Source: Catalinimonas alkaloidigena (GTDB taxonomy: Bacteria; Bacteroidota; Bacteroidia; Cytophagales; Flexibacteraceae). Taken from it: a stretch of DNA of 64,000 bases. The stretch is taken from assembly GCF_900100765.1 (NCBI RefSeq), contig NZ_FNFO01000003.1, forward strand, positions 372,001 to 436,000, written 5' to 3'. Positions 1 to 64,000 of this stretch are shown here, one piece after another (position 1 is the first letter of the stretch; the number at the start of each line of letters is the position of its first letter). The notes below the pieces were generated by a model. It saw only the letters and a program-made list of their open reading frames with translations. It was not told the origin of the DNA and ran no database searches. The translations under genes were made by a program, and so were the position numbers.

Positions 1-780
1 CGTCAGCATCAGCTGAGAAAGGCCTACCAAGCTGTTGAAAGGCGCTTTCAGGTCGTGCCCAATAATGGAAAAGAACTTGTCCTTGTTGTCGTTACGCTCG
101 CGCAACTCTTTTTCCAGACGCGTTCGCCGGCGCATTTCGGCCACAACGTGCAGAATGGCATACAGCGAAAGCCCGATGATCAAAATCCCACCCAGAATGG
201 ACCCTTGCTTGAACAGGGTCACCATCGAATCCGATTTACTCTCTTGCTGACTCAGCAGCGCCATCTCGGCTTCCTGCATCCGTTTGATGTGGTAATGCAG
301 GCGTTGGGTGTAGTAGCGCCCCTTCGAAATGGTTAGATAGATCTGTGCTTCGGTGCGTCCTGCCTCCTGACGAGTGGCAATGGTTTTTTTGAGCATCGCC
401 ATGCGCATGGTCACCAGATTTTTCAGGCTATCGGCAGCGCGTTGCTGCTTGGGGGTATCGATGGTTTCTTCGAAGCGCTTCAGGTCGCGGTTGATGTACT
501 CGATGTACATGTCCAGTCCCTGATAACTGCTATCGCCGGTGATGATGTAGTACTGTAATTCCGACTCGGCTTTGGAAATATTATAGGATACCGATTCCAA
601 CGCGGTTTGGGCGGCGTTGCGACGTTTGGTCCAGGCAAAGTGCTGGTTTTGATAGTTCGTTAAGTACAACGCCGAGAAAGCGCCCAGCGTGACCAGTAGA
701 ACGATCAACGAAAATATGATGATGATCTGGCGATTCAGGGTAGAACGCAGCCAGACCGGTGTATTTTTCCACATACTCAT
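1..780 (-). CDS. sensor histidine kinase, partial (cut by left edge)
   Basis: The frame stays open for 260 codons from an ATG at 780 (a second ATG lies at 774) down to base 1, so the C-terminal half is outside the window. The first 40 residues hold a membrane segment (about 18-40), followed by an extracytoplasmic helical region to about 190 of the kind seen in CHASE3 or four-helix sensor domains. A second membrane segment lies at about 192-213, then a charged linker. The phospho-acceptor box of a HisKA domain (FFSIIGHDLKAPFNSL) follows, with the histidine at residue 242. The ATPase domain is not visible. By family this is a membrane sensor that autophosphorylates and passes phosphate to a response regulator or fused receiver. 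The signal is unknown, and no partner regulator lies on the visible side. Confidence 0.85.
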   Translation of the reverse strand, partial: MSMWKNTPVWLRSTLNRQIIIIFSLIVLLVTLGAFSALYLTNYQNQHFAWTKRRNAAQTALESVSYNISKAESELQYYIITGDSSYQGLDMYIEYINRDLKRFEETIDTPKQQRAADSLKNLVTMRMAMLKKTIATRQEAGRTEAQIYLTISKGRYYTQRLHYHIKRMQEAEMALLSQQESKSDSMVTLFKQGSILGGILIIGLSLYAILHVVAEMRRRTRLEKELRERNDNKDKFFSIIGHDLKAPFNSLVGLSQLMLT

Positions 781-1283
781 CGTAGTTGAAAGCGCATGTG
801 CGTACCTGCCTACTTTTGATTAGATAGCCAGATCCTTTCGGGAGCAATAACTCAAATGTACTCTTTCAATGGCCATTGCACTTGATTTAGTACAACTCCT
901 CGAAATAGGGCAACGCCGTGTGTGTAATATTATAGAAGAGGTTTATGCGATATCGTTTATTCTCTGTGAAGACATATGAAAAAACGCACATGCTTTAAGA
1001 GGCCAACGCCCCCACTAGCTTGCCTTTATAGTGCTATTTTTCTTCTTATTGGATAAGATCAGGGCCATTTTTATTACATGTATGGATTTGCGCCATTTTG
1101 TACTACTTCTTGAAGGCGTCTGCAGCAAGGCCTCGGCGCGATTTATTCCTAGGGTTTATGAGAAAAGTCCAGGACACCACGCCACTTCTTCCTTTCCTTG
1201 CAGATCCTACACGTACGAGTATGAGTTCTGTCCATCTTTCGTGCGTCTCCCTAGTTCGACGATTCCGCTAATTTTCCGGCCGC
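781..1283. other. intergenic region between divergent kinase and MFS genes
   Basis: About 500 bases with no convincing gene. An open frame runs from 1031 into the MFS gene, but its translation has no domain-like pattern and it overlaps the real start. Two sequences match the Bacteroidota -7 consensus TAnnTTTG: TACTTTTG at 811-818 on the plus strand and its counterpart at 853-860 on the minus strand. Neither has a -33 TTG at the usual 19-base spacing, so no promoter is called. The region presumably holds the promoters of both flanking genes. Confidence 0.4.
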
Positions 1284-2495
1284 ATGTCGTACCGTTCCCT
1301 TCTCATTGCTACCCCACGCTACGTCGGGTATGGCTTTCTGCACTACTTTTTTTCCAGCCTGGGACAAACGTTCCTGATCAGCCTCTACGTTCCTTCTTTC
1401 AATCAGGCCTTTCACCTGAATAATGCCGATTTCAGCTGGTTGTATGCCGTGGCGACGCTCGCCAGCGCGTTTACGCTCCCTACGCTCGGCAGTGGTGTCG
1501 ACCGTTACCGCCTTCGGTACGTCAGCCTGGCCAATGCCCTCGTTATGATGGCCTTCTGCCTGCTCCTGTCGTTTGCCACCAATACCCTGATGCTGGGGGT
1601 CAGCCTGTTCGGCCTGCGCCTCACCGGACAGGGAATGATGGTACTGATCGGCTCTACGGCGGTGGCGCGTTACTTCGAAAAAGATCGGGGCAGAGCGCTT
1701 GCCCTCGCCGCCGTCGGCATCTCGGCCGGAGAGGCGCTGTTGCCCGTTTCGTTGGCCACGCTGCTGGAAGTGGTCGCATGGCAGTCGTCTTGGCAGTTTC
1801 TGGCCCTGGCCACGCTTGTGGTGTTTGTTCCGGCGGTTCTGGGCCTAGTAGGGGCGCGCCACCCGTTTCAAACGGCCGCCCTTCCTCCAGGCACTCCTGA
1901 TGCGCCGGCCCAGGGAATGAGTCGCCGGCAGGTGCTCGGTGACCTGAATTTCTATCTTCTGCTGCCGGCTTTTGTCTTTGTCCCGTTCTTCATCACGGGT
2001 CTGTTCATTCACCAGAACTTGATTGCCGACGCAAAGATGTGGAGCATGGAACAGATGGCAACGGGCTTCGTGGCATTCGGAGTGGTGCGCATCGCGACCT
2101 ATTTCGTGGCAGGGCCGCTCATCGACCGTTTTTCGGCCCGCCGCCTGTTTGTATTCCATCTGGTGCCGATGGCGCTGGGGCTTCTCGTGCTAGGTGGGGT
2201 GGATCAGGCCTGGGGGATTGGGTTGTACCTGAGTCTGGCAGGAATTTCTGCTTCGGTTGCCTCTCTGACGGGCGTGGCCATGTGGGCGGAACTCTACGGC
2301 ACCCGGCACTTCGGCGCGATCAAAAGCTTGGTCACGACGCTGACCGTACTCGCTTCGGCACTGGGCCCGATCGTACTCAGCGAACTGCTGGCGCAAGGCT
2401 TGTCAGTAGCGCTTCCGGTTTCGGTAGGACTTGCGGTAGTCGTAACTGGATTGGGATGGTGGGGCATACGACGACACAACCTGTCTGCTGCCTAG
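1284..2495 (+). CDS. MFS transporter
   Basis: A 403-residue, very hydrophobic protein with about twelve predicted membrane helices in two halves separated by a hydrophilic loop near residues 190-215. This is the usual size and layout of the major facilitator superfamily. The loop between helices 2 and 3 carries a weak form of the family signature (GSGVDRYRLRYV), and a matching one appears in the second half (GPLIDRFSARRLF). It should act in the inner membrane as a secondary transporter, but the substrate cannot be read from the sequence. The ATG at 1284 is the first one compatible with helix 1. The gene is monocistronic and meets the cysteine desulfurase gene tail to tail with only 13 bases between them. 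Confidence 0.85.
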   Translation: MSYRSLLIATPRYVGYGFLHYFFSSLGQTFLISLYVPSFNQAFHLNNADFSWLYAVATLASAFTLPTLGSGVDRYRLRYVSLANALVMMAFCLLLSFATNTLMLGVSLFGLRLTGQGMMVLIGSTAVARYFEKDRGRALALAAVGISAGEALLPVSLATLLEVVAWQSSWQFLALATLVVFVPAVLGLVGARHPFQTAALPPGTPDAPAQGMSRRQVLGDLNFYLLLPAFVFVPFFITGLFIHQNLIADAKMWSMEQMATGFVAFGVVRIATYFVAGPLIDRFSARRLFVFHLVPMALGLLVLGGVDQAWGIGLYLSLAGISASVASLTGVAMWAELYGTRHFGAIKSLVTTLTVLASALGPIVLSELLAQGLSVALPVSVGLAVVVTGLGWWGIRRHNLSAA

Positions 2496-2508
2496 CCCGC
2501 GCAACGCT

Positions 2509-3660
2509 CTACAACTGCATGGCATCGGACGACTCGCGCATGCGGACCAGCGTATCGATCACAAAATCAACTTCTTCGGCCGTATTGTATTTGCTGAACG
2601 AGAACCGCACCGTATGGCGCTCTTCGTTGTAACGCAATGCCTGCAACACGTGCGAGCCCACATTGGAGCCACTCGAACACGCGCTTCCGCCCGACGCGGC
2701 AATCTGATTGATGTCGAGGTTGAACAAAAACATGTCGCCCATCTGGTCGGGCGGCAGGCTAACGTTCAGTACGGTATACAGGCTGCGCTCCAGGTTGGCG
2801 CAATCGCCCACAAATTGTGCGCCGTCGAGTTTTTCGCGCAAACCGGTCATCAGACGTTGCTTCAAAGCGGTGATGTGCCGTCGATCTTCTTCCAGGCGTG
2901 TACACGCGAGCTCCAATGCGGTAGCCAGCCCTACAATGCCAGCAACATTTTCGGTACCGCCCCGCATGTTGCGTTCCTGCGCACCGCCAAACAACAAAGG
3001 GCTGATTTTCCGGTCGCTATTCACATACAAAAAGCCTACGCCTTTGGGCCCATGAAATTTATGTGCCGACCCTACGATGAAATCGACGGGAGTCGCCTGC
3101 AAATTGTGCTGGAAATGCCCTACGGTCTGCACCGTATCGCTATGGTACACCGCATCGTACTGGCGACACAAGGTGCCCACTGCCTGCAAATCCGTCAAAT
3201 TCCCGATCTCGTTGTTGCCCTGCATCAGCGAAACCAGCGCGTGCGGGTGTTGCTTCAGTAGCGCTTCAAGATGCGAAAGGTCTATGTGGCCCTGGGCATC
3301 CAATTCCACAAAATGCAATGCTACCGAGCCATGACTGGCCAGATGCTGCACCGTATGCAACACCGCATGGTGCTCAAGGGGACTGGTGATGATGTGTTGA
3401 ATGCCTAACGCGTGCACGCTGCCACGAAGCGCCGTGTTGTCAGCTTCGGTGCCACAGGACGTAAAGAAAATTTCGGACGGGCGGGCATGGAGCAGATCGG
3501 CTACCTTTCGCCGCGCTTTTTCGACCGCAGCGCGTACCTCGCGCCCGAACGAATGGATGGACGACGGATTGCCGAAGTGCTGCTGCCAATACGGCAACAT
3601 CGCTTCCAAGACAACCGGGTCGAGCGGTGTCGTGGCGGCATTGTCGAGGTAAACCCGCAT
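2509..3660 (-). CDS. cysteine desulfurase (NifS/IscS family)
   Basis: A 383-residue class V aminotransferase-fold enzyme that removes sulfur from L-cysteine, leaving alanine, and supplies persulfide for Fe-S clusters and tRNA thiolation. It begins with the typical YLDNAATTPLD. The PLP lysine is K201 in SAHKFHGPKG, the PLP-contacting HSDTVQ lies at 173-178, and the cofactor-stacking histidine region EHHAV at 96-100. The sulfur-accepting cysteine is C328 in ASGGSACSSGS, which sits in a short loop as in NifS-like group I enzymes. Five bases separate it from the upstream glmM-type gene, so the two are probably cotranscribed. No IscU, IscA or regulator lies nearby, so whether it serves as the general IscS or a specialised desulfurase is open. 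Confidence 0.93.
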   Translation of the reverse strand: MRVYLDNAATTPLDPVVLEAMLPYWQQHFGNPSSIHSFGREVRAAVEKARRKVADLLHARPSEIFFTSCGTEADNTALRGSVHALGIQHIITSPLEHHAVLHTVQHLASHGSVALHFVELDAQGHIDLSHLEALLKQHPHALVSLMQGNNEIGNLTDLQAVGTLCRQYDAVYHSDTVQTVGHFQHNLQATPVDFIVGSAHKFHGPKGVGFLYVNSDRKISPLLFGGAQERNMRGGTENVAGIVGLATALELACTRLEEDRRHITALKQRLMTGLREKLDGAQFVGDCANLERSLYTVLNVSLPPDQMGDMFLFNLDINQIAASGGSACSSGSNVGSHVLQALRYNEERHTVRFSFSKYNTAEEVDFVIDTLVRMRESSDAMQL

Positions 3661-3665
3661 AAGGG

Positions 3666-5060
3666 TTAAGCTTTCTGCGTGATGATTTCTTTGATGTCGG
3701 AAATGAGTTTCCGCGCCAGGTTATCGGCGGTAACCATCGATTCCGCTTCTGTGTAAATCCGGATGATCGGCTCAGTATTCGAACGGCGCAAGTGCACCCA
3801 CTGGCTGTCGAACTCGATTTTTACACCGTCGATGGTGTTGATCGGCTGCTTCTGGTACTTCTGGGTAATGGCGTCCAGCACACTTCCCACGTCGATGCTC
3901 GGCGTTAGCTCGATCTTGTTCTTCGACATGAAGTAGTTGGGATACGAGCCGCGCAACATGGTAGCGGGCTTGCCAAATTTGGCCAGATGGGTCAGGAACA
4001 GGGCAATGCCCACCAGCGCATCGCGACCGTAGTGCAATTCGGGGTAGATCACCCCACCGTTGCCTTCGCCCCCGATTACGGCGCCTTTTTCCTTCATCAG
4101 CTCGACCACGTTCACTTCGCCTACCGCCGAAGCAAAATACTGCCCGCCGTGTTTTTCCGTTACGTCGCGCAACGCTTGTGTAGACGAAAGGTTCGAAACG
4201 GTGTTGCCTCCCGGATGATGCTTCAGAACGTAGTCGGCCACTGCGACCAACGTATACTCTTCGCCGAATACCGTGCCGTCTTCCGTCAGCAGTACCAGAC
4301 GGTCTACGTCGGGATCGACCACGATGCCCAGGTCAAATTTGCCCTTCTCGATTTTACTGGAGATGAACGTCAGGTTTTCGGGCAGAGGCTCCGGATTGTG
4401 CGGAAACTGACCGTCGGGTTCGCAGTAGAATTTTTCTACCCGCTTTACACCGAGTGCCTCCAGCAGCATGGGAACCGCCAGTCCGCCGGTCGAATTCACA
4501 CAGTCGATGGCAATGGCGAAATTGCGCTTTTCAATGGCCTTTTTATCCACCAGAGGCAGGGCCAGAATCTTCTCGATGTGCTTCTGTAAATAGCCTCCTT
4601 TGGCCTCGTACGAGCCCAGTTTCTTTGACTCGACGAATTCCACGTCGTCGGCTTCGGCAATGTCCAGCACCTGCGCACCGTCGGCGGCGGACAGAAACTC
4701 ACCACGCTCGTTCAACAGTTTCAGGGCATTCCATTGCGCCGGATTGTGACTGGCCGTGATGATGATTCCACCAGCGGCTTCCTCATCCGTAACCGCGATC
4801 TCAACGGTTGGCGTAGTCGACAGCCCCAGGTCAATCACGTGCAAACCCAGCCCCTGCAACGTGGCAGTTACCAGATGCGACACCATTTCGCCCGACACGC
4901 GCGCGTCCCGCCCCACCACGACGTGGCGCTTCTCGGAGCGCGACAACAGCCAGCTCCCGTAGGCAGCGGCATACTTCACGATATCGGGAGGTGTAAGGCC
5001 TTCTCCACTCTTACCCCCAATGGTTCCTCTAATACCAGAAATAGACTTGATTAGCGACAC
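3666..5060 (-). CDS. glmM: phosphoglucosamine mutase-like phosphohexomutase
   Basis: A 464-residue alpha-D-phosphohexomutase, the expected length. The phosphoserine loop TASHNP puts the catalytic serine at S104. The Mg-binding loop DPDVDR is at 249-254, and the phosphate-binding loop RRSNTEPIIRIYTE lies near the C-terminus. The sugar-recognition loop reads GGEGNGG (about 330-336) rather than the GEQSGH of classical bacterial GlmM. This variant is common in Bacteroidota and archaea-like phosphoglucosamine mutases, so conversion of glucosamine-6-P to glucosamine-1-P for peptidoglycan is likely, though phosphomannomutase activity cannot be excluded. A TAGTTTTG box lies upstream on the minus strand (5081-5088) without a clear -33 partner. 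Confidence 0.85.
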   Translation of the reverse strand: MSLIKSISGIRGTIGGKSGEGLTPPDIVKYAAAYGSWLLSRSEKRHVVVGRDARVSGEMVSHLVTATLQGLGLHVIDLGLSTTPTVEIAVTDEEAAGGIIITASHNPAQWNALKLLNERGEFLSAADGAQVLDIAEADDVEFVESKKLGSYEAKGGYLQKHIEKILALPLVDKKAIEKRNFAIAIDCVNSTGGLAVPMLLEALGVKRVEKFYCEPDGQFPHNPEPLPENLTFISSKIEKGKFDLGIVVDPDVDRLVLLTEDGTVFGEEYTLVAVADYVLKHHPGGNTVSNLSSTQALRDVTEKHGGQYFASAVGEVNVVELMKEKGAVIGGEGNGGVIYPELHYGRDALVGIALFLTHLAKFGKPATMLRGSYPNYFMSKNKIELTPSIDVGSVLDAITQKYQKQPINTIDGVKIEFDSQWVHLRRSNTEPIIRIYTEAESMVTADNLARKLISDIKEIITQKA

Positions 5061-5148
5061 TATTTAGCAATTTGAGCACACAAAACTAGTAAACAAAGGT
5101 GGATTTTCCCTTGGTGGACGTGTGGGAGAAAGCACGCCGGTCGGCCGC

Positions 5149-5364
5149 TCAGGATTCGATCGGTGCGGCGGCAGTCTTCTGCTGCGCCGACTCACACGTT
5201 CCGTACTCTTTGCCGCAACCACACTTTACTCCCTGCTCACGCAAGAAAGGACTTTGGGTAGCACACGTACCCCGAAATTCGCCTTTTTTCAAAAAGATGA
5301 GGCGGACGGACATGAAGATGAAGAACAACGAGATGAATCCGACCGCTAACAGAAAAGTCGCCAT
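5149..5364 (-). CDS. small cysteine-rich membrane protein, NqrM-like
   Basis: A 71-residue protein with one N-terminal membrane helix (about 2-24) and a short soluble tail carrying four cysteines (C34, C48, C50, C57) in a GTCA / KCGC / GTC arrangement. That layout matches the NqrM family (DUF539), small membrane proteins needed to insert the unusual iron centre of the Na+-pumping NADH:quinone reductase. Bacteroidota also carry near relatives annotated only as membrane or secreted protein. No nqr genes lie in the window, although an apbE flavin-transferase gene, whose product also matures NQR, is present at 18.1 kb. The assignment rests on length, topology and cysteine spacing, so the function is inferred. 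Confidence 0.6.
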   Translation of the reverse strand: MATFLLAVGFISLFFIFMSVRLIFLKKGEFRGTCATQSPFLREQGVKCGCGKEYGTCESAQQKTAAAPIES

Positions 5365-5458
5365 GACATTACTAATTTAACTTCAACAAAATTACGACGA
5401 AGGCCTGTTTACAACCTTGCCCCTGAGCCGAAAGTTTCGCGTAGAAACGATAATTCAC

Positions 5459-6172
5459 TTACATCGCCAAATTCTTCTTGGCCATCAGATCAATGCTCAG
5501 GTGCACCTCCGGGTGGATCATCCGGTCGCCAAACGACTGGTCGGCGCGGTACACCAATCCCCAGTGGGTGCGGTCGATGTTGAACTTGGCCTGCGCCGAC
5601 ACCTGATTGGCGTCGATGCTAATGCGGGCCGGGAAGGTGATGCTCTTGGTGGAGTCTTTCAACGTCAGGTTTCCGGTCACCAGATGGGTGGGATTTTCGA
5701 GCTTAAACTCACTGTCGCTGGCCGTGCTGGCCTCGGCCGTGCCCCCTGCCTCGTACGGCTTTACGCTCGAAAGTTCGAAACGGGCCTCCGGGAATTTTTC
5801 ACTCTCAAAAAAGTCGCCGCTTTTCAGATGGGTCGTCAGTTTTACCCGGTCTTCGTTGCCCATGCCCTCGTCGACGACGGCCAGCGAGTTGATGTCCATG
5901 ACGAAACTTCCGGCTTCCAGTTGTCCGTTTTCTACTTGCAGCGTGCCCTCAATAATGTCGAAGGTTCCCTGGTGGCGGCCGGTTACTTTGGTGCCGACCC
6001 ACATAATCTGGCTGGCCGAGGTATCGACCGTGTAACTTGTACCGGCGTTCGAAACGGCCACCGCCTGCTCTTCGCCTACCTGCGCTTCTTCGCTTTTAGG
6101 TGCTTCGGAGCAACTTGTGGCATAGAGAACAACGCTTGAGAATAAGACGACGTACTTTAGGTTTTTGTGCAT
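5459..6172 (-). CDS. YceI-family lipoprotein
   Basis: A 237-residue protein read from the ATG at 6172. The frame stays open further upstream, but this start alone gives a clean lipoprotein signal peptide ending in the lipobox ATSC (Cys about residue 21). A short acidic linker follows, then a YceI-like domain: the opening YTVDTSASQIMWVGTKVTG, central repeats of beta strands, and the closing HWGLVYRADQSFGDRMIHPEV. YceI proteins form a lipocalin-like barrel that binds polyisoprenoid or other long lipids in the periplasm. Here it would be anchored to a membrane by its N-terminal lipid. The gene has no close partner on its strand. Confidence 0.85.
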   Translation of the reverse strand: MHKNLKYVVLFSSVVLYATSCSEAPKSEEAQVGEEQAVAVSNAGTSYTVDTSASQIMWVGTKVTGRHQGTFDIIEGTLQVENGQLEAGSFVMDINSLAVVDEGMGNEDRVKLTTHLKSGDFFESEKFPEARFELSSVKPYEAGGTAEASTASDSEFKLENPTHLVTGNLTLKDSTKSITFPARISIDANQVSAQAKFNIDRTHWGLVYRADQSFGDRMIHPEVHLSIDLMAKKNLAM

Positions 6173-6364
6173 CCTGGTATAAAGCTTGATGAAACATCGG
6201 GCGATGGCCAAGCCCCGCCGAAACTCGAAAACTAGACTAATTTTATGCACTAAGGTACATGATAATAAGGAGTTTACGCCACAAAGCCGGGAGGTAACGC
6301 GCAACGCCCCCCTGTTTCTTACAATAACTCTTGTCCCGTCGGTAACGTTTTGCTACCAATCCTT

Positions 6365-7201
6365 ATGAAAAAAATCCTCGTCCCCACCGATTTTTCGGAA
6401 ACCGCCACCGGCGCCCTGCACGCAGCGCAAGAGATCGCCCGGCAAAGCGGAGGCACCCTCCATTTGCTACACGTCATCACGCCGGTCATCATGCCCACGG
6501 CAACCCTTGATACGACCATGGGCTATAATTACAGTGATCCGGCCGTAGAACAGGTGATGACCCGCCAACTGATCGAACAAGCTGAAACTCAACTGCAGGA
6601 ACTGGCTGCGGCTTCGCCAGTACCCGTGCAGACCGAAGTGCGCCTCGATCAGGTAACGGCCGGCATTCTGGAAACGGCCGAACAAACCGGCGCGGAACTT
6701 ATCGTCATCGGGAGCCAGGGTGAAGGCGGTACGCTGTTTGGCTCTACGCACGAGCGTGTGGTGCGGCACAGTACCTGTCCGGTACTGAGCATTCGCGAAG
6801 CCAAGGGCCGATTTTCGCCACAACACATTGTGCTAGCGACCGATACGGAAGAACATACCCCCGATATTGCCCCCGCAGTACGGCAGTTGCAACAGCTCTT
6901 CGGGGCTCGATTGCACGTGGTGACGGTGCGCACCGCGTCGGAAGCCGAAGAGCACACGTTACAGGAACGTCTGCGCACCTACGCGGAGCGGCATCACTTA
7001 CAGGACGCTGCGTTACACGTCGTCACCGACGAAGACGTAGAGGAAGGCATCCTGCATTTTATCGACCGACAGCGGGCCGATCTGGTCGCCATGACCACCC
7101 ACGGCAGGAGTGCGCTTGTGCAGCTATTTTCTGGTAGTATTGCCGAGAACGTGATTCACCAGGGGCACCGCCCGGTACTCACACTTCACATCGAAGCTTA
7201 G
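6365..7201 (+). CDS. tandem universal stress protein (UspA family)
   Basis: A 278-residue protein made of two Usp domains. The ATG at 6365 begins MKKILVPTDFSETA, a standard Usp start, and is preferred over an in-frame start five codons upstream. Domain 1 ends in the ATP-binding pattern GSQGEGG...GSTHERVVRHSTCPVL. Domain 2, from about residue 148, ends in THGRSALVQLFSGSIAENVI. Two-domain Usp proteins are common in Bacteroidota and bind ATP in the cytoplasm under stress or growth arrest; no biochemical activity can be assigned. It lies five bases upstream of a lipid-kinase gene and probably heads a three-gene operon that includes the SUI1-like factor. Confidence 0.9.
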   Translation: MKKILVPTDFSETATGALHAAQEIARQSGGTLHLLHVITPVIMPTATLDTTMGYNYSDPAVEQVMTRQLIEQAETQLQELAAASPVPVQTEVRLDQVTAGILETAEQTGAELIVIGSQGEGGTLFGSTHERVVRHSTCPVLSIREAKGRFSPQHIVLATDTEEHTPDIAPAVRQLQQLFGARLHVVTVRTASEAEEHTLQERLRTYAERHHLQDAALHVVTDEDVEEGILHFIDRQRADLVAMTTHGRSALVQLFSGSIAENVIHQGHRPVLTLHIEA

Positions 7202-7206
7202 CATCC

Positions 7207-8097
7207 ATGCAGGGAAACGACCGTCGGCGGGTCTGGTTTGTGGTCAACCCACTGGCCGGAAAACGTACGAACATCGACCTGGCGCAACTGATCCGGGACC
7301 ACGCCAGCCCCACGCACCTCGCGTACGAGATTCACTTTAGTCAGTACGCCGGCCACTCTTCGCTTCTGGCGCAGGAAGCGCTTGCCGCGGGCGTTGAGGC
7401 GGTGATCGCCGTCGGGGGCGATGGTACCATCAACGAAGTGGCATCCCAGCTGGTGGGTTCGTCCGTGGCGCTGGGCATTGTGCCGTTCGGCTCCGGCAAT
7501 GGGCTGGCCCGCCATTTGCACATCCCGCTCGAACCGGTTCGCGCCCTGCAAAACCTCGCCGTTTACAGCCCCTATACTATCGATACCGCTACGCTGAACG
7601 GCCGGCCCTTTTTCTGCACGGCAGGTGTCGGGTTCGATGCGCACGTCGGCGCCCTGTTTGCCCGGAGCGTGCGGCGCGGCTTTCGCAGCTACGTCACGAC
7701 CACGCTGCAAGAGTATTTCAAGTATGAGTCGCACCGCTACCGTCTTTGCTGGGACGACCAATCGCTGGCGCTTGAAGCGTTTACCATCACGTTCGCCAAT
7801 GCCGGACAATACGGCAACAACGCGTGGATTGCCCCCAAGGCCGACATCGCCGACGGGGTGCTGGACCTGTGTGTGCTTCGCCCTTTTCCACATTACGTTA
7901 TGCCGGTGCTGGGCACGCAATTGTTTCGCCGCACCCTCGATCAATCGCCGTACCTGGACATCCATCCTGTCAAAAAAGTAGTGTTAGAATGCGATACGTC
8001 GGTCCCCACGCCGCTGCACATCGACGGGGAGCCGCTGGCGCTGGAAGGTCCGTTTACGATTGCCATTCGGCCGGGGAGCCTGCGGGTGCTGTGCTGA
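7207..8097 (+). CDS. diacylglycerol kinase-type lipid kinase (YegS/BmrU/LCB5 family)
   Basis: A 296-residue protein with the signatures of the DAGK catalytic domain. It has an N-terminal NPLAGKR, the nucleotide-binding GGDGTINEV at residues 70-78, and GSGNGLAR at 95-102. It also carries the C-terminal LHIDGEP strand typical of the second beta domain. Family members phosphorylate diacylglycerol, sphingoid bases or related lipids at the inner face of the membrane using ATP. In a Bacteroidota host sphingoid or sulfonolipid bases are plausible substrates, but the sequence does not decide. It starts five bases after the universal stress protein gene. Confidence 0.88.
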   Translation: MQGNDRRRVWFVVNPLAGKRTNIDLAQLIRDHASPTHLAYEIHFSQYAGHSSLLAQEALAAGVEAVIAVGGDGTINEVASQLVGSSVALGIVPFGSGNGLARHLHIPLEPVRALQNLAVYSPYTIDTATLNGRPFFCTAGVGFDAHVGALFARSVRRGFRSYVTTTLQEYFKYESHRYRLCWDDQSLALEAFTITFANAGQYGNNAWIAPKADIADGVLDLCVLRPFPHYVMPVLGTQLFRRTLDQSPYLDIHPVKKVVLECDTSVPTPLHIDGEPLALEGPFTIAIRPGSLRVLC

Positions 8098-8155
8098 ACC
8101 GACGGCCGGGAAATCTGTACCTTACGGTCGATTTTTCACTTGACCTTTTACTGCC

Positions 8156-8509
8156 GTGGCAAAAAAGAAGAATGACTGGAAAGGCCGAAGTGGCGTGGTG
8201 TATTCCACCAGCGACTCGTTTAATTATGATTACGAAGGCGCTTCGCAGGAAGAGACGCTCCCGCCGCAGCAACAGCAGCTCCGCGTTTCGCTCGACCGCA
8301 AACAGCGGGGTGGCAAACAGGTTACGCTGGTCACGGGCTTTGTCGGCACGGACGACGACCTGAAAGAATTAGGCAAGATGCTGAAGACCAAATGTGGCGT
8401 GGGCGGGGCGGCCAAAGACGGCGAAATCGTCGTGCAGGGCGACCACCGCGACAAAGTATTGCAGTTGCTGCTGGACCAGGGGTACAAAGCCAAAAAATCG
8501 GGCGGCTGA
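8156..8509 (+). CDS. SUI1/eIF1-like translation factor (YciH family)
   Basis: A 117-residue protein with a GTG start at 8156. The C-terminal two thirds is a SUI1 domain: RKQRGGKQVTLVTGFVG, then LGKMLKTKCGVGGAAKDGEIVVQGDHRDKV as the conserved C-terminal core. The N-terminal tail of about 35 residues is basic and probably disordered. Bacterial YciH/SUI1 proteins bind near the 30S P site and influence start-codon selection or stress-time translation, and are not essential. It is third in a run with the Usp and lipid-kinase genes, 58 bases behind the latter. Confidence 0.9.
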   Translation: MAKKKNDWKGRSGVVYSTSDSFNYDYEGASQEETLPPQQQQLRVSLDRKQRGGKQVTLVTGFVGTDDDLKELGKMLKTKCGVGGAAKDGEIVVQGDHRDKVLQLLLDQGYKAKKSGG

Positions 8510-8516
8510 GTTACGC

Positions 8517-9998
8517 TTACTCGCCCCAACGCCACTCTTTTCCCAGTTGCAGGGGCTCTTTCAGATGGTGCTTCACCAGAAAGTCGCGTGTGTCTTCCGT
8601 GCTGAGGCGCGCGGCAGGAATGGTGTCGGCATTGGCCAGCGCCCAGAGGAGCATCGCGGTGTAGCGCGCGCTGTTTTCGATATCGGCCCGGTTGATCAGG
8701 TCGAAGTCATCACAATCGGCATGGTAGCAGTCGTAAAGCGCCGGGTTGAGGTTGCTGATGGGGCTTGCGACCGGAATGCCCTCCAGCATAAATCCTTGGT
8801 GATCGCTGTGCAGCCCCGGTCGGCTCATCAGCCGATTGGCAAATTCTGGCTCGACCTTTCGAATGTCTTCGCCCACCGACTGGAAAAACGCGAGTGCTTC
8901 GTCGCGACCGTAGGTGTTGAACCCGACAGGATTGCCGGCCATGTCCAGGTTAATCATGTAACGTACGTTGTCGAGATCGCCCGTTTCCTTTAACTCGTGG
9001 AGCATGGCGTGCGACCCGAACAAACCGATTTCTTCGCCCATAAAGAGAGCAAACTGAATGGTGCGCTTGGGTTTAAGCTTGAGTTCGCGGAATACCCGGG
9101 CGATTTCGAGCACCGTAAACGACCCGATGCCGTTGTCGAGCGCCCCGGTGGCCAGATCCCACGAATCCAGATGCCCCCCGATGATGATGCGTTCGTCGGG
9201 CAATTCTTTTCCTTCGAGCGTGGCAATCACGTTACGGGCCTGCACCTGATCGCTGGTATTGCGCATTTGCAAGTGTCCCTCCAACGCTTCTTCTTTCATC
9301 CAGTCGCGCAACTGCTTTCCCGATTCGCTCGAAATGCACACCGCCGGCAGGGGAATCAATGCGCCGTCGACCGAAGCCGTACCGGTCAGTAACACGTTGC
9401 CTGCCACCTGGTTGATCAGGATCACCCCGGCAGCGCCGTACTGGATGGCCAGGGCCGTCTTTTCCGAGCGGTGCAGGTTTTTCAGGAGGCTATCGGCGGG
9501 CGTTTGCGGCACCAGCCCCAGGTTCATCACCGCAATTTTTCCTTTGACCTCCGCCGCGTGGTGCTCGAAATCGCGGGCCAGCCCGTTACCCAGGTCGAGC
9601 AAAGGAGCTTTTACATTACTTTGTATCGGCGAATGCGCCAGCGTAACGGCCTTCATCGTCACAAAATTGTCGCTGTGCGCCGGGACGATGTTCAGCGATA
9701 CTTCCCCACGCTGCCACACTTCCGCCCCGAATTCCTGGAAATCGACGTTGCGGTAGCCGTATTTCTTCAACAGATCGTACGCATATTTTTCTGCCCGGTG
9801 GCCGTTGTCGGTACCCGTCATCCGGTGCCCGATGGTAGAGGTCGCATCGCCCAGGGTCTGATATGCCTGCCCGTGCTCTTTCACTTCCTGGTTGATCTGC
9901 CGGAAAACCTCGACGCGATCCGGCTCGGGACCTTTGGTCGCCAGCGGCACCCACGCCATCAGCAGGAGAAGGAAGAGGAAAAGTCGGGATCTGTGCAT
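8517..9998 (-). CDS. secreted M28-family zinc aminopeptidase with PA domain
   Basis: A 493-residue protein with a signal peptide in its first 20 residues. A protease-associated (PA) insert lies at about 130-235. The M28 zinc-peptidase core follows, with the five metal ligands or catalytic residues visible: H276 in GGHLDSWD, D288 in GALDNG, E322/E323 in MGEEIGL, D352 in INLDMAG, and H426 in CYHADCDDFD. Such enzymes are exported co-catalytic dizinc aminopeptidases or carboxypeptidases of the Q/PGCP type that trim peptides outside the inner membrane. It is the last gene of a reverse-strand run with the DUF4230 and PLP-deaminase genes, and converges on the SUI1 gene. Confidence 0.9.
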   Translation of the reverse strand: MHRSRLFLFLLLLMAWVPLATKGPEPDRVEVFRQINQEVKEHGQAYQTLGDATSTIGHRMTGTDNGHRAEKYAYDLLKKYGYRNVDFQEFGAEVWQRGEVSLNIVPAHSDNFVTMKAVTLAHSPIQSNVKAPLLDLGNGLARDFEHHAAEVKGKIAVMNLGLVPQTPADSLLKNLHRSEKTALAIQYGAAGVILINQVAGNVLLTGTASVDGALIPLPAVCISSESGKQLRDWMKEEALEGHLQMRNTSDQVQARNVIATLEGKELPDERIIIGGHLDSWDLATGALDNGIGSFTVLEIARVFRELKLKPKRTIQFALFMGEEIGLFGSHAMLHELKETGDLDNVRYMINLDMAGNPVGFNTYGRDEALAFFQSVGEDIRKVEPEFANRLMSRPGLHSDHQGFMLEGIPVASPISNLNPALYDCYHADCDDFDLINRADIENSARYTAMLLWALANADTIPAARLSTEDTRDFLVKHHLKEPLQLGKEWRWGE

Positions 9999-10045
9999 AA
10001 GAATAAGTTCGTCAAAAATCTGTACGGATAAAAATCCCGCGCGTC

Positions 10046-10648
10046 TTACTGCGGGCGAATCGGAACGGGCGCGGGCGCAAAACGTAAAATCACCGTCCGG
10101 CCGGAAAGGGTTTCGAGCATGGGCCGCAGCACCTTATCGGCGTTTTCTTCCGTTTCCTTCAAAATTTCGTCTTTCAACGCAGCGTTCAGAATCTCGCGTT
10201 CGGCGCGGCGATACGCCTCGTCCACCAGCTTTCCCTGATTCATGGGCTGGTACTCTACGTCCAGCACCCGCGAACGCTGGTGATCGATCCGATGCGAGCA
10301 GATTTCCGGCGCGGGCAACTGCACCAGCACCGTATCGCCCACAATCTGAACGTCGCTACTGTCGAGCTTAGCAAAGTCGATGCACCCGATGGCTTCGCCC
10401 CGCACCAACAGATGCACCTGCGCATTGGGCAGAAACCACTCGCGCACCACTTCGTGGTCGATCACGTCTGTAAAGTGGTAACGCACCAGTTCCATACGTC
10501 CCAGCGCTTCGATTTTCTCGACGAGGGTGTGGTGGGTCGTCGTGACGTTCTGGGGCGAAGGATCGGGACGCCAGAGCCTGGGCAAATGGTAATAGGCCAG
10601 GTAGATCAGGAAAAGGACAATCGCCCAGCGAATGATTTTTCTCAACAT
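10046..10648 (-). CDS. DUF4230 membrane-anchored protein
   Basis: A 200-residue protein from the ATG at 10648; the frame is open twelve codons further, but this start gives a clean MLRKIIRWAIVLFLIY anchor helix. After one N-terminal membrane segment (about 4-22) comes a soluble domain with the pattern seen in DUF4230 proteins. It runs from an ALGRMELVRYHFTDV strand near residue 50, through GEAIGCIDFAKLD, to a long amphipathic helix (about 150-185) with EAYRRAEREIL. The biochemical role of DUF4230 is unknown. It lies 22 bases behind the PLP-deaminase gene and 47 bases ahead of the M28 peptidase gene. Confidence 0.75.
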   Translation of the reverse strand: MLRKIIRWAIVLFLIYLAYYHLPRLWRPDPSPQNVTTTHHTLVEKIEALGRMELVRYHFTDVIDHEVVREWFLPNAQVHLLVRGEAIGCIDFAKLDSSDVQIVGDTVLVQLPAPEICSHRIDHQRSRVLDVEYQPMNQGKLVDEAYRRAEREILNAALKDEILKETEENADKVLRPMLETLSGRTVILRFAPAPVPIRPQ

Positions 10649-10670
10649 GAACGGCTGTTGCAAACGTACA

Positions 10671-11585
10671 CTAAAAAACGCCACCCGTATGGACGGCCAC
10701 CAGGGCGCTACCGCGTGGAAAGAAACCTTTCTCTGCCAACGCCACTATTCCGTAAAACATTTTTCCGGTGTAGATGGGCTCGAGGGGAATCCGGTGGACG
10801 GATGTAAAATGCGATACGAACGAGGTTAGTTCCGCCGTGGTGCGGGCATAGCCCCCAAAATGATACGCGGTGCACACGTCCCACGACCGGTCGGACACCG
10901 GCCCAAACTGCCGGGCGTAGGCGTGCAGCAACTGTCGCACGTCGTCGCGCAAAAAGTCGCCACCCTTCAGCACCGAAAACCCCAGGGCCTGCGCCTCCGG
11001 CCGCATACCGACCACCAGACCGGCCAGCGTTCCGCCCGTGCCGCACGGACAGCAGACCCAGTCGTACGGCTCCTCTACCGACGCCAGAATGTCGCGGCAT
11101 CCCCGAACGGCCAGGGCATTGCTCCCGCCCTCCGGAATCAGATAAAACCGCCCGAACTGTTGTGCCAACGCGTCCCTGAAAGCGGGCTCGTGTTTTTGAC
11201 GGTAGTGCGTCCGGTCCACGTAATGCAACGTCATGCCACACTGGCAGGCCCACTGCAACACCGGATTCAGCGGCTCGTGCGGTTCGCCCCGGATCACCCC
11301 GATGGTGCGAAACCCTTCGGCCTGGCCCAGGGTCGCTACCGCCCGAATCAGGTTCGAATAAGCTCCGCCGAAGGCCAGCAGCGTGGTGTGGCCCTCTCGC
11401 CGGGCCTGGTCTGCGTTGTAACGCAGTTTGTGCCATTTGTTGCCCGCCAGGTGTTGCCGCACTTCCTCACTCCAGGGGGGCAGGCGGTACAAATCGTCGC
11501 GCAGCACCTTCACCTCGATGCCCCGTTGCCGGAACACGGGATGCGTCAGGGTTTGGAGCGGAACCGAAACGGATTGCGACATCAT
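10671..11585 (-). CDS. ACC deaminase / D-cysteine desulfhydrase-like PLP enzyme
   Basis: A 304-residue fold-type II PLP enzyme. The cofactor lysine is K50 in AGNKWHKL, the family's GNK motif. Other marks are LAFGGAYSNLIRA, the phosphate-binding CPCGTGGTLAGL near residue 180, and a C-terminal GSALVAVHTGG. Relatives split between 1-aminocyclopropane-1-carboxylate deaminase and D-cysteine desulfhydrase. The presence of W and H where ACC deaminases carry T and R after the lysine, and the shorter length than the roughly 338 residues of true ACC deaminases, favour the desulfhydrase-like group, but the substrate is not settled. It is divergent from the pseudouridine synthase gene with about 30 bases between starts. 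Confidence 0.82.
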   Translation of the reverse strand: MMSQSVSVPLQTLTHPVFRQRGIEVKVLRDDLYRLPPWSEEVRQHLAGNKWHKLRYNADQARREGHTTLLAFGGAYSNLIRAVATLGQAEGFRTIGVIRGEPHEPLNPVLQWACQCGMTLHYVDRTHYRQKHEPAFRDALAQQFGRFYLIPEGGSNALAVRGCRDILASVEEPYDWVCCPCGTGGTLAGLVVGMRPEAQALGFSVLKGGDFLRDDVRQLLHAYARQFGPVSDRSWDVCTAYHFGGYARTTAELTSFVSHFTSVHRIPLEPIYTGKMFYGIVALAEKGFFPRGSALVAVHTGGVF

Positions 11586-11615
11586 TGTAATTTAGCGGCC
11601 GGAAAAATCAGCAAA

Positions 11616-12650
11616 ATGGCGGAACCAGACGACGAAAACTTTGAGGAATCGGATGACCTGTTTGAACATTACCGACTGCAGGCCGACCCGCGCCAGTCGT
11701 TGTTGCGGCTGGACAAGTTTCTGACCGACCGCCTGCCGAACGCCAGCCGCAACAAAGTGCAGGAGGCGATTGCCAACGGCTTTGTGCATGTGAATGAGGC
11801 AAACATCAAGTCCAATTATAAGGTAAAGCCGGGCGATGTGATTACCGTATCGTTGCCGCACCCGCCGCGCGAAACGGACATTCTCCCGGAAAACATCCCG
11901 CTCAATACTGTTTACGAGGACGACGACGTGCTGGTGGTGAACAAGCCGGCGGGCATGGTGGTGCATCCCGCCTACAACAATTGGACGGGGACGCTGGTCA
12001 ATGCCCTGGCGTACCACTTCCAGAACCTGCCGACCTCGCAAAACGGCGAGGCGCGTCCCGGGCTCGTACACCGCATCGACAAGGATACGTCGGGCCTGAT
12101 GGTAGTGGCCAAAACGGAAGTCGCGATGACGCACCTAGCGAGACAGTTTTTCGATCACTCGATCGAGCGGACCTATTGGGCTTTGGTGTGGGGCGAGCCG
12201 GAGCCGGCGCAAGGTACGATCGACGTGAACCTGGGGCGTAGCCTGAAAGACCGGCGGGTAACTGATGCGTTTCCGGCGGGTGACATCGGGCGACGGGCCG
12301 TGACGCATTATCAGGTGCTCAAACCGCTGCGGTACATTTCGCTGGTAAAGTGTAATCTGGAAACGGGCCGAACGCACCAGATCCGAGCCCACATGAAGTA
12401 CCTGGGGCACCCGCTGTTCAACGATGCGACATACGGCGGAGACAAGATTCTGAAGGGCACGGTCTTTTCGAAGTACAAGGCTTTTGTCGAAAACTGTTTT
12501 CAGTTGCTGCCCCGGCAGGCGCTTCATGCCAAGTCGTTGGGGTTTGTGCATCCGACCACCCGCCAGTGGCTTCAATTCGAGTCTGAGCTGCCCGACGATT
12601 TTGCGGCCGCGCTCGACAAATGGGAGCGGTACGTAAACCAGCACGAGTAA
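11616..12650 (+). CDS. rluD: 23S rRNA pseudouridine synthase, RluA/RluD family
   Basis: A 344-residue protein from the ATG at 11616; the frame stays open for 250 codons upstream, but that part is antisense to the PLP-deaminase gene and is not coding. An acidic N-terminal tail is followed by an S4 RNA-binding domain (about 29-75, RLDKFLTDRL...). The catalytic domain holds the HRIDKDTSG signature at 152-160, with D155 as the nucleophile. The GRTHQIRAHM motif lies near residue 250. RluD modifies U1911/1915/1917 of helix 69 in 23S rRNA; the S4 domain and length fit RluD better than RluC or RluA, but family-level assignment is firmer than the site. Confidence 0.9.
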   Translation: MAEPDDENFEESDDLFEHYRLQADPRQSLLRLDKFLTDRLPNASRNKVQEAIANGFVHVNEANIKSNYKVKPGDVITVSLPHPPRETDILPENIPLNTVYEDDDVLVVNKPAGMVVHPAYNNWTGTLVNALAYHFQNLPTSQNGEARPGLVHRIDKDTSGLMVVAKTEVAMTHLARQFFDHSIERTYWALVWGEPEPAQGTIDVNLGRSLKDRRVTDAFPAGDIGRRAVTHYQVLKPLRYISLVKCNLETGRTHQIRAHMKYLGHPLFNDATYGGDKILKGTVFSKYKAFVENCFQLLPRQALHAKSLGFVHPTTRQWLQFESELPDDFAAALDKWERYVNQHE

Positions 12651-12761
12651 TTTGACCGCATCCGATATTTTCGCGCACTAATTTTTCAATCCGGTAACTT
12701 AAACCGGCTTCGTGCAGTATCTGCTTTTGCAAATCGTCCTCAACCCGCTTTCACCGCCCTT

Positions 12762-13640
12762 ATGCCTACGCTGCAAAACGATCACTTACGGCTCACGCTG
12801 AAACCCATCGGTGCCGAAATGACCAGCCTTTACCACCTTGCACAAGAAAAAGAGTACCTCTGGCAAGCCGATCCGGAGGTGTGGGCCCGGCACGCCCCGG
12901 TGCTTTTTCCGATCGTGGGCAAGCTCAAGGGAAATCAGTATCAGGTCGATGAACAGACGTATACCCTCCCGCAGCACGGTTTTGCGCGGGATTTGCCGTT
13001 CGAACTGATCAAACAAAGTCCACAGCAGGCGCTCTTCCGGTTAGAAAGCGATTCGACGACCCGCGAAAAATACCCGTTCGAATTTCGGCTGGACATCGGG
13101 TATGCATTGCGAGGGAGTGCCGTTCGCGTGAGCTATACGGTTGCCAATCAGGGAGACGAAACCATGTATTTTTCGATCGGAGCGCATCCGGGCTTTGCAA
13201 TCTGCCTGTTTCCGGACGAACAACTGGATGATTATTACTTGGAGTTTGACCATGCGGAGCGTGCCGCACGGGCGCTGCTGGAGGGCGGCCTCTTCAACAG
13301 CGCGACCCGGCCCGTTCTTACCGGCACCCCGACGCTTCCGCTCGACGCCCACTCGTTCGACGAGGATGCCATCGTGTTCAAACAGTTGAAATCACAAAAA
13401 GTAAGTCTGAAAAGCCGCAAGAGCGACTACCGGGTCAAAGTCTGTTACGCAGGTTTTCCTTACCTGGGCATCTGGTCCAAGGCGGGCGCTCCGTTCGTGT
13501 GCATCGAACCTTGGTATGGCCTGGCGGACGCGACCGACGCCACAGGGCAGCTTTCTGCCAAAGAGGGGATTCTTTCTTTAGGCAGTGGGAAAACGTTCCA
13601 ATGTCACTTCGACATTTACGTCGGTCCTTCGGTCAAATAG
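12762..13640 (+). CDS. aldose 1-epimerase family protein
   Basis: A 292-residue protein of the galactose mutarotase-like fold, YeaD/LACX side branch. Recognisable stretches are EYLWQADPEVWARHAPVLFPIVG near the N-terminus, HGFARDLPF with the conserved histidine near residue 73, IGAHPGF with the catalytic-type histidine near 145, and FVCIEPWYGLAD near the C-terminus with the expected acidic residue. Such proteins interconvert sugar anomers in the cytoplasm; the physiological sugar is unknown. It follows the pseudouridine synthase gene by 111 bases on the same strand and precedes the PagL-like gene by about 50. Confidence 0.85.
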   Translation: MPTLQNDHLRLTLKPIGAEMTSLYHLAQEKEYLWQADPEVWARHAPVLFPIVGKLKGNQYQVDEQTYTLPQHGFARDLPFELIKQSPQQALFRLESDSTTREKYPFEFRLDIGYALRGSAVRVSYTVANQGDETMYFSIGAHPGFAICLFPDEQLDDYYLEFDHAERAARALLEGGLFNSATRPVLTGTPTLPLDAHSFDEDAIVFKQLKSQKVSLKSRKSDYRVKVCYAGFPYLGIWSKAGAPFVCIEPWYGLADATDATGQLSAKEGILSLGSGKTFQCHFDIYVGPSVK

Positions 13641-13689
13641 CCTCGCGCGGGAATTGCTAACTTGCGCGGGTCTGTCTTGATGCGTGCTT

Positions 13690-14790
13690 ATGCCGTTCTG
13701 CTCCAGAAAGTTTGCGTTTATAGCTTTGTGTTGGTCGTTGTCCGGGGTGCTCCTAGCGCAGTCGGGTGCCGAAAAAGCCTGTTTCGCCTACGATGCGCAA
13801 GCCTACTACGGGGCCATTTTCCGTTACCAACGCCACACCCAACAGGTCCTGTTTACCCACCCTTATTCCCTTGAAGTTACCGTAAACCGCCTTCCGACCG
13901 GGCGACACGACTGGGAGCGGATGTACGGCGGCCCGACGGTAGGCGTCACGCTCTCGTATACTCATTTTGGCACCGCGCACGAACTAGGCCGTGCGGTGGG
14001 CGCGACCACGCAGTTTCGGGTGCCGCTGCGCCGTTTTCGGCACGGATGGCTGGAAGCCGACCCCGGACTGGGTGTGGTGTACGGCAACCGACCCTACGAC
14101 CGGGAGACCAATCCGTACCAGAAAGCTTACAGTACCCACTTTAGCGTGTTGTTGCGCGGCAACCTGAATTACTACCATACCCTTGCGGATCGGTGGGCGT
14201 TAGTCGCCAGCCTGGCCTTTCGCCATTTTTCGAACGGTGCGATGCGCAACCCGAACAACGGGATGAACTACCCACTTGTCGGCGTAGGTGTCCGGTATCA
14301 ACCCCACGGGGCACTGGTGCCCATCCGCCCGGAGCCCCCCACCACCCCGGTAGAAAAAACGTGGCACCTGCACCTGGCCGGGGCCATTGCCTGGAAACAA
14401 GTGACGTTCGGTACGCCGCGCAAGGCGGTCTATCAGGGAAATCTAATGCTGATGCATCGGTTGGGACGCTACGCTTCACTAACGCTGGGAACGGATCTGA
14501 TCCACGATCCGACGTTCGACCGCGACTATGCCGCCCGTCTTCAGGAAATAAAAAATACCGATCCCTGGAAAGCCGGCGTCACGGTTGGCGGCGAAATGCA
14601 CATCGGAACGTTGGGGGTACTGGCACAAATGGGGCTGATGGCGTACGATCCACACCTGTTCAACGGCAGGCTGTACCAACGTTTCGGGCTGCGCTACCAA
14701 CTGACCCGCCGCTGGTTCGTACAGACCACCGTGCGGGCGTATTCGCGCAAAGCCGAGTGCCTTGAATGGGGCGGCGGCATTCGCTTCTGA
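13690..14790 (+). CDS. PagL/acyloxyacyl hydrolase-like outer-membrane barrel
   Basis: A 366-residue protein with an N-terminal signal peptide (cleavage after about residue 24, LLAQ). It shows alternating amphipathic strands with aromatic ends, as in beta barrels. Residues 179-183 read HFSNG, followed by MRNPNNGMNYP. This matches the His-x-Ser-Asn catalytic pattern and downstream PN-G-N stretch of lipid A 3-O-deacylase (PagL) and related acyloxyacyl hydrolase-family proteins, which remove acyl chains from lipid A. It is about twice the length of Pseudomonas PagL; the extra strands after residue 220 fall outside the core. The ATG at 13690 is preferred to a GTG two codons upstream. It converges on mazG with one base between stops. 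Confidence 0.72.
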   Translation: MPFCSRKFAFIALCWSLSGVLLAQSGAEKACFAYDAQAYYGAIFRYQRHTQQVLFTHPYSLEVTVNRLPTGRHDWERMYGGPTVGVTLSYTHFGTAHELGRAVGATTQFRVPLRRFRHGWLEADPGLGVVYGNRPYDRETNPYQKAYSTHFSVLLRGNLNYYHTLADRWALVASLAFRHFSNGAMRNPNNGMNYPLVGVGVRYQPHGALVPIRPEPPTTPVEKTWHLHLAGAIAWKQVTFGTPRKAVYQGNLMLMHRLGRYASLTLGTDLIHDPTFDRDYAARLQEIKNTDPWKAGVTVGGEMHIGTLGVLAQMGLMAYDPHLFNGRLYQRFGLRYQLTRRWFVQTTVRAYSRKAECLEWGGGIRF

Positions 14791-14791
14791 C

Positions 14792-15595
14792 TTATTTTTC
14801 CAGCAGCTTGGCCGCTTCCCAATAGGTATCCATTTCGGCAAGCGTCATGTCCGACAGTTGTTTGCCGGCCTTGCGGGCTTCTTCTTCTAGATACGTGAAG
14901 CGCTGAATAAATTTCTTATTGGTGCGCTCCAGGGCGGCTTCCGGCTCCACTTGGGCAAAGCGGGCGAAATTGATCAGCGAAAACAGCAGATCGCCAAATT
15001 CTTTTTCCAGCTCGGCCTGGTCGGCTTCGCCCCGGTCGGTTTTCAGGTAAAGCTCTTCAAACTCTCCCATCTCTTCCTTCACCTTCGCCCACACCTGCGA
15101 TTTTTCTTCCCAATCGAACCCGGCCCCGCGGGCCTTTTCCTGAATGCGCATGGCCTTCACCACTGCTGGCAGCGATTTGGGCACCCCGCTCAACACCGAC
15201 CGGTTGCCCTCTTTCAGCTTAAGGGCTTCCCAGTTTCGTTTCACGGTCTCTTCGTCGTCGGCTTTAACGTCGCCGTAGATGTGCGGATGGCGACTGATCA
15301 GCTTTTCGCACTGTCCGTGTAGCACGTCGGCAATATCGAATGCACCCGTTTCGGAAGCGATGCGCGCGTAAAAAATCAGATGTAGCATCACATCGCCCAA
15401 CTCCTTGCGGATTTCCGGCAAGTCGTCCTCCAGAATGGCATCCGACAATTCGTACGTCTCTTCGATGGTCAGGTAGCGGAGGCTTTGCAACGTCTGTTTA
15501 CGATCCCACGGGCACTGCTCCCGCAGTTCGTCCATAATGGTCAGGAGACGGTCAAAGGCCTCCAATTGCTCGGCACGGCGGCTTTTCGGATTCAT
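14792..15595 (-). CDS. mazG: nucleoside triphosphate pyrophosphohydrolase MazG
   Basis: A 267-residue all-alpha NTP-PPase from the ATG at 15595. Both MazG repeats are intact. The first has CPWDRKQTLQSL, then EETYEL and KELGDVMLHLIFYA. The second has VKEEMGEFEELY and KEFGDLLFSLINFA. The acidic residues of the EExxE...ExxD metal site are present in each. The enzyme hydrolyses NTPs and dNTPs to monophosphates plus pyrophosphate, a house-cleaning role linked to (p)ppGpp metabolism and aberrant nucleotides. The gene seems monocistronic, with about 50 bases separating it from the TetR-type gene downstream of its own start region. Confidence 0.93.
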   Translation of the reverse strand: MNPKSRRAEQLEAFDRLLTIMDELREQCPWDRKQTLQSLRYLTIEETYELSDAILEDDLPEIRKELGDVMLHLIFYARIASETGAFDIADVLHGQCEKLISRHPHIYGDVKADDEETVKRNWEALKLKEGNRSVLSGVPKSLPAVVKAMRIQEKARGAGFDWEEKSQVWAKVKEEMGEFEELYLKTDRGEADQAELEKEFGDLLFSLINFARFAQVEPEAALERTNKKFIQRFTYLEEEARKAGKQLSDMTLAEMDTYWEAAKLLEK

Positions 15596-15645
15596 GTGAT
15601 GCGTTTGGCTAGGCAACGAAGTTACACAATCGGTCGCCCGTGTCG

Positions 15646-16332
15646 CTACTTTCCGGCAAACTTATCGAGCACGCTGAACGTCAAACCCTCCAGGTACTGC
15701 AACAGCTCCTTGGGGTTGTCAGGATCGGCCCGTACGGCCGTGAGGTTGGGTAAATGTTCCGAAAAAAACAGTTGTTCGTGGACCGCCCCTACCAGCGTAC
15801 TGACCAGCGACAACGCGTACGGATACCCCGGGGCGTAGGCCTCTACCAGATCCGCAATCCGCTGGCACAAGGTTTCGTATGCCTTAAAAGCGCCTTCTTT
15901 TCCGATGGCGTCTACCTGTTTGGTCAGGTACAATTTCGGCGACTCGGCAATCACAATGCGGTGCAGCAGTTCTTCGTCGACGTGAATGGAAGCCGGATCG
16001 TTACGGCGCGACTCCATGAGGACTCGCAACGCAATGCGCAGCTTTTGCGCCGGATCGCTCAGATTATGCGTCTGATAGTCAATCAGGTAATCGACCCAGG
16101 TCCAGTACCAGGATACCAGATAAACCAGCAGGCGGTGTTTGTTTTCGAAATAGCGGTAGATCGAGGCTTCGGTGGAGGCGATGCGTTTCGCGAGTTTTTT
16201 AAAGGTAAACTGCTCAAACCCCATCTCTTCGATCAACTCAATGCTAAACTCAATGATTTTCCGACCCAGTTCGGTATCCTGTGGGTCGCGCAGGAACAGC
16301 TTATCGCTTACTTTCAGAATTAATGTAGCCAC
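15646..16332 (-). CDS. TetR/AcrR-family transcriptional regulator
   Basis: About 228 residues from a GTG at 16332. The frame is open to 16425, but a well-matched promoter lies at 16396-16426, so the coding start must be downstream, and the GTG gives the usual short lead before the DNA-binding domain. The N-terminal TetR helix-turn-helix reads GFEQFTFKKLAKRIASTEASIYRYFENKHRLLVYL, the family's most conserved stretch. The C-terminal part is the helical ligand and dimer domain with unknown effector. A dyad overlapping its own -7 box suggests autorepression. No obvious target operon is adjacent: the divergent Fur-type gene begins about 190 bases away. Confidence 0.85.
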   Translation of the reverse strand: MATLILKVSDKLFLRDPQDTELGRKIIEFSIELIEEMGFEQFTFKKLAKRIASTEASIYRYFENKHRLLVYLVSWYWTWVDYLIDYQTHNLSDPAQKLRIALRVLMESRRNDPASIHVDEELLHRIVIAESPKLYLTKQVDAIGKEGAFKAYETLCQRIADLVEAYAPGYPYALSLVSTLVGAVHEQLFFSEHLPNLTAVRADPDNPKELLQYLEGLTFSVLDKFAGK

Positions 16333-16386
16333 GGGAAAACGAGTTAATGAATCTACAGGCAGCACCAAAGCAAACCCCATGCCTAG

Positions 16387-16406
16387 TACTACTATCAAAT
16401 GTAGTA
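16387..16406. promoter_or_regulatory. putative TetR operator dyad
   Basis: TACTAC at 16387-16392 and GTAGTA at 16401-16406 form a perfect 6-base dyad with an 8-base centre. It covers the -7 box of the promoter reading into the tetR-type gene. A further CTAC at 16410-16413 can pair with the same right arm. The size and place fit a TetR-family operator; binding is inferred. Confidence 0.5.
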
Positions 16407-16426
16407 AGACTACCTTCAATAGCAAA
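16396..16426 (-). promoter_or_regulatory. Bacteroidota-type promoter for the tetR-type gene
   Basis: On the minus strand TTTG (16426-16423) is followed after exactly 19 bases by TACATTTG (16403-16396), a full match to TTTG-N19-TAnnTTTG. Transcription would start near 16389, leaving a leader of about 55 bases before the GTG at 16332. Confidence 0.65.
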
Positions 16427-16522
16427 GCTATCTTTTTCAGGAATTTAATCCGCCGTGAAAGGATACATTTCTGTTCTTTTGTTGTTAGAACTTTACACCA
16501 CCGATGCCGACCTGACCGTCAC

Positions 16523-16939
16523 ATGGAAATACGTCAGTTTCTAAAAACCCATAATCTACGTTCTACAACGCCTCGAGAAGCCATTTTACAGCTTTTCATG
16601 GCGCACGATTATGCGCTGTCGCACGCCGACATTGAAGCGACGATCGATGCCTCGATTGATCGGGTTACGATTTACCGCACGCTGAAAACGTTCCTGGACC
16701 GTGGGTTGCTGCATAAAGTGCTGGACGACTCAGGAACGGTTCGCTACGCCCTTTGCCCATCGAGCTGCAACGAAAGTGAGCATCACCACGAACATGTGCA
16801 TTTTAAGTGCGTCAATTGCGGGCAAACGCAATGCGTGGAAGAGGTGCATGTCCCGAACATTGCCCTTCCACAGGGCTTTCAACCCATCGAGGTCAACATG
16901 CTTGTACAAGGGGTTTGCCGCGCCTGCGGTAAGTCATAA
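16523..16939 (+). CDS. Fur-family metalloregulator
   Basis: A 138-residue protein from the ATG at 16523, the normal length for Fur, Zur or PerR. The N-terminal winged helix shows LRSTTPREAILQLF and SIDRVTIYRTLKTFLDRGLLHK. The dimer domain has a histidine cluster (ESEHHHEHVHFKCVNCG) and two CxxC pairs, CVNCG and CRACG, that would bind structural zinc. The HHHEH run is the regulatory metal site seen in Zur and Fur; PerR-type Asp ligands cannot be identified with confidence, so Fur versus Zur versus PerR is open. The gene is alone and converges on ruvB. Confidence 0.88.
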   Translation: MEIRQFLKTHNLRSTTPREAILQLFMAHDYALSHADIEATIDASIDRVTIYRTLKTFLDRGLLHKVLDDSGTVRYALCPSSCNESEHHHEHVHFKCVNCGQTQCVEEVHVPNIALPQGFQPIEVNMLVQGVCRACGKS

Positions 16940-16961
16940 AAAATCCCCGCTGGGCGGGGAT
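16938..16961 (-). terminator. rho-independent terminator for ruvB
   Basis: An 8-base stem (ATCCCCGC at 16943-16950 with GCGGGGAT at 16954-16961) and 3-base loop. The six A residues at 16938-16943 read as T's on the minus strand, just after the hairpin, so it is oriented for ruvB. It has no T-tract for the Fur-type gene, although it begins almost at that gene's stop codon. Confidence 0.8.
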
Positions 16962-16968
16962 CAAAACT

Positions 16969-17997
16969 TTACTCAAATAGCTGGCCGGCCCGATGCGGCG
17001 ACACAACACCTAAGTGCTTGTAGGCCTGCTCGGTCGCTTCCCGGCCGCGCGACGTCCGTTTGATGTATCCCTCCTGAATCAAAAACGGCTCGTACACTTC
17101 CTCAATCGTTTCCGCTTCTTCGCCACATGCCGTCGCGATGGTGCTCAGTCCTACCGGTCCGCCTTTGAATTTACTGATGATGGTGTTGAGAATCCGGTTG
17201 TCCATTTCGTCCAGCCCGTTTTGGTCTACATCCAGCGCATCGAGTCCCATTTTGGCAATCGCGACGGTAATGCGGCCATCGCCCTTGATCTGCGCAAAAT
17301 CGCGAGTGCGGCGCAGCAAGTTGTTGGCGATACGCGGCGTCCCACGGCTCCGGCGGGCAATTTCGTAGGCCGCTTCGTCGTCAATGGGCGTATCCAGAAT
17401 GGCTGACGAGCGCTGCACAATGCTGGTCAACAACTGCGCGTCGTAATACTCCAGCCGTGCGTTGATGCCAAAACGCGCGCGCAACGGCGACGTGAGCAGC
17501 CCGGCACGGGTGGTTGCGCCTATCAACGTAAACGGATTGAGCGAAATCTGCACCGTGCGTGCGTTAGGCCCGGCATCCAGCACAATGTCGATTTTATAAT
17601 CTTCCATGGCTGAGTAGAGGTACTCTTCCACGATGGGATTGAGCCGGTGAATTTCGTCGATGAAGAGGACATCACGCTCGTCCAGGTTGGTGAGCAGCCC
17701 CGCCAGATCGCTCGGCTTGTCCAGCACCGGGCCGGAGGTCACTTTGATGTTGGCGGCCAGCTCGTTCGCCACGATGTGCGAGAGCGTGGTTTTACCCAAT
17801 CCCGGAGGTCCGTGCAGCAGCACGTGGTCCAGCGCTTCACCGCGTTTAGAAGCCGCCGCTACGAAAATTTTCAGGTTTTCTACCACTTTGAACTGCCCCG
17901 TAAAATCTTCGAAGCTTAGGGGGCGAAGCGCCCGCTCGACTTCTTTTTCCGTCGTCGAGAGCTTATTGCTATCGCCGCTCAAATAGTCTTTGCGCAT
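16969..17997 (-). CDS. ruvB: Holliday junction branch migration ATPase RuvB
   Basis: A 342-residue AAA+ motor that works with RuvA to drive branch migration of Holliday junctions. Signatures run in order. The opening [11 protein letters not shown] is followed by Walker [13 protein letters not shown] (about 64-75) and Walker [12 protein letters not shown]. The sensor and arginine-finger stretch [18 protein letters not shown] comes next, then the C-terminal winged helix ending [24 protein letters not shown]. Length and motifs are standard. ruvA and ruvC are not adjacent, which is common in this phylum. A terminator follows directly. Confidence 0.97.
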
Positions 17998-18099
17998 TGT
18001 CTATTTTTGTCAGTAATCGTCCTGTTATGAAACGAAAATACCTGAATTTTAATTCTGTTTATCGCGTTTAAAGACAGGAATTTCCATTCTAATTTTCAC

Positions 18100-19149
18100 A
18101 TGAATTCGCGTAAAAAAAATGCCATCTACAGCGTGTTTCTGGCCATTGCGCTGTACGGCGGCTATCAGTACCAACAATCGGTTGTTCGGCAGCAGCAGGA
18201 CCAGCATCCTACTTTGGCTGGCAATACCATGGGCACCACGTACCACATTCGGTATCAGGACGCACAAGGCCGGAATTTACAGGAAGGAGTCGATTCGCTG
18301 TTGGTCGCGTTTAACCAATCCCTGTCTACTTATATTCCCACCTCAGAGATTTCCGAATTTAACGATTCTCACGCATTGCGTTACCGCTCTCCTTATTTTT
18401 TTCCGGTACTGCAAAAAAGTAAGGAAGTTTTTGAGCTGACCGACGGGGCTTTTGATCCTACGGTTATGCCCCTGGTGAAAGCCTGGGGATTTGGACCTGG
18501 GGAACGTGAGTATCCCGATAGCGCCCGCGTCGACTCGTTACGCAGCCTGGTGGGGTTCACCCAAATTGAGTTTGACAATACTTCAGTCCGTAAGGCGAAA
18601 GAAGAGGTCATGCTCGATTTTAGTGCCATTGCCAAAGGCTACGGTGTAGATGTAGTTGGGGAGTACCTGGAGGAGCGCGGCATTCAGGATTACATGGTGG
18701 AAATTGGCGGGGAAGTGCGTTGCCGGGGGGAAAACGCCGAAGGGCAGTCCTGGCGGATTGGGATTAAGAATCCGGAATACAAAACGCAGTCGGACGAGCG
18801 CCCCACCGCAATTCTCAATCTGCAGGATCGTTCGATGGCGACGTCGGGCAATTACGAAAACTATTACATCAAGGACGGACGTCGTTACGCACACACGATC
18901 GACCCTAAAACGGGCTATCCGGTTGAACACACGTTGCTGAGTGCTTCCGTAGTAGCCACCGATTGCATGACGGCCGATGCGTTCGCCACCGCCTTTATGG
19001 TGCTGGGCAAAGACAAAGCCATCCAGCTGGCCCAGCGGATGGAAGATCTGGAGGTTTTGCTCATTTACAGCGACGAGGCAGGAGAACTGCGTACGTTTCA
19101 AACCCAGGGGATGGCGGCGCTTATGCAACCCTCCTCCCCACAACCCTAA
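18100..19149 (+). CDS. apbE: FAD:protein FMN transferase ApbE
   Basis: A 349-residue protein with an N-terminal membrane or signal segment (about 8-25), then the ApbE domain. Visible marks are MGTTYHIRYQ, the S-T-Y-I-P-T-SEIS stretch, ELTDGAFDPTVMPLV (FAD-binding), LDFSAIAKGYGVD, GGEVRCRG, and the metal and catalytic region YAHTIDPKTGYPVEHTL with TDCMTADAFATAFMVLG. ApbE attaches FMN through a phosphodiester bond to Thr or Ser of exported flavoproteins such as NqrB, NqrC or RnfG. No such target is in the window. A NqrM-like gene at 5.1 kb hints that the cell has a Na+-NQR. The gene ends 17 bases ahead of the tRNA-Val promoter. Confidence 0.93.
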   Translation: MNSRKKNAIYSVFLAIALYGGYQYQQSVVRQQQDQHPTLAGNTMGTTYHIRYQDAQGRNLQEGVDSLLVAFNQSLSTYIPTSEISEFNDSHALRYRSPYFFPVLQKSKEVFELTDGAFDPTVMPLVKAWGFGPGEREYPDSARVDSLRSLVGFTQIEFDNTSVRKAKEEVMLDFSAIAKGYGVDVVGEYLEERGIQDYMVEIGGEVRCRGENAEGQSWRIGIKNPEYKTQSDERPTAILNLQDRSMATSGNYENYYIKDGRRYAHTIDPKTGYPVEHTLLSASVVATDCMTADAFATAFMVLGKDKAIQLAQRMEDLEVLLIYSDEAGELRTFQTQGMAALMQPSSPQP

Positions 19150-19166
19150 AAATTTTTCGTGCTTTG

Positions 19167-19197
19167 TTTGCGGGTTAGAAAACCTCCTCTATATTTG
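19167..19197 (+). promoter_or_regulatory. promoter of tRNA-Val
   Basis: TTTG at 19167-19170, 19 bases, then TATATTTG at 19190-19197: a full match to the Bacteroidota sigma-A consensus. The mature tRNA begins 21 bases after the -7 box. Confidence 0.8.
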
Positions 19198-19217
19198 CAC
19201 TCCCCTTTCGGGCAAGC

Positions 19218-19292
19218 GGGTTCTTAGCTCAGTTGGTTCAGAGCACCTGCCTTACAAGCAGGGGGTCGTAGGTTCGAATCCTACAGGACCCA
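19218..19292 (+). tRNA. tRNA-Val (anticodon UAC)
   Basis: A full cloverleaf: acceptor GGGTTCT paired with AGGACCC (one G-U), T8 A9, D-stem GCTC/GAGC, anticodon stem CCTGC/GCAGG with loop CTTACAA, T-arm GTAGG TTCGAAT CCTAC, discriminator A at 19292. CCA is not encoded. Confidence 0.95.
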
Positions 19293-19300
19293 CCGCAATA

Positions 19301-19331
19301 AAAAAGCCTCTACGATGTAGAGGCTTTTTTA
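19301..19331. terminator. bidirectional terminator between tRNA-Val and the histone-like gene
   Basis: A 13-base stem (19301-19313 with 19317-19329; core GCCTCTAC/GTAGAGGC) with a 3-base loop. A-tract on one side and T-tract on the other allow it to stop transcription from both directions. Confidence 0.85.
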
Positions 19332-19351
19332 TTTTCTGACTTATCAAAAGC

Positions 19352-19948
19352 TTACGCTTCAGAGACTTGGTTCCGAATCGGAGCGTGCATTTGATCGATT
19401 TCCCCTTTGTTTCCGAACCACTCAGCCAGTCCGTACGCGTAGGTCTTATCGTCTTTGATACGCTTCAGCGCGCCTTTTTTGTAAAGGTTGTTCAGATTGC
19501 TGTGGATGTTTTGCTTGTATTTTGATTCCTGAATCTCGCCGCTTTCAGTTTCGGCCATCTGCTCGAACAGCTCGGCGGCGTTCATAGCACGGTCGTTCTG
19601 CTGAATCGATTCCAGGATTTTAGTAGCGAAAGAAACGCGAGGCGTCTTATCAGCATCCGATTTTTTGGCGCGGCCCGAGGCTTTTTTCGGTTTGGCAGCG
19701 GCAGTAGCGGCTTTTGCCGTGCTTCCTTTTTTACGACCGCGGGTCTTGGGAGCAGGTTTGCTTTCGGTTCCACCCGATACGGCAGCAGCAGCTCCTTGAG
19801 CCTCTTGCAGTTGCTTGATCATGTCTGAAACCGAAGCTACTTTTTCTTTCAGTTCCTGCATTTCTGCATTGAGCTGCTCTTTTTGCTCCTGATAGTAGCC
19901 GATGAGTTGACTAAGCTGCTCTCCAGAAAACTTTACTGATTTGTTCAT
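19352..19948 (-). CDS. histone H1-like protein with coiled coil and winged-helix-like tail
   Basis: A 198-residue protein from the ATG at 19948; an in-frame upstream extension lacks any pattern. I do not recognise the exact family. Residues 7-50 form a heptad-rich coiled coil. Residues 60-105 are a Lys/Ala/Pro-rich basic linker (TRGRKKGSTAKAATAAAKPK) that resembles eukaryotic H1 tails and bacterial Hc1/AlgP-type proteins. Residues 106-178 look like a small winged helix similar to HARE-HTH or RpoE-delta N-domains, with VSFATKILESIQQNDRAMNAAELFEQM and SNLNNLYKKGALKRI. A DNA-binding, nucleoid-associated role is likely by composition; sequence-specific regulation is possible. It shares a terminator with tRNA-Val. 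Confidence 0.7.
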   Translation of the reverse strand: MNKSVKFSGEQLSQLIGYYQEQKEQLNAEMQELKEKVASVSDMIKQLQEAQGAAAAVSGGTESKPAPKTRGRKKGSTAKAATAAAKPKKASGRAKKSDADKTPRVSFATKILESIQQNDRAMNAAELFEQMAETESGEIQESKYKQNIHSNLNNLYKKGALKRIKDDKTYAYGLAEWFGNKGEIDQMHAPIRNQVSEA

Positions 19949-20450
19949 AAGACGCGGAATTGAGATTAATTTAGTTTGCGTTGATGAGGTACTAGAATCT
20001 GCTGCACTTAAAACAGCATTACTCAAACAAAGTTTGCTCAATTTATAATATTTTATTCACACCAAACAAGAGCAAACCTTCATTCAACACGTTTAAGCTG
20101 ACGAATGAGTCAAATCCTTCGCTCAAAAAGCAAATCAATTTCAAGACCAGCTTACCGAAAGGGTTTTATAGCTGTTATTTTCAGGAGAGACTAGCAACCC
20201 GCTTGGAGAGGAAACGCGGTAAAAATTACGTCAAAAAAAAACCTGGAGCAGCTTGCGCCTTGCGCTTTGCCGACTCCAGGCTCTTTCAACCAGCTATGGA
20301 AAGTTTAATATTTTGTTCGGAAATATGTCTGATTTCCGAGGACATGTCAAATGTAAACATCTTTATTGTGCATCCAAAGACCTATTCGATATATTTCCGC
20401 AGAATCACGATAAATAAAAATGTTACATGGCTGAATGGCGAAAATAGGCC
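19949..20450. other. intergenic region between the histone-like gene and uvrB
   Basis: About 500 bases without a credible gene: open frames here are short and carry no protein pattern. It is AT-rich, holds the upstream region of the histone-like gene, and contains the presumed uvrB terminator at 20233-20280. No full promoter match was found by eye. Confidence 0.4.
20233..20280 (-). terminator. probable terminator of the uvrB operon
   Basis: CCTGGAG (20242-20248) pairs with CTCCAGG (20274-20280); the interior GC-rich stretch can pair further. On the minus strand the hairpin is followed by a run of nine T residues. It lies about 170 bases beyond the uvrB stop codon. Confidence 0.65.
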
Positions 20451-22484
20451 TTATTTCTTTTGGCGATCCTGCACCAGCTTCTCCAACTCGAAGAGTTCGT
20501 CGCGCAAACGGGCGGCTTCGATAAAGTCAAGTTCCTTCGCAGCCTTCTCCATGTTCCGGCGCGTTTTCTGTAAAAGCTTAGTCAATTCCTCTTCGCCCAT
20601 GTAGGCCACGACCGGATCGGCCGCCACAGAGGGCGTTTCCAGATCGGCAGCGTACATCTTCATCTCTTTCTTCTTGGAATCCGCCACTTTGGTTTGCCCT
20701 AAAATAGCCTCTCGAGATTTCAGTACGGTCTGCGGCGTAATGCCGTGCTCTTCATTATAGGCCTGCTGGATGGCACGGCGACGGTTGGTTTCATCAATGG
20801 CGGCCCGCATCGACTCTGTAATCTTATCGGCGTACATCACCACCGACCCGTTGGCGTTACGCGCCGCCCGCCCAATGGTCTGAATCAGCGAACGGTTATC
20901 GCGCAGGAAGCCCTCTTTATCGGCATCGATGATCGCTACCAACGATACTTCGGGCAAGTCCAAGCCTTCGCGCAGCAGGTTGACCCCTACCAAGACATCG
21001 AACAGCCCCAAGCGTAAGTCACGCAGAATTTCCACCCGATCCAGCGTTTTTACTTCGGAGTGAATGTAGCGGCATTTTACATTCAGGCGCTCTAAAAAAC
21101 GCGTTAGTTCTTCGGCCATGCGCTTGGTCAGGGTCGTGACCAGCACGCGCTCGTTGCGCTTGACCCGCTCGTCGATTTCGCCCAGCAGATCGTCAATCTG
21201 GTTGCCGCTGGGGCGTACCTCAATGACCGGATCGAGCAAGCCGGTCGGACGAATTATCTGTTCCACGACTACGCCCTCCGAACGTTTTAATTCATACTCT
21301 CCGGGCGTTGCCGACACATAAATGGTCTGTCCGGTGAGCTCCTCAAATTCGTTGAACGTGAGCGGTCGGTTGTCAAGTGCGGAAGGCAACCGGAACCCGT
21401 AATCGACCAGTGATACTTTGCGGGCGCGATCACCGCCCCACATGGCCCGGATCTGCGGAATGGTGACGTGGCTCTCGTCCACTACCAGCAGAAAATCGTC
21501 CGGGAAGTAATCGATCAAACAGAAGGGACGCGCCCCCGGCAAGCGTCGGTCAAAATAGCGCGAGTAATTCTCAATGCCCGAGCAATAGCCCAACTCGCGC
21601 ATCATTTCCAAGTCAAACTCGGTGCGCTCTTTGATGCGTTGCGCTTCCAAATAGCGTTGTTCCTGCTCAAAATGCTTGACTTGCATCACTAAATCGTCCT
21701 GAATCTCATACACCGCCTGGTGCAGCAGGTCCTTTCCAGTTACGAACAGATTGGCCGGGAAAATAGAGATGATTTTTTCGTCAGAAAATTTAGCGCCGGT
21801 TTCCGGATCAATGCGCTGGATTGCCTCTACTTCATCGCCCCAGAAGAACAGCCGGTACGCAAAGTCGGCATAGGCCGGGTAGATGTCGACCGTATCGCCT
21901 TTGACACGGAACGTGCCTCGCTTAAAATCCGCTTCCGTTCGGCTGTAGAGGATATTGACCAGCGAAAACAAAAAGACGTTGCGAGCCACCACATCGCCTA
22001 CCTGCACCTGCATTACGTTCTTTTGGAACTCGTCCGGATTGCCAATGCCGTAAATACAGGACACCGACGCTACGACCAGCACATCGCGGCGGCCCGACAT
22101 CAGCGACGAAGTAGCGCTCAGCCGAAGCTTCTCAATTTCGTCGTTGATGGCCAGATCCTTCTCGATGTAGACATTGGTGGTGGGGATGTAAGCCTCTGGC
22201 TGATAGTAGTCGTAATAAGAGATGAAATACTCGACGGCATTGTCTGGAAAGAACTGCTTAAACTCGCCGTATAGCTGCGCGGCCAAGGTTTTGTTGTGGC
22301 TGAGGACCAACGTGGGGCGTTGCACCTCCTGCACCAAATTGGCAACGGTGAAGGTTTTGCCGGAACCGGTAACGCCGAGTAGCGTCTGGGCCAGGTCGCC
22401 GCGCTGGACGCCTTCGGTCAGTTGAGCAATGGCCTGAGGTTGGTCACCCTGAGGCTTAAATTCAGAGGATAGCTGAAATGGCAT
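20451..22484 (-). CDS. uvrB: UvrABC excinuclease subunit B
   Basis: A 677-residue DNA helicase-like damage-verification subunit of nucleotide excision repair, normal length. Walker [11 protein letters not shown] is near residues 37-46. The beta-hairpin that threads the DNA strand is [16 protein letters not shown] forms the Walker B box. Helicase motifs such as [25 protein letters not shown] and QTIGRAARN follow, and the C-terminal UVR motif ([17 protein letters not shown]) binds UvrC. It is last in a reverse-strand run behind aroE (25-base gap). uvrA and uvrC are elsewhere. Confidence 0.98.
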
Positions 22485-22509
22485 AAAGGCTTGGGATTAA
22501 GGCCAAGCG

Positions 22510-23250
22510 TCAGACGGGTTCGTTCCAGATCTCCCACGCTTTCTCGGCCTGTAAATGCAACATTTCCAAGCCGTTTTTAGTTTGAGCCCCCTGCGCTTTT
22601 GCCCGGTGCATACATTCGGTCACTTCCGGATTATACACGAGATCAAACAGATAATGTTGCGACGTGAAAGCTTCGTACGGAAGGTCGGGGGCTTGCGCCA
22701 CATTAGGCCACGTGCCCAAGGGAGTAGTGTTGATGATCAGCCGGTGCGCCTGCAAAATTTCCGGCGTCAGGGTCTTGTACGTAAAATCGGCTGTGGCCTG
22801 GCGCGACACAAAATGATACGCAAGGCCCAAATCGTCCAGCACCGCGCGCACCGCTTGCGAAGCGCCACCGGTTCCCAGAATGAGTGCTTTGCCAGCGAAA
22901 GAATCAGGCAGGAAGCGCTCCAGCGATAAACGGAAGCCATCGTAATCGGAATTGTAACCGACGTTGCGTCCGTCAGGAAATCGGCGGATCACATTCACCG
23001 CACCTACCTTCTGGGCTGAGGGCGCTAGCGCATCCAGAAAGGGCATCACGGCCTTTTTATGAGGGATGGTAACGTTGATGCCCATCAAGGTGGGTTCGGC
23101 TTCGCACAGCGCCGGAAAGCGCTCGATGTCGGGCAACTCGTAAAGCTCGTAGGAGGCCTCGGCAATGCCTTCGCGAGCAAACTTTTCGGTGAAGTACTTT
23201 TTGGAAAACGAGTGGGTCAGTGGGTAGCCGATCAGGCCAAACTTTCGCAT
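22510..23250 (-). CDS. aroE: shikimate dehydrogenase
   Basis: A 246-residue NADP-dependent enzyme reducing 3-dehydroshikimate to shikimate. The substrate-binding serines are S14/S16 in YPLTHSFSKK, the catalytic lysine is K65 in NVTIPHK, and the paired aspartate is D102 in GYNSDYDG. The nucleotide-binding GTGGASQAV is at about 126-134, and the C-terminal NGLEMLHLQA closes the fold. It is shorter than E. coli AroE (272), as usual in Bacteroidota. Two bases separate it from the DUF368 gene upstream, so cotranscription is likely. Confidence 0.94.
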   Translation of the reverse strand: MRKFGLIGYPLTHSFSKKYFTEKFAREGIAEASYELYELPDIERFPALCEAEPTLMGINVTIPHKKAVMPFLDALAPSAQKVGAVNVIRRFPDGRNVGYNSDYDGFRLSLERFLPDSFAGKALILGTGGASQAVRAVLDDLGLAYHFVSRQATADFTYKTLTPEILQAHRLIINTTPLGTWPNVAQAPDLPYEAFTSQHYLFDLVYNPEVTECMHRAKAQGAQTKNGLEMLHLQAEKAWEIWNEPV

Positions 23251-23252
23251 GG

Positions 23253-24203
23253 TTATACCGCTTCTTCTGCGACTGCTTCTGGTGCAACCGCCAGATGGTC
23301 AATCAGGTACACGACGGCAAAGCCCACCAGTGCCAGGGCCACTGCCGAAAAAAGATAGGGTTCGCGGCCGGTCAAGTCCAGGTAGTCGAGCGGCAGCACA
23401 TTTTCTTGCACCAACGGCTTCACTTCGCCGTGACGATCAGTGTAGGTAGAAATGGTTTCTTTCCACGGCCACACCTTGTTCAGCGATCCGACCATAAAGC
23501 CCGTCAGCAGCGCCACCGTCAGGTTGTGGTATTTCTCCAGCATCCATTTCAACAGGCGCGAAAACGAGAGAATGCCAACCAAGCAGCCCAAAATGAACGT
23601 CAGGATCGTTACCACGTCCAATTGCTTGACCGCATTCAGAATGTATTCGTATTTGGCCAGCAACACCAGGATGAAACTTCCGGAAATGCCGGGCAGAATC
23701 ATGGCACAAATGGCAATGGCTCCCGACAGGAAGATGAACCACGCAGCAGTGGGCGTTTCTGCGGGCGTGGCCTCGGTAATCAGGTACGCGGCTACGACGC
23801 CCAAGAGAAGGGCCACCACGACGGGGACAGTCCAGCGGGAAACCTTACGCCCCACAACCCACGCTGAAGCGACAATCAGCCCAAAGAAGAAAGACCACAG
23901 CAATTCGGGAATGTTCGCCAACGCATAGAGCACAATGCGGGACAGGGTTATGATGGAGAAGCCGATCCCGGCGAACAGCACCAGCAGAAAGTTGCCGTTG
24001 ATGTGCTGCCAGAAAGCTTTCACATGCCCCTTCACCAGCAACCGGATTGCTTCCGCATTGACCGACTGAATGGAACCCAAAAGCTCTTCGTATATCCCCG
24101 TGATAAACGCGATGGTCCCTCCCGATACGCCGGGTACTACGTCTGCCGCCCCCATCGCCAAGCCGCGTGCAAACAAAAGAAGGTTTTCTTTGATCGTTCT
24201 CAT
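23253..24203 (-). CDS. DUF368 polyprenyl-phosphate translocase family protein
   Basis: A 316-residue polytopic membrane protein from the ATG at 24203. The DUF368 signature GAADVVPGVSGGT appears near residues 18-30, and a related, inverted-topology copy ILPGISGSF lies near the middle, giving the internal two-fold repeat of the family. Published work on DUF368 proteins (PopT) implicates them in recycling undecaprenyl phosphate across the membrane for wall and O-antigen synthesis; extending this to the present protein is by family. Genes on both sides lie within about 30 bases on the same strand. Confidence 0.88.
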   Translation of the reverse strand: MRTIKENLLLFARGLAMGAADVVPGVSGGTIAFITGIYEELLGSIQSVNAEAIRLLVKGHVKAFWQHINGNFLLVLFAGIGFSIITLSRIVLYALANIPELLWSFFFGLIVASAWVVGRKVSRWTVPVVVALLLGVVAAYLITEATPAETPTAAWFIFLSGAIAICAMILPGISGSFILVLLAKYEYILNAVKQLDVVTILTFILGCLVGILSFSRLLKWMLEKYHNLTVALLTGFMVGSLNKVWPWKETISTYTDRHGEVKPLVQENVLPLDYLDLTGREPYLFSAVALALVGFAVVYLIDHLAVAPEAVAEEAV

Positions 24204-24234
24204 GAACACGCCAGCCGTCGGGACCCCAACAGCG

Positions 24235-25005
24235 CTACTTGTGGTTATTATTCAGGAAGTGACTGAATGTATCGCCGCGCAGGCCCAAGCGAACCGTTTC
24301 CAGGGGAATCACCTCGTGGGGCGAGATGTTACCCAAGTTCACGTTGGCCCCCAGCAGTTTCACGAACCACACCTGCTGCTCTTTCTGCGGGGCTTCCCAG
24401 ATGATTTTTTCGAAAGGAATTTTGGTCAAGATCTCTTCGACCAACCCGGAGCGCACCTCGCCCGAGGACCGGAATAGACCTACGTTACCGCTCTCGCGTG
24501 CTTCTCCGATTACCTTCCAGGCACCGGCATCCAATTCCGTTTGCATCAAACCAATCCATTTGTAAGGTGGAATGATTTTCTCAACGTCCTTAGAGCCTAC
24601 TTCTGAAAGCACCGTTACCTGTTGGGCCAGCTGGCGAATGTATTCGCATTTTTCATCGTGCGGCAGGTCAATGGACCCGTCGGACACCTCTGCGAGTTCC
24701 ATTCCGAAACGATCCAGCGCCCGGCGGTAATCGTCAAATTGGTTGCGGATGATAAAAGCTTCAAAAAGCGTCCCTCCAAAGTAAACGGGAATGCCCGCAT
24801 CTCTGTAGACTTTCAGCTTTTGGTCAAGGTTAGGCGTAACGTAGGAGGTTGCCCACCCTAGCTTGACAATATCGATATAGTCGGATGAGGTCGATATGAG
24901 GTCTTCTACCTCACGTACGCTCAAGCCTTTATCCATGGCCATGGTCAATCCGTAATCACGGGGTTTCACCACGCGCTCAGGAATGTTATTGAGCTGGTAA
25001 TTCAT
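24235..25005 (-). CDS. comA: phosphosulfolactate synthase
   Basis: A 256-residue TIM-barrel protein of the ComA family, which adds sulfite to phosphoenolpyruvate to give (2R)-phospho-3-sulfolactate. Recognisable stretches are KPRDYGLTMAMDKGLSV near the start, DIVKLGWATSYVTPNL, VYFGGTLFEAF, EVSDGSIDLP, EVGSKDVEKI, and the C-terminal LGANVNLGNISPHEVIPLETVRLGLRGDT. The classic role is coenzyme M synthesis in methanogens, which does not apply here. In Bacteroidota the product could feed sulfopyruvate and cysteate for sulfonolipids; that is inference. Its ATG overlaps the stop of the TPR gene (TAATG). Confidence 0.9.
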   Translation of the reverse strand: MNYQLNNIPERVVKPRDYGLTMAMDKGLSVREVEDLISTSSDYIDIVKLGWATSYVTPNLDQKLKVYRDAGIPVYFGGTLFEAFIIRNQFDDYRRALDRFGMELAEVSDGSIDLPHDEKCEYIRQLAQQVTVLSEVGSKDVEKIIPPYKWIGLMQTELDAGAWKVIGEARESGNVGLFRSSGEVRSGLVEEILTKIPFEKIIWEAPQKEQQVWFVKLLGANVNLGNISPHEVIPLETVRLGLRGDTFSHFLNNNHK

Positions 25006-26411
25006 TAAGCGCCTTTAGTTCTGAACTGATCGATAATCTTGTACAGCGCCTTACGTGATTGAGGTTCAGTGAAAAACTCAAAAAGCACTGTATGTTTATC
25101 GAAGTCCAAAATTAAAGCATTTTCCAAATAAATCAGGGCCTCCTTGTATTGGCTATCGCAAAGTAAGTACGCAGCGCAGCGATAATGCAGCTCTGCATCG
25201 TTTGGTAATTCATCTATTCCACTGGTAATCAGGCTGATAGCTCGCTCGTAATCGCCTTGATCAAAGTAGATATAAGACCACTCCTGCCAGAGCTCAGCAT
25301 TCTCCGGCTCCAGAAAACTGGCGCGCTCGTACGCTTCGGTGCTGGAGATGACGTTTCCGATCCGGTATTCGGCCCGTGCCAGGTCGATCCAATACAGGTC
25401 GTTGTCTTCGTTCAGCTTAATGGCTTTCCGCAAGAAATGAATCGCTTCGTAGTTCTTGTTTTGCGCCATCAGACAACTTCCGATTCCGTAGTAAGCGTCG
25501 TCGTACTCGCTATCGAGCTTCAAGGCCTGCCGGTATTGTGACAGGGCCCGGTCGTACTGGCCCAGGCGTTCGTAGCACGCTCCCAGGCACGTGAGCGTTT
25601 CCGGGTTTTTTTCTTCCAGATCGCGCGTACGCAGATACGACTTCAGCGCTTCGTCGTAACGCTCCAGATTCATGTACGTGTTGCCCATGTTGAACCAAGC
25701 CGACGCAAAGTCAGCTTTCAACAGCGTGGCGTATTCGTAAGCCTGCAACGCTTCCTCGTGCTCTTCCATCTTGCTATAGACAATCCCCAGATTGTACCAG
25801 GCAGGAGCCGAGAACGGATCGAGATCAATAAACTTTTTGTAATACGACAGGCTGCTTTCCAACTGCCCCGTAATTTCCAGGCAATAGGCCAACTCGTAAA
25901 GCGCATCTTCGTGCGTCAGGTTGGCCTCGAGCGCTTTCTTGTGGAAATGAATGGCTTCGTCGTAACGGCCCCAATGCTGGTAGGCCATGCCCATGGCAAA
26001 CAACAACTCGTCACGCTCTTCAATACCGTCCAAGTAAGGTTCCATGTGCTGGATGGCCTCTTCGTAACGTTGCGCCTGCGTCAGCAACGCACCGCGCAAT
26101 ACGATCAGATCGGTGTCGTTCGGCTGGAGCGAAACGGCTTGGTCAATCAACTCCAGGGCGGCTTCTACCTGGCCCAGGTTGGCTAGAATTTGTGCACGAC
26201 TGTGAAGAATTTCAGCTGAGAAAGGATACTGTTGGCTTGCTAGGTCGCAGGCTTTTAGCGCACGCTCCGGCTGGCCTGTTTCATTATAATGGTTAATGAT
26301 GTAATCAAACGTTTCAAGGTCGAAAAAACAGGCTTCTTGGCGGTCGAGCATCTCCTCATATCTCGCTATCCACTCTTTCCCTTCTTCCCTGTTCTTAAAG
26401 TGTCTCGCCAT
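25005..26411 (-). CDS. TPR-repeat protein
   Basis: A 468-residue soluble protein built almost entirely of tetratricopeptide repeats, about eleven or twelve, from residue 35 to 445. Examples are AWYNLGIVYSKMEEHEEALQAYEYA and AWFNMGNTYMNLERYDEALKSY. There is no signal peptide, so it should be cytoplasmic, acting as a protein-binding scaffold. Similar large TPR proteins are widespread in Bacteroidota and their partners are mostly unknown. Its stop overlaps the comA start by one base, so translation of comA is probably coupled to it. Confidence 0.88.
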   Translation of the reverse strand: MARHFKNREEGKEWIARYEEMLDRQEACFFDLETFDYIINHYNETGQPERALKACDLASQQYPFSAEILHSRAQILANLGQVEAALELIDQAVSLQPNDTDLIVLRGALLTQAQRYEEAIQHMEPYLDGIEERDELLFAMGMAYQHWGRYDEAIHFHKKALEANLTHEDALYELAYCLEITGQLESSLSYYKKFIDLDPFSAPAWYNLGIVYSKMEEHEEALQAYEYATLLKADFASAWFNMGNTYMNLERYDEALKSYLRTRDLEEKNPETLTCLGACYERLGQYDRALSQYRQALKLDSEYDDAYYGIGSCLMAQNKNYEAIHFLRKAIKLNEDNDLYWIDLARAEYRIGNVISSTEAYERASFLEPENAELWQEWSYIYFDQGDYERAISLITSGIDELPNDAELHYRCAAYLLCDSQYKEALIYLENALILDFDKHTVLFEFFTEPQSRKALYKIIDQFRTKGA

Positions 26412-26554
26412 GTAGTTTTGTTAAAGGATAAAGATGGAACTGTACTTTCAAGATAACAACTTTGTGACGGTCCCTCGAACCCAATATCGGCAATATATTA
26501 CGTTCGGCAAAGGCCCCTGGGGATAAAACATAAAACATCGCCAGTAAGTTGCCC

Positions 26555-27550
26555 TTACAGTTTTCCCTCACCGAAGTTCTCTCGTAACACTCGACACGTC
26601 CACTCAATTGTGTCGTCGAATGGGCGAAATTCATAGTTTAGTAACGCCTTAACTTTCTCGTTGGTATACCGGAAATCGCGATTGGCGTTGCGCGCTACAT
26701 CACGCGTTACGGTCGGTCGCCGCCCCGTCAGCAGCTTACGTGCCAACTCCCAGCGCCACGCGACTTCGGCCAGGAATCGCCCCGCCCGGAAGGGGGGCTG
26801 CCGCCGGTCAAACGCCTGAGCGATCCGCGCAAACAGGTGATGGTATTCGACGGCCCCGGCGCTGACGATGAAACGCTCGCCGGCGGACACATCGTCCTCA
26901 AGCAACTGCGTAACAATCTGCGCGACATCCCGCACGTCGACATAGTTGGCCTTCCCTTGGGTGTAAAACCACCCTTTGTTCCAGACGTACCGGAAGATTT
27001 TCATGCTGCTGCGCTCCCAGGGGCCAGGGCCTAAGACCAGTGAAGGATTGACACTAAAGGCATGCAGCCCTTCGGCAATGCCCCGGTATACTTCCAATTC
27101 GGCCAGGTATTTGGTCCGCGCGTAAAAAGAATTGTAAGGCGATTCAACCCACTGTGCGTGTTCGTCGATGACTTCTCCCGGCCGGCGGCGGCCCAGCGCC
27201 GCGACCGAACTGATGTGGCACAGCCGCACAACAGCGTTTGCCAGGCAAGCGTTCACTACATTGGCCGTTCCTTCTACATTGGTGCGCAGCATGTCGTCCT
27301 CTACGCCCTCTTCAAAAGTCACCATAGCCGCTGCGTGGATCACGTATCGACACCCCTGTACATGCTGCCGTAGCACGGGTACGTCGAGCAGATCGCCGTA
27401 GACAATTTCTAGTTCCGGCAGAACGTCGCGCAACAACTGCAAATCGGAAGTTTCGGAGCGTATTAGCGCACGAACCGGATGTCCGGCCAAGAGCAATGCC
27501 TTCACAAGGTAAGCACCGACCAGTCCGTTAGCGCCTGTTACTAGAACCAT
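26555..27550 (-). CDS. NAD(P)-dependent epimerase/dehydratase (extended SDR)
   Basis: A 331-residue extended short-chain dehydrogenase. The Rossmann motif TGANGLVG is at residues 5-12, the active-site serine lies at HISS (113-115), and YARTK holds Y143 and K147. The family includes dihydroflavonol reductase-like and sugar-nucleotide epimerases; the sequence looks closer to the DFR/3-beta-HSD-like group than to GalE. Its place as last gene of the capsule run, one base from the phosphatase gene, suggests work on a nucleotide sugar, but this is inferred from context alone. Confidence 0.85.
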   Translation of the reverse strand: MVLVTGANGLVGAYLVKALLLAGHPVRALIRSETSDLQLLRDVLPELEIVYGDLLDVPVLRQHVQGCRYVIHAAAMVTFEEGVEDDMLRTNVEGTANVVNACLANAVVRLCHISSVAALGRRRPGEVIDEHAQWVESPYNSFYARTKYLAELEVYRGIAEGLHAFSVNPSLVLGPGPWERSSMKIFRYVWNKGWFYTQGKANYVDVRDVAQIVTQLLEDDVSAGERFIVSAGAVEYHHLFARIAQAFDRRQPPFRAGRFLAEVAWRWELARKLLTGRRPTVTRDVARNANRDFRYTNEKVKALLNYEFRPFDDTIEWTCRVLRENFGEGKL

Positions 27551-27551
27551 G

Positions 27552-28283
27552 CTACAGGTTATAATTAAGCAAAGGTAATTCTACCGCTTTCCGGTAATAG
27601 GCGTTCTTCTGGCGGATGGCCTCGATTTCTTCCAGATGCTTGCGCCGATGGCAGTCCGAGCCCAGCATGTGCACCCACCCCTGGTCGATCATGCGTTCGG
27701 CACAGCGGCGCGCCCCTTTCGAGTAGTACCCACCCAGCGACAAAATGTTTACTTGCATCAGCAGCCCCATTTGCAAGAGCCGTTCTACCATCGAAAAGTC
27801 GTTTTGCAGGTATTGATAACGTTCCGGATGGGCCAAAACGGGCTGATACCCCACAGCCTGTAACTGAAAAGCCAGGGCCTCCAGCAGGATCGGGGCATTG
27901 AGGAAAGACGTTTCGACCAGCACGTAGTTTCCGCCAAATGTCAGCAAAGGTTGCCGCTCTTTCAGGCACTCAGCAAAGTATTCGTCCAGATAGTACTCTG
28001 CAGCCGCCTCGATCGTCAGGTCGATCCCTGCCTGCGCGACGGCGTCACGCACCTGTTGCAATCCCTGCTCGATGATCTCGGGCGTATTTTCGTAATAATC
28101 GTGAATGATGTGCGGCGTGGTGATGAGCTTGCGGTAGCCTAATGAGGCAAAATACCGAATCATTTCGATCGATTCTTCCAGCGTCTGCGCACCATCGTCG
28201 ATGCCCGGAATCAAATGCGAATGCATATCCGTGAGCAAAGGGGGCGGGGGTGGCAGTTTCCTGCCGAACAATCGCGCTAGCAT
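27552..28283 (-). CDS. CpsB/YwqE-type tyrosine-protein phosphatase (PHP domain)
   Basis: A 243-residue PHP-fold metal-dependent phosphatase. After a proline-rich lead (PPPPPLLTD) the metal site opens with D19, H21 and H23 in DMHSHLIPGIDDG. Further ligands are expected at TTPHIIHDYY, AAAEYYLDEYF, VLAHPERYQYL and HMLGSDCHRR, all present. The enzyme dephosphorylates the tyrosine-rich tail of BY-kinases that control capsule length. The target is almost certainly the neighbouring Wzc-like kinase, whose gene ends 12 bases before this start. Confidence 0.92.
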   Translation of the reverse strand: MLARLFGRKLPPPPPLLTDMHSHLIPGIDDGAQTLEESIEMIRYFASLGYRKLITTPHIIHDYYENTPEIIEQGLQQVRDAVAQAGIDLTIEAAAEYYLDEYFAECLKERQPLLTFGGNYVLVETSFLNAPILLEALAFQLQAVGYQPVLAHPERYQYLQNDFSMVERLLQMGLLMQVNILSLGGYYSKGARRCAERMIDQGWVHMLGSDCHRRKHLEEIEAIRQKNAYYRKAVELPLLNYNL

Positions 28284-28295
28284 GGAGTAACGGGT

Positions 28296-30725
28296 TTACT
28301 TACTGCGGAACAGGTTCTTCAGCCAGGAACCTTCCTGATTCTCATTCCCATGATCGCTGGTATAATACTCGTGTCCGTAGCCGTAGCCGTAACCGTACCC
28401 ATAGCCGTAGCCATACGCACGCGAACTGTCTACGCCATTGAGCACGACCGACAGTTTCCTGATTCCATTTTCGTTGATCAGTCGGTTGATGGTCTTGGCA
28501 AACTCTTTCCGTGAATACTCGGAGCGTACCACATAAATGGGCACATCGACCCTGCGCATGATCAGCAGCCCGTCAGTAACTAGCCCTACGGGCGGCGAGT
28601 CGATTACGATCACATCGTACCGCTGTCGTAATGCTTCAATGGCCTCCTGGAAGCTAGGGCGTAGCAGCAACTCGGAAGGGTTGGGCGGCAACGGCCCCGA
28701 GGTGATGATGTGCAACCCCTCTACGGAAGTTTGTTGAATTACCTCATCGAGTTTGTTGCGTTGAATCAGTAGCGTGCTCATGCCAACGTCGTTGGAGGCA
28801 TCAAACGCCAAGTGCACCTTCGGCTTACGCATGTCGAGGTCCAACACCACGACACGCTTGCGCGTCATTGCGATAATGCCCGCTAAGTTCACCGCAATAA
28901 AGGTTTTGCCTTCACCACTAATGGTAGAAGTCACCGAAATGAGGCGACTGCCCTGACTTGAGTTGATAAACTCCAGGTTGGTGCGAATGGAGCGTAGCGA
29001 TTCGCTAATAGCCGATTTAGGATTTTTATCCACCACCATGCGAGCCACGTCCAGAGGACTGCGTTTGTAGGCGGGTACCAATCCCAACAAAGGAGCATTG
29101 ATTGCTCTCTCTATATCGCGTTGGTTGGTGAAGCGGTTGTGCAACAGATAGCGTACCGCGATTAACCCTATGCCCAATCCCAGCCCAATGACAACGGCGG
29201 TAATGTAGTAGCTGCTTTTGATGGGACTGATGGGAACGCCTGGCAGGCTGGCTGGGGCCAGGATCTGAAACTCGGGAACCGTACCGGCTTTGGCAATGCC
29301 GAACTCCGCCACACGGTCCATCAACATCAGGTAGAACTTTTCGTACAGACCGTAGTAGCGTTGTGTACGGTTAAATTCCGTGTCTTTAGTAGGTAAGTTG
29401 GTAAAGGTAGATTCCAGTTCTTCGGTCAGCCGATCAATTTCCTTGATGCGCTCTTGGGTCTGTGTCCGATTGAAATCAATTAGTTCTTTAACCGACTTCT
29501 CAAGCTTGTTGATTTCGGTCACGCCAAACTGATACGCCTGGGTAGTCGGCTTGGTAGAAACCAAGAGTGTACTCTGCTCGATACGCTTGGTATTCAGTTG
29601 ATTTACCAAGCTAAGCAACTGTTCGTCTCTGATCGCCCGTGTAGAAGGGATGAACTCCACTTCGAGGGTTGAATCGACGCGATTTACATACGCTTCCAGT
29701 TCATCGAGTGCCGGCAACTGCTGCTCGTACGTAATGCGCTCAAACCTCAGGTTTTTGATTTGTTCCAGCGTCTGCCCAATGGTAGAACTAATGCTAAGGG
29801 TGCGGTTTTCGCGTACAAAGTCTTCGATACTCTCTTCCTGCTGGGCCAACTTTTGCGCAGTTGAATCCAGCTGGTCATCCAGAAATTTTAAGGTTTGCTC
29901 TGTAGCCAGGTTCTTATTTTCAATCGTCTGCACCAAATAGATGGAGTCGATTTTATTGACAATATCGCGCGCTTTTTCAGGCGTATAGTCTTTAAAGGCG
30001 ATCCGAATGGTACTGGCATTCGCATTTACCACGTTCACGGTCAGGTTTTCGGCTAAATACGAAATCAGCGCCCCACGACTGTTAATAACGAAGTAATAGC
30101 GCCGAATAGAACCGGGCACGGTAAAGAAACGCGTTTTATGAATCTCAAAGCGGAAATGCTGATTCTCATAGCTTTTGTCGAACAGGAAATTCCCCTGAAT
30201 CTCTTCCCCATTCAATTCATACTTCAAGCGATACTCGCGCTCGTTTAGCACTTCTAACTCTATGGATCGATCCTGGATCGCGCCACTTTTTAGCTTATAC
30301 TCTACACGAAATGGAGAGTCATGATACGCTTCAGAATTGACAACATCGCCGACTACGTAGTAGCTAACTGCCAAATCCATCGAATCAATAACCCGGTTAT
30401 ACACCAGTCGTGATTTGATGAATTCAATCTCACCGGTAATGTTCTCCACCTGCGACCCTAAGTCTGAGTTCCGCCCAAACAACACATTGGCATTGCGCTT
30501 TACCTCCAGCTTCAGCAGCGAGGCCGACTCGTAAACGGGTTTAATGTAACGCAACGAGATCCAGGCGGCCAGTACTCCCAGCGCTACAAATAGCAATACC
30601 CACACGATGCTACGATTGACGATCGAGAGCAGCTTGGGCCAATCAATCACACTCAGGAAGCTTTCTTCCTCTTCATTGTCGATGGGACGTCCTAAGTGCT
30701 GTATTTCCGTGGGCTCTACCATCAA
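28296..30725 (-). CDS. Wzc-like polysaccharide co-polymerase with BY-kinase domain
   Basis: An 809-residue protein. A Wzz-type chain-length domain lies between two membrane helices, one near residues 40-60 and the other at about 500-525. It includes a long coiled-coil region (about 270-470). The cytoplasmic BY-kinase domain carries Walker A SGEGKTFIAVNLA, Walker A' VVLDLDMRKPKVH and Walker B VIVIDSPPVGL. The C-terminal tail holds nine tyrosines, seven of them in an uninterrupted YG repeat (771-784), the expected autophosphorylation cluster. It would control polymer length and export together with the Wza-like channel and the CpsB-like phosphatase. Its start overlaps the end of the Wza-like gene. 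Confidence 0.93.
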   Translation of the reverse strand: MMVEPTEIQHLGRPIDNEEEESFLSVIDWPKLLSIVNRSIVWVLLFVALGVLAAWISLRYIKPVYESASLLKLEVKRNANVLFGRNSDLGSQVENITGEIEFIKSRLVYNRVIDSMDLAVSYYVVGDVVNSEAYHDSPFRVEYKLKSGAIQDRSIELEVLNEREYRLKYELNGEEIQGNFLFDKSYENQHFRFEIHKTRFFTVPGSIRRYYFVINSRGALISYLAENLTVNVVNANASTIRIAFKDYTPEKARDIVNKIDSIYLVQTIENKNLATEQTLKFLDDQLDSTAQKLAQQEESIEDFVRENRTLSISSTIGQTLEQIKNLRFERITYEQQLPALDELEAYVNRVDSTLEVEFIPSTRAIRDEQLLSLVNQLNTKRIEQSTLLVSTKPTTQAYQFGVTEINKLEKSVKELIDFNRTQTQERIKEIDRLTEELESTFTNLPTKDTEFNRTQRYYGLYEKFYLMLMDRVAEFGIAKAGTVPEFQILAPASLPGVPISPIKSSYYITAVVIGLGLGIGLIAVRYLLHNRFTNQRDIERAINAPLLGLVPAYKRSPLDVARMVVDKNPKSAISESLRSIRTNLEFINSSQGSRLISVTSTISGEGKTFIAVNLAGIIAMTRKRVVVLDLDMRKPKVHLAFDASNDVGMSTLLIQRNKLDEVIQQTSVEGLHIITSGPLPPNPSELLLRPSFQEAIEALRQRYDVIVIDSPPVGLVTDGLLIMRRVDVPIYVVRSEYSRKEFAKTINRLINENGIRKLSVVLNGVDSSRAYGYGYGYGYGYGYGHEYYTSDHGNENQEGSWLKNLFRSK
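28374..28415 (-). repeat. in-frame (Tyr-Gly)7 hexanucleotide repeat in the BY-kinase tail
   Basis: Seven consecutive TAyGGn units encode YGYGYG...; units differ only at third positions (TAC/TAT, GGC/GGT/GGG), so the array is near-perfect at DNA level. It lies at residues 771-784 of the Wzc-like kinase. Confidence 0.9.
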
Positions 30726-31582
30726 AATAGCCTGTCGATCAGGAAGTAAAGTGTAATGAGTGAGGACGTAAGGCCAATAAACGGAGAAACATCGCGGAGG
30801 CCTTCAAAAACATTTCTACGACCGGGCTCGATGTAAATAATATCGTTGGGCAGTACCTGAAGTTCCGCCTGGCGCAGCCCTTCGATTGTTTGCAAATTGA
30901 TGATTTGCACCGTTGGGTTCTTCAGATCACCCCGAATCAACCGGATATTGCCTGCGTTGGCAAAACTACCTACCCCGCCAGAACGTGCCAGAATTTCGAT
31001 GAGGTTTGTGTTTTCGTTCTCCAGATCCACAACCTGTCCTCCACCCCGGCCCGAGCTGCCGCCCAAAATGAATACGCGTCGGTTGTTGACCCGACAAATC
31101 ACGAAGGGATCTTCGTAAAACTCACTAAACCGCTCCGCCAGTACGCTATCTGCTTGGTAATGAGTTAGACCGGCCAGCTTCACATCGCCTACTAAGGGTA
31201 ACTTCGTAGTGCCATCGTACCGAACCAGATACTGCCGGAGTAGCATATTACTTCGGTTGTTCTGTCCCTGATTTCCGCCGCCCCCACCAACCACGTTGTT
31301 TTGACGCAAGCCCATCTCCCGGGTTAATTCCCCAGTTGGATCGAGAATCACTTCGCCGTCGTTCGTATACAGTGCGAGGATCAGGAAGTCGTTCACACGG
31401 ATCTTGTAATTACGCTCAGCATCGGCCAAGCTCATTTGCAAGGAGGCAGCATTCGCTGTGCCATCTGTACGGAACAAGATATCCTGCTTATAATAGCTGC
31501 ACGAAGTGCACACCAGCAGCAATAGCCCCCAGCATACCAACGCGCGACTTAGGTTACCTTTCGCCACCCAAGCGTAGTTCAT
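30722..31582 (-). CDS. Wza-like polysaccharide export lipoprotein
   Basis: About 286 residues from the ATG at 31582, chosen because it gives a lipoprotein signal ending in CTSCSYYK (Cys about residue 27); upstream in-frame starts do not. The poly-export domain reads YKIRVNDFLILALYTNDGEV and continues to LPLVGDVKLAGLTHYQAD. An SLBB-type segment follows (VFILGG...IEILARSGGVGSFANAGNIRLIRG, then VLPNDIIYIEP). A glycine- and asparagine-rich insert occurs near residue 105. The C-terminal hydrophobic stretch (FIGLTSSLITLYFLI) would cross the outer membrane, as in Wza. It should form the capsule export channel. Confidence 0.9.
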   Translation of the reverse strand: MNYAWVAKGNLSRALVCWGLLLLVCTSCSYYKQDILFRTDGTANAASLQMSLADAERNYKIRVNDFLILALYTNDGEVILDPTGELTREMGLRQNNVVGGGGGNQGQNNRSNMLLRQYLVRYDGTTKLPLVGDVKLAGLTHYQADSVLAERFSEFYEDPFVICRVNNRRVFILGGSSGRGGGQVVDLENENTNLIEILARSGGVGSFANAGNIRLIRGDLKNPTVQIINLQTIEGLRQAELQVLPNDIIYIEPGRRNVFEGLRDVSPFIGLTSSLITLYFLIDRLF

Positions 31583-31628
31583 GATAAAGTTTTGAATGGA
31601 TACAAGATACCCTTGCGAAGTAACTAAC

Positions 31629-32168
31629 TCAGAAATAATACGCATCAGGATCAAATAAGGGAAGGGCGGCATCTTTTTCTGAAAGATGAGGCTGCTGCAC
31701 ATGCCACGGAAGGTCCAGCTTCGGGTCGTTCCATACAACCCCGCCCTCCGAATCTTTGTGATAGAAGTCTGTACACTTATACATCAGCACGCAATCTTCC
31801 AGCGCCTCAAACCCATGTGCAAACCCCACTGGCACCCAGACCATGTTGTTTTGCGTGGCATCGAGCACGAAGCTATCGGCTTTGCCAAAGGTGGGTGACC
31901 CAGCCCTTAAATCCACCACCACATCCAAGGCTTTGCCGTGCGCGACCCGCACTAATTTGCCTTGCGCATGCGGATAACGCTGGAAATGCATGCCTCGTAT
32001 GACTCCCTTGCGCGAAAAGGATTGGTTATCTTGCACGAAATTTAGAAACAAGCCCTGCGCAGCAAACGCTTTGTCGTTGTAGGATTCAAAAAAAAATCCG
32101 CGATCATCTTGTAAAATGCGCGGTTTTATGTGATATACTCCCTCTAGATACGATTCTTCAAATACCAT
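31629..32168 (-). CDS. rfbC: dTDP-4-dehydrorhamnose 3,5-epimerase
   Basis: A 179-residue cupin-like epimerase from the ATG at 32168, the typical length. Active-site stretches are present: DDRGFFFESYN with the substrate-binding acidic and aromatic residues, RGMHFQRYPHAQGKLVRV with the catalytic histidine, DLRAGSPTFGK, and WVPVGFAHGFEAL with the second histidine, followed by YKCTDFYHKDSEGGVVWND. It makes the L-lyxo intermediate of dTDP-L-rhamnose. It heads the capsule run, 46 bases before the Wza-like gene. rfbA, rfbB and rfbD are not here, so either they lie elsewhere or the enzyme makes a related dTDP-sugar. Confidence 0.93.
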   Translation of the reverse strand: MVFEESYLEGVYHIKPRILQDDRGFFFESYNDKAFAAQGLFLNFVQDNQSFSRKGVIRGMHFQRYPHAQGKLVRVAHGKALDVVVDLRAGSPTFGKADSFVLDATQNNMVWVPVGFAHGFEALEDCVLMYKCTDFYHKDSEGGVVWNDPKLDLPWHVQQPHLSEKDAALPLFDPDAYYF

Positions 32169-32344
32169 TAGTGTCCGGATTTCGGGCAGAACTTGCGAAA
32201 TTCTTTGCACTAAATTAGGCACTTGCCCGCGGGTTGAGAAACAATCGCCCGAAATTTTATCGTTCCTGGGCCCAGTGAAACCATTTATGCCACGGCCTAT
32301 GTTACAGTAGGCTATCTCGGCAAGCTTGTAATTGTTATTAATTC

Positions 32345-33541
32345 ATGATCGAAAAAAAATTCATTTCTTCCACTGACGAACCCGAAACGGCCGTTTTAGT
32401 AGCCATCGTCAGGCAAGGCCAATCAGACGAGCAGGCCCAGGAATACCTGGACGAATTGGCTTTTCTGGCGAGTACATCCGGGGTCATTACTAAGGAGAGT
32501 TTCACGCAACGCTTGCAGAAGCCCGACCATCGCACTTTCGTAGGTAAAGGAAAGTTGGAAGAGATCGTGGCGTATGTCAAGGCGTACGAAATTGATATGG
32601 TCATCTTCGACGACGACCTAACGCCTGCGCAGGTGCGCAACGTAGAGGCGGCCTTGCAGTGTAAAGTGTTGGATCGCAGCCTTTTGATCCTCAACATTTT
32701 CGCCCAGCGTGCGCAAACGGCGCAATCCAAACTTCAGGTAGAACTGGCACAGTACCAGTACATGTATCCGCGCCTGACGCGCATGTGGACACACTTGAGC
32801 AAACAGCGCGGGGGCGTCGGGATGCGGGGACCGGGGGAAAAAGAACTGGAAACGGACCGGCGGATTGTACAGGACCGTATCGCGTGGCTAAAAGAGAAGC
32901 TGGACAAAATTGACCGGCAACGTACTACGCAGCGCAAACACCGTGACCTAACCGTCAGGGTAGCACTTGTTGGCTACACCAACGTTGGTAAATCTACCTT
33001 GATGAACCTCCTTTCGAAATCGGATGTGTTTGCCGAAAACAAATTATTTGCAACCGTCGATTCAACCGTACGGAAAATTGTGCTCAATCAGGTTCCGTTT
33101 CTTCTGACCGATACGGTGGGGTTCATCCGCAAGCTGCCCACCCACCTGATCGAGAGCTTTAAATCAACACTAGACGAAGTGCGCGAAGCCGACATCTTGG
33201 TGCATGTCGTGGATGTGTCGCACTCTGCTTACGAAGAACATATGGAGGTGGTACAAAGCATTTTGGCAGACCTGGGCGCGGCCGACAAACCCACCCTGTT
33301 GGTCTTTAACAAGGTGGACCAACTGCCCGGCTTCGCTCAGGAAGAGACGCGGACCCTTCTGTTGGAGCAGTTGAATAATTCGTACGCCACCAAAACCGAG
33401 CACCCGGCGGTGTTCATTTCGGCGGCTCACAACCTGTATGCAGATGAATTGCGCGAAAAATTATTTGCGTTGGTAGCGGAAAAGTTCCGTACGATATTTC
33501 CCAACTATGTGCCCGCCACGCATTTGTATCCAGAACAGTAA
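32345..33541 (+). CDS. hflX: ribosome-associated GTPase HflX
   Basis: A 398-residue GTPase with the N-terminal HflX domain, the signature RGGVGMRGPGEKELETDRR and a coiled segment, followed by a G domain. G1 is [13 protein letters not shown]3 is DTVGFIRKLP, G4 is NKVDQ and G5 is FISA. HflX splits stalled or hibernating 70S ribosomes after heat or antibiotic stress. The start at 32345 follows a 176-base divergent spacer from rfbC. The end of the gene contains the promoter of the downstream tRNA-Arg. Confidence 0.96.
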   Translation: MIEKKFISSTDEPETAVLVAIVRQGQSDEQAQEYLDELAFLASTSGVITKESFTQRLQKPDHRTFVGKGKLEEIVAYVKAYEIDMVIFDDDLTPAQVRNVEAALQCKVLDRSLLILNIFAQRAQTAQSKLQVELAQYQYMYPRLTRMWTHLSKQRGGVGMRGPGEKELETDRRIVQDRIAWLKEKLDKIDRQRTTQRKHRDLTVRVALVGYTNVGKSTLMNLLSKSDVFAENKLFATVDSTVRKIVLNQVPFLLTDTVGFIRKLPTHLIESFKSTLDEVREADILVHVVDVSHSAYEEHMEVVQSILADLGAADKPTLLVFNKVDQLPGFAQEETRTLLLEQLNNSYATKTEHPAVFISAAHNLYADELREKLFALVAEKFRTIFPNYVPATHLYPEQ

Positions 33542-33553
33542 CCAGTAGTTTTG
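33523..33553 (+). promoter_or_regulatory. promoter of tRNA-Arg
   Basis: TTTG at 33523-33526, 19 bases, then TAGTTTTG at 33546-33553: full match to the phylum consensus. It is embedded in the last codons of hflX and its stop. Confidence 0.7.
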
Positions 33554-33579
33554 GGCAAGTCCCCAGCCCCGCCTAGCGG

Positions 33580-33651
33580 GGCCCCGTAGTTCAACGGATA
33601 GAATAGAAGTTTCCTAAACTTTTGATCCAGGTTCGATTCCTGGCGGGGCCA
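33580..33651 (+). tRNA. tRNA-Arg (anticodon CCU)
   Basis: Acceptor GGCCCCG paired perfectly with CGGGGCC, T8 A9, D-stem GTTC/GAAT, anticodon stem GAAGT/ACTTT with loop TTCCTAA, T-arm CCAGG TTCGATT CCTGG, discriminator A at 33651. CCA is not encoded. It decodes AGG. Confidence 0.93.
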
Positions 33652-33678
33652 CTCTTGGCGGGGCTATCTACCAAGCGT

Positions 33679-33933
33679 CTAGCGCGACTTCTTGGTTTTG
33701 TATTCTTCTAATACTTCTTCGTATTCTTTGCGCTCTACTTCGTGGAAGCCATCGTCGTACATCTCGTCTAACTCGTCTTCAGTTAGCTCGAACGTATCTT
33801 TTTCCCACGTTCCATTTTCAAGCGCTAGCTCAATGCCGCGAAATACGTAATCATCTTCCGCATCGTCAATAGGATCGATTTTGCAATACACGAGCCCATC
33901 TTCATAAATGCATTTCAGATATAAACTTTGCAT
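33679..33933 (-). CDS. small acidic protein of unknown function
   Basis: An 84-residue protein from the ATG at 33933. I do not recognise the family. It starts MQSLYLKCIYEDGLVYCKID, with alternating hydrophobic residues suggesting short beta strands. The C-terminal half is strongly acidic and helical (ELTEDELDEMYDDGFHEVERKEYEEVLEEY), ending in a basic KTKKSR. There is no signal peptide or membrane helix. Reverse-strand neighbour of another small unknown gene; the spacing (161 bases) does not imply an operon. Its good codon pattern and sensible composition argue for a real gene. Confidence 0.55.
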   Translation of the reverse strand: MQSLYLKCIYEDGLVYCKIDPIDDAEDDYVFRGIELALENGTWEKDTFELTEDELDEMYDDGFHEVERKEYEEVLEEYKTKKSR

Positions 33934-34094
33934 GAGTGTGACTAAACTCCTGACGAAATCCACCAGGGGCTAATTTTACAGAATCTGCGTGTGTAAATTA
34001 AATTTATATTTGGTACGAACACCGTGGCGTAAACCGCTGGCTTCCACAGAGTACGGCAAATCAAATCTAATTTTACAAACAAAACAAGCAACGG

Positions 34095-34352
34095 TCAGGC
34101 AATTGCACGTTGAAATTGGCCGGTCGCACGTTGGAATTCCGTCTCACTCACCTCAAAATAGCCTTCTCCGAACAAGTCTTCCAGGTCTCTACTCGTCATC
34201 AGACGCGTCCCTTGTGCGGCCTGTCCCCGCCAGGACTGCATGCCGACATTTACTTCGGTAGCTTCGAACAGATCGCCTAACAATTTTGGCTCGACGTAGA
34301 AATAGACGGAGCTGGAACCAAAGTTACGTTTCAGATAAAGACAATTTTCCAT
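34095..34352 (-). CDS. small protein of unknown function
   Basis: An 85-residue protein from an ATG at 34352. No family is recognised. The first half (MENCLYLKRNFGSSSVYFYVE) looks like beta strands. The centre includes QAAQGTRLMTSRDLEDLFGEGYFEVSETEFQRA, which could be a short helix pair. No export signal. It stands alone between the acidic small gene and the PorT-like barrel gene. A real gene is plausible but rests only on frame integrity and composition. Confidence 0.45.
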   Translation of the reverse strand: MENCLYLKRNFGSSSVYFYVEPKLLGDLFEATEVNVGMQSWRGQAAQGTRLMTSRDLEDLFGEGYFEVSETEFQRATGQFQRAIA

Positions 34353-34508
34353 GATTAAAGGGCTACATTATGGTGAGTGACAATATTTTATTCTGAATTT
34401 TTACTAACTCGCACGAATAGTAACGGTAAAAGTGCGCTAGGGTTCAGCGAAGTTGCGCCTCCCTTTAAAAAGTGTAAAAAAATTTAACAAGAAAGGGGTA
34501 AGGTGCTA

Positions 34509-35081
34509 TTAACGAGGCAGTTGCGGCAAATAAATACCCAACGATAGCTGCGCGTTCAGATGCTGGGCATTCCACCCGTTAGCGACCGGAAACAGACCCG
34601 AATTAACCCGCACTCCCAGATGGTAACGGTCGTTCGGCCGGAAGAGCATACCTAACGCCAGACTCAAGTCAGCACGACGCAAGGCGGGCATCAGTTCGGC
34701 CGCTTCTTTGCCTTTTTCCGTCTGCATGCCGCCAATGAACAGACCCGGCGCCGGACCGAATAGCAAGTCAGTCCGGCGGTTTAGTTTCAGTGAGGCCAGC
34801 ACAGGCAACGAAGCGTAGATGAATTGAAAGCGTGTACCATTTAGGTCAATAAAGCCTCGGGTAGAAGCCAACAGCTCCGTATGCAGCCCCGCCACGTAAT
34901 TGAACTGATGCCGCACAAAAAACCCCGCATGAAACCCCTTCTTCCACTGGGCGCTCACCATGTCTGGCCCATACAGGGTAGACAAGTTAAGACCGCCTGT
35001 CAGGCCCGAGGAGGTCTGCCCGCACGTGCAAAAGCTAAGGCTTAAGCATAAAAGGAAGAGAATGGTCCGAAAGTGCAGCAT
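34509..35081 (-). CDS. PorT-family outer-membrane beta-barrel protein
   Basis: A 190-residue protein with a signal peptide (residues 1-21, ending CTCGQ). A barrel of about eight strands follows, in the style of the Bacteroidota PorT/OMP_b-brl_2 family. The first strand after cleavage reads SGLTGGLNLSTLYG, and later strands include FHAGFFVRHQF, LHTELLAST, YASLPVLASLKL, DLLFGPAPGLFIGG and YHLGVRVNSGLF. Such barrels sit in the outer membrane, often with unknown cargo. It follows the lipoprotein gene by 36 bases, so the two may form an envelope pair. Confidence 0.78.
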   Translation of the reverse strand: MLHFRTILFLLCLSLSFCTCGQTSSGLTGGLNLSTLYGPDMVSAQWKKGFHAGFFVRHQFNYVAGLHTELLASTRGFIDLNGTRFQFIYASLPVLASLKLNRRTDLLFGPAPGLFIGGMQTEKGKEAAELMPALRRADLSLALGMLFRPNDRYHLGVRVNSGLFPVANGWNAQHLNAQLSLGIYLPQLPR

Positions 35082-35117
35082 GCCTCGTCTGGTTCAAGAC
35101 TTGAAAATACAGCTTTT

Positions 35118-35675
35118 CTAGTCTAATTCAACGAGTCGGTAGTAATCAATCATCGTTTTCCTAAATATTTCTCGCTCAGCCTTTTGTGCCAGCAGCGGCG
35201 TGCGCGTTCCGTCGGTAGCCTGATGATAAAGGGCATCGCCGCGCAAGAGGCTTCGCTGGAGTTGGCTGGCAAAGCGGAAGTGATTTTCCTTACTCCCGAA
35301 AGCGAAGGTGTAAAGGCCGGAGTGAAGGCTGTCGGGCTGCTCCCACGCGACCTGCAACGTATCGCTCTCCGGAAACCACCCGTTGGGCTCCACAAGTACG
35401 TACGCCTCGTCGTATTGCCAATTCAGGGCGATGGCCAGGTTCAGCACGGGGCGATCGGTAGCGCGCGAGCGATCGTCCATCCGATACACACGCATCTGGT
35501 TACCCGGAAGTTCCTGTGCTTCGTAGGCCGTGCTGCGTACGTTCCGGAAGTAAAGTTCCGAGGCATCGGTGGTGCGAAACCGAGCCTGATGTTCGTTGAC
35601 GTCCCGGTCCAGTTTCAGGCCGCAGCCCGCCATGAGCCCGAACAACCCAAGCATCAGCCAGTATTTACGCTTCAA
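35118..35675 (-). CDS. lipoprotein of unknown function
   Basis: A 185-residue protein with a lipoprotein signal (MKRKYWLMLGLFGLMAGC, Cys 18). The start codon is TTG and overlaps the stop of the ACMSD gene as TTGA, so translation is likely coupled. The mature part has alternating strands and no motif I know (SELYFRNVRSTAYEA, AIALNWQYDEAYVLVEPNGWF, RKTMIDYYRLVELD). Its position between ACMSD and a barrel suggests an envelope protein that came to lie in this transcript, not a catabolic enzyme. Function unknown. Confidence 0.7.
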   Translation of the reverse strand: MKRKYWLMLGLFGLMAGCGLKLDRDVNEHQARFRTTDASELYFRNVRSTAYEAQELPGNQMRVYRMDDRSRATDRPVLNLAIALNWQYDEAYVLVEPNGWFPESDTLQVAWEQPDSLHSGLYTFAFGSKENHFRFASQLQRSLLRGDALYHQATDGTRTPLLAQKAEREIFRKTMIDYYRLVELD

Positions 35676-36736
35676 GAGGTTTTTCGCGAGGTTGGAATGA
35701 AATGTTCTTCACGCAGGCCGAGCCATTCCAGCGCCGTTCCGTGCAACAAGCGTCGCTTGGTAGCCGCGTCGTACGGCATCGATTCAATCAGCTTTCCCGG
35801 CTCCAGTTCGCCCAGCGGAAACGGATAGTCGGTGCCCAACGCAATGCGCTCTGCGCCCATCAGCTTGACGATGTAGTCCAGCGCCTGCGGATCGTGCACC
35901 AGCGAATCGAGGTAAAACTTGCCGACATACGCCCGCGGATTTACCGGATTGTCGACCGCACAAAGATCGGGTCGTACATGGAACCCGTGCTCCAGGCGTC
36001 CGATGGTCGCCGGAAACGAGCCGCCTCCGTGTGCAAAGGCAACACGCAACTGCGGAAACTGTTCGAAAATTCCGCCGAAAATCATGGACGCAATGGCGCG
36101 TGCGGTTTCGGCGGGCATCCCCACTAGCCACGGCAGCCAGTACTTCGGCATTTGTTCCTGCCCCATCATGTCCCACGGATGCACAAAAATGGCGGCATTG
36201 AGTTCGGCGGCGGCTTCGAACACCGCAAAAAGGCCGGGATGATCCAGGTTCCAGTCGTTGACATGGGTACCGATTTGCACGCCCGCCAGGCCCAACTCTT
36301 TTACGCAGCGCTCTAGCTCACCGATGGCCAGGTCGGGCGCCTGTAGGGGCAGCGTGCCCAACCCCACAAAGCGGTCGGGATAGTCGGCCACTACGCCGGC
36401 AATGTGGTCGTTGAGAAGGCGCGAAAGATCGAGCGTATGTTCCGGATGGGCCCAGTAGCTGAACATCACCGGCACGGTCGAAAGCACCTGCACCCCAACG
36501 CCGAACTGATCGCATTCGTAGAGGCGCCGCTGGGGGTCCCAGCAATTGTCCTGCACTTCCCGAAAAAAGCGGTCGTCCATCATCATCCGGGCGCAACAGG
36601 GCTTGTAATGCTCCAAGCGGATGAAGCCCCCGTAGCCGTAGCGTTCACGCAGATCGGGCCAGGACTCAGGCAGAATATGGGTATGGATGTCGACCTTCAG
36701 GCAGGAAGAGGTTGAGTCTCCCGCCACATCGGTCAT
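35672..36736 (-). CDS. 2-amino-3-carboxymuconate-6-semialdehyde decarboxylase
   Basis: A 354-residue amidohydrolase-superfamily enzyme from the ATG at 36736 (a GTG at 36757 is also possible). The metal site opens with DIHTHILPESW. The family-specific stretches are DVQVLSTVPVMFSYWA-like (VGVQVLSTVPVMFSYW), GLGTLPLQAPDLAIGELERCV, GVQIGTHVNDWNLD, FVHPWDMMG, FAHGGGSFP and GTDYPFPLGE, with the metal-binding or catalytic histidines and aspartate in place. It decarboxylates ACMS to 2-aminomuconate semialdehyde, steering tryptophan carbon away from quinolinate. The gene for the preceding enzyme lies 76 bases upstream on the same strand. Confidence 0.92.
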   Translation of the reverse strand: MTDVAGDSTSSCLKVDIHTHILPESWPDLRERYGYGGFIRLEHYKPCCARMMMDDRFFREVQDNCWDPQRRLYECDQFGVGVQVLSTVPVMFSYWAHPEHTLDLSRLLNDHIAGVVADYPDRFVGLGTLPLQAPDLAIGELERCVKELGLAGVQIGTHVNDWNLDHPGLFAVFEAAAELNAAIFVHPWDMMGQEQMPKYWLPWLVGMPAETARAIASMIFGGIFEQFPQLRVAFAHGGGSFPATIGRLEHGFHVRPDLCAVDNPVNPRAYVGKFYLDSLVHDPQALDYIVKLMGAERIALGTDYPFPLGELEPGKLIESMPYDAATKRRLLHGTALEWLGLREEHFIPTSRKTS

Positions 36737-36812
36737 CGATTCCTGACGCTGTGCCACCGCATTCCCGAATTTTCAGTTAACAATGCTACGCCGTGCCGCC
36801 TCTTCCCGCAGG

Positions 36813-37340
36813 TTACTTGGGCTGCACGGGCGCTTCCATCACCGTCCCGCAGGTATCGCAGGTACGCAGCGTTTCCGACGAAAAAAACGCGTTCATCACC
36901 TTGGGCAGTTGCCCCACAATGTCCGACACGGGAATAAACTCCTCGTACAGTTTATTGCCGCAGTGCTCGCAAAACCACATAAAACCGTCCATCTCGTCGG
37001 GTTTCCGGTACCGCTCAATCACCAGCCCGATGGTATTTGCCGGACGGCGCGGCGAGTGAGGCACTTCGGGGGGCAACAGAAACATGTCGCCCTGCCGAAT
37101 GGTAATGTCCACCGGCTTGCCATCTTCGATGATCTTCAGGGTGATGTCGCCTTCCAGTTGATAAAAAAGCTCCTCTCCTTTATCGTAGTGGTAATCCTTC
37201 CGGGCGTTCGGCCCTCCGACCACCATCACGATGAAGTCGTCGTTGGCTTTGAAGACTTGTTGATTGCCCACCGGCGGTTTCAGCAGGTGGCGGTGTTCTT
37301 CAATCCAGGCTTGGATGTTAAATGGGCGTTGTATCGGCAT
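36813..37340 (-). CDS. nbaC: 3-hydroxyanthranilate 3,4-dioxygenase
   Basis: A 175-residue cupin dioxygenase from the ATG at 37340. The catalytic Fe ligands H51, E57 and H95 are present (HYDKGEELFYQ, PPEVPHSP). The second, rubredoxin-like iron site of the bacterial enzyme is intact as C124/C127 (CEHC) and C161/C164 (CDTC). It cleaves 3-hydroxyanthranilate to ACMS, the direct substrate of the ACMSD encoded next. Divergent from an SDR gene, with 121 bases between starts. The earlier kynurenine genes (tryptophan dioxygenase, monooxygenase, kynureninase) are not in the window. Confidence 0.94.
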   Translation of the reverse strand: MPIQRPFNIQAWIEEHRHLLKPPVGNQQVFKANDDFIVMVVGGPNARKDYHYDKGEELFYQLEGDITLKIIEDGKPVDITIRQGDMFLLPPEVPHSPRRPANTIGLVIERYRKPDEMDGFMWFCEHCGNKLYEEFIPVSDIVGQLPKVMNAFFSSETLRTCDTCGTVMEAPVQPK

Positions 37341-37461
37341 GAGAGGCAAGTACTTGCGTTGCAGATGAATAAGACCAAAGCTACTGTTTTTTCGGATTTT
37401 CGGTCGGTTGAGTTCTCTCTCCGCCATAAAATGCCTAAACTAGCCTCACAGATTATAGTGT

Positions 37462-38250
37462 ATGGAACTTAAACTTAACGATAAGCGGGCCGTCGTCTGT
37501 GGCAGCACGCAAGGCATCGGACGGGCCGTCGCGCAGGAGCTGGCCGCCCTGGGCTGCAGTGTAACGTTGGTGGCCCGCGACGAAGAAAAGCTGCAGGCCG
37601 TGCGCCGTGAGTTGCCCGCCCGCGACACGCAGCGACACGATTACGTCGTAGCCGACTTTTCGCACCCGGACGAGCTCCGCGAAAAAATGGATGTGTACCT
37701 GGAGCGACTGCGCCACGTCCACATTTTGGTCAACAACACCGGCGGCCCTCCCGGCGGCCCTCTGACCGAAGCCGATGCCTCGACCTTCCGCAAGGCATTC
37801 AACCAACACCTGATTTGCAACCAGACGTTGGTGCAGTGCCTTCTGCCCCTCATGAAAGAGTCGGGCTACGGCCGCATCATCAACATCATTTCGACGTCGG
37901 TCAAACAGCCCATTCCGGGCCTGGGGGTGTCGAACACCATCCGGGCAGCGGTGGCCAACTGGGCCAAAACCCTGTCGCAGGAGCTAGGCCCCTTCGGCAT
38001 CACGGTCAACAACGTCTTGCCTGGCTCGACCGACACGGAACGCCTGCGGAGCCTCATTGAGCAATGGGCCGAACGCGACGGCCTCACACCCGACGAGATG
38101 GCGGAGAAGATGCAACGCGAAATTCCGGTCCGACGCTTTGCCACACCGGCCGAAGTCGCCGCCGCCGTAACGTTTCTGGCGACCCCGGCGGCGGCGTTCA
38201 TCAACGGCATCAACCTGCCCGTTGACGGTGGCCGCACCAGTTCGCTGTAA
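37462..38250 (+). CDS. SDR-family oxidoreductase with altered active site
   Basis: A 262-residue classical-length short-chain dehydrogenase. The cofactor loop GSTQGIGRA (14-22) and NNTGG (91-95) are normal, and a serine is available at S144 or S146. Where the catalytic YxxxK should be, the sequence is SNTIRAAV, giving S157 and R161 in place of Tyr and Lys. The C-terminal GINLPVDGGRTSSL is typical. Such YxxxK-less SDRs form their own group and may use a different residue or have a non-redox or binding role. Divergent pairing with HAAO/ACMSD genes suggests, but does not prove, a link to aminomuconate metabolism. Confidence 0.85.
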   Translation: MELKLNDKRAVVCGSTQGIGRAVAQELAALGCSVTLVARDEEKLQAVRRELPARDTQRHDYVVADFSHPDELREKMDVYLERLRHVHILVNNTGGPPGGPLTEADASTFRKAFNQHLICNQTLVQCLLPLMKESGYGRIINIISTSVKQPIPGLGVSNTIRAAVANWAKTLSQELGPFGITVNNVLPGSTDTERLRSLIEQWAERDGLTPDEMAEKMQREIPVRRFATPAEVAAAVTFLATPAAAFINGINLPVDGGRTSSL

Positions 38251-38804
38251 TGGCAACCAACGACTAGAGGAGAAAAACAGCTCACAAAAGCGAGCTTATT
38301 GGTGTGCTTCTTTCGGCCCAGCACTTGCCTGCCCGCGTGTCAGGCGAGTGCTGGGCTGGTGAAGGCCATGGTTTGCGCAACGGACGCCAGCATAGGCGAC
38401 TTTTTCGGCACAACATTTTTAGCTGGCGCCACCAGTCCTAGTCAGCATTGGCTCAGGAAGTTAGGTCCAGAATTCGTCGAACACGCTGATCTTTTCTCTG
38501 TGTCGGCAGCCTGAAATAGTCGGCCAGAAAGTACAGCCCGGTTCTGTTCATCATTACGACAGGCTGAAGTTTGCCTCGTGCTACGTTCATCGTCGCGTAG
38601 CCGTGCATGCAACGCTATTTTTCCCAACATCAGATTTTGCGTCTCCAGAAGAAGGAATGGGGCTCAAGGCGCTGAAAAAGGCAATAAGCTCAAAAAATAT
38701 TACACCCGCCTGCCCCCGTAAAATCCTGCCCCTCAATAACCTTCTGAATTTCTTCTCGTAACGTCGCTATGAAACGGCATTATTTCTGTGTCGTATAAAG
38801 CAGT
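38251..38804. other. 554-base region without a recognisable gene
   Basis: Open frames here are short and give low-complexity or cysteine-scattered products with no domain pattern. It contains the strong inverted repeat at 38316-38356 and presumably the thioredoxin promoter near its right end, though no full consensus match was found. It could be the remains of a lost gene or hold a small RNA. Confidence 0.4.
38316..38356. repeat. 16-base inverted repeat with 9-base loop
   Basis: Arms GCCCAGCACTTGCCTG (38316-38331) and CAGGCGAGTGCTGGGC (38341-38356) pair over 16 positions with a single G-U/A-C difference. There is no adjacent T-tract on either strand, so it is not a standard terminator, although it lies 65 bases after the SDR gene. 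Confidence 0.75.
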
Positions 38805-39113
38805 ATGAGTAACAAGCCAAAGTTCGCAGCGCTAATCAAAGGAGAGACGCCAGTCCTGGTCGACTTTTATGCTGATTGGTGCGGGCCTTGTAAAACGATG
38901 AGCCCCATTCTGTCCCAGCTTTCCAGTCAACTGCATGGTCGGCTGAAAGTGATCAAAATCAACGTGGATAAGAATCAGGCCGTGGCTGGTCAATATCAGG
39001 TCCGCAGCATTCCGACGTTTATCCTGTTCCGGCAGGGAAAGGCCATCTGGCGCCAGACCGGAGCTTCTTCTCTAAACGAATTGCAACGCCAACTAGAACC
39101 TCATTTGGTTTAA
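38805..39113 (+). CDS. thioredoxin
   Basis: A 102-residue thioredoxin-fold protein with the redox motif WCGPC (YADWCGPCKTMSPIL, cysteines near residues 27 and 30), KINVDKNQAVAGQYQVRSIPTFILF with the cis-proline, and a C-terminal helix. Length and motif are those of a general cytoplasmic thioredoxin; there is no signal peptide. It precedes the tandem lipoprotein genes by 35 bases, so they may share a transcript, though a functional link is not evident. Confidence 0.93.
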   Translation: MSNKPKFAALIKGETPVLVDFYADWCGPCKTMSPILSQLSSQLHGRLKVIKINVDKNQAVAGQYQVRSIPTFILFRQGKAIWRQTGASSLNELQRQLEPHLV

Positions 39114-39148
39114 TCTCTATTCAACCTTTTCTCTTAATTATTTTACTT

Positions 39149-40090
39149 ATGAACATGCAAAAAAAGCTTTCAGCTTACCTTATGTCATTGTTGGCCGTAG
39201 GCTCAATGATTTTCTTAAATTCTTGCGGCGATACCACAGAAGATCCAACACCCGGAGGAGGCGCCGCGCCTGAGATTACAGTAACTGTAGACGGAGAAGA
39301 AGATCCCGATTCTGTAGCCGCTTTTGTAGGCGATTCCATCGAAGTCGAAGTTAACATTACTTCTGCCGTAGGCTTCAATTACCTGAGTGTCAAAAAAGGC
39401 TCTACCGAGCTGTTCAGAAAGAATAAAGTGTCAGGGACAACGGTTACCAGCTACGACACTACGTTCTACTACGTTCCGACCGAAGCCGATACCAACGGCA
39501 TCGTGATGAACTTCGAAGTAGCAGACGACAATACGCCTACCGCTCAGACGGTAACCAGCAGTTTTGTCGTAACGGTTACGGGCATGCGTACCCAGACAGC
39601 CGTTCTGTTGGGCGGTAACCAGAACACAACCTACGGTAGCTTCTACGACGTAGACGGCGGCGGTAAAGTGTACAAAATTGCCGATGCCAAAGCCAATTCG
39701 GCCATGATCGATATTGTCTACTTCTACGGTCCGACCAACCTGGCCACGCTCGCCGCTCCCGATGACGAATCTGTGGATGTGGTCTACGTCAACTCTCCGT
39801 CGCGCCCCAGCACCTGGGATACGCAGAACTCTACCAAGTTTGTGAAGACGGATTTGGCCATGGCTGATTTCGACGCCGCAACGGCCGGAACCATCAACGC
39901 GACCATTACGGAATCGGGCGACTCGAAAGCGAACGAACTGGCCGAAGGCGATGTAGTAGCCTTTGAGACTGCCGATGGACAGAAAGGCTGGATCTATGTC
40001 AACAGCATCGATACTGAGCGCGACCCTACGACAGGTCAGCAGGAATACGATAACGGTTCCATCACCATTACGCTGAAGATCGTTAATTAA
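39149..40090 (+). CDS. lipoprotein of unknown function, paralog A
   Basis: A 313-residue exported lipoprotein: signal peptide with lipobox LNSC (Cys 26), then an acidic tether GDTTEDPTPGGG and a soluble domain rich in beta strands. The N-terminal part (about 45-145) resembles an Ig-like or cadherin-like sandwich. The C-terminal part (about 150-313) shares NSAMID..YFYG and the closing EGDVVAFET..GWIYVNSID with its downstream neighbour. No catalytic motif is seen. It is probably surface- or periplasm-anchored. Codons are GC-balanced like the rest of the region. It has its own terminator. Confidence 0.82.
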   Translation: MNMQKKLSAYLMSLLAVGSMIFLNSCGDTTEDPTPGGGAAPEITVTVDGEEDPDSVAAFVGDSIEVEVNITSAVGFNYLSVKKGSTELFRKNKVSGTTVTSYDTTFYYVPTEADTNGIVMNFEVADDNTPTAQTVTSSFVVTVTGMRTQTAVLLGGNQNTTYGSFYDVDGGGKVYKIADAKANSAMIDIVYFYGPTNLATLAAPDDESVDVVYVNSPSRPSTWDTQNSTKFVKTDLAMADFDAATAGTINATITESGDSKANELAEGDVVAFETADGQKGWIYVNSIDTERDPTTGQQEYDNGSITITLKIVN

Positions 40091-40105
40091 TTAGTTTTAG
40101 TGTAA

Positions 40106-40147
40106 TAAGCCCTTTTCTGTACCCTACAGAGAAGGGCTTATTTTTTT
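40106..40147 (+). terminator. rho-independent terminator after paralog A
   Basis: A 15-base stem (40106-40120 with 40126-40140, one wobble) with a 5-base loop, then seven T residues at 40141-40147. Confidence 0.9.
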
Positions 40148-40162
40148 ACCATTTTTATCATT

Positions 40163-41110
40163 ATGAAAAAGTCATCTCTCTACCTACTTGCGCTATGGGC
40201 GGTGGGGTTTGTGTTTTTTTTGAGTGCGTGCGGGGATACGACAGAAGACCCGGTTCCGCTGGGTGGCGATTTGTCGATTACCCTGACGGGCGATAGCATT
40301 ACCGACGAAGACTCGTACGACGGATACGTAGGCGATACGCTGTTGTTTAACGTAGCCGTTGAAGCCGAAGACGGATTCAGTGTGCTGACCATTTCGAGAA
40401 ACAACACCGCAGACACCTCGTTTTCCAGCCCGGCGGGGCAATCTCCGACCACGTTTAACACCACGTATCGTTACGTGCTGATGCCCGAAGACACGGCCGG
40501 CACCGTCACGCTGCGGTTCCAAGCCGAAGACAGCAACGGCAAGACGACGTCGCAATCGTTCGAAATCACGGCCATGAATACGCCTACCAAGGTCTTCAGG
40601 GCGGTTTTGTTGTATGCACCGCTAGGGCAACGGAATTCAGAAACTTTCTTCGATGCCCAAACCGGAACTACTTATACCGTGAACGAGGTCAATACCGGGG
40701 CCGCTAACACATCGGCCATGATCGACTTCGGGTATTATTATGGAGATGACGACGATGCCTCCATTGCTTCGCCAGCCGCCTACCCCGATTCTATTTACAA
40801 CCTGGGAACGTCGGGCAACCAGTGGAACACGCTTAACAACACGTTGCTCCGCCCGGCCAACATCAGCGCCGGTCAATACGCCGAAGCCCGTACCAACCCA
40901 CAGGGGATCACTCAAATCTGGAACGCCTCCACAGCCGACCCGAACTCGCCGAGCGGCGAAGCGGTAACGCGTATCGAAACGGGCGATTACCTGGTGTTTG
41001 AATTAGACGAGGAACGTGGCCGTAAGCGAGGGTTGATTCACGTAGAAGAAGTAAAAGGCACCTATAACCAAGGGGATTACATCAGAATCGAAGTCATTGT
41101 AGAAGACTAA
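40163..41110 (+). CDS. lipoprotein of unknown function, paralog B
   Basis: A 315-residue lipoprotein with lipobox LSAC (Cys 23) and the same tether start, GDTTEDPVP, as paralog A. The order of segments is shared: an Ig-like sandwich with GYVGDTLLFNVAVEAEDGFSVLTISR (compare FVGDSIEVEVNITSAVGFNYLSVKK), then TSAMIDFGYYYG, then ETGDYLVFELDEERGRKRGLIHVEEV. The two are clearly a tandem duplication that has since diverged widely. Function unknown. A strong terminator separates them, so this copy needs read-through or its own promoter in the short gap. Confidence 0.82.
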   Translation: MKKSSLYLLALWAVGFVFFLSACGDTTEDPVPLGGDLSITLTGDSITDEDSYDGYVGDTLLFNVAVEAEDGFSVLTISRNNTADTSFSSPAGQSPTTFNTTYRYVLMPEDTAGTVTLRFQAEDSNGKTTSQSFEITAMNTPTKVFRAVLLYAPLGQRNSETFFDAQTGTTYTVNEVNTGAANTSAMIDFGYYYGDDDDASIASPAAYPDSIYNLGTSGNQWNTLNNTLLRPANISAGQYAEARTNPQGITQIWNASTADPNSPSGEAVTRIETGDYLVFELDEERGRKRGLIHVEEVKGTYNQGDYIRIEVIVED

Positions 41111-41129
41111 TCCCGTTCCACGCTCAACT

Positions 41130-41167
41130 AAAAAGCCCTTCCGCCGTCATGGCAGAAGGGCTTTTTT
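41130..41167. terminator. bidirectional terminator between paralog B and the OmpH-like gene
   Basis: AAGCCCTTC with GAAGGGCTT, extended inside by GCC/GGC, flanked by an A-tract (41130-41134) and a T-tract (41162-41167). It can end transcription of both convergent genes. Confidence 0.88.
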
Positions 41168-41184
41168 ACGAAAGGCCGGTAAGG

Positions 41185-41829
41185 TTATTTTTTCTCGTCG
41201 GCTTTGGCCGTGTTTTTAGCGGCGTATGCCTGGTTTAGTCCCTCCAGCACCTGGGCGGTGATGTCCAGACTGTCGGCAGCGAACAGCACGTTGCTGTTTC
41301 CCAGATTGTAGCCCAACACGTACGTATAGTTCTGTTTCTGGCCGTAATCTTTCAGGTAGTCGACAATGTTTTCGTTCAGTTCGCGCACAAGGCGTTGCTC
41401 GTCGGCGGCCAGTTCCTGCGTCAATTTGTCGCGGTAGGCCATCAGGTCCTGCTGTTTCTTCATGATCTGCTGCTCCAGTTCGACAGCTTCCTGTTGAGTC
41501 AAACTCCCGCTCTGTGCCCGCTGCTGCGCGGAGCGCACTTCGTTCTCCAACGTACGCGAACGCGACTGCAAATCATTTTCGGCCCGACGACCACGCGCTT
41601 CGAGCGACGCCTGGTTGCTTTTGAAAAAATCGTACTTCGTCAGTAAACTGTCGGTGTTCACAAAAGCAATGACAGGGACCGATGCGCCCCCCTCATTTGT
41701 GGCCGCTACGCCAGTCGTATCGCCTTTCGCGGAAGCCGTAACAGGCTGACGATCACTAAAATGCAAGACATAAAGTACGATGACCGCAATGAGTAAGACA
41801 ATGTTGAGCGCGAGGGATAAGTTTTTCAC
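41185..41829 (-). CDS. OmpH/Skp-family periplasmic chaperone
   Basis: A 214-residue protein with an N-terminal membrane or signal segment (about 5-24). A short linker is followed by the OmpH pattern IAFVNTDSLLTKYDFFKSNQASLEARG. A long charged coiled coil then runs (about 80-160), ending with VRELNENIVDYLKDYGQKQNYTYVLGYN. Skp-type trimers hold unfolded outer-membrane proteins in the periplasm. The uncleaved-looking N-terminus could keep it membrane-tethered. The gene stands alone, divergent from the AlbA_2 gene, with TATCTTTG upstream on its strand (41870-41877). Confidence 0.88.
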   Translation of the reverse strand: MKNLSLALNIVLLIAVIVLYVLHFSDRQPVTASAKGDTTGVAATNEGGASVPVIAFVNTDSLLTKYDFFKSNQASLEARGRRAENDLQSRSRTLENEVRSAQQRAQSGSLTQQEAVELEQQIMKKQQDLMAYRDKLTQELAADEQRLVRELNENIVDYLKDYGQKQNYTYVLGYNLGNSNVLFAADSLDITAQVLEGLNQAYAAKNTAKADEKK

Positions 41830-42005
41830 GTTTTTTTGTTTTCAGTGCAAAGTTTCTTGTTAAATTGGGCAAAGATAGAGAACAATTTCCGGTTCCGGGG
41901 TCGGAACGACATGTGGCCGGAAACGTAAAGAGCATCCCTCCGGGGCGTGCAACTTTTCCGAACCATACTTCGTCCGTAACAGAAACGGAAGGCAACTGCA
42001 ACGGT

Positions 42006-42638
42006 ATGGAATTGCTGCTAAAGCAACTGATCAGGCAAGGCGAGAACAGCCAGCTTGATTTTAAAAAAACCATTACCCATCGCGAGAAGATCGCCAAAAC
42101 CATCGTCTCCTTCGCTAACAACCGCGGCGGCACCATCCTTGTCGGTGTACGAGACGATCGCCAGATCACCGGCATTAATCCCGACGAAGAATCGTACATG
42201 CTTCAGGATGCAGCGGCGCATTACTGCGACCCCGCCGTGCCTTTGCGTCTGGAAGAAATTCACACGAACGAAGGGACCGTGCTGCTGGCGCATGTGGCCG
42301 AAAGCCAGCACAAGCCGCATCGCTGTGTCAACAAGCACGGCGAGTGGCACGTCTACGTACGAAGCCAGGACCAGAGTGTGCGGGCCAGCAAGCAAACCGT
42401 TGATGTACTGCGCAAAGAGACGCTACAGCGGTTGGCCGATAACCGCACGTACACGCGCAACGAGCAAGCGGTGTTCAGCTACCTGCGGCGGAAAAACAAA
42501 ATTTCGCTGAAGGATTATGCGCGCCTGATCAACGTCTCGAAACGCCGGGCGGCCCGTATTCTGACAGGGTTGGTGCTGGAAGGCGATCTGTTACGCCACG
42601 ATTACGAAAAAGCGGAGTTCTACACCCTCCGCGCGTAG
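42006..42638 (+). CDS. AlbA_2 (Schlafen-type) ATP-binding domain protein
   Basis: A 210-residue protein from the ATG at 42006; an upstream in-frame extension reads as noncoding. The N-terminal AlbA_2 domain (about 5-120) has the typical ENSQLDFKKTI, then IVSFANNRGGTILVGVRDDRQITGIN, and ends with YVRSQDQSVRASK. The C-terminal 60 residues form a winged-helix-like segment (FSYLRRKNKISLKDYARLINVSKRRAARIL). AlbA_2 proteins are linked to nucleic-acid binding and regulation, and in other contexts to defence; here it seems a stand-alone regulator-like form. Convergent with the TolC-like gene. Confidence 0.82.
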   Translation: MELLLKQLIRQGENSQLDFKKTITHREKIAKTIVSFANNRGGTILVGVRDDRQITGINPDEESYMLQDAAAHYCDPAVPLRLEEIHTNEGTVLLAHVAESQHKPHRCVNKHGEWHVYVRSQDQSVRASKQTVDVLRKETLQRLADNRTYTRNEQAVFSYLRRKNKISLKDYARLINVSKRRAARILTGLVLEGDLLRHDYEKAEFYTLRA

Positions 42639-42648
42639 TGGGGTAAGG

Positions 42649-43959
42649 TTAATTCGTGGTGTTGACCAAACGGCCGGTCAGGCGGAGCAATTCCGTTTCG
42701 GCTTGTTTGGCGGTATACTGCGCTTCGATCAAACGGCGGTTGGTTTCAACGGTCGTGGTTTGCGCCTCACGCAGTTGCAAAGGCGTCGATACACCAATCC
42801 GGTAACGGTCCAGTTCGATGGATACCCGTTCCTGCGAAATAGCATAGTTTTCCTGTTCCAGTTGAATCAGCCGCAGGCTGTTCACGTAGTCGTTGTAGAC
42901 CTGCGCCAGCACCGACTCCAGTCCTATCTGCGTATTTTCGACCTGCGCTTCCCGTATACGCTCCGTTACGCGGGCGTTCTGTTCCCGGCGGTTTTGGTTA
43001 AAGCCATCGAAAATGTTGATGCGGGCCGTAACACCATACGTATACCCGACCTGCCGGTTCTGGAGCAGAAAGCCGGCCTGCGAATTAGAGCGGTTGTACG
43101 AATAACTCCCGTATACATCAACCTGTGGATAGCGCTGTGACTTGACGGCACGCGTGCGCAACAGCGCAATGTCGCGCCGCAAACGTGCCTGCCGCAGCTC
43201 CGTATTGGCCGAGCCCAATTCATCCGTCAGTTCCTGAAATTGTAGCGAATCGCCGAGGGGAATGAGCGTATCGGCCACGGCAAACTCCACGATCGGCGAG
43301 CGGACCAACAGAGCATTCACCTGAATGATCGCTTGCTTGAGCAACTGCTGTTCCTGCATCAGCGCCGAGCGGTCGGTGTTTAAATCGGCTTGCGCCGCTA
43401 AGTACTCGGCGCGGGTACCGGTCCCCACCTCGTAGTTATCCTGTGCCAGTTGCAGACGCTGTTCCGAAATGGTGAGCGTATTTTCGAACGCGCGCACACG
43501 TGCCGTTTGCTGGACGACGTTGTAATAGGCGTCTGTAATGTCGGCCACCAGATTTTCGATGGCAGCCCGTTGGGTAAATTCGCCGACCTTGCGCAATTGC
43601 GTCAGGCTTTCGTAGGCCACAAACATGTTGAACCCGTCGAAAATGCGCCACGTGGCATCAATCGAGCCGTTCAGAACGTCCGTACGTGCATTGTCGAGCG
43701 CGTTGTTGCGCCCGTCCAGAAACACCTGCCGCGTATCGTTCACGCTGAACTGACGGGTTCCGTCGGCGGTAATCACCGGCAGGAAACCCGCATTTCCCAA
43801 CGTCAGTTGGTTGTCGAGACTATCGCGCTGCAGTTGGGCGATGCGGATGGCGTAATTTTTCTCAAGCCCCAGCGAAAGCGCTTCGGTTAATGTAAGAACG
43901 TCCTGTGCGTGGAGGGGGAGCACCAGACACAGTCTTAGAACAAACCACAATTTTTTCAT
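42649..43959 (-). CDS. TolC-family outer-membrane efflux protein
   Basis: About 436 residues; the ATG at 43959 gives a classic MKKLWFVLRLCLVLPLHAQ signal peptide, and an ATG at 43968 overlapping the RND stop (TGATG) is the alternative. The two OEP repeats are visible. Each opens with a LTEALSLGLEKNYAI- or ADLNTDRSALMQEQQLL-type helix, and each closes with long amphipathic helices rich in Q, R and A, with the conserved GVSTPLQLREAQTT near the end. It forms the trimeric outer-membrane duct of the efflux pump encoded directly upstream. Confidence 0.93.
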   Translation of the reverse strand: MKKLWFVLRLCLVLPLHAQDVLTLTEALSLGLEKNYAIRIAQLQRDSLDNQLTLGNAGFLPVITADGTRQFSVNDTRQVFLDGRNNALDNARTDVLNGSIDATWRIFDGFNMFVAYESLTQLRKVGEFTQRAAIENLVADITDAYYNVVQQTARVRAFENTLTISEQRLQLAQDNYEVGTGTRAEYLAAQADLNTDRSALMQEQQLLKQAIIQVNALLVRSPIVEFAVADTLIPLGDSLQFQELTDELGSANTELRQARLRRDIALLRTRAVKSQRYPQVDVYGSYSYNRSNSQAGFLLQNRQVGYTYGVTARINIFDGFNQNRREQNARVTERIREAQVENTQIGLESVLAQVYNDYVNSLRLIQLEQENYAISQERVSIELDRYRIGVSTPLQLREAQTTTVETNRRLIEAQYTAKQAETELLRLTGRLVNTTN

Positions 43960-43967
43960 ACACAACA

Positions 43968-46900
43968 TCACACCGCTTGGGCAGCGCGTACGGAACGAGA
44001 AGTTAGATAGGTATAAATGGCAGGAATGACGTAAAGCGACAACCCCGTGGCAAAAATCATCCCTCCTACGACCGCAATGCCCATCGACACGCGGCTTTCT
44101 GAGCCGGCGCCCAGCGCCAGGGCAATGGGCAAAATGCCCAGGATGGTCGAAAGGCTCGTCATCAGAATCGGGCGGAAACGCGCGGTGGCGGCGTCTTGAA
44201 TGGCCTCGGTGATGCTTCGTCCGGCTTCGCGGCGCTGTTGGGCAAATTCCACGATCAGGATGCCGTTTTTAGTAACCAGCCCAATCAGCATGATGATGCC
44301 GATCTGGCTGAAGATATTCAGCGTCTGGTCGAAATACCAGAGCGACAGCAACGCGCCGACCAGTGCCAGCGGCACGGTAAACATGATGACGAACGGATCG
44401 CGGAAGCTTTCGAACTGTGCCGACAACACCAGGTAGATCAGCACGAGCGCTAGCACAAAGGCAAACGCCAGACTCGACGAGCTTTCCATAAACTCGCGCG
44501 AGTCGCCGTCGAGCGCCGTTGAGAACGATTCCGGCAATACCTCGTCGGCAATTTTATCCATCGCTTCCAACCCGGCCCCCAGGGTTACCCCTTTGGCCAG
44601 TTGCGCCTGTACCGTAGCCGCGGCGTAGCGGTTGAAGCGGTACAACTGCGGTGGGGTACTTTGTTCGGTCAGAGTGACCAAATTGTCCATCTGGACCAGG
44701 TTATCGTTGTTGCTTCGTACGTAGAGCGAACGCAGATCGAGCGGCTCGTTGCGATTTTCGCGTCCCACCTGCCCGATGATCTGGTACTGCTTCCCGTTCA
44801 TCACGTAGTACCCAAAGCGCTGGCCGCTGAGGCCCAGTTGCAAGGTCTGCGCGATGTCGTTCACGTTGACGCCCATCGTACGGGCTTTGTTGCGATCAAT
44901 GTCGATCTGAATTTCCGGCTTGGTAAATTTCAGGTTGATGTCCACGAACGAGAAGTGCGGATCCTGCCGCGCGCGTTCTTCAAACGCAGGCAGAATCTCT
45001 TTCAGATCGTCGATGGTGGGCGCCTGCAACACGAACTGCACCGGGAACGAGTTGCGGCGGTTGCTGCTGATGGTTGGATCTTGCGAGACGTAGGCCCGCG
45101 CGCGGGGCAACTGCGTCAGCTTGGGCGTCAGGTTGTCGACGATCTCCTGCTGCGAAATCTCCCGATCTTCTGCATCTTTCAGGCGTACCCGCAAAAAGCC
45201 GGTATTGGTCGAACTGGACCCACCGAAGCCGGGTGAGGTAATGGAAATGATGGCGTTCAGGCCGTCGCCGACTTCTGTCTCCACCAGGTCGATCAAGGAA
45301 TTGATGTACTGGTCCATGAACTCGAACGTGGCGCCTTCGGGGCCGGTCGCACGGACTGTGAAGCCGTTGCGGTCTTCGAGAGGCGAAAGCTCACGGGGCA
45401 GAATTTTAAAGAACAGGTAAATAAACCCGATCGAAATGCCCATGATAACAAAAGCCATCCAGCGCATCTGCATAAAGCTTTCGAGCGATGCGCGGTAGGC
45501 GTCGGTCAGGCGTTGGAAGAAAGGCTCCGTTTTGCGGTAGAACCACGGCTGTTGCACCCGTTTCTTGAGTAAACGGACGCTCGCCATCGGCGTCAGCGTC
45601 AGGGCAACGAAAGAAGAAATCACCACCGCACCGGCGATCACCAGCCCGAACTCGCGGAAGAGACGCCCCGTAATGCCCTGCAGAAACACCACGGGTAGAA
45701 ATACCGCCACCAGCGCTACAGTGGTAGCAATCACCGCCAGGAAGATCTCTTTGGTCCCCTCCCGACCCGCCGTCACCGGATCGACGCCCTCTTCGATCTT
45801 CGTATAAATATTTTCCAGCACCACAATGGTATCGTCTACCACCAGCCCGATGGCCAGCACGATGCCCAGCAGCGAAAGCACGTTGATCGAAAAGCCCAGC
45901 AGCCACATCAGGAAGAACGTCCCGACGAGCGAGATGGGAATGGTCAGGACCGGAATGAGCGTACTGCGCCAGTCGCGCAAAAACAGGTAGATGATGAACA
46001 CCACCAGCATAAATGCCACGAAAATGGTCTGTTCCACTTCCCGTACCGACTCGCGGATGTAGGTCGTGTTGTCGAATCCGACGCCGGTCTTGATGTCGTC
46101 CGGCAGGTCTTTTTGGATCTGCTCGACCCGCGCGTAGAAAGCATCGGCAATTTCGATCTGGTTAGAACCCGGCTGCGGTACCAGCGACACGCCCACCATC
46201 GGCACGCCGTCGCGCTTCATAATGGTCCGCTCGTTTTCCGGCCCCAGTTCGGCGGTACCAATGTCTTTGAACCGCACCACCCGGTCGCCTTCCTGGCGGA
46301 TGATCAGGTTGTTGAAGGCATCCACGTCGCGCAAACGCCCCATGGTCCGCACACTGAGTTCGGTCGATTGCCCTTCTACGCGCCCCGAGGGCAACTCTAC
46401 GTTTTCGCGCTGCAGGGCCGTCAGGATGTCCAGCGGCGTGAGGCGGTACGCGGCCAGCCGCAGCGGATCGATCCACAGCCGCATGGAATAACGTTTTTCG
46501 CCCCAGATCTGGATTTCACTAACGCCAGGAATGGTCTGTAGCCGTTCTTTGAAGATTTTGTCGGCAATGTCAGAAAGCTCCAGCAACGAACGTTTCGGGC
46601 TGTGCACGTTCAAAAAGATGATGGCACCGGCGTCGGCGTCGGCTTTGCTCACCGTCGGCGGGTCGGCTTCCGGGGGGAGCGAGCGCACGGCACGCGACAC
46701 CCGGTCGCGCACATCGTTGGCCGCTGCTTCCAGGTCCGAATCCAGCGTAAATTCGACGGTGATGGTGCTGCGCCCGTCGCGGCTGGTAGACGTCAGGGAG
46801 CGCACCCCGGCAATCCCGTTGATTTCCTCCTCCAGGGGCTCGGTGATCTGCGTCTCGACGATATCGGCATTGGCGCCGGTGTAGCTGGTGCTGACGGTAA

Positions 46901-47036
46901 CGATGGGCGGGTCAACACTGGGGTACTCGCGGACACCCAGGTAATAGAACCCAATGACGCCGAACAGCATGATGACCAGCGACATCACGACGGCCAGAAC
47001 CGGCCGCTGGATGCTAAGGGAAGATAAATCGGCCAT
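43968..47036 (-). CDS. RND efflux transporter (HAE1/AcrB family)
   Basis: A 1022-residue inner-membrane pump with the full RND layout. TM1 is near residues 10-30 (RPVLAVVMSLVIMLFG). Two large periplasmic loops follow, and helices TM2-6 and 8-12 carry the rest. The proton-relay motif GLVVDDTIVVLENI in TM4 has both aspartates. Later helices include QIGIIMLIGLVTKNGILIVEFAQQ and the closing GMIFATGLSLYVIPAIYTYL. Drugs, dyes or lipids are likely substrates by family. It is in one operon with the adaptor upstream (54-base gap) and TolC-like gene downstream (overlap). Confidence 0.96.
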   Translation of the reverse strand: MADLSSLSIQRPVLAVVMSLVIMLFGVIGFYYLGVREYPSVDPPIVTVSTSYTGANADIVETQITEPLEEEINGIAGVRSLTSTSRDGRSTITVEFTLDSDLEAAANDVRDRVSRAVRSLPPEADPPTVSKADADAGAIIFLNVHSPKRSLLELSDIADKIFKERLQTIPGVSEIQIWGEKRYSMRLWIDPLRLAAYRLTPLDILTALQRENVELPSGRVEGQSTELSVRTMGRLRDVDAFNNLIIRQEGDRVVRFKDIGTAELGPENERTIMKRDGVPMVGVSLVPQPGSNQIEIADAFYARVEQIQKDLPDDIKTGVGFDNTTYIRESVREVEQTIFVAFMLVVFIIYLFLRDWRSTLIPVLTIPISLVGTFFLMWLLGFSINVLSLLGIVLAIGLVVDDTIVVLENIYTKIEEGVDPVTAGREGTKEIFLAVIATTVALVAVFLPVVFLQGITGRLFREFGLVIAGAVVISSFVALTLTPMASVRLLKKRVQQPWFYRKTEPFFQRLTDAYRASLESFMQMRWMAFVIMGISIGFIYLFFKILPRELSPLEDRNGFTVRATGPEGATFEFMDQYINSLIDLVETEVGDGLNAIISITSPGFGGSSSTNTGFLRVRLKDAEDREISQQEIVDNLTPKLTQLPRARAYVSQDPTISSNRRNSFPVQFVLQAPTIDDLKEILPAFEERARQDPHFSFVDINLKFTKPEIQIDIDRNKARTMGVNVNDIAQTLQLGLSGQRFGYYVMNGKQYQIIGQVGRENRNEPLDLRSLYVRSNNDNLVQMDNLVTLTEQSTPPQLYRFNRYAAATVQAQLAKGVTLGAGLEAMDKIADEVLPESFSTALDGDSREFMESSSSLAFAFVLALVLIYLVLSAQFESFRDPFVIMFTVPLALVGALLSLWYFDQTLNIFSQIGIIMLIGLVTKNGILIVEFAQQRREAGRSITEAIQDAATARFRPILMTSLSTILGILPIALALGAGSESRVSMGIAVVGGMIFATGLSLYVIPAIYTYLTSRSVRAAQAV

Positions 47037-47090
47037 GGACGGAAGGTGGTTTTAAAAAATTAAAGTCAGAAAACTGGCGTATCGGTGCAC

Positions 47091-48224
47091 TCAGGCGCCC
47101 TGCCTGATTTCCAGGCTATCCACCACGGAAGTGGGGCGCTCCTGGTCTGAAGAAGTCACGTTCATGAATTGCAACGGCGCTCCCGCGCGCACCTGCAGTA
47201 CCCCCGTGACCACGATCGTATCGCCGGCCGAAATGCCCTGCGTAATCTGAATGTCGCTGGGGGTGCGCAAGCCAACTTCTACGTCCTGCGGTTGCGCTTT
47301 TCCGGCCCGACTCACGTACACGATGTGCCCACTACGGTTGGGAACCACCGCTTCGGTCGGCAGCATGATGGTTTCGCCGATCTCTTCCAGCACCAGTTCG
47401 ATGGTGGCGAAAGCACCGGGCAGCAGCTCTCCTTCGGGATTCGGCGTGCGGGCCCGTACCCGCAAGGTGCGCGTCACCGGATCGATGCTCGGGTCAATGG
47501 CATAGATCACGCCCCGGAACGTGTTGGGTGAGCCTTCCACCTGATAATCGATGGCGTTGCCCACTTTTACCGACTTGCTGTAACGCGCCGGAATGGAAAA
47601 CTCGACTTTGATGGGGTCGTTGTCGACCAACGTGGTGATGGGCGTGGTGGGCGCAATGTAGCTTCCCAGGCTGATCTGCCGCAGCCCGATCACCCCTTCG
47701 AAAGGCGCACGGATGATGGCCTTGCTCACTTGTGCTTTCAGGTTTTCGACTTCGGCCTGCGAGGTTTTCATTTCCGTGGCCGCAATGTCGTATTCTTCCT
47801 GGCTGATGGCCTCGCGGTCCAGCAGCTTTTTATAACGCGACTCGTTGTCTTCGGCCAGTTGCCGGAGGTAGTCCAGCCGCTGCAACTGCGCGCGCAGTTC
47901 GTCGTCGTTGATGCGGAGCAGCGTTTGTCCTTTCTGCACCCGATCGCCCTCCTGGAACAGAATCTCGGTGACCTTGCCCGAAATTTCGCTGCGGACTTCG
48001 ATCTCCTCGTTCGCCAGTACCGTTCCGGTCGCTACAATGCGGTTGTTCAGGGTCGTCAGCTTCGCGACCATGCCCTCTACCGCCACGGCCCCACTGCCGG
48101 GTGCGGTGGCTGGTGTGGCAGTTTCTTCCGGATCGCTAAACAAATTCAGCTTGGGCAGCGCCAGCAAAAAAATGATCACTACAGCGATCACTCCGTAGAG
48201 GATACGCTTGCTCGTCTTATTCAT
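47091..48224 (-). CDS. RND efflux periplasmic adaptor (HlyD/MFP family)
   Basis: A 377-residue membrane-fusion protein with one N-terminal membrane anchor (about 9-27). A lipoyl-like half motif follows (EVRSEISGKVTEILFQEGDRVQKGQTLLRIND), then a coiled-coil hairpin of about 50 residues. The second lipoyl half is IIRAPFEGVIGLRQISLGSYI, and beta-barrel and membrane-proximal domains end in ISAGDTIVVTGVLQVRAGAPL. It links the pump to the TolC-like duct. First gene of the three-gene operon; no local regulator gene is on its strand. Confidence 0.93.
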   Translation of the reverse strand: MNKTSKRILYGVIAVVIIFLLALPKLNLFSDPEETATPATAPGSGAVAVEGMVAKLTTLNNRIVATGTVLANEEIEVRSEISGKVTEILFQEGDRVQKGQTLLRINDDELRAQLQRLDYLRQLAEDNESRYKKLLDREAISQEEYDIAATEMKTSQAEVENLKAQVSKAIIRAPFEGVIGLRQISLGSYIAPTTPITTLVDNDPIKVEFSIPARYSKSVKVGNAIDYQVEGSPNTFRGVIYAIDPSIDPVTRTLRVRARTPNPEGELLPGAFATIELVLEEIGETIMLPTEAVVPNRSGHIVYVSRAGKAQPQDVEVGLRTPSDIQITQGISAGDTIVVTGVLQVRAGAPLQFMNVTSSDQERPTSVVDSLEIRQGA

Positions 48225-48487
48225 GGTGTGTTGTTACATGTGGTAAGAACCATCCGGCTGTACGATTGTTTGGAAGCGCTCAGGAAGAACTCCCGCCCGC
48301 CTACGACAAAGTAACGAAAGAGTAGTGTCATCTTTACACAAAGCACCCACAAAGTTTTCGGGTTTTGCTTCGTGATACGCTCTGCTTTTGCCCAGCACAC
48401 GTAGCAGCGCAGTATGGTCAGCTTAATCCATTTTAAAGGTACGCCCACATTTTGAAGGAATTCTGAAGAAATCGTGATTTTTGCAAG

Positions 48488-49690
48488 ATGACGGAGCAAG
48501 AAAAAGCCAGGTTGTTGTCGGCAGACGTGCAGGCGTTTTTGCAGGCCCACGCCACCGACGATCCGGCCCGCCTGCTCCTCCAGGCACCGCCGCACCCGGA
48601 CTGGCCCATGCGGCTGGTGGTGCAACAGTTACAAGCCCGCCAGAAGGCCCGGCACAAGCTCCCGACTTGGTACGCTACACCCGGCATCCTGTTTCCGGTG
48701 GGCCGCTCGGTCGAACAAGCTTCGTCCGAACGGACCGCGGCGTTTAAGGCCTCGCGGGTATCGGGCGATCTGCTGGTGGACCTGACCGGCGGCTTTGGTG
48801 TGGACAGCTCGTTCTTTGCCCGTTCGTTTGCGCGGGTTGTGTCGGTCGAAGCCGACGGGGAGTTAAGTGCGCTGGCCGCCCACAATGGCGCGGTGTTCGG
48901 TCAGTGCAACATCGCCTGGCATTCCGGCCCTGCCGAAACGTTTCTACCCACCCTGGACGCTGCGCCCGACTGCATTTACCTCGACCCGGACCGCCGCCCC
49001 GACCGCCTACACAGCCGTGTGGTGAGTCTGGAAGACGCCCGCCCCGACGTAGTGAGCTGGCTACCCGCTCTGCTGGAACGCGCCCCCCGCGTGCTGATCA
49101 AAGCCTCGCCGCTGCTCGACCTGCCACGCGCGCTGCTGCAACTCCGTACGGTCACCCAGGCGTGGGTCGTGGCCGTAGCGAACGAATGCAAGGAAGTGTT
49201 GCTGCTGGCCGAACGGCAGGCCACCGAACCCCGCATCCACGCCGTACACCTGACCGGAGAGGCCACCGAAGAAACGTTTACGTTCACCTTTGCCGAAGAG
49301 GCAGCCACCGAAGTGACGCTGGCCGCTCCGCAACGCTACCTCTACGAACCGCACGCGGCCTTGCTGAAAGCCGGAGCTTTTCGAACGGTAGGGCAGCGCT
49401 ACGGCCTCGCCAAGCTCCATCCCAACAGCCATCTCTATACCTCGCAGACACTCGTCCCTGATTTTCCGGGACGCCGGTGGGAAGTCGGGGCCGTCACCAC
49501 GCTGAACAAAAAAGCCCTGCACGCCCATTTCCCCGAGGGCCGTGCGCACGTGCTGACCCGCAACTTCCCGCTTTCGCCGGAACACATCCGGAAGAAGCTG
49601 AAGCTGGGCGAAAGCGATACGCGCTCGCTCATCGCCACGACCAATCCGGCAGGCAAGCCGATCGTCGTGGTGGGCACACCGCTGCGGTAA
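48488..49690 (+). CDS. class I SAM-dependent methyltransferase with THUMP-like domain
   Basis: A 400-residue protein. The N-terminal helical segment is followed by a Rossmann-fold methyltransferase with motif I LVDLTGGFGVDSSFFARS (about 97-114), the acidic end of strand 2 VVSVEADGEL, and the catalytic-region DPDRRPDR. The last 90 residues are the THUMP-like domain seen in this Bacteroidota family (KLHPNSHLYTSQTLVPDFPGR to KKLKLGESDTRSLIATTNPAGKPIVVVG). RNA is the likely substrate. It converges on the M20 dipeptidase gene with 11 bases between stops. Confidence 0.88.
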   Translation: MTEQEKARLLSADVQAFLQAHATDDPARLLLQAPPHPDWPMRLVVQQLQARQKARHKLPTWYATPGILFPVGRSVEQASSERTAAFKASRVSGDLLVDLTGGFGVDSSFFARSFARVVSVEADGELSALAAHNGAVFGQCNIAWHSGPAETFLPTLDAAPDCIYLDPDRRPDRLHSRVVSLEDARPDVVSWLPALLERAPRVLIKASPLLDLPRALLQLRTVTQAWVVAVANECKEVLLLAERQATEPRIHAVHLTGEATEETFTFTFAEEAATEVTLAAPQRYLYEPHAALLKAGAFRTVGQRYGLAKLHPNSHLYTSQTLVPDFPGRRWEVGAVTTLNKKALHAHFPEGRAHVLTRNFPLSPEHIRKKLKLGESDTRSLIATTNPAGKPIVVVGTPLR

Positions 49691-49701
49691 TCGGCCTGAG
49701 G

Positions 49702-51099
49702 CTACCGCTCTGGGTTCATCGCCGCGAAGTGCTGGTAGAAGAGCGCAATCGTCTCGATGCCTTTCAGGTAATTGAACACGTGGAAGTTCTCGTTCGGCGA
49801 GTGGATGGCGTCTGAATCCAGTCCGAAGCCCAGCAACACACTTTTCAGGCCCAGTTCTTTTTCGAACAGCGCCACAATCGGAATGCTGCCGCCTTCGCGC
49901 AACGGAATCGGGGTTTTGCCCCAGGCCTCTTCAAACGCCTTGCTGGCCGCCTGGTAGGCCACCGAATCGGTGGGCGTCACGGCCGGTTCGCCGCCGTGGT
50001 GGGGCGTTACTTTCACCTTGACGCTTTTCGGGGCAATCGACTCGAAATGCCGGGTGAAGAGTTCGGTGATTTTTTGCGAAGACTGGTTGGGCACCAGCCG
50101 CATCGAAATTTTGGCGTGCGCTTCGGAGGGCAGCACGGTTTTGGCCCCCTCGCCGGTGTAGCCGCCCCAGATGCCATTGACGTCCAGCGTCGGACGAATC
50201 GACTTTCGCTCCAGCGTGGTGTAGCCTTTCTCGCCTTTGACGTCGGCCACGTCCAATTCTTTTTTAAACGCCTCTTCGCTGAAGGGCGCGGCATTCATGG
50301 CCTTCCGCTCTTCGTCGCTCACCTCCGCCACGTCGTCGTAGAAACCAGGAATGGTGATGCGCCCGTCGTCGTCCACAAGCGAAGCAATCATGTCGCACAG
50401 CACGTTGATGGGGTTGGCCACCGCCCCCCCGTACATGCCGGAGTGCAGATCGCGGTTGGGGCCGACCACGTCGACCAGCACGTAGCTCATGCCGCGCAAT
50501 CCGGTCGTGATCGACGGGTGCTCGTTCGACAAAATGCCCGTATCCGAAATCAGAATAACGTCGGCGGCCAGCCGCTCGCGGTTGTCGCGCAAAAAGTCGC
50601 CGAGGTGCTCAGAGCCGACTTCCTCTTCCCCTTCGATCATAAACTTGACGTTACACGGCAGCATGTCGGCACGCATCATCAGCTCAAGGGCTTTCACGTG
50701 CATGTAGGCCTGCCCCTTATCGTCGCAGGCGCCGCGAGCGTAGATGCGTCCGTCACGGATTTCCGGCTCGAACGGCGGCGACTTCCACAACTCGTATGGG
50801 TCGGCGGGTTGCACGTCGTAGTGCCCGTACACCAGCACGGTCGGCAGCGCCGGGTCGACGATCTTCTCCCCAAACACAATCGGGTGCCCCTGGGTCGGGC
50901 ACAGTGCCACGTTCTCGGCCCCGGCGGCTTCCAGCTGCTGTTTGATGAATTCGGCGGCCCGTTGTACTTCCGGCTTAAACTTGCTGTCGGCCGACACCGA
51001 CGGAATCCGCAACAGGTCCATCAGTTCGGACAGAAAGCGGTCTTTGTTCGCTTCGACGTAGGCTTTGATCGTAGCGGCTGGTTGCGATGCTTGCGACAT
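49702..51099 (-). CDS. M20-family dipeptidase
   Basis: A 465-residue cytoplasmic zinc peptidase from the ATG at 51099; the frame extends 18 codons upstream without pattern. Metal ligands are in VLVYGHYDVQP (His and Asp), RGACDDKGQ (bridging Asp), IEGEEEVGSEHL (catalytic and ligand Glu), and DAIHSPNENF (last His). A lid domain with GPNRDLHSGMYGGAVANP lies between. The M20 group with this pattern includes carnosinase-like dipeptidases (PepV/CNDP), so dipeptide hydrolysis is expected. It is the first gene left of the SIR2 islet. Confidence 0.92.
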   Translation of the reverse strand: MSQASQPAATIKAYVEANKDRFLSELMDLLRIPSVSADSKFKPEVQRAAEFIKQQLEAAGAENVALCPTQGHPIVFGEKIVDPALPTVLVYGHYDVQPADPYELWKSPPFEPEIRDGRIYARGACDDKGQAYMHVKALELMMRADMLPCNVKFMIEGEEEVGSEHLGDFLRDNRERLAADVILISDTGILSNEHPSITTGLRGMSYVLVDVVGPNRDLHSGMYGGAVANPINVLCDMIASLVDDDGRITIPGFYDDVAEVSDEERKAMNAAPFSEEAFKKELDVADVKGEKGYTTLERKSIRPTLDVNGIWGGYTGEGAKTVLPSEAHAKISMRLVPNQSSQKITELFTRHFESIAPKSVKVKVTPHHGGEPAVTPTDSVAYQAASKAFEEAWGKTPIPLREGGSIPIVALFEKELGLKSVLLGFGLDSDAIHSPNENFHVFNYLKGIETIALFYQHFAAMNPER

Positions 51100-51448
51100 A
51101 AGGAGGGGATTTGGGTTCAGGTTGTCAACGTTCGGCCCGTTCAGGCGGAGCACAAAAGTAGCCAGGATTGCCCGCTTTTGGGGTGAATTTGAAAACGGAA
51201 TTCACCTTCCCGTTCCAATACAGGAGGACGCAGTTCCCCTACCGAATGCCTCTGCTATCACAGGGAAGAAGCCTCCTTTCAGGGTGACACCGCGTGGGCA
51301 GGTCAGTGTCAAAGGTACCTTTTCAGACGTACCACTTTTACGCTGCCGACCTATTGGTAAAAGTGGTACGTCTAGGTAATCGCAAGCTTACCACCGCGCC
51401 AAATAGGGCTTTGTAGGTACGCTGCTGCTAACCTGTGCGAGACTTGTC
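51100..51448. other. intergenic region between the dipeptidase and SIR2 genes
   Basis: About 350 bases with no gene. It holds a 12-base palindrome AAAGGTACCTTT at 51311-51322 and, nearly adjoining, the perfect 17-base inverted repeat at 51325-51373. Composition is mixed, and the switch to AT-rich sequence occurs near 51450. Confidence 0.6.
51325..51373. repeat. perfect 17-base inverted repeat flanking the SIR2 gene
   Basis: AGACGTACCACTTTTAC at 51325-51341 and its exact complement at 51357-51373, separated by 15 bases. Neither strand has a T-tract after it. It lies 76 bases past the SIR2 stop codon, so it may be a transcript-end hairpin or a mark of mobile DNA. Confidence 0.9.
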
Positions 51449-53335
51449 TCACTCAAGCTCATTTATCGGCCCCTCCAAATAGAATATTTTGATTTGTTTC
51501 GATCTACTATAAAGCTCCATTTTGGTAGTTTTTCTATTGAGAATCGCTTCCAGGTTTGCTATAAATGGGTCAAGAAATTCAACCATTCTAGTTCCCAACA
51601 TGAGCCTTTTTTTATGTAGATACACTTCCCAAGGGCCAAATGTTGCAGAAATTGAACTCCCCCCGCTATTTACATCTGAGAGTCGTTGTACTCCATCTTC
51701 TTCAAAGTCTATCGTTGAAGTTAAGGGCCCATCCCACCTGTAAAGAATGGGCTCTTTACGAATTGATGCTAAGACATTATTGAGTATATCCAGATTCTGC
51801 TCATTACTCACAGCTTCTGAATGCATATTGCGAAACTGAACTTCATAATGATCTTCGATCTCCTTTAACTTTTTGAAGTATGCCAAATAATGGTCAGCAT
51901 ATTCTACCATATGCTGCATTTTCTGCATTGCTTCTCTATAAGTACTTCCATCTTCGAAGTGAAGAGTAAAGGTATTTCCTGAAGCTAAGTGTTTAAGAAG
52001 ACTATATATTTCTATCTCGTCTTTCGTTTTCGTGAAGATCTCACTGTGGCGAAATAAAAAATGAATTTTGCTAAACTCTTCGCTCTCTTTTAATTGAATT
52101 TTGAAAACTGCCTCTTTGTATTCAAGCTTCAATTCGATTAGATGCTTTGACCCATACAGCCTTCCTACTAGATCAGACAATGCGAATTCTATCCCGAAGT
52201 TGATGTCAAACTTCAATAGTTTCTTCGGTATAGCTTGAAATTGCAGCTTGCCTAATCCTGATTCACGATCCTTGATTTTAATACCTGCGATCGATAAGAT
52301 TGCATGCAAAATCTTGTCTTCTGGCACTTCGAAGTCGCCAAATACCTTTCCGGAAATAAACTCTTCAAACTTTTCCTGAAATTCATTATCACCATCTTTC
52401 AAGGTAAAAATCAGATTACCTTCAACTTGGTTACTCCTTCCTGTCAGTGATTTCAAAGAAAACCCGTTCTCTTCCGCGCCTATCTCTGTATAAACTCCTC
52501 GCGTTGCACAAAACTTCATGAAGGTGTCAGAGGATACTAACCCATCTCGCAGGTCATCAGCTATATTTCGATTAACATTTTCTAACAGCTCGTCAATTAT
52601 TTTTTCTCCAGTCGAATCAATGTATGTAATGTTCTTTTTAGCTAAGTCAATGATCTTCGCTTGTGACATACTTGGAGCCACGAAAAATGATTCTCTCTGA
52701 TTTGGCCCAAGTGCCGCACAGATATCATCGAAGAGAGTTTCTACATTAGGATCTTCCAAAGTATAGCCTATAAAAAGCAATGTCTTGGTAGCCATCACAC
52801 TCTTGATATAGCTCCAGTAGACGCTATTGTCTCGATCTGAAAAGAATCGATTGTAGTCTTTCCTAGTGATCAGTATTGTAGCGAGGTCTGACAAATCCCC
52901 ATGTATCTTGTAAATAGGTACTTTCGCCGACTTAGCATACGGAAGGTCTCCATCCCTTAAAATCAGATGGCATTGATCATCATATCCCTTTTCAAACAGA
53001 GGGTCATAATTAGTGGTGATGATTTCCTTGAAGTGCGGTATACTGGCGATCTTTTCATGATATTCTATTGAATCAGGAGCTTTCTGGTAGATATTTTTAA
53101 GAATTGTGTTCAGCTCATGCCTTTTGCCGTTTCTGTTTCTGACAAATTGCTCTGTCAGGTCAGGTAGAAGTGAATTTGGATCTATATATTGTTTCTCTTC
53201 CTCTGACAGTTCATGATATATACGATGAGCCAGCCCTTTGCCCGAAGGGTATCCTGCGTACATTGAAAGTCCAGCACCAGCCCAGAGGGTAACTTGTTCT
53301 TTGCGAATCGCTCTGAATAGACGCTCTTTGCTCAT
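51449..53335 (-). CDS. SIR2-domain protein, probable NADase defence effector
   Basis: A 628-residue protein, clearly AT-richer than its neighbours. The first 290 residues form a SIR2-like NAD-binding domain. GAGLSMYAG (20-28) is the nucleotide loop, TTNYD (107-111) carries N109, IHGD holds H145, and FIGYTLEDPN (188-197) ends the fold. N109 and H145 match the asparagine and histidine needed by ThsA- and DSR-type defence sirtuins that hydrolyse NAD+. The remaining 340 residues are predicted beta-rich with one helical stretch (about 465-530), and I recognise no domain; by analogy it may sense infection. No second gene is linked, so it would be a single-gene system. Placed 3' of tRNA-fMet, a common insertion locale. 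The defence role is inferred. Confidence 0.82.
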   Translation of the reverse strand: MSKERLFRAIRKEQVTLWAGAGLSMYAGYPSGKGLAHRIYHELSEEEKQYIDPNSLLPDLTEQFVRNRNGKRHELNTILKNIYQKAPDSIEYHEKIASIPHFKEIITTNYDPLFEKGYDDQCHLILRDGDLPYAKSAKVPIYKIHGDLSDLATILITRKDYNRFFSDRDNSVYWSYIKSVMATKTLLFIGYTLEDPNVETLFDDICAALGPNQRESFFVAPSMSQAKIIDLAKKNITYIDSTGEKIIDELLENVNRNIADDLRDGLVSSDTFMKFCATRGVYTEIGAEENGFSLKSLTGRSNQVEGNLIFTLKDGDNEFQEKFEEFISGKVFGDFEVPEDKILHAILSIAGIKIKDRESGLGKLQFQAIPKKLLKFDINFGIEFALSDLVGRLYGSKHLIELKLEYKEAVFKIQLKESEEFSKIHFLFRHSEIFTKTKDEIEIYSLLKHLASGNTFTLHFEDGSTYREAMQKMQHMVEYADHYLAYFKKLKEIEDHYEVQFRNMHSEAVSNEQNLDILNNVLASIRKEPILYRWDGPLTSTIDFEEDGVQRLSDVNSGGSSISATFGPWEVYLHKKRLMLGTRMVEFLDPFIANLEAILNRKTTKMELYSRSKQIKIFYLEGPINELE

Positions 53336-53363
53336 ATTGAGTCAGCCATATTTACTTTCATGA

Positions 53364-53417
53364 ATACGAAGTATACCAGTTTTTCGAAACCACTTCGTAT
53401 GCATCATTTGCATACGA
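53364..53417. promoter_or_regulatory. overlapping dyad repeats upstream of the SIR2 gene
   Basis: ATACGAAGT (53364-53372) is exactly inverted as ACTTCGTAT (53392-53400). Within the second, TCGTATGCA (53395-53403) is exactly inverted as TGCATACGA (53409-53417) around a 5-base centre. The core CGTAT thus occurs three times in alternating orientation, within 85 bases of the SIR2 start. An operator or a site-specific recombination site would both fit. Confidence 0.55.
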
Positions 53418-53549
53418 CATAACTTTGCTTAAGAAGACGATCATAAGCAAATGCTAAGATTCAAGTTATCCAAATAATTAGTTAGCTCCCATAGAATGAC
53501 TTGATCCTAGGCATAAACCAAAAAAAGTATAAGAAAGGCGTATAAAACG

Positions 53550-53585
53550 AAAAAACCCTTCATACTGGCTGTATGAAGGGTTTTT
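53550..53585 (-). terminator. terminator of tRNA-fMet
   Basis: A 15-base perfect stem (53551-53565 with 53571-53585; core CCCTTCATAC) and 5-base loop; the A-tract at 53550-53555 reads as T's on the minus strand. It begins three bases after the tRNA. Confidence 0.92.
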
Positions 53586-53587
53586 AG

Positions 53588-53660
53588 TAGCGGGGGCAGG
53601 ACTCGAACCTGCGGCCTCCGGGTTATGAGCCCGACGAGCTACCAACTGCTCTACCCCGCG
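53588..53660 (-). tRNA. initiator tRNA-fMet (anticodon CAU)
   Basis: Acceptor CGCGGGG with CCCCGCT leaves position 1-72 unpaired (C against T), a mark of initiators. The anticodon stem TCGGG/CCCGG has the three G-C pairs of initiators, with loop CTCATAA. D-stem GAGC/GCTC and T-arm GCAGG TTCGAGT CCTGC are normal. Discriminator A at 53588; CCA not encoded. Confidence 0.95.
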
Positions 53661-53670
53661 ATGTGGGGCA

Positions 53671-53700
53671 CAAAGGTAAGGAAGGTTTTTAAAAATGCAA
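53671..53700 (-). promoter_or_regulatory. promoter of tRNA-fMet
   Basis: On the minus strand TTG (53700-53698), 19 bases, then TACCTTTG (53678-53671). A divergent TACCTTTG at 53701-53708 on the plus strand faces era, but without a -33 partner. Confidence 0.75.
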
Positions 53701-53748
53701 TACCTTTGTGCTTCTTTCTAGTAAACGGAAGAAAAATTTCTAGGTTAC

Positions 53749-54624
53749 ATGGAGCAGCACAAAGCCGGATTCGTCACCATCATCGGGAAACCGAACGTCG
53801 GGAAATCCACCCTGATGAACGCCCTGATCGGCGAACGCCTGTCGATCATCACGTCGAAGGCGCAAACGACCCGCCACCGCATTTTCGGCATCATCAACGG
53901 CGACGATTTTCAGATTGTCTATTCGGATACGCCGGGCATCATCGAGCCGAAGTACGAACTGCACAAGTCGATGATGAGCTTCGTCAACACCTCGCTCGAA
54001 GATGCGGACGTAATTCTGTTCATGACCGACATCTACGAGAAGTTCAGCGAAGAGGAGGTCGTCGCCAAAGTGAACCAGGCCGAAGTGCCGGTGATGCTGC
54101 TCATCAACAAGGTGGACCAGGCCGACCAGGAGACGGTGAAGGAGAAGATCGCGTACTGGCAGGAGCGCGTCAAGGCGACGGAAATCATTCCGGTTTCGGC
54201 GCTGCACGGCTACAACCTGGAGCGGGTGCTCAACTTCATTCTCGAGCACATTCCGCACCATCCACCCTATTTCCCGAAAGACCAGCTCACCGACAAGTCG
54301 GAGCGTTTTTTTGCGTCGGAAATTATCCGCGAAAAGATTCTGCTCAACTACAAGCAGGAGATTCCTTACAGCTGCGAGGTGGTGATCGAGAGCTTTAAGG
54401 AGGCCGACGACCTGATCCGCATCCGGGCGGAGATCCTGGTCGAACGGCAGAGCCAGAAGGGCATCCTGATCGGGAAAAACGGCGAAGCGCTCAAAAAAGT
54501 GGGCATGCAGGCCCGCAAAGACATGGAAGCGTTTTTCCAGAAGAAAGTATTCCTGGAGCAGTTCGTCAAAGTGGAGCCGCACTGGCGCACCAACCGGCGT
54601 CAGCTCGACCAACTCGGCTACTAG
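53749..54624 (+). CDS. era: ribosome-assembly GTPase Era
   Basis: A 291-residue GTPase with a G domain then a KH domain. G1 is [10 protein letters not shown] (13-22), G2 has TTRHR, G3 is DTPGII, G4 is NKVD and G5 is VSALHG. The KH domain has the core [23 protein letters not shown], which binds the 3' end of 16S rRNA during 30S maturation. Normal length. It lies 103 bases upstream of der, and the two GTPases may be cotranscribed. A TACCTTTG box precedes the start at 53701-53708. Confidence 0.97.
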
Positions 54625-54727
54625 TTACACATCGTGCGAGGCACCGGTGCCCGACACCATGCGTGGTGAACTTTTCGGGCGCGCCGCGTGTACCTCTTCA
54701 ACCTTAACACGTTTATATCCGCCAATC

Positions 54728-56035
54728 ATGGCCAATTTAGTTGCAATCGTCGGCCGCCCCAACGTCGGCAAATCAACCCTGTTCAATCGCCTGGTGGGAC
54801 ACCGTCAGGCCATCATGGATAACGAAAGCGGCGTCACGCGCGACCGCCATTACGGCCACTCCGAGTGGATCGGCAAGTACTTTACCGTCGTCGATACGGG
54901 CGGCTACGTCGTCGGGTCCGAAGACGTGTTCGAAGGCGCCATCCGCGAGCAGGTGCAGATCGCCCTCGACGAGGCGACGGTCGTGCTGTTTGTGGTCGAC
55001 GTCGACGCCGGCATGACGGGCCTGGACGAGGAGTTTGCGCAGGTGTTGCGCCAGACCGACAAGCCGGTGCTGCTGGTGGCGAACAAAGCCGACACCACGG
55101 ACCGCCATCACATGATGGGCGAATTTTACGCCCTGGGCATGGGCGACCCGTATCCGATTTCCGCCCAGAACGGCGCAGGCACCGGCGATTTGCTCGACCA
55201 GGTGGTGAGCTACTTCCAGTCGCCCGGCGAAGAAGATCCTGACGAGGGCGTTCCGCGCATCGCGATTCTGGGCCGCCCCAACGTGGGCAAATCCTCGCTG
55301 GTGAATGTACTGCTGGGCCAGGAGCGGAACATCGTGACCGACATTGCCGGCACCACCCGCGACGCTGTGGACGCGCGGTACAAGGCCTACGGCAAAGATT
55401 TTATCCTGACCGATACGGCAGGGCTACGTCGCAAATCGCGCGTGAAGGAAAACATCGAGTTTTATTCGGTGATGCGCTCGCTGCGGGCGCTGGAAGACTC
55501 CGACGTGTGCGTGATTGTGCTGGACGCCACGCGCGGCATCGAGGCGCAAGACGTCAACATCATTTTTCTGGCCGCCAAAAACAGAAAGGGGCTGGTGATT
55601 CTGGTGAACAAGTGGGACCTGGTGGAGAAGGACACCAACACCGCCCGCGATTTTGAACGGGCCATTCAGGCGCGCCTCGAACCGATGGACTACATTCCGG
55701 TGCTGTTTGTGTCGGCCCTGACGAAGCAACGCATTTTCCAGGCGATGGAAAAGGCCATTGAGGTGTACGAAAACATGAGCAAGCGCATTCCGACGTCGGA
55801 GCTGAACGAAAAAATTCTGCCTGAAATCGAGAAAACACCGCCGCCGACCAGCAAGGGGAAATACATCCGCATCAAGTACATGACCCAGCTACCGACCAAA
55901 ACGCCGTCGTTCGCATTCTTCTGCAATTTGCCGCAATACGTAAAAGAACCTTATCAACGCTTTTTGGAGAATAAAATTCGGCAAAATTTTGATTTCACAG
56001 GTGTTCCTATCAACATCTTCTTCAGAAAAAAATAA
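54728..56035 (+). CDS. der: ribosome-assembly GTPase Der (EngA)
   Basis: A 435-residue protein from the ATG at 54728; an in-frame upstream extension lacks pattern. It has the unique double G domain. The first opens [15 protein letters not shown] with DTGGYV and NKAD, the second [15 protein letters not shown] with DTAGLRRK and NKWD. A C-terminal KH-like domain ends with [39 protein letters not shown]-type strands ([10 protein letters not shown] visible). It is needed for 50S assembly. Follows era on the same strand. Confidence 0.97.
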
Positions 56036-56045
56036 ATGACGAACC

Positions 56046-56075
56046 TTGAATAAGTCAGACTCGTAGCTACTTTTG
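56046..56075 (+). promoter_or_regulatory. promoter of the small lipoprotein gene
   Basis: TTG at 56046-56048, 19 bases, TACTTTTG at 56068-56075: consensus match, 25 bases upstream of the ATG at 56101. Confidence 0.75.
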
Positions 56076-56100
56076 TGTCTTACTTAACTTTCGTTTCAAG

Positions 56101-56289
56101 ATGAAAAAATTGGTTGCTCTCTTATTTGTTGGCGGCGCGCTTGCGTTCGCTGCTTGTTCAGAAGGCACTTCAACTTCGGGCGATGCCGACACGGCAACCG
56201 TCCAGGAACCCATGATGAATGCTCCTGCAGAAGGACAGAGCATGGAGGAAATGCCGATGGACACCATGACCACCGACACCACGATGTAA
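56101..56289 (+). CDS. small lipoprotein of unknown function
   Basis: A 62-residue lipoprotein: signal MKKLVALLFVGGALAFAAC with Cys 19 as lipid site. The mature part is a short acidic, Met- and Thr-rich tail (SMEEMPMDTMTTDTTM) without fold signals. It has its own consensus promoter and a strong terminator, which argue that it is a real, independently expressed gene. Small Met-rich lipoproteins can relate to metal handling, but nothing here proves it. Confidence 0.75.
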   Translation: MKKLVALLFVGGALAFAACSEGTSTSGDADTATVQEPMMNAPAEGQSMEEMPMDTMTTDTTM

Positions 56290-56308
56290 TCATCTTATCT
56301 TCCTACAA

Positions 56309-56346
56309 AGAAGCCCCGCCTGTTGCACAGACGGGGCTTTTCTTTT
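56309..56346 (+). terminator. terminator after the small lipoprotein gene
   Basis: A 13-base stem (56311-56323 with 56327-56339, one mismatch; core AAGCCCCG/CGGGGCTT) and T-rich tail to 56346. It may also act on rpiB transcripts from the other strand. Confidence 0.88.
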
Positions 56347-56364
56347 TAAGCGACGTATCGTGGT

Positions 56365-56802
56365 TTACACGCAGGCGATCTTGCCGATCCGGCGTGCGTG
56401 CCGCCCGCCTTCGAAAGCAGTATCCAGAAAGGTCTGCACCATTTCCAGCGCCGTGGCTTCGCTGACGAATCGGGCCGGAATGCACAGAACGTTAGCGTCG
56501 TTGTGTTGACGCGTCAGGGCGGCAATCTCGGAGGTCCAGCACAGCGCTGCCCGAATGCCCTGGTGTTTGTTGGCCGCAATGGCCACTCCGTTGCCCGTAC
56601 CGCAGATCAGCACCCCTAACTCGACCGCACCATCCTCGACCGCACTGGCGACGGGGTGGGCAAAGTCGGGATAGTCGACCGAATCTTCGCTGTAGGTGCC
56701 TTTGTCGACAACTTCCAGATGGCGTTCGTTCAGCAAGGCCACTACTTTTTCTTTCAGGGCAAAACCGGCGTGGTCAGCACCGATGGCTATTTTGGTAAAC
56801 AT
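56365..56802 (-). CDS. rpiB: ribose-5-phosphate isomerase B
   Basis: A 145-residue RpiB/LacAB-type isomerase linking ribose-5-P and ribulose-5-P. IAIGADHAGFALKE opens the fold with the conserved histidine. GTYSEDSVDYPDFAHPVA is the substrate loop, and LICGTGNGVAIAANKHQGIRAALC carries the catalytic cysteine. HNDANVLCIPAR follows, with GGRHARRIGKIA at the end. Normal length. Five bases separate it from tatC upstream. Confidence 0.96.
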   Translation of the reverse strand: MFTKIAIGADHAGFALKEKVVALLNERHLEVVDKGTYSEDSVDYPDFAHPVASAVEDGAVELGVLICGTGNGVAIAANKHQGIRAALCWTSEIAALTRQHNDANVLCIPARFVSEATALEMVQTFLDTAFEGGRHARRIGKIACV

Positions 56803-56807
56803 GGCGT

Positions 56808-57680
56808 TTATATTTCAGTTTTTTCAGGTACTTCAGCATCGTCCCGCACTTGCAGGGCGCTGATCTGTTTTTCTACTCGCTTGCGCACCACTACGGCCGA
56901 GATGCGGATGCCCACTTCGTAAAGCAACAGCAGAGGCAACGATACCATGATCTGGCTGATGACATCCGGTGGTGTGATGACGGCCGAGACGACCAGGATC
57001 ACCACCAGCGCGTGGCGACGGAAGTAGCGCAACGTGATGGGCGTAACCACGCCCACCTTCGACAGCACATAAATGACGACGGGCAACTGGAACATCAGGC
57101 CGCAGGCCAGTACGATCATGGTCACCGTCGAGACGTACGACAGAATGTCGAACTCGTTCAGGATGCTTTCGTCGACCTGGTAGTTGGACAGGAAGTTGAC
57201 CGAAATGGGCGTGACAATGAAATACCCGAAGGCAATACCCGTCATGAACAGCAACGTCACCCAGAACACGGCACCGGTCGTCATTCCTTTCTCGTGGTCG
57301 TACAGGCCGGGTCGTATGAATCGCCACAATTCCCAGAAGGCATACGGAAAAGCGCAAATCAGCCCAACGACAAACGAGGTGGTCAGGTGCATCGAAAACT
57401 GACCCGTCATGGTCCGGCTCTGGATCACAAACGGCAGTTTGTCCATGCAAAGCGCCTCGGACCCCATCAGGTTGCCCAGTTTGCAAAACATGCGGTACGT
57501 CCAGAAATCGGTACGCGAAGGCCCCAGGATCAGGTCGTGAAAGATCAGTTTCTTCGAAACGAACGCCAGGATGGAAAACACCCCGATGGCCAACCCGGCC
57601 CGAATCAAGTGCCACCGGAGTTCTTCCAGGTGGTCGATGAACGACATCTCTTTGCTATCCAACGAATCCTCGTTCCTCAT
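56808..57680 (-). CDS. tatC: Sec-independent translocase subunit TatC
   Basis: A 290-residue membrane protein with about six helices. Marks include the N-terminal FIDHLEELRWHLIRA, the periplasmic loop after TM1, FVVGLICAFPYAFWELWRFIRPGLYDHEK, and the fifth-sixth helix region RRHALVVILVVSAVITPPDVISQIMVSLPLLLLYEVGI. TatC forms the receptor for twin-arginine signal peptides. The first periplasmic loop is longer than in E. coli, as usual in Bacteroidota. tatA is not adjacent. Likely in one transcript with rpiB. Confidence 0.95.
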   Translation of the reverse strand: MRNEDSLDSKEMSFIDHLEELRWHLIRAGLAIGVFSILAFVSKKLIFHDLILGPSRTDFWTYRMFCKLGNLMGSEALCMDKLPFVIQSRTMTGQFSMHLTTSFVVGLICAFPYAFWELWRFIRPGLYDHEKGMTTGAVFWVTLLFMTGIAFGYFIVTPISVNFLSNYQVDESILNEFDILSYVSTVTMIVLACGLMFQLPVVIYVLSKVGVVTPITLRYFRRHALVVILVVSAVITPPDVISQIMVSLPLLLLYEVGIRISAVVVRKRVEKQISALQVRDDAEVPEKTEI

Positions 57681-57733
57681 TAGCTCTAGTCATAAAAGTA
57701 GGATACCTGTTGCGCGCACGTTTGGAACGTGCA

Positions 57734-59029
57734 TTACGCCTGAAACAGGGGGTAGTCACCCATCCACTGATTAATTTCTTCTTTGACGGCACTCAGCTTG
57801 GCGTCGTCGTCGTGGTGCATCAGCACCGTATCGATGTACTCCACAATGCGCGCCATGTCGCTCTCTTTCAGGCCGCGGGTAGTCGCCGCTGCCGTGCCGA
57901 CCCGCATCCCCGACGTGACGAACGGCGACTTGTCGTCGAACGGCACCATGTTTTTGTTGATGGTGATGTCGGCTTTGATCAATGTATTTTCGGCCAGCTT
58001 GCCGGTCAGTCCTTTGGAGCGCAGGTCGATCAGCATCATGTGGTTGTCGGTTCCGCCCGAAATGATGGTGTAGTCACGGGCCACAAAGGCTTTCGCCATG
58101 GCCGCGGCATTCTGCTGTACCTGGCGCACGTAGTCGCCGTAGGCGTCGGACAAGGCTTCGTGGAAGGCCACCGCCTTGGCCGCGATGACGTGCTCCAGCG
58201 GACCGCCCTGCGTACCGGGGAATACTCCCGAATCGAGCAGCGACGACATGGAACGCAGTTCACCTTTCGGGGTTTTCAGGCCGAACGGATTGTCAAAATC
58301 TTCGCCCATCATGATCATCCCGCCCCGCGGGCCGCGCAGCGTTTTGTGCGTTGTGGTCGTCACGATGTGGCAATGTTTCAGCGGATCGTTCAGCAACCCT
58401 TTGGCGATCAGGCCGGAAGGGTGCGAAATGTCGGCCAGCAGCAGGGCGCCAATCTGGTCGGCCATGGCACGCAGGCGTTCGTAATCCCAGTCGCGCGAGT
58501 AGGCCGAGGCCCCGCAAATGATCAGCTTCGGCTTCTCTTTCACGGCCGTAGCTTCCACTTTGTCCCAGTCGATCCGGCCGGTTTCGGCCTCTACGCCGTA
58601 GAACAGCGGCTGGTACAGTTTCCCCGAAAAGTTGACCGGCGAACCGTGCGTCAGGTGGCCACCGTGCGACAGGTCAAAGCCCAGAATTTTGTCGCCGGGA
58701 TTCAGCACCGCCAGCATCACCGCCGCGTTGGCCTGCGCGCCCGAATGGGGCTGTACGTTGGCCCAGGTGGCGCCGAACAGTTCTTTCACCCGGTCAATGG
58801 CCAGTTGCTCGATCTCGTCGACGACTTCACATCCGCCGTAGTAGCGCTTGCCGGGCAGGCCTTCTGCGTATTTGTTCGTCAGCACAGTGCCCATTGCCTC
58901 CATCACCTGTGGCGAAACAAAGTTTTCGGAGGCGATCAGCTCGATGCCGTACTGCTGGCGGTGTTTTTCTTTCTCGATCAGATCAAAAATGCGGGCATCG
59001 CGCGTGAGAGCAGAAGATTGCGTAAGCAT
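57734..59029 (-). CDS. glyA: serine hydroxymethyltransferase
   Basis: A 431-residue PLP enzyme that interconverts serine and glycine with tetrahydrofolate. The standard stretches are [67 protein letters not shown], and the PLP lysine in [15 protein letters not shown]. The [17 protein letters not shown] stretch is next. Normal length and start. A TAATTTTG box lies upstream on its strand (59065-59072). Confidence 0.97.
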
Positions 59030-59131
59030 AAGAAGATGTAAGGTTAGTAGAGAACGGAACCCGACAAAATTACAACAAAATACGGATGCCTCGTGCCAAA
59101 CCTACGGAACAAAAAGGCAACCGGATTTCGC

Positions 59132-59848
59132 TTACGACGAGAGCGACTTGCGGATGAAGTCGGCCACTTCGCGCCAGCCTTGCCGTGTGGTGGTCAGTTC
59201 GCGCATCACCCGCAGGTAGTCGCCCACGCCCGGCCGGGCGGCCTCGGTCGGCGCAGTGGGCGGAAGGGGTTGCGGAGTGGCAGCCGCCGCGTCAGTTGCC
59301 GGCGTCGGGACGTTCTGGCCCGCGCGGGGCGTGTCGCCGCTCAACGTATCGGCCCGGTCGAAATGGCGCTGGGCGCGTTGTTTGTAGCCGCGTTGCTCTT
59401 CCAGAAGCCCCAGGTTGTTGTGCGCGATGGCGTCGTCAGGGTCCAGTTCAATGGCGTACTGATAATCGGCGATGGCCCCTTCGACGTCGCCGTAGTGAGC
59501 CCGCACGTACGCCCGGCTGCTGTAACGGTAGGGATTCTGCGGTTCGAGCGCCTGCGCCTGGTCGAGGTCGGCCAGCGCCGCCTGCGCATTCGCCTGATGG
59601 TAATGCACGATGGCCCGGTCGGCATAGTACACAGCCTGGTGCGGGGCCAGCGCCACGGCCTGATCGAAGTCGGTCAGCGCCAGCGGGAAGTTTTGCACCC
59701 GAAACGAGGCTAACCCGCGCTGGTGCAGGGCATCGGCGTGTTGAGGCTTCGCCTTTAACACCTTGGAAAAAGCCTGGTAGGCTTCCCGGTACTTTTCCTG
59801 TTGCAGCAGACGCAGTCCTTCCTGAAAAAGAGGTTCGTTCGTGTCCAT
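59132..59848 (-). CDS. TPR-repeat protein with Pro/Ala-rich linker
   Basis: A 238-residue protein from the ATG at 59848, preferred over an open upstream extension that lacks pattern. About five TPR units span residues 5-160 (for example DALHQRGLASFRVQNFPLALTDFDQAV and AHNNLGLLEEQRGYKQRAQRHFDRA). A low-complexity Pro/Ala/Thr linker follows (about 165-200), then a short C-terminal helical motif (GVGDYLRVMRELTTTRQGWREVADFIRKSL). There is no signal peptide. Likely a cytoplasmic adaptor; partner unknown. It lies 50 bases behind the GNAT gene. Confidence 0.82.
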   Translation of the reverse strand: MDTNEPLFQEGLRLLQQEKYREAYQAFSKVLKAKPQHADALHQRGLASFRVQNFPLALTDFDQAVALAPHQAVYYADRAIVHYHQANAQAALADLDQAQALEPQNPYRYSSRAYVRAHYGDVEGAIADYQYAIELDPDDAIAHNNLGLLEEQRGYKQRAQRHFDRADTLSGDTPRAGQNVPTPATDAAAATPQPLPPTAPTEAARPGVGDYLRVMRELTTTRQGWREVADFIRKSLSS

Positions 59849-59898
59849 GCCTAGCCAACACACAAAAGGAGCGATGTGTTGCATCGCTCCCCGGTTTC

Positions 59899-60387
59899 TT
59901 ATGCTTCCTCGTCGAATCGCCACGACTCCACCTGCTGGCGCGTCATGTGGGCGTTTACCCATTCGGGATCGAGCGTCATGAATTGTCGTTTGTAGAAGTT
60001 GATGGCGGGCTCGTTCCACTCCAGCACTTGCAGCGACATGCCGTTGCAGTCGTTTTCCTGCGCCACGCGGATCATCTGGTTGAACAGCGCGTTGCCAATG
60101 CCTTTGCGCCGGTGGTCTTCCTCCACAATCAGGTCTTCCAGGTAGAGGCGCTTGCCTTTCCAGGTGGAATAGCGCCAGTAATAGAACGCGGCGCCAACAA
60201 CCTTGCCGTCGATTTCGGCGACATACGCGCCGAACAGCGGATCAGACCCGAAGCCGTCTTTGCGCAACTGCTCTTCCGAGTTCTCTACCTCGCGGGGAGC
60301 TTTCTCGAACAACGCCAGTTCCTTGATCAGACGAAACAGCGCGGGAACGTCTTCGCGGGTGGCTTTCCGAATGGTGTAGTCTTTCAT
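59899..60387 (-). CDS. GNAT-family N-acetyltransferase
   Basis: A 162-residue acetyltransferase from the ATG at 60387. The opening IRKATREDVPALFRLIKELALFE is typical of the diamine (SSAT-like) branch of GNATs. Motif A is LEDLIVEEDHRRKGIGNALFNQM with the R-x-x-G-I-G acetyl-CoA loop, and CNGMSLQVLEWNEPAINFYKRQF is motif B. The resemblance to spermidine/spermine acetyltransferase suggests polyamine or thialysine substrates, without proof. It sits between serS and the TPR gene on the same strand. Confidence 0.88.
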   Translation of the reverse strand: MKDYTIRKATREDVPALFRLIKELALFEKAPREVENSEEQLRKDGFGSDPLFGAYVAEIDGKVVGAAFYYWRYSTWKGKRLYLEDLIVEEDHRRKGIGNALFNQMIRVAQENDCNGMSLQVLEWNEPAINFYKRQFMTLDPEWVNAHMTRQQVESWRFDEEA

Positions 60388-60465
60388 AGAGGGGAAGTGA
60401 ACGTAAGCTTCTGAAACATCTGTACGCAAAAGGCCGGGGGAAGTATACACGCCCACGGCCAGCGT

Positions 60466-61743
60466 CTACTCGATCGACGCGAAGCCGGTATACGGATGCA
60501 ACACGTCGGGCAGGCGCACTCCCTCGGGTGTCTGGTTATTTTCCAGCAACGCCGCTACAATCCGTGGCAGGGCCAGCGCACTCCCGTTGAGCGTATGGAG
60601 GATCTCCGGCTTCTTGCCGGCTTCGGGCCGGTAGCGCAGCTTGAGGCGATTGGCCTGGAAGGTTTCGAAATTACTGACCGAGCTCACTTCCAGCCAGCGC
60701 TGCTGCGCGGCCGACCACACTTCCAGGTCGTAGGTCAGGGCGGAGGTGAAGCCCATGTCGCCCCCACATAACCGTAACACCCGGTACGGAAGCTGCAACT
60801 GTTGCAACAGATGCTCGACGTGCGCCAGCATTTCTTCCAGGGCCTGGTACGATTCTTCCGGCCGGCGCACTTGTACAATCTCCACCTTGTCGAACTGGTG
60901 TAGTCGGTTCAGGCCCCGTACGTGCGCTCCCCACGAGCCCGCCTCCCGCCGGAAACAGGGCGTATACCCCACGTGGCGCACCGGCAGCTCGTCCTTTTCC
61001 AGAATCACGTCGCGGTACAGGTTGGTAATGGGCACTTCGGCCGTCGGGATGACAAACAGATCGTCGGCGGTGATGTGGTACATCTGTCCATCTTTGTCGG
61101 GCAACTGGCCCGTGCCATAACCCGAGTCGCGATTGACCAGGATCGGGGGCTGAACCTCGACGTATCCGGCTTCCATGGCCTTGTCCAGGAAAAAGTTGAC
61201 CAGCGCCCGCTGCAATCGGGCCCCTTTTCCCTTATAAACCGGAAAACCTGCTCCGGAAATTTTATTCCCTAGTTCAAAGTCGATAATATTGTACTGGCGA
61301 ATGAGGTCCCAATGCGGCAGCGCTTCCGTGGGCAAATGTGGGTGCTCACCAACCTCCCGTACGACTTCGTTCTCATCCGCCGACGTCCCTGCCGGAACGC
61401 TCTCGTGGGGTACGTTAGGCAATTCCACCAACCACTCGTCGAGGGTCGCAACGGCCGTGGCGAGTTGATCTGTCAGTTCTTTAGAGCGGGTACGGAGCTG
61501 AGCGGCTTCCTGCTTGGCAATTTCGGCCTGATCGCGCTGTCCGGTTTTCATCAACTGCCCAATGGCTTTGGCGCGTTGGTTGGCATCGGCCAGCACACGG
61601 TCGAGTTGTCCCTGCAATTCACGTCGCTGAGTGTCCAGGTCCAGAATGCGCGCCACGCGGGTTTCGGCATTCGGGAAATTCCGCTTTTGCAGACCAGCCA
61701 ACACCTTTTCTTGATTTTCGCGAATAAACTGAACTTGTAACAT
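60466..61743 (-). CDS. serS: seryl-tRNA synthetase
   Basis: A 425-residue class II synthetase from the ATG at 61743. The N-terminal coiled coil that grips the long variable arm of tRNA-Ser spans about 25-100. Class II motifs follow. Motif 2 is CFRREAGSWGAHVRGLNRLHQFDKVE, and motif 3 is LNGSALALPRIVAALLENNQTPEGVRLPDVLHPY. The TAEVPITNLYRD stretch is standard. Normal length. A TACTTTTG box lies upstream on its strand (61804-61811) without a -33 partner. Confidence 0.97.
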   Translation of the reverse strand: MLQVQFIRENQEKVLAGLQKRNFPNAETRVARILDLDTQRRELQGQLDRVLADANQRAKAIGQLMKTGQRDQAEIAKQEAAQLRTRSKELTDQLATAVATLDEWLVELPNVPHESVPAGTSADENEVVREVGEHPHLPTEALPHWDLIRQYNIIDFELGNKISGAGFPVYKGKGARLQRALVNFFLDKAMEAGYVEVQPPILVNRDSGYGTGQLPDKDGQMYHITADDLFVIPTAEVPITNLYRDVILEKDELPVRHVGYTPCFRREAGSWGAHVRGLNRLHQFDKVEIVQVRRPEESYQALEEMLAHVEHLLQQLQLPYRVLRLCGGDMGFTSALTYDLEVWSAAQQRWLEVSSVSNFETFQANRLKLRYRPEAGKKPEILHTLNGSALALPRIVAALLENNQTPEGVRLPDVLHPYTGFASIE

Positions 61744-62111
61744 AAAATGATTGTAAGAAGTATATGTACATGAGTGACCACCCTTCGCCAAGGGTTGGGG
61801 CGGCAAAAGTAAAGAAACCTTTCAGTGCAGCCGCCGTAATTGTACACGCGAGGAACTAATACTAAAATCACGACGTACAATTTTCCGTAAACTTTTTTGC
61901 AGTGGTCAATGCCATTACCTTGACAAGTAAGGCCTGAATTGATACTATTGCAGAATTGTTTCCGACCCGAGCCTACATCATAGCAGGCTTGTTCCTTTTT
62001 AGATGCTTTTCTTACCCCTACGCCTTCCGGCTTAGATCACAAACTAGTCAGCCATTGCGCATTTTATACCCTCACTGTGCGTGAACATCGAATTTCTACG
62101 AGTCCCATTTT
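61744..62111. other. serS-rho intergenic region and rho leader
   Basis: About 370 bases between divergent starts. Besides the -7-like box for serS, it contains a weak hairpin (AGCCT at 61970-61974 with AGGCT at 61985-61989) followed by a T-rich stretch to about 62000, which would lie in the rho leader. rho leaders are often autoregulated; whether this one is cannot be judged by eye. No open frame of note. Confidence 0.4.
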
Positions 62112-63860
62112 ATGTATAACATTGAAGAACTGCGAGGAAAGCTTCTTTCCGAACTAAAAGAGATTGCTGAGGATTTGGGCGTCAAGAATTACAAACGAGT
62201 CGCCAAAAACGACCTTGTCTACAAAATACTTGACCAGCAGGCAGTTATCCCCGAAAAAGAATTGCCCCCTAAAAAGGGTGCCGAAGCGGAAGACAGCAAA
62301 GAGCCTGTGGCGAAAAGCGCCTCAACATCAGCCGCCGAGCCTGAGAAAGACCGAGAAGAGAACCGCGCGCCTCGCAAGCGTGTGCGTGTGAAGCGGGCAA
62401 ACGTCAAAGAGGTCGCCGCAGAACCTTCTCACCCCTCAAAAAACACGTCGTCCTCAAACGATAATGACAACGACGACGAAGATATAGACCTACTCAAATC
62501 GTTTACGTCAGAGATAGAACAAACCATGACCTCATTCGATGCCGATGAGGAAGAGTCTGCTCCGCCACCCCCAAAACCCAGCCGGGAACGCGAACAGCCC
62601 AAGCGCGAACGCGAAAACGTGGTGCACAACAACGGAAACCGCCCCAATAACAACCCCAATGGCAACGGTGCTTCCGCAGCCGCCCCCGCTCCTCAAACTC
62701 ACAACCAGCGCCCGACGAAAAAGTCTCAAAAACAGATCCGCGATTTCGATGGCGTGATCGACAATGAGGGCGTATTGGAGATGATGCAGGACGGTTACGG
62801 CTTTTTACGGTCGCCCGACTACAACTATTTAGCTTCTCCCGACGACATTTACGTGTCGCCGTCTCAAATTAAACTGTTCGGCCTCAAAACGGGCGACACG
62901 GTGCGCGGCCAGATTCGCCCGCCGAAAGAGGGTGAAAAATACTTTGCGCTGCTGCGCGTCGAGACCGTGAACGGAAAGACCACCGAAGAAATTCGCGACC
63001 GCGTTCCGTTTGAGTACCTGACGCCGCTGTTCCCGAACGAACGGCTGCAACTCAGCACCGCCAGCAACAAACTTTCGACCCGTGTGCTCGATTTGTTCTC
63101 GCCCATTGGGAAGGGACAGCGGGGCATGATCGTCGCCCAGCCCAAAACCGGTAAAACGGTGCTGTTGCAGGAAATTGCCAATGCCATTGCCGAAAACCAC
63201 CCGGAAGTGTATCTGTTGGTGTTGCTGATCGACGAACGTCCGGAAGAGGTAACCGACATGGCGCGCAACGTCCGGGCAGAAGTGATTTCGTCGACCTTCG
63301 ACGAACAGGCCGAGCGCCACGTAAAAGTGGCCAGCATTGTCCTGGAAAAAGCCAAACGTCTGGTAGAGTGTGGTCACGACGTGGTGATTCTGCTGGATTC
63401 CATCACCCGCCTGGCCCGTGCCTACAACACGGTGGTGCCGTCGTCGGGTAAAATCCTGTCCGGTGGTGTCGATGCCAACGCCCTCCACAAGCCCAAGCGT
63501 TTCTTCGGTGCGGCCCGCAACGTTGAAAACGGCGGTTCGCTGACCATTATCGCCACGGCGCTGATCGAGACCGGCTCGAAGATGGACGAAGTGATTTTCG
63601 AAGAATTTAAAGGTACCGGTAACATGGAATTGCAGCTTGACCGCAAGCTGGCCAACAAGCGTGTGTACCCGGCCATCGACGTACCTGCTTCCGGCACCCG
63701 CCGCGAAGACCTGCTCATGGAAAAAGACGAGCTATCGCGCGTCTGGATTCTGCGCAAGCACATGTCCGACATGACCTCGATCGAAGCGATGGAGTTCCTC
63801 AAAGACAAAATGAAAGGCACGCGCGACAACGCCGAATTCCTGATTTCGATGAACGGCTAA
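62112..63860 (+). CDS. rho: transcription termination factor Rho
   Basis: A 582-residue hexameric RNA helicase, about 160 longer than E. coli Rho. It starts with a Rho_N/SAP-like helix bundle ([21 protein letters not shown]). A long acidic, then Arg/Asn/Pro-rich disordered insert spans about 50-215. The cold-shock-like RNA site follows ([19 protein letters not shown]). The ATPase has Walker [12 protein letters not shown], Walker [17 protein letters not shown], and the Q- and R-loops [23 protein letters not shown]. The long insert is usual in Bacteroidota and actinobacteria. Termination at C-rich untranslated RNA is its role. Confidence 0.97.
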
Positions 63861-63884
63861 GACGCCGTTGTGTCCCCATAAAAC

Positions 63885-63917
63885 AAGGCAGTCCGTTGAG
63901 GGCTGCCTTTTCTTTTT
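63885..63917 (+). terminator. terminator of rho
   Basis: AAGGCAGTCC (63885-63894) with GGGCTGCCTT (63900-63909), one wobble, 5-base loop, then a T-rich tail to 63917. Confidence 0.88.
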
Positions 63918-64000
63918 AGCTACCTTTGCGGCGCATTTTAACGGGTAAACCACCTGACTTTTGAGTAACCCTTGCCGACCGCAACGCAGGCGTCTTGCGG
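63918..64000 (+). other. possible promoter and start of the next gene
   Basis: A TACCTTTG box occurs at 63921-63928. From a TTG at 63961 the frame stays open to the window end (L/M-S-N-P-C-R-P-Q-R-R-R-L-A). A basic start of this kind could open a membrane protein, but 13 codons are too few to judge. Confidence 0.25.

Follow-up and report, generated by a model that had tools for sequence, protein, structure and literature searches.

The window analysed here is a stretch of 64,000 nucleotides from Catalinimonas alkaloidigena (NCBI RefSeq assembly GCF_900100765.1, contig NZ_FNFO01000003.1, positions 372,001 to 436,000 of the forward strand). It carries a row of minus-strand genes around a tyrosine kinase gene whose product ends in a run of alternating tyrosines and glycines:

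27552..28283, minus strand: CpsB/CapC-type PHP phosphatase (PF19567, 160.3 bits, cut-off 27)
28296..30725, minus strand: BY-kinase / polysaccharide co-polymerase of the Wzc type (listed ORF of 809 aa starting at TTG, with an ATG codon directly after)
28362..28367, minus strand: Tyr 787 and Tyr 788, following His-Glu, from the translation
28374..28415, minus strand: (Tyr-Gly)7 array, residues 771-784, from the minus-strand translation
28560..28946, minus strand: kinase domain (AAA_31 match, residues 594-722, profile residues converted to coordinates)
30722..31738, minus strand: Wza-like polysaccharide export protein, as the listed ORF (PF02563, 41.9 bits, cut-off 28)
31629..32222, minus strand: RmlC, dTDP-4-dehydrorhamnose 3,5-epimerase, the next gene upstream (TIGR01221, 206.5 bits, cut-off 155.75)

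The minus-strand translation of 28296-30725 ends in ...VLNGVDSSRAYGYGYGYGYGYGYGHEYYTSDHGNENQEGSWLKNLFRSK. Pfam matches to Wzz (residues 27-115), AAA_31 (594-722) and CbiA were all above their cut-offs; the Wzz score (PF02706, 32.1 bits against 25.5) indicated a Wzz-type domain fused to the kinase, while GNVR stayed below its cut-off (24.5 against 27.7 bits). TIGR01007 scored 169.3 bits (cut-off 108.05), and the solved structures of Wzc, CapAB, Etk, BceF and VpsO were sequence matches of the protein. In the translated kinase domain we read SGEGKT, LDLDMRKP and IDSPP, which we take to be Walker A, A′ and B. Nine tyrosines form a C-terminal cluster within the last 70 residues. Judged from its sequence, the protein thus combines the kinase domain, fused Wzz-type domain and C-terminal tyrosine cluster of a BY-kinase (PCP-2), and the identification of a BY-kinase with a tyrosine tail made in an earlier note on this DNA was borne out by profiles and by sequence matches to solved structures. 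Its domain plan resembles that of E. coli Wzc (K30, K-12). With 239.4 bits it falls under the 1068 cut-off of the E. coli Wzc equivalog (NF008568 / PRK11519); though outside that equivalog, it is predicted to work like Wzc, and it probably governs when surface sugar chains are built.

The phosphatase gene follows the kinase ORF on its downstream side after 12 nt, and its product is the probable partner that removes phosphates from the kinase tail. On the upstream side, the listed Wza-like ORF overlaps the start of the kinase ORF, and the true start of the Wza-like gene probably lies further downstream than listed. Porphyromonas gingivalis is a member of the same phylum as the window organism, Bacteroidota. 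For its Ptk1/Php1 locus (PGN_1523-1525) the operon order is described as wza-like, ptk1, CapC-like (PMC4082711), and the window shows the same row of wza-like, BY-kinase and CapC-PHP genes. As far as gene content can tell, the neighbours point to polysaccharide export and to no particular polymer, so that of the earlier designation 'capsule BY-kinase' we keep the second word and regard the first as unproven.

PF19567 gave exactly one match per genome in all 11 genomes of the family, the present one included. This sole phosphatase gene lies beside the kinase here and away from it in nine family relatives, on another contig in eight of them and about 0.74 Mb off in G006. In 30/30 loci tested from a genus of the same order (g8, see below) a PHP motif was found at most 1.5 kb from the kinase. 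Three full-length BY-kinases are encoded in the present genome against the single CpsB/CapC phosphatase match (window 27552-28283).

The amino-acid repeat is exact: seven Tyr-Gly units in succession give an uninterrupted YxY spacing and are followed by H-E-Y-Y, as had been noticed, the last two being the additional tyrosines. The description of its DNA as a near-perfect hexanucleotide array was overstated. The codons read TAT GGC TAC GGC TAT GGG TAC GGT TAC GGC TAC GGC TAC GGA, that is, five different hexamers among seven units, and the longest exact period-6 tract is 17 nt. Tandem Repeats Finder scored 28375-28412 at 55, the highest of the 21 entries it listed for the window, with 84% matches and 6.3 copies. 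Hence a perfect amino-acid repeat is encoded by DNA mixed through synonymous codons, which does not look like a slip-prone build. How alike neighbouring hexamers are in this one array was set aside as evidence, the array being too short for a test of its own.

The earlier note had proposed a contingency locus, in which slippage in steps of six bases would give a population tails with differing numbers of phosphosites and thereby tune polymer length. The array does lie in frame in units of six. The long exact tandem tract that marks a hexanucleotide contingency locus was, however, missing from the interrupted window array with its 17 nt. Across 192 arrays of at least four units the median longest exact tract was 14 nt; 47 exceeded that of the window, 33 equalled it and 112 were shorter.

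We then looked at the tails of related kinases. Among the family orthologues, the ten with readable tails carry 7, 6, 6, 6, 6, 6, 2, 6, 4 and 4 YG units; the eleventh, L018, is cut off by a contig edge, and so is L027. In g8, a genus of the same order that contains Hymenobacter, 119/120 genomes had a match at E<=1e-120 and the tails of 93 of these were read (91 genomes, and the two Hymenobacter loci L006 and L007, which coincide with G431 and G506): all 93 carry (YG)3-9, 37 of them with seven units. A genus of the same class, g20, yielded 80 tails, from 70 of 143 matching genomes and 10 further ones, with strict unit numbers of 1-9, six being below 3. In the longest Y-x alternations x was Gly in 641/644 cases (g8) and 416/429 cases (g20). 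The g8 and g20 kinases thus share the tail type of the window kinase, but other residues follow the array, often QGYYE or AYSNGYHE where the window has HEYY; GYY stands at a place like that of Tyr 787 and 788 in many g8 orthologues. In a sample of the phylum, restricted to the best-scoring among the matches listed, at least three units were present in 29/35 tails of the same class (from 34 genomes) and in 3/75 of other classes, fractions that are indicative since they come from the top of a score-ordered, non-random list. Two weakly scoring proteins that are not BY-kinases (L004, L005) were kept in the parsed set of 297 and carry no arrays.

The YG array therefore appears, from the tails compared, to be a common tail form in this class of bacteria, contrary to the premise that such tails usually have scattered tyrosines and the YG string is an exception. 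Because the repeat is spread over many species, chance seems no serious option for its origin, and for the same reason we rejected the idea of an array peculiar to the window gene or of a recent expansion. What looked like an oddity would then be shared across the class and naturally variable, many species having this kind of ratchet with differing numbers of steps, and the role of the number of tail tyrosines could be tested by comparing species. Among the titles and abstract openings searched, none dealt with how many YG units these kinases carry.

The tails of other classes (L029-L058, L094-L138; best-scoring among the matches listed) are mostly YY-rich, for example GSYYKYYYYYS or GSYYKYYRYYNYYYE, another recurring tyrosine pattern. 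A simple YYKYY-like motif occurs in 57/75 of them.

Copy number was compared between species and not between strains, with one genome per species and a single genome for the window genus. By strict run length, in a set still including the duplicates L253 and L254, 2/20 g8 pairs differed at 88-91% kinase identity, 3/9 at 91-94%, and the single pair above 97% differed as well. When interrupted units (YD, YS) were counted, 6/19 g8 and g20 pairs at >=90% kinase DNA identity differed, by 2, 1, 1, 1, 2 and 1 units, and so did 2/3 pairs above 97%; three of the six changed pairs share one trio (L207, L209, L213) and are not independent. In each of the two most closely related changed pairs the difference is two units. 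L233 and L234, with kinases 99.1% identical, have 7 and 9 units, as fits a single added 12-bp block together with a C/T change; L207 and L209 (98.6%) have 8 and 6, which fits 12 bp plus one substitution. Either step may instead be two separate single-unit events, and one-unit differences make up the majority of the six, which counts against block steps.

Repeat number thus evolves between species, and this favours part of the slippage idea: lengths differ in 6/19 close pairs and in 2/3 of the closest. The remainder of the idea, tuning of this array by slippage, was not upheld. Half of the changed pairs draw on the same trio, strict run length differs in 2/20 g8 pairs at 88-91% identity, the two closest changed pairs moved by two units rather than one, and, together with the 47 of 192 arrays whose exact tract is longer than that of the window, the codon pattern described next makes a contingency locus at this gene very improbable.

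We compared codons between neighbouring units in three groups (g8, g20, others). Arrays were thinned at 85% kinase DNA identity and then taken as independent, the duplicates L253 and L254 were dropped from g20, and the tests over several lags and groups carry no correction for multiplicity. When whole units were shuffled, adjacent units (lag 1) were less alike than expected in g20 (42 versus 60.5, sd 5.3) and in the others (27 versus 35.4, sd 3.9), without significance in g8 (86 versus 95.1, sd 6.8). Units further apart were more alike: at lag 2 in g8 (98 versus 78.7, sd 6.6), and at lag 3 in g20 (44 versus 33.6, sd 4.4) and the others (29 versus 21.6, sd 3.4). These shuffles gave no significance at lag 2 in g20 and the others or at lag 3 in g8. 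For tyrosine codons alone, neighbouring units matched in 160/380 cases in g8 against 196.7 after shuffling (sd 8.0) and in 120/279 in g20 against 145.9 (sd 6.2); the third group, a set including one g20 array, had 82/168 against 87.4, no significant avoidance. Outside the array, all three groups lacked such avoidance between successive Tyr or Gly codons.

Simulated neutral slippage of one unit gave lag-1 likeness of 1.05-1.33 and lag-2 likeness of 0.91-1.00 times the shuffle value, opposite to the lag-1/lag-2 values of 0.90/1.25, 0.69/1.17 and 0.76/1.16 observed in the three groups. The notion of a slippage-prone six-base array accordingly fails twice, on the synonymous interruptions and on this pattern across many species. 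Simulated duplication of two or three units had the same sign as the observations, and moderate avoidance simulated without indels gave 0.67/1.18/1.18. The lag pattern hence fits block duplication and selection against identical neighbouring units alike, and does not separate the two.

Selection against identical neighbours, by interleaving of codons for DNA stability and not by block-wise duplication, is a reasonable contender to which we give a little under even odds. The avoidance simulation reproduces the pattern without any indel, neighbouring tyrosine codons match less than shuffled ones in both g8 and g20, and the effect is confined to the array, Tyr and Gly codons elsewhere in the genes of all three groups being free of it. 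There is also a precedent in the avoidance of mononucleotide runs by codon choice, which has been attributed to selection (PMC1378130). The case is weakened by the similar outcome of simulated 2-3-unit duplication and the 12-bp differences in two close pairs, by the lag-1 result of g8 under the whole-unit shuffle, and by the third group, whose tyrosine codons showed no significant avoidance. Codon interleaving is the part of this work that might be new, and the codon pattern amounts to a modest natural experiment that sets selection for DNA stability against selection for variability in a protein repeat.

Synonymous divergence was counted in 24 g8 pairs of the same run length. Tyrosine codons differed at 79/181 positions in the array and 53/162 in the kinase, glycine codons at 68/186 and 144/320 respectively; the tyrosine excess is marginal (p 0.045, Fisher's test, pairs not independent). 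Array and kinase thus show divergence of similar magnitude. An array acting as a strong substitution hot spot was rejected, Gly codons diverging less inside it and Tyr codons somewhat more.

Our preferred reading, which we put at roughly 80%, is that the array is a C-terminal, uninterrupted YxY phosphorylation ratchet kept by selection at the protein level. In K30 Wzc of E. coli a YxY ratchet has been described in which Tyr i-2 sits in a tyrosine pocket (PMC11986026); the tail enters the active site of the neighbouring subunit, and phosphorylation, running from the C-terminal end, loosens the octamer (PMC11986026, PMC8285477). As these reports present it, the kinase is octameric with a Tyr-rich tail, and the extent of phosphorylation matters rather than any particular tyrosine. 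By analogy, the YG tail would be an unbroken series of YxY steps, each tyrosine two residues from the next: Tyr i would enter the active site of the neighbouring subunit with Tyr i-2 lodged in the tyrosine pocket, and stepwise phosphorylation from the C-terminal end would loosen the kinase ring until it falls apart. The PHP phosphatase of the adjacent gene would reset the tail, and the cycle would gate polymerisation and export. Selection would keep the protein pattern while codons drift, and copy number would shift between species, at least sometimes as 12-bp or 18-bp blocks, which is not a fast hexanucleotide switch.

Among the closest known tails is that of P. gingivalis Ptk1, reported to carry phosphate at Y775, 782, 784, 786, 788 and 790, which Php1 removes (PMC6759763). 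Its tyrosines from 782 to 790 stand at every second residue; organism and polymer differ, and Ptk1 is compared through a description that gives the tyrosine positions and not the residues between them. Unlike the window's unbroken YG string, the YxY pattern of K30 Wzc is described as broken at N711, and the partner of E. coli Wzc, Wzb, is a PTP-family phosphatase where the window has a PHP one. Streptococcus pneumoniae CpsD also has a Gly-spaced tyrosine repeat at its C-terminus, (YGX)4 according to a title cited in PMC4574921, with a three-residue unit and with kinase and membrane part as two proteins (PMC4574921). From the Wzc ratchet and the phosphorylated Ptk1 tail we infer phosphorylation and ratchet function for this particular tail.

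The tail might instead be mainly a sticky aromatic low-complexity segment joining kinases, phosphorylation being secondary. Peptides with X-Tyr motifs (X = Asn, Gly or Ser) are described to self-assemble into fibrils (PMC11093263). We hold this to be extremely unlikely, however, as the Tyr-rich tails of other classes that lack the Gly spacer (YYKYY-like, 57/75) fit phosphosites better, and as a like tail is the one reported phosphorylated in Ptk1.

Four observations bear on the details of the ratchet. The phosphatase gene away from the kinase in nine family relatives counts against it, as does, for selection on the protein, the somewhat greater divergence of Tyr codons in the array than in the kinase. 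E. coli rings are said to dissociate after the fourth phosphorylation, which does not readily account for seven to nine tyrosines. Finally, opposite the acidic pocket residue E675 of Wzc the window protein has Glu (hand count on the alignment), whereas Thr or Val stands there, by eye, in the three YG-tailed relatives L006, L014 and L020; hence the tyrosine pocket of YG-tailed relatives may differ from that of Wzc.

A more speculative extension, which we consider doubtful, joins ratchet and codon interleaving: the class would keep a perfectly regular protein ratchet and interleave synonymous codons against slippage, and the length of the tail (about 2 to 10 steps) would act as a slowly evolving timer of ring lifetime and hence of the species' polymer length.

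The two further full-length BY-kinases of this genome are L002 and L003. L003 has no array in its tail. L002 (G000:C5:259302-261548, minus strand, outside the window) ends in a perfect (GGGTAT)6 array; its 39 nt of exact repeat is the longest exact tract among the 192 arrays, which makes L002 a better slippage candidate than the window array. Elsewhere in the window, the adjacent ORFs at 39149-40090 and 40163-41110 have similar lipoprotein-like starts by eye (NSCGDTTEDP and SACGDTTEDP), and the pair (39149-41110) is perhaps a tandem duplication.
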